10,754 nucleotides of DNA from Syntrophomonas sp. (GTDB lineage Bacteria; Bacillota; Syntrophomonadia; Syntrophomonadales; Syntrophomonadaceae): positions 1 through 10,754 of the forward strand of contig DLUN01000020.1 in assembly GCA_003444615.1 (NCBI GenBank). Direction: 5' to 3'. The position numbers were made by a program, and so were the translations under genes. Under the pieces are notes generated by a model that worked only from the letters and a program-made list of their open reading frames with translations, did not search any database and had not been told where the DNA came from. This document shows positions 1 to 10,754 of this stretch, in pieces; position 1 is the first letter of the stretch; each line of letters begins with the position of its first letter.

Positions 1-725
1 GTTCCATCTACTTCTACAAAGGGTGCGTCTTGGCGGAAAGGATTCTGCTGTCGCCCCCGAATTATTTCCAAAGCTAGGCGGGCACAGGTGGTTTTGCCCA
101 CTCCCGGGGGTCCATAAAGAAGGATATGCTGGGGATAAGGGGTATTCAACTTGGAAACCAGAGAACGAATGGCCTTTTCCTGGCCAACAATTTCTTCCAG
201 TACTGAGGGGCGAAGAATCTCCAGAGCAGAACGATTCAGGCTGGTATGTTCCATAACTTCCAGCCGGCCATATTTTTTTAGGGTCTGGGCGTTCTCGCGG
301 CTGCTGTTCTGTTCTTTTAATACCTGGGCCTGAATATCGCGCAAATACTCATTATATTTTTCATTCATTTTATCCTGGATACGTTGCTGCAAATCCTCTT
401 CTACGGCTCTGCGGGCAAACTTCTCCGCTATCAGATCTTCCATTTCTTCAAGGGTCTTTTCCAGATCCTCATCGGGTTCCAGGTCGGATAAAGTTGGGTT
501 TTCCCATAGTACCCGCTTTAACGCTAGGATTCGCTCCCCTACATCCTGGGAACTCATTAAATCTATAGCATCCAATTTGCTGGCTCTAAGTATTAGACCC
601 TGGGTACCGTATAACTGGTCCAGGCTCTTGTAGATAGATTCTATTCTCCACTTTATTTTAGATGTTTTGGTCTTTTGATAATGGTGCTGCTCCTTCTTTC
701 TCCTCTTCCTAACCTCATACTGCAC
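1..725 (-). CDS. lonC: LonC-type ATP-dependent protease, N-terminal part (runs off the left edge)
   Basis: Lon-family AAA+ protease of the type found in endospore formers. It uses ATP to unfold proteins and degrades them with a C-terminal Ser-Lys protease domain that lies outside the window. The 241 residues present are a basic start, a mostly helical, charged segment (about 80-150), then the AAA+ entry motif LRPSVLEEIVGQ (171-182) and a Walker A GPPGVGKT (205-212). There is no classical Lon substrate-binding domain at the N terminus, which fits LonC rather than LonA. The start is GTG at 725, with AGGAGG seven bases upstream. An ATG at 730 is in another frame that soon hits a stop. The gene follows rplI by 17 bases and is probably in the same operon. 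Family members are usually about 600-650 residues, so more than half is missing. Whether it acts in sporulation here is inferred from the family. Confidence 0.85.
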   Translation of the reverse strand, partial: MQYEVRKRRKKEQHHYQKTKTSKIKWRIESIYKSLDQLYGTQGLILRASKLDAIDLMSSQDVGERILALKRVLWENPTLSDLEPDEDLEKTLEEMEDLIAEKFARRAVEEDLQQRIQDKMNEKYNEYLRDIQAQVLKEQNSSRENAQTLKKYGRLEVMEHTSLNRSALEILRPSVLEEIVGQEKAIRSLVSKLNTPYPQHILLYGPPGVGKTTCARLALEIIRGRQQNPFRQDAPFVEVDG

Positions 726-742
726 GACATATCCTCCTAGAG

Positions 743-1192
743 TTAATCTGCTGCTGTGACTATTACTTTTATATCAGCCTGAATGGAGGGATAAATTTTG
801 ATTCTTACCGGGTACTCACCCACGTGTTTAATAGGCTCGGTTAACTCAACCTTTTTCCGGTCTACAGTGACCTTAAACTGCTTTTGAATGGTGTCGGCTA
901 TTTCCTTTGCAGTTACTGCTCCAAACAATTTATCTCCGGTGCCGGTACGAGCTTTTATGTTTATCACCTGACCATCTAGGCTTTGTTGTATTTTGACTGC
1001 TTCCTCTTTTTCCTTTTCCTGGGATTTGCGCAGTTTTTCGTTGCGCTCCTGAACCTCTTTCATTCTGGCTTTTGTGGCTTCTACTGCCAGTCCTTTGGGA
1101 ATCAAATAGTTACGGGCATAACCATCGGCAACTTCCTTTACTTCCCCTTGTTTGCCCTGACCTTTGACATCCTGAAGAAAAATCACTTTCAT
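743..1192 (-). CDS. rplI: 50S ribosomal protein L9
   Basis: Ribosomal protein L9 binds 23S rRNA near the base of the L1 stalk and helps maintain reading frame. The 149-residue length is normal. The N-terminal domain has the family signature [18 protein letters not shown], with [14 protein letters not shown] at about 23-36. A long charged connecting helix (about 42-75, rich in Lys, Glu and Gln) follows, then the C-terminal RNA-binding domain, which contains [15 protein letters not shown] (about 86-100). The ATG at 1192 is preceded by GGAGG, which lies inside the 3' end of yybS, and only two bases separate the two genes. Translational coupling is therefore likely. The yybS-rplI-lonC order is a conserved Firmicute arrangement. 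Confidence 0.98.
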
Positions 1193-1194
1193 TT

Positions 1195-2151
1195 TTATTC
1201 CTCCTTCGTTCGCAATCTCCGGTAGTCAAGTAATGAATCAAACAACCCAATTACCGTCAAAAAAATGATTGCCGAAGCAGTGAATAGCAGCGATACGATC
1301 ACAAATACAATCACCAGGATCCTGCGGGTACGCCCCCGGTACCGCCTTATTTTATAAACAGCGGCGGCTAATCCATAATAAAGGGCTATGGGTACGGAAA
1401 TCAGCAGTATATTGGATCCCATATAGTAGATCACGGATAGCTGGTCTCGCCCCCACAACCACAGAACCAAACCGGTGATAACGACCCACGCCATCTGCCA
1501 GGGCATGATTTCTTGATCAAAAGGCTTTCTTATTAGACGGTCTAGGTTGCGCTTTTGGCACCAAAAAGAGGCCAAAAAAATGATGAAAAATACTGCCATT
1601 ATAGCCTGAAGATAGTACAAGGCCGGTAAATGCCGCACTGCTGCGCTCATAAATGACAGGAGCGCTTCTTTCACTTCTTCGGAGCTCATTCCCTGTTCTT
1701 CATATAATTCCATCAGGCCAGAGTCTTCATAATACTCTATGGTTTCTTCCACATGAGCTTCCATTTGCTGTTCTATTTGTTCCATACCCAGGTCACCGGA
1801 AGTGTAATACAGCCACCCCAGCAGGAGACTTACCCCTATGACCGCGGTGATAACTCCCCAGCGCTGCAGGTAATAATAATCACGGCCTTGGTGAGCCATC
1901 CAGCTAATTACTACCGCCGGGACAATGAAAAAGCACAGCATAGTAATAGTATTATCAAGTCCTGCTAGAGAAGACACAATTATCACATTCATGACGATTA
2001 TAGCTATTAATTCTCTTCTATCCAGGTGTAAAGCTCCGATTAGCAGACTGCTTCCCCATAGTATGGCCGCAATCAATGCAAAGAAAGGCAATACCACCAT
2101 GAGTAAGGCAAACGCTGAAGTCCATAAGGCAATTCTTATAAATTGGGTCAA
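1195..2151 (-). CDS. yybS: DUF2232 (YybS-like) integral membrane protein
   Basis: Multi-pass membrane protein of the YybS/DUF2232 family. Its biochemical function is not established. Hydrophobic segments lie at about 7-30, 31-43, 48-64, 68-84, 98-115, 176-196, 218-234, 240-267 and 277-305. Between the fifth and sixth is an acidic, non-membrane stretch (about 118-165) rich in Glu, such as [20 protein letters not shown]. The C terminus is basic. The start is TTG at 2151. It is preferred because it sits just after AAAAGAGGTGATC, a near-complete match to the anti-Shine-Dalgarno end of 16S rRNA. The MazG-like gene ends four bases upstream, so the two are probably coupled. The family assignment rests on topology, length (318 residues) and position next to rplI. 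Confidence 0.82.
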
Positions 2152-2155
2152 GTGA

Positions 2156-2473
2156 TCACCTCTTTTGGTTCTCTATATAACGCAGCAAATCAGAGAGATC
2201 TCCATACCACCTTTCCACTTCATGACCATTATTGATATTAGCCAGCAGCTGAGCTTTTATTTTAGTATCAACGGTATGAAAACTTACCCCCACCCGCTTG
2301 CCCAGCAGGTAAGCCACAACTATTATAGCAGCCAGCGCATCCCCCGCAGCATCGTTGCCCGTCTTTAATAAGGCTTTGAATAAAGCCCCCACCGAATCTA
2401 CCATTTCGGCTTTAAGCCACTCTATTGTCTTAAGGTTCTTGGCAACATCTATTTCCCGGTTTTTACTGGCCAA
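2156..2473 (-). CDS. MazG-like family protein
   Basis: A 105-residue, mostly helical protein of the MazG-like family found next to rpsR/yybS in spore-forming Clostridia. It resembles the all-alpha NTP pyrophosphohydrolase fold in outline: helices around KNLKTIEWLKAEMVDSVGALFKALL and a second DALAAIIVVAYLLGKRVG segment with an Asp. I cannot see the full EExxE..ExxD metal site of active MazG enzymes, so nucleotide hydrolysis is unproven. The TTG at 2473 is chosen as the start because GGGAGG lies eight bases before it. The GTG at 2482 overlaps that ribosome binding site and is unlikely. The stop is four bases before the yybS start. The gene lies downstream of the palindrome at 2564-2585, which may reduce read-through from rpsR. 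Confidence 0.75.
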   Translation of the reverse strand: MASKNREIDVAKNLKTIEWLKAEMVDSVGALFKALLKTGNDAAGDALAAIIVVAYLLGKRVGVSFHTVDTKIKAQLLANINNGHEVERWYGDLSDLLRYIENQKR

Positions 2474-2563
2474 ATTATACACCTCCCCCGTTTTCTTGAG
2501 TTCTTCGCTGCTTGTTCTTTTTCCTGCTCTCCAGCATGGTGGGTGGGGAGGCCATAAATGGTA

Positions 2564-2585
2564 AAGCCCCCGAATTCGGGGGCTT
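2564..2585 (-). terminator. GC-rich 22-bp perfect palindrome after rpsR; partial terminator or attenuator
   Basis: AAGCCCCCGAATTCGGGGGCTT is a perfect palindrome four bases after the rpsR stop. As RNA it folds into a strong stem with an AATT loop. On the minus strand it is followed only by T-TACCATTTA, not a long T run. It may be a leaky intrinsic terminator that lowers expression of the MazG-like-yybS-rplI-lonC part, or an mRNA-stabilising end for rpsF-ssb-rpsR. Confidence 0.6.
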
Positions 2586-2589
2586 ATGG

Positions 2590-2817
2590 TTATTCACTGG
2601 TGTATGGCAGAAGAGCCACAATCCTGGCCCTTTTAATAGCGGAAGTCAGCTGGCGCTGGTGATGGGCACAGTTTCCGGTGATTCTCCGGGGGAGAATTTT
2701 GCCTCGCTCAGTAATATAGCGTCTCAGGCGTGGAACCTCTTTATAATCTATGTGCTCGATTTTGTCGGCGCAGAAGTTGCACTGACGTCTCTTTTTGCGG
2801 CGTTCCTTTTTAATCAT
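2590..2817 (-). CDS. rpsR: 30S ribosomal protein S18
   Basis: Ribosomal protein S18 of the small-subunit platform, where it pairs with S6. The length of 75 residues is normal. The family core [18 protein letters not shown] (40-57) is intact. Cysteines C13 and C16 (CNFC), together with C50 and H53, form a plausible zinc-ribbon ligand set, as in the cysteine-containing S18 variant. Zinc binding is inferred, not shown. The ATG at 2817 is chosen over the TTG just upstream (2820) because GGAGG lies eight bases before the ATG. The gene is 13 bases downstream of ssb in the classic rpsF-ssb-rpsR operon. A strong palindrome follows its stop. Confidence 0.97.
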
Positions 2818-2830
2818 CAATTATCCCTCC

Positions 2831-3274
2831 TTAGAAAGGAATTTCGTCATCCTCCGTGCTGTCCACGAAGTCTATATCGTCCAGGCTGACCTCGGTACCG
2901 AGATCATCCCATTGGTCTTGTTGAGGCTTACTCGGGAAAGAAGCTTTGGCTGCTGAACCGCCTGTCCCTCCTCGATCCAGAAAACGGACATCATCAGCTA
3001 TCACTTCGGTTACTTTCCGTTTTTGTCCCTCCTGCGTCTCATAAGTACGCACCTGAATACTACCCTCCACAGCAGCTAACCGACCTTTGCCTAAATAGTT
3101 GGCGCAGTTTTCCGCCAGCCCCCTCCAGGTAACAATGTCAATAAAATCAGCTTGCTCCCGGTTATAGCGGCGATTTACCGCCAAGGTAAAACGGCAAACA
3201 GCCGTACCATTTTGGGTATAGCGAAGTTCAGGGTCATGGGTTAAACGGCCGATTAATATCACTCTATTCAGCAT
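2831..3274 (-). CDS. ssb: Single-stranded DNA-binding protein
   Basis: SSB coats single-stranded DNA during replication, repair and recombination, and recruits partners through its C-terminal tip. The first 105 or so residues are an OB fold with the usual motifs MLNRVILIGRLTHDPELRYT (1-20), FTLAVNR (29-35) and DFIDIVTWRGLAENCANYLGKG (about 43-64). Residues 106-147 are a low-complexity acidic tail ending in DDEIPF, the partner-binding tip. The total of 147 residues is typical. The ATG at 3274 has GGGAGGGG just upstream. The gene sits between rpsF (24 bases upstream) and rpsR (13 bases downstream), as in many Firmicutes, so its expression should follow ribosomal protein supply. Confidence 0.98.
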   Translation of the reverse strand: MLNRVILIGRLTHDPELRYTQNGTAVCRFTLAVNRRYNREQADFIDIVTWRGLAENCANYLGKGRLAAVEGSIQVRTYETQEGQKRKVTEVIADDVRFLDRGGTGGSAAKASFPSKPQQDQWDDLGTEVSLDDIDFVDSTEDDEIPF

Positions 3275-3298
3275 AGCTTTCCCCTCCCGAATCCTAAC

Positions 3299-3592
3299 CT
3301 ACTTTTCATCTTTACGAACAATCAAATGACGCAGAAAACGGTCCGCTATTCTAATGACACGGTCCAATTCATCTACCGTTTCTGGCGTGCCGTTAAAGTT
3401 CCACAAATAATAAACACCTTCCGTATAGTCTTGAATGCTATAGGCAAGGCGCTTCTTACCCCAGCCGCTAACCTCTTCCAGAAACTCTCCGCCAAAATCA
3501 GCGATAACCTTTTGTAAACGCTCTTTGGTTTCAGTAATGGTTTCTTCGTCAAGATCGGGCTTGAGGATAAACATTATTTCATATGCACGCAT
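3299..3592 (-). CDS. rpsF: 30S ribosomal protein S6
   Basis: Ribosomal protein S6 binds S18 and the central domain of 16S rRNA. At 97 residues it has the normal length. It opens MRAYEIMFILKPDLDEE, has the GGEFLEEVSGWGKKRLAYSI strand-helix region (about 34-53), and continues with EGVYYLWNF and a C-terminal DRVIRIADRFLRHLIVR. The ATG at 3592 is preceded by AGGAGGTG five bases away, a very strong ribosome binding site. It is the first gene of the rpsF-ssb-rpsR transcript, with its own promoter and a folded leader upstream. S6 and S18 often regulate this operon by binding the leader in other bacteria. Confidence 0.98.
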   Translation of the reverse strand: MRAYEIMFILKPDLDEETITETKERLQKVIADFGGEFLEEVSGWGKKRLAYSIQDYTEGVYYLWNFNGTPETVDELDRVIRIADRFLRHLIVRKDEK

Positions 3593-3599
3593 GGTAACA

Positions 3600-3660
3600 C
3601 CTCCTCCCTATGGACTAACCCAGAAATGGGCCGGCTCCGGTTGTAAACCGGAGCAGGGAC
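3600..3660 (-). promoter_or_regulatory. Structured rpsF 5' leader, candidate S6:S18 autoregulatory RNA
   Basis: The RNA between the predicted transcription start and the rpsF ribosome binding site folds into a closed unit. An outer helix pairs TCCCT (3659-3655) with AGGGA (3609-3605). Inside it are a 9-bp hairpin, GCTCCGGTT/AACCGGAGC (3654-3634), and a short CCCA/TGGG hairpin (3630-3619). The outer helix abuts the GGAGG ribosome binding site (3604-3600). S6:S18-binding leaders are known upstream of rpsF in many bacteria. I see CCG triplets here but did not match the full consensus. Confidence 0.45.
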
Positions 3661-3668
3661 TTCAATAA

Positions 3669-3698
3669 ATTATAACCATAAATCAAGTGTGGGTGCAA
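3669..3698 (-). promoter_or_regulatory. Vegetative-type promoter of rpsF operon
   Basis: On the minus strand there is TTGCAC (3698-3693), an 18-base spacer and a perfect TATAAT (3674-3669). The expected transcription start is near 3661-3663, right at the beginning of the folded leader, which supports both calls. Confidence 0.7.
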
Positions 3699-3738
3699 CA
3701 ATAAATTGCATCGCTAGCCCAAGAGAGAGGACAGTTTT

Positions 3739-3954
3739 TTAAAGCAGGCCTTTGATAAGTAAACTTCGTAATTCTGAGCAGGGTTTTTCAATAATAAACG
3801 TGTCATTAAATAAGGCTTTCAGAATAGCCAATGGTTCGTTTTGCTCTTTATTCCTAAAACCAATTATACAAAAGCGCCAATGCTGCGGCAGGTTGGCTAC
3901 GGTCACCAGATCACCGACCTGGAACTCTGTTTTGCCTACCAGTTTAAGCGCCAT
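3739..3954 (-). CDS. Small protein of unknown function, possible SH3-like fold
   Basis: I do not recognise this 71-residue protein. Support for it being real is the strong GGAGG upstream of its ATG, the same strand as both neighbours, a position in a compact cluster, and ordinary amino-acid composition. The N-terminal half (KTEFQVGDLVTVANLP) resembles the start of an SH3-like or KOW-like beta barrel. The rest alternates hydrophobic strands (WRFCIIGF, PLAILKALF, TFIIEK) with charged turns. The FQVGDLV start echoes FQLGDIV of the DUF951 protein 62 bases upstream, so the two may be distant relatives. A TATAAT-like sequence lies at 3988-3993 in the gap, without a clear -35. There are no membrane segments, no signal peptide and only two cysteines. 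Its job is unknown. Confidence 0.6.
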   Translation of the reverse strand: MALKLVGKTEFQVGDLVTVANLPQHWRFCIIGFRNKEQNEPLAILKALFNDTFIIEKPCSELRSLLIKGLL

Positions 3955-4016
3955 AAAAATCTCCCTCCTCCCGGTGGTGGTTACCTTATTATATGCATTC
4001 CGGTAAGGGAGTGTTG

Positions 4017-4217
4017 TCAGGATGGTTGCGGTTTTTCCTCTACTCGTATCATACGGCGTTCAAACTCCGAGCGGGGCATCATGACCAGACGCCCGCATCC
4101 CTGACAACGGATCTTTATATCCGCTCCCATGCGAACTACTTCCCAATTAAAACTGCCGCAGGGATGCTTTTTTTTCATGCGCACTATGTCACCCAACTGG
4201 AATACTTTCCGTTGCAT
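4017..4217 (-). CDS. DUF951 family protein
   Basis: Short (66-residue) conserved Firmicute protein of the DUF951 family, whose function is unknown. The family pattern is clear: FQLGDIVRMKKKHPCG (6-21), then WEVVRMGADIKIRCQGCGR (about 25-43) and VMMPRSEFERRM. C20 in HPCG and the CQGC pair suggest metal binding or a small SH3-like barrel with a zinc knuckle. That is inferred. ATG at 4217 is chosen because GGGAGGG lies six bases upstream. A TTG further upstream (4232) has no suitable site. In several Firmicutes DUF951 lies close to ychF and rpsF. Here it sits 59 bases after selD and two genes from rpsF, and no ychF is present between them. Confidence 0.88.
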   Translation of the reverse strand: MQRKVFQLGDIVRMKKKHPCGSFNWEVVRMGADIKIRCQGCGRLVMMPRSEFERRMIRVEEKPQPS

Positions 4218-4276
4218 AAGCCACCCTCCCAATCCAGGTCGAATTCCTGAATTAAACCATGCCAGTCAGCTTAACG

Positions 4277-5326
4277 TCATTTAGGGCGTATATATATCGT
4301 GCCCGGTTTACCGGTGGCATTATTGCGAATTATCCCCACCACCGCTGCCGGAACCTGCCGGTTTTGCAAAGCCTGCTGCATATCATCCGCCCGTGATTCT
4401 TCCACCGCTATTAATAATCCCCCTGCGGTTTCCGGACAGAACAGCACATCTTTTAGAATTCCATCTACTTCCTGTTCATAAACTACTTTGTCCGCTAGAT
4501 AGTCCCGGTTAGCATAGGCTCCCCCCGGTACCAGTCCTATAGAAGCATAGTCTAAAACCTCTCTCATCACCGGAACCTTATCCGTCCATAGTTCCACCTC
4601 TACTTCGCTGGCAGCGGCCATTTCCTGCAGGTGTCCTATCAAACCGAACCCGGTTATATCTGTAGCCGCACGAACACCTATTTCCTGCATGGCTTCACTG
4701 GCCTCCCGGTTGAGGGTGGTCATCCAGCGGGCTGCTTCGTCACTGGCCTCCTGGGAAGCCATTTCAGCTTTGATAGCCGTATTTATAATACCATTGCCTA
4801 TGGGCTTGGTCAGTATTAAAACATCACCGGGTTTAGCTCCTCCATTGCTGATTACCCGGTTTGGATGAACCATACCGATCACAGACAATCCATACTTAGG
4901 TTCCTGATCATCAACAGTATGTCCTCCTACCAACAGGGCGCCGGCTTCTTCAATCTTTGACAGACCTCCCGCCAAGATATCCCGTAACATCTGCATATCC
5001 TCACACTCGGGATAGCATACGATATTCATAGCCAGGCGGGGGGTACCGCCCATGGCATAAACATCATTAATAGCATTGGTGGCCGCAATCTGACCGAACA
5101 GGTAAGGATCATCCACCATAGGGGTAAAGAAATCTAAGGTTAATATGAGTGCTATATCCGGGCTAATACGAAATACCCCTGCATCATCACGGGTTTGGGC
5201 TCCCACTAGCAGATCAGGATGATAGGGGAAAACCGCATCGCGGAGAACTTCATCCAGGGTCCCCGGACCCATTTTAGCCGCTCATCCTGCAGCCCGGACC
5301 ATCTGAGTCAGCCTTTTTTGATTCAC
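4277..5326 (-). CDS. selD: Selenophosphate synthetase, selenocysteine-containing (in-frame TGA at codon 15)
   Basis: SelD makes selenophosphate from selenide and ATP, the selenium donor for selenocysteine and selenouridine synthesis. An ATG at 5272 gives a protein lacking the catalytic loop. Reading further upstream in the same frame gives RLTQMVRAAG-U-AAKMGPG, which matches the family's catalytic GCxAK/GUxAK motif, with TGA (5284-5282) in the Cys/Sec place (residue 15) and Lys at 18. The GTG at 5326 is the only suitable start below an in-frame TAA, with GGGGG nine bases upstream. Family Asp positions are present: DDAG (47-48), LDFF (D65), NDVYAMGG (D88) and TDITGFG (D223). GGHTVDDQEPKYG lies at 134-146. 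The length of 349 residues is normal. The gene also ends in TGA (4279-4277), with TAA two codons on. Translation needs tRNA-Sec, SelA and SelB, which are not in the window. Confidence 0.93.
5240..5284 (-). promoter_or_regulatory. Candidate bacterial SECIS element in selD
   Basis: Starting at the in-frame TGA, the RNA has GCGG (5281-5278), then a perfect 6-bp hairpin GGGTCC-GG-GGACCC (5270-5257) whose loop is about 20-24 bases from the TGA, then CCGC (5243-5240), which can pair with GCGG. Apical hairpins at this distance are where bacterial SECIS elements bind SelB. The sequence also encodes the conserved KMGPGTLDE, so codon constraint may contribute to the pairing. Confidence 0.6.
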
Positions 5327-5355
5327 TCTTCCTATCCCCCTTTCTGTTTATGAAT

Positions 5356-5593
5356 TGTCAATGCGAGGTCTGCAGCAAAAGCTCTATCTTCCCCTGGGAA
5401 GCTAACATCTCCTGTAAGCCCCGTTTGAGATTGCCACGCCCCGTTGGGGCTGGCAATGACATATAAGGAACCATTTTCACAGCAACCTTAATAGTGAGTT
5501 CCGAAGGAACGAACACCAGTAGTGCCGGAACGGCCAATAACATGTAAGATGACTTCCTTGAATCGCTACGTCGCTATGCTCCTCGCCACGACA
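5356..5593. repeat. Intergenic hairpin-rich repeat region, degenerate dispersed-repeat cluster
   Basis: No convincing gene is seen between selD and the aminopeptidase. The region is bounded by inverted ends TGTCAATGCGAGG (5356-5368) and CCTCGCCACGACA (5581-5593), which match at 10 of 13 positions. It holds three hairpins: CTTCCC-CT-GGGAAG (5388-5401), TTGCCA(C)GCCCC-GTT-GGGGCTGGCAA (5431-5456) and GTTCC-GAA-GGAAC (5498-5510). GCTACGTCGCTATGCTCCTCG (5564-5584) and TGGCAATGAC resemble the dispersed 'GTCATTGCGAGGAGCGAAGCGAC' repeat type that I recall from Clostridia and other genomes. A 61-codon frame at 5358-5543 (minus) has no recognisable domain and is discounted. Confidence 0.5.
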
Positions 5594-5603
5594 TGACATC
5601 TAT

Positions 5604-6995
5604 TTAACCAGTAAAGGAATTGAAAAACGCATTATAAGCTTTGTAGGCCATGTAAATATCAGCTTTGCTGGCCACTTCAAAAGGTGAATGCATACCCAGA
5701 AGAGCCGGTCCGCAATCAACTACCTCCATGCCGTAGCGGGCTACATACTGGGCTACGGTGCCTCCTCCTCCCGCGTCCACTTTGCCCAATTCTCCTACCT
5801 GCCAGATAACCCGGTTATCATCGAAAAGCCGGCGTATCTGACTCAAAAACTCAGGATTGGCATCATTGGAATCATATTTGCCTCTGGAGCCAGTGTATTT
5901 AGTAAGGACCACACCCCGCCCCAGATAACTATTATTCATTTTTTCGAATACATCCAGGTAGTTGGGATCTACCGCCCCGTTAACATCGGCTGATAAGCAA
6001 TATGAATCAGCTAGAGCCTTTCTTACGGTATAATAGTCAGCCCCACCTGCTTTTTGCATCAGCTCAGCTACAAACAGTTCTACTACCAGGGACTGCAACC
6101 CGGTATTGCCGCTGCTGCCTATTTCTTCTTTGTCGGCGAACAAACACATGGCCGTCCGCTGAGGAATAGCCGCATCCAGGATAGCCCTCAGTGAGGTATA
6201 GGCACATATACGGTCATCCTGGCCAAAGCCTCCTACCATACTGCGATCCAAACCTACATGACGGGCTTTGAAAGCCGGCACAAACTGCAGTTCCGCCGAA
6301 GTAAAGTCATCTTCTTCTATACCATAGCGCTGCTCCAGCATTTTGAGCACCGCACTTTTAACCGGGTCTTTGGCTCCAGTTGCTTCGGGACGGCTGCCAA
6401 TCAGCGCGTTGAGACTTTCCCCGGTTATCGCCTCAGACATTTTCTTCTCCATCTGTTCCTTGGCTAGGTGAGGCAGTAGGTCAGCAATGGTAAACACCAG
6501 GTCGTTTTCGTCCTCACCCAGCTGTACGTCCACTCTGGTACCATCCTTTTTGAAAATAACACCATGTAGTGCTAAAGGCATAGCCAGCCAGTGATATTTT
6601 TTAATTCCTCCATAGTAGTGAGTTTTCAGCATGCTGAGTCCCTCTGCTTCATATAAAGGCCGGGGTTTCAAATCAAGACGCGGGGTGTCTATATGAGATA
6701 CCACCAGATTTATACCTTTACGTAAATCCTGCTGACCGATAATAATCAGGGCACAGATTTTGCCTTTGGCTTCCATATACAGTTTGTCTCCTGCTTTAAT
6801 CTCTTTCACCTGATCCAAGGGCTGAAATCCGTGCTCTAAAGCTATTTTTCTTACGTATTCAACCGCCTCACGTTCGGTTTTAGCCAGATTAAGAAAGTCG
6901 ATATAGTTATCGGCAAAAAGGTAAGCTCCTTGAGCCTCCTCTTCATTCATTTTAATCCAGGCATTATTTTTTAGATCTTCTCCTATTTCGCTCAT
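5604..6995 (-). CDS. M18 family metal-dependent aminopeptidase
   Basis: Cytosolic aminopeptidase of peptidase family M18 (aspartyl aminopeptidase/aminopeptidase I group), which uses two metal ions to remove N-terminal residues from peptides. Metal-ligand motifs are all visible: VVSHIDTPRLDLKP (His101, with Asp103 nearby), GGFGQDDRIC (Asp260/261), ADKEEIGSSGNTG (catalytic and ligand Glu290/291), SADVNGAVDP (Asp337) and LLGMHSPFE (His436). DAGGGGTVAQY (407-417) is another family motif. The length of 463 residues is typical, and there is no signal peptide. The ATG at 6995 has AAAGGAGG about eight bases upstream. It lies 53 bases downstream of cvpA on the same strand, so the two may share a transcript. 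The repeat-rich gap after its stop separates it from selD. Substrate preference cannot be read from the sequence. Confidence 0.93.
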   Translation of the reverse strand: MSEIGEDLKNNAWIKMNEEEAQGAYLFADNYIDFLNLAKTEREAVEYVRKIALEHGFQPLDQVKEIKAGDKLYMEAKGKICALIIIGQQDLRKGINLVVSHIDTPRLDLKPRPLYEAEGLSMLKTHYYGGIKKYHWLAMPLALHGVIFKKDGTRVDVQLGEDENDLVFTIADLLPHLAKEQMEKKMSEAITGESLNALIGSRPEATGAKDPVKSAVLKMLEQRYGIEEDDFTSAELQFVPAFKARHVGLDRSMVGGFGQDDRICAYTSLRAILDAAIPQRTAMCLFADKEEIGSSGNTGLQSLVVELFVAELMQKAGGADYYTVRKALADSYCLSADVNGAVDPNYLDVFEKMNNSYLGRGVVLTKYTGSRGKYDSNDANPEFLSQIRRLFDDNRVIWQVGELGKVDAGGGGTVAQYVARYGMEVVDCGPALLGMHSPFEVASKADIYMAYKAYNAFFNSFTG

Positions 6996-7048
6996 AAATG
7001 GGACCTCCTTTAGTCAATATATTTTAGTTTCTCTGACCCTATCCCGGT

Positions 7049-7681
7049 CTATGCACCGCTGTCCATCCCCAGCATAGCCTTTAACAGGGCGAAGATGTAT
7101 AAAAGCTTGGGAACTAAGTAGGAATCGTTCATGGCCTTCATAATAGCCTGAGCACCAGCATAGTTCAAATTAGCGGCTAGTTGGATGGCTGGTCGAAGTA
7201 ATCCTAAAAGAATGGTTATAATAAGCAGATTTTTTACAATAACTAAGGCCAGGCCTAAACCAGAATTGAACCAGCCCAGAATGCCCCAGGAAACCAGGGC
7301 ATTAGCAGCACCGAATATTATAGCTATGAGTCGGGCACCCACAAATGTTATTAACAGGAAGCAAGCTAATATAAGTATAAACTGAGCTAAAAAGTCAGCC
7401 GGTGTAGGAGCGGTTAGCTCATATTCTAAGACTCGTGGTATGGGCAGAGGAAGAGCTGTCACTGGCAGGTGCCCCGCTACCGCATCGGCTACAGCGGTGC
7501 GCAAACCGAATTTCTCTTCCAACAGCAGCACCAAGTCATCACTGAATAAAAGAGCAATAATAAACGCACCTATAGTGCCAAACAGGCCACCAAAAGATTT
7601 AACAAATCCCTGCCGCAATCCCACCAGTCCGCTGAGGACCAAAAGCGCCAGTATTATTAGATCTACCAGGTTGGCCTGCAC
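7049..7681 (-). CDS. CvpA family membrane protein
   Basis: Integral membrane protein of the CvpA family, named for colicin V production in E. coli. In Firmicutes the family's role is poorly defined. Membrane segments lie at about 5-22, 33-48, 100-122 and 140-163. The N terminus has the family pattern with Asp7 (LVDLIILALLVLSGLVGLRQG) and glycines at 18, 21 and 25. An amphipathic tail (about 165-205) follows. The length of 210 residues is slightly more than the common 160-180. GTG at 7681 is chosen because GGCGGTGAT lies just upstream, though this ribosome binding site is weaker than those of its neighbours. A TGT-TATAAT extended -10 lies about 30 bases before the start. The gene is divergent from the DedA-like gene at 7985. 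Confidence 0.85.
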   Translation of the reverse strand: MQANLVDLIILALLVLSGLVGLRQGFVKSFGGLFGTIGAFIIALLFSDDLVLLLEEKFGLRTAVADAVAGHLPVTALPLPIPRVLEYELTAPTPADFLAQFILILACFLLITFVGARLIAIIFGAANALVSWGILGWFNSGLGLALVIVKNLLIITILLGLLRPAIQLAANLNYAGAQAIMKAMNDSYLVPKLLYIFALLKAMLGMDSGA

Positions 7682-7710
7682 AAAATCACCGCCCTAAAAG
7701 TAACATCCAT

Positions 7711-7719
7711 ATTATAACA
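7711..7719 (-). promoter_or_regulatory. Extended -10 promoter element upstream of cvpA
   Basis: Minus strand reads TG-T-TATAAT. No good -35 is visible 16-18 bases upstream, which is tolerated when a TGn extension is present. The start of transcription would be near 7704, leaving a leader of about 22 bases before the GTG. Confidence 0.5.
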
Positions 7720-7762
7720 TACCGTTGTATGGCTAATCTTTAGCTATAATTAATAAAATATA

Positions 7763-7791
7763 GAGGGAGCAGTGCCATGACCTGCTCCCTC
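7763..7791. repeat. Long inverted repeat in divergent gap (10-bp perfect stem)
   Basis: GAGGGAGCAG and CTGCTCCCTC pair perfectly around a 9-base loop. On the minus strand the stem is followed by TATATTTTATT, which looks like a weak intrinsic terminator, but no minus-strand gene lies upstream to terminate. On the plus strand it is followed by AAAACCCCC. It could be the end of an undetected small RNA or a leftover of a lost leader. Confidence 0.55.
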
Positions 7792-7887
7792 AAAACCCCC
7801 GGAAATTATCAATGTGATATTTTTATTGTACCTTCCTTAAGAGGTAAAAGATATAATTATTTATAATAATATAGCAGATTAGTTAAT

Positions 7888-7904
7888 CACTAGATAAACT
7901 AGTG
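7888..7904. repeat. Inverted repeat CACTAG-ATAAA-CTAGTG, possible operator
   Basis: Six-base perfect arms separated by five A/T-rich bases lie 80 bases before the start of the VTT-domain gene. The size and symmetry fit a dimeric regulator site, but no regulator is known and the match may be chance. Confidence 0.3.
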
Positions 7905-7984
7905 CAGATGTTGATGATACCTACATTATACTGGTATTGTCTATCACCTTCCACTCATAGTAAATTATAGATGAGGTGGGGAAA

Positions 7985-8578
7985 TTGGAATTTACAGAAC
8001 TGACCAATGTCAATGAAGTTATTGCCTATGTGAAAACCTTTGGCGTTATGGCGCCTTTAGTAGCCTTTGGGCTCTTTGTAGTGCAAGCAGCCTTACCGGT
8101 TTTTCCATATGTTATTCTGGCCGCAGCAGGTGGACTTTTATTTGGTTTTAAGATGGGCTTTTTGCTTTCCTGGTCAGGCGCTCTAGTAGGAGCTACTATT
8201 GCTTATTGGGTTTGCCGGTTGTTGGGAGCAGATTGGGCCGAACGCAAGCTGAAACAGCGATTCGGTTATGATGTAAGTCGCACCGATAACTGGCTGGCTT
8301 TTTGGGGTATTGTGGCCGCCCGTATAGTGCCGGTAATTCCTACCCCGGTTATTAATGCCGTGGCTGCCATCAGTGGAGTGTCCTTCTGGAATTTTTTCTT
8401 TTCCTCAGCCATCGGCAAGATTCCTTCCGCCGTTTTATATACCGGATTGGGGCTGGCACTTTTTAAGGCCCAGGATTTAAAGTTGGCCTTGGCCATCTTA
8501 GGTCTTATAATCTTTTTGGCGGTTGGAGGACGATATTTTGCCAAAGGACGTATTTTTCATTTCTCCAACCGGAATTAA
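7985..8578 (+). CDS. DedA/TVP38 (VTT domain) family membrane protein
   Basis: Multi-pass membrane protein of the VTT/SNARE-associated (TVP38/TMEM64, DedA) superfamily. Members have been linked to lipid flipping, undecaprenyl-phosphate recycling and membrane homeostasis, but the role of this one is unknown. Hydrophobic segments lie at about 19-39, 41-60, 62-80, 103-122, 126-141 and 166-183. The re-entrant motifs are present: a first half LPVFPYVILAAAGGLLFG (37-54) and the diagnostic ARIVPVIPTPVINAVAAISG (112-131), followed by SFWNFF and AIGKIP (142-147). Arg113, Pro116 and Gly144 occupy the conserved places. TTG at 7985 is the preferred start because GAGG lies eight bases upstream. GTG at 7976 overlaps the binding site. 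The length is 197 residues. It is followed after 127 bases by the hexokinase gene on the same strand. Confidence 0.85.
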   Translation: MEFTELTNVNEVIAYVKTFGVMAPLVAFGLFVVQAALPVFPYVILAAAGGLLFGFKMGFLLSWSGALVGATIAYWVCRLLGADWAERKLKQRFGYDVSRTDNWLAFWGIVAARIVPVIPTPVINAVAAISGVSFWNFFFSSAIGKIPSAVLYTGLGLALFKAQDLKLALAILGLIIFLAVGGRYFAKGRIFHFSNRN

Positions 8579-8590
8579 TCATTTTGTAGA

Positions 8591-8606
8591 TATTTCCCGG
8601 GAAATA
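8591..8606. repeat. 16-bp perfect palindrome between VTT gene and hexokinase
   Basis: TATTTCCCGGGAAATA is perfectly symmetrical and begins 12 bases after the VTT-gene stop. No T run follows on the plus strand, so it is a poor terminator. It may be a regulator site for the hexokinase gene 100 bases downstream. I found no second copy in the window. Confidence 0.4.
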
Positions 8607-8705
8607 ATGAAAGAAACATTAATTTGTTAAATCAAAACAAAGGGTGTTGGGTATGACATCCTTTTTTCGACTTTTAAGCTTAGAACACATCACATATTAA
8701 AGGGA

Positions 8706-10007
8706 ATGATGAACCTGTTCAAGCACAACCCTATTCTTAATGAAATCAAAGAAAGCTTTAGACTTGACCTTTCTGCTCTGCAAGATATAGCAGAAGATTT
8801 CTATGAAGAATTAATCCTGGCTGTAAACGGGCAGCCCTCCTCCCTGCAAGCACTGCCTTCCTACTTACCCACCGCGTCAGGAAAAGAACAAGGTAACTTT
8901 ATTACCATTGATTTCGGAGGCACTAATATCCGCGTTAGTTCGGTAACACTGCAGGGGAATGGGAGCTGGTCAGTGCGGGCAGAAGTACGAAAACCCTTGC
9001 GGGATCCAAATCGGGAATATGATCTGACCACAACTGAAACCAGCGGCACCGAGGTTTTTGACTTTGTTGCTGACCTGATTGCCCAGGTATACAATAGTTT
9101 TCCTAGTTCCCAAATAGGGATGACTTTCTCTTATCCCATGGTACAGCACAGCAAAAATGAAGCTCGCCTGTTGCGCTGGACTAAGGAGTTACAGCCCCAT
9201 GACACTATAGGTGAAAGAATTGATCTTATGCTCACCGAATCTATTCGTCGCCGGGGGCTGGCTAAACTGTCTCTGGCAGCTATTATCAACGACACTACCG
9301 CCTGCGCTCTAGCTGCATCATATCAACACCCCGCCGTGAAGATTGGCTCCATTTGCGGAACCGGCCATAATTCCTGCTGCCTGTACCCGTATTTCCCCGA
9401 AAAGCCGCCCGTAATTATAAATCTAGAATCGGGAAACTTTAACCGGCTGCCTCTTAATGGTTTTGATAAACGGCTGCACCAGCATACTCTGGACCCGGAC
9501 CAACAACACCTGGAAAAAATGGTGGCGGGCAAATACTTAGGAGAAATGTGGCGTTTAATACTCTGGGAGCTTATCCAAAAGGATCAGTTACCAGAGCCTA
9601 GCCATCCTTTGTTGCAACAGCCTTTCGCGGTTAGCAGCGAACCATTAAGTTACCTGTATGCCGACCCCTGGGGTAATAGTGCCCGGCAATGGTATCAGCA
9701 GGCCGGGATAGACCACTATCAACCCTATCAGTTATTGATTTTACAGGACATCAGTGCTGCTGTCATTCACCGGGCTATTGGTTTAATTGCGGCCAGTTAT
9801 GCAGGTATACTAAAAAGCAACTCCTCTTCGGATGAGCCCGCTGTAATTGCCGTAGATGGTTCTGTTTTTCGCTTTCTGCCCGGATTCAAGCAGGGTGTTG
9901 AACAGCAGTTGGCTAATTTGCACCCCGACCATCCTCCCAGATTATTACTAACCCCAGAAGGCTCCAGTATCGGAGCTGCGGTCGCTGCTGCCCTGCCTTC
10001 TGTTTAA
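8706..10007 (+). CDS. Hexokinase of the eukaryotic HK/glucokinase family
   Basis: ATP-dependent hexose kinase (sugar to sugar 6-phosphate) of the hexokinase family usual in eukaryotes, unlike bacterial ROK or Glk kinases. The motifs appear in family order: ITIDFGGTNIRV (66-77, phosphate 1), MTFSYPM (139-145), LLRWTKELQ (155-163, with the Thr-Lys sugar contact), INDTTACAL (194-202, catalytic Asp196), GTGHNSC (218-224), INLESGNF (238-245, Glu241), LEKMVAGKYLGEMWRLI (269-285, Glu270), VDGSVFRFLPGF (383-394) and PEGSSIGAA (417-425, adenosine site). At 433 residues it is one catalytic unit. No signal peptide or membrane segment is seen, so it is cytosolic. The start is ATG at 8706 (or 8709), with AAAGGGA very close upstream. 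It is probably a separate unit from the VTT gene. The substrate may be glucose, mannose or fructose. Confidence 0.92.
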   Translation: MMNLFKHNPILNEIKESFRLDLSALQDIAEDFYEELILAVNGQPSSLQALPSYLPTASGKEQGNFITIDFGGTNIRVSSVTLQGNGSWSVRAEVRKPLRDPNREYDLTTTETSGTEVFDFVADLIAQVYNSFPSSQIGMTFSYPMVQHSKNEARLLRWTKELQPHDTIGERIDLMLTESIRRRGLAKLSLAAIINDTTACALAASYQHPAVKIGSICGTGHNSCCLYPYFPEKPPVIINLESGNFNRLPLNGFDKRLHQHTLDPDQQHLEKMVAGKYLGEMWRLILWELIQKDQLPEPSHPLLQQPFAVSSEPLSYLYADPWGNSARQWYQQAGIDHYQPYQLLILQDISAAVIHRAIGLIAASYAGILKSNSSSDEPAVIAVDGSVFRFLPGFKQGVEQQLANLHPDHPPRLLLTPEGSSIGAAVAAALPSV

Positions 10008-10021
10008 CTGAAAAACACGCT

Positions 10022-10043
10022 TTCCCCTGGGAAGTCCTCCCAG
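10022..10043 (+). terminator. Stem-loop after hexokinase; weak terminator
   Basis: Two mutually exclusive hairpins start 15 bases after the stop: TTCCC-CT-GGGAA (10022-10033) and CTGGGA-AGTCC-TCCCAG (10027-10043). Neither is followed by a T run, so termination is uncertain. The rest of the gap to 10178 shows no clear promoter or gene. Confidence 0.35.
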
Positions 10044-10177
10044 CATCTGGTAAAATTAACCTATCACTCCCATTTCCAAAAATATCTGAATATACTGCTG
10101 TATGAAGGACTGGTAATATTTGTCCTCTAGGCATACTGGATAAATCTAGTTAGGATAGGGACAAGGAGGTAGATATT

Positions 10178-10754
10178 GTGAAAAATTTGTTGAAAATTGT
10201 CTTTATGGTCGCACTCATCTGCTCCCCGTTACATAATTTTGGTTTTCTAGCATCGGCTGAGGCTGCGCCGGTCATTACCGTCAAGGCTTGTGTCTCATTA
10301 ACAGGCAGCAGCGATGGTTATGTTCTCCCCAGTTATCTGGTGAGTAAATATGTAGATGGGAAAGCCTACACCCCCAGCAAATCTCCGGTGGTGCGCATTT
10401 ACCGAGCTGCCAAACCCGGCCATAACTGTCTACCGGAAAAACCAGTAGTTCCGGCTCCTAGGCCAAAACCGGGTCCCAAACCCGAGACTCCCCAGCCAGC
10501 TCCGGAGCCACAGCCTAAACCAGAAGTTCCAGCACCGGCACCCAGTCCAGAACCTAATCCGCTACCCGAGCCTAAGCCGGCACCGGAACCAGCGCCTTCT
10601 GATTTTTCGGCTATGCAGAACGAAATGCTGGGTTATATCAATGCGGCCAGAGCCCAGCATAATTTGGCGCCCCTTACCTTGGACACCGCTTTGTGTAACG
10701 GAGCTTATCTGAAATCAAAAGATATGGCGGAAAACCTGTCTCTTATACACATCT
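10178..10754 (+). CDS. Secreted CAP/SCP-domain protein with Pro-rich linker, partial (3' end replaced by adapter)
   Basis: Probable exported protein with a CAP (SCP/PR-1/YkwD-like) domain. In spore formers such proteins are often envelope or spore associated, but the biochemical role is unclear. GTG at 10178 follows AAGGAGGT by seven bases. Residues 1-29 are a signal peptide: MKNLLK, a hydrophobic core (about 7-25), then ASAEA for cleavage. Residues 30-85 form a small region with two cysteines (38 and 84) and the pattern VSLTGSSDGYVLPSYLVS, which I do not recognise. Residues 86-140 are a low-complexity Pro/Lys/Glu/Ala linker. The CAP domain begins near 143 with MQNEMLGYINAARAQHN, then LTLDTALCNGAYLKSKDMAEN to residue 186. 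Codons after 10735 come from sequencing adapter, so the real remainder (usually around 80-90 more residues) is missing. Confidence 0.88.
   Translation, partial: MKNLLKIVFMVALICSPLHNFGFLASAEAAPVITVKACVSLTGSSDGYVLPSYLVSKYVDGKAYTPSKSPVVRIYRAAKPGHNCLPEKPVVPAPRPKPGPKPETPQPAPEPQPKPEVPAPAPSPEPNPLPEPKPAPEPAPSDFSAMQNEMLGYINAARAQHNLAPLTLDTALCNGAYLKSKDMAENLSLIHI
10736..10754. other. Nextera/Tn5 mosaic-end adapter sequence (artefact)
   Basis: The last 19 bases, CTGTCTCTTATACACATCT, are identical to the reverse complement of the Tn5 mosaic end used in tagmentation library adapters. They sit exactly at the end of the window and break the expected CAP-domain protein sequence. They are library sequence left in the assembly, not a chromosomal transposon end. 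Confidence 0.96.

Follow-up and report, generated by a model that had tools for sequence, protein, structure and literature searches.

SelD, the selenide water dikinase, has an N-terminal catalytic loop with the motif G-(C/U)-x-x-K. A 2006 list of ten selenoproteins for Syntrophomonas wolfei includes SelD and five FdhA proteins, and its authors argued that FdhA or SelD maintains the selenocysteine (Sec) trait (PMC1794560). In a set of 223 reference prokaryotic genomes, 19% of the SelD genes identified were reported to carry Sec, and bSECIS elements were detected in these Sec-SelD genes (PMC4561486). For a Sec-linked formate dehydrogenase, both annotated parts were identified by peptide fingerprints (PMC3582634). 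The bSECIS model, with its limits as quoted in PMC13188914, comprises a loop of 3–9 nt, a stem of 4–16 bp, a G in the first two loop bases, a spacing of 16–37 nt, and an MFE of at most −7.5.

The stretch of DNA analysed here (henceforth the window; 10,754 nucleotides) is contig C193 of a draft assembly (1.85 Mb, 248 contigs, 63% complete) and holds the selD gene described in Table 1. The Sec-SelD arrangement is not new and its biology is established: the Sec-SelD of S. wolfei and other Clostridia is the same gene with Sec, and the NCBI genus name is that of the nearest named relative, Syntrophomonas sp. DTU018 (80% identity; PMC1794560). The window genome, however, is another and only partly assembled one, and S. 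wolfei enters this comparison through its listing alone. Less ordinary are a 1-nt slip of the mRNA hairpin after the UGA between relatives and one genus that keeps only a second, overlapping hairpin.

Table 1. Features of the selD locus in the window (positions are those of the window, position 1 being its first base).
Feature	Positions	Strand	Basis
selD, selenide water dikinase, 350 aa, Sec inferred at residue 15	4277..5326	minus	TIGR00476, Pfam AIRS and AIRS_C, GTG start, TGA terminator
In-frame TGA, codon 15, inferred Sec codon	5282..5284	minus	Sequence; TGA at 88/90 sites in 84 genomes, own included
Likely ribosome-binding site AAAGGGGG, ending 9 nt before the GTG	5336..5343	minus	Sequence
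Internal ATG, start in the ordinary ORF call, not a conserved start	5270..5272	minus	Met in 4/30 and Ile in 26/30 loci
Likely SECIS hairpin 1, stem GGGUC/GACCC, loop CGGG from 16 nt after the UGA	5257..5270	minus	Stems at this centre in Sec versus Cys genes
Hairpin 2, overlapping hairpin 1, loop GAC from 20 nt after the UGA (or GGACC, 19 nt)	5252..5268	minus	Fold; kept where hairpin 1 is broken

The plus strand reads TCA at the site, i.e., TGA on the minus strand, and this codon is in frame with the 331-aa ORF of the ORF listing (4277–5272, minus strand), which bears out the earlier note on this DNA. Its further claim, that the frame extends upstream of the ATG at 5272 to a GTG at 5326 with a ribosome-binding site, held in both coordinates and sequence: the frame reads MNQKRLTQMVRAAG-TGA-AAKMGPG from the GTG and, apart from the TGA at codon 15, is open to the end of selD. 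Around the TGA lies the motif RLTQMVRAAG-U-AAKMGPG, where homologues carry the catalytic Cys or Sec. SelD scored 384 bits against TIGR00476 (NCBIfam selD) with the upstream part and 362 bits without it (cut-off 125), and 330 bits against NF002098 (cut-off 299). In an alignment to the solved SelD 2yye, residue 15 stood opposite a Cys (AG-U-AAK versus SGCAAK), which we take to be the catalytic Cys of the SelD family; a conserved Lys (Lys18) follows three residues later, and AG-U-AAK fits the N-terminal G-(C/U)-x-x-K loop. The TGA thus occupies the Cys/Sec position of the catalytic motif, as had been proposed, and codon 15, the UGA, almost certainly encodes selenocysteine in the catalytic site of SelD. 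Because the internal ATG is codon 19, a gene call starting there loses 18 codons, so that the ordinary call does hide the N terminus and the catalytic loop.

Conservation of the site was assessed in 101 genomes (the window's own and 100 relatives), 95 of which gave a query match (E ≤ 0.001), in some cases just to distant paralogues. Matches without the N terminus were left out of the site reading, and the site was read at 90 loci from 84 genomes, counting the window itself (five genomes with more than one locus; one same-genome pair identical over the 51 nt compared). The codon was TGA at 88 of these 90 sites, Cys at one, and unreadable at one. The first set of loci had TGA at the same motif in 30/30, the window itself being one of them, and the further 60 loci had it in 58 (55 by pattern and three by eye), along with the single Cys and the unreadable codon. 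Since the same TGA and motif were kept across the loci, chance is excluded. A set of 80 named loci shares at least six contigs with the loci already counted. Of these 80, 70 fitted the pattern (65 TGA, 3 Cys, and 2 false matches); after dropping 12 loci, namely the ten that the pattern did not locate and the two whose first match was not SelD (L144 and L154), TGA was present in 65 of 68 located SelD sites. A further 173 plasmid records with SelD-like matches are outside all counts given here.

As a separate observation, Cys-SelD and TGA-SelD occurred together in ten genomes (out of 93 that had a match), all from the window's phylum (G065, G107, G108, G111, G115, G117, G118, G125, G140, and G153), and one of these, G065, carried three SelD genes. 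A literature search returned no report of paired Sec and Cys SelD, such a search being no proof of absence in print.

Were translation to start at the internal ATG instead, a shortened SelD lacking the catalytic loop would result and the upstream reading would be fortuitous. This ATG is indeed the start in the standard ORF listing, and the short protein still reaches 362 bits; however, only 4 of the 30 loci, counting the window's, have Met at this position and 26 have Ile, the upstream motif and its TGA are kept at 88/90 sites, the GTG is preceded by the ribosome-binding-site-like AAAGGGGG, and the shorter protein would cost SelD its catalytic loop. We consider such a start highly improbable. 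A Cys codon turned into TGA, whether through an error of sequencing or assembly or through decay to a pseudogene, would suit a fragmented draft assembly with adapter remnants at its contig ends. Where the earlier note had set TGC or TGT against TGA as the alternative at this site, three further genomes from the window's genus (L020, L021, and L123) read TGA, which makes a base error at codon 15 very unlikely; apart from that codon the selD frame is open to its end, and a SECIS-type hairpin is kept at the gene, and we give error or decay hardly any weight.

That the organism reads UGA as Sec, as the earlier note had held, was supported by the rest of the genome, in which a search for selA, selB, and selC found all three on a single contig, C96. 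Profile matches placed selB at C96:9316–11190 (383 bits) and selA at C96:11253–12623 (581 bits), and the tRNA-Sec gene (selC, anticodon UCA, 71 bits) was located at C96:685–778. The proposed check for further Sec proteins yielded two formate-dehydrogenase-like genes with an in-frame TGA. The one on C1 scored 870 bits, over the cut-off, and has its TGA within DHCART-U-HAPTV, followed by a hairpin read by eye (GUGGCC-GGUCU-GGCCAC, loop from 18 nt after the UGA); the one on C153 has its TGA within EHQARI-U-HAPTV and matched in pieces, the best of them at 198 bits, below the cut-off. A third, weaker formate-dehydrogenase match on C7 was without TGA. TGA is also the terminator of selD itself, of a MazG-like gene, and of selA, and the selD mRNA would therefore use UGA once for Sec and once as a stop. 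Although codes with UGA reassigned genome-wide (e.g., to Trp or Gly) exist in other bacteria, UGA is not simply reassigned here because TGA also ends selD and selA as well as the MazG-like gene, nine other genes of the window are without in-frame TGA (partly by construction, as they were picked as open frames), and tRNA-Sec (UCA), SelA, and SelB are present, which leaves this the least credible of the three alternatives. The internal start, the base error or pseudogene, and the genome-wide reassignment were all rejected.

Downstream of the selD UGA, two overlapping and mutually exclusive hairpins can form, with centres (i+j, counted from the UGA) at 43/44 for hairpin 1 and 50 for hairpin 2. 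Hairpin 2 was the lowest-energy fold of 48-nt and 51-nt pieces, and the 56-nt piece folded with hairpin 1. Folding energy alone was weak evidence for a SECIS: the energy after the UGA gave z = −0.91 against dinucleotide shuffles (56-nt piece), and with synonymous shuffles the mean z was −0.82 at the UGA versus −0.23 in 120 control stretches, the window's own value being −2.20 (9 of 300). For this reason, codon-level and position-specific tests were used. The codons after the UGA are constrained, with Pro25 encoded by CCG in 28/30 loci (background 31%), Gly26 by GGG in 25 of its 28 Gly codons within the 30 loci (background 27%), and residue 27 by a C-ending codon in 30/30 loci. When centres 34 to 63 were scanned, the largest excess of stems over synonymous shuffles was found at 43, 44, and 50 (z of 13.0, 12.2, and 10.8, respectively), and the next-largest at 49 (z of 9.7). 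The best stem at centre 43/44 measured 5.31 versus a mean of 2.07 expected under a null with pooled codon use (85 genes, loops to 7 nt) and 5.34 versus a mean of 2.96 under one with each locus's own codon use (88 genes, loops to 9 nt); the stem figures quoted below are from the latter, more conservative null.

Cys-SelD such as 3u0o, presumably the E. coli protein, shares with the window SelD the family, the catalytic position, and the following Lys, and differs in having Cys in place of Sec. The Cys control comprised 22 genes, i.e., 19 of 20 stop-free loci (one that misfitted the pattern was dropped) and the three named Cys loci, and two genera (g32 and g71) supplied 16 of the 22. At centre 43/44, a stem of 4 bp or more was present in 80/88 Sec genes (37% in synonymous shuffles with the codon use of each locus) and in 1/22 Cys genes (6% in synonymous shuffles), and either hairpin was present in 86/88 Sec genes (49% in shuffles) and 2/22 Cys genes (8% in shuffles), the sequences being related, so that shuffle and Fisher figures are non-independent counts. 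Neither hairpin reached 4 bp in 2/88 Sec genes. A SECIS-type hairpin after the UGA is thus largely confined to Sec genes. One Cys-SelD (L147, selD site near 4045) retains a stem of 5 bp where the SECIS would lie, which is what a recent change from Sec to Cys might leave.

Within the bSECIS limits given above, as quoted in PMC13188914, the hairpin of the window qualifies with a stem of 5 bp, the loop CGGG, a spacing of 16 nt, and an MFE of −15.7 for 51 nt. The geometry was found in 85/88 Sec genes (80 with the MFE as well), in 57% of synonymous shuffles, and in 7/22 Cys genes, and the model alone is therefore not very selective. Because shuffles and Cys genes also satisfy the geometric limits somewhere, the fixed position of the hairpin is the better evidence. 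An Rfam search of the window returned no SECIS, its single match being sub-threshold and to another element.

Set against the bSECIS model, the selD hairpin has two peculiarities. Between relatives, hairpin 1 shifts its register by 1 nt, which couples the third base of a Gly codon to the residue three codons on. This coupling was observed in the 53 of 88 genes that have these codons, which are related and non-independent sequences: GGU occurred with Thr ACC in 35, GGG with Ala GCC in 15, GGG with ACC in 3, and GGU with GCC in 0. In genus g22, all five loci read (L043, L046, L085, L086, and L120) have hairpin 1 broken and only hairpin 2 kept. One might guess that lineages shift between the two hairpins and that the SECIS slides or switches, perhaps so as to adjust SelD read-through to the supply of selenium; both the switching and the regulation are guesses, and we think this scenario unlikely. 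A literature search listed 10 of 106 papers, none of them on register shifts at SelD, which does not prove their absence in print.

On the strength of the reading frame and its homology, the Sec machinery in the genome, the conserved TGA, and a hairpin that is mostly limited to Sec genes, we conclude with great confidence that the selD of the window is an ordinary bacterial selenoprotein gene, from a Syntrophomonas-like bacterium, that starts at GTG 5326 and would take up Sec15 by way of a SECIS. In the mechanism that we propose, translation would start at this GTG and the ribosome would reach the UGA at codon 15, where the SECIS hairpin of the mRNA (5270–5257, or the overlapping 5268–5252) would recruit SelB carrying Sec-tRNA-Sec, and Sec would be inserted instead of termination. 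Sec15 would then lie in the N-terminal loop together with the conserved Lys18, and SelD, going by the known chemistry of its family, would make selenophosphate from selenide and ATP. SelA would use this selenophosphate for Sec-tRNA, in part for SelD itself. The suggestion of the earlier note that SelD helps to make its own Sec is consistent with such a self-feeding loop.

Other features of the window were recorded alongside selD. An interspersed repeat (5395–5610) lies upstream of selD, between it and a gene for an M18 aminopeptidase; the genome contains another 19 partial matches to this repeat. Positions 8706–10007 of this syntroph-like genome encode a eukaryotic-type hexokinase (PF00349/PF03727); its best solved matches are hexokinases, which we take to be mammalian. 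PF03727 was found in 8 of the 61 genomes searched, own included, and in 0 of 14 control genomes. The contig ends in a 19-base adapter (10736–10754), presumably that of Tn5/Nextera, so that the ORF at 10178–10753 finishes with residues (LSLIHI) that are adapter and not protein. The adapter has 73 copies in the assembly: 37 of the 39 reverse copies lie at bases 1–19 of their contig, and of the 34 forward copies, all six for which the contig end was checked finish at the last base of the contig.

For the annotation of this gene, the GTG start corrects a call from the ATG that loses 18 codons and the catalytic loop. The signature at the RNA level (80/88 Sec-selD versus 1/22 Cys-selD genes, counted over related sequences) could help gene callers. 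For the organism, the locus supports the use of selenium by this lineage for SelD, and probably for formate dehydrogenase.
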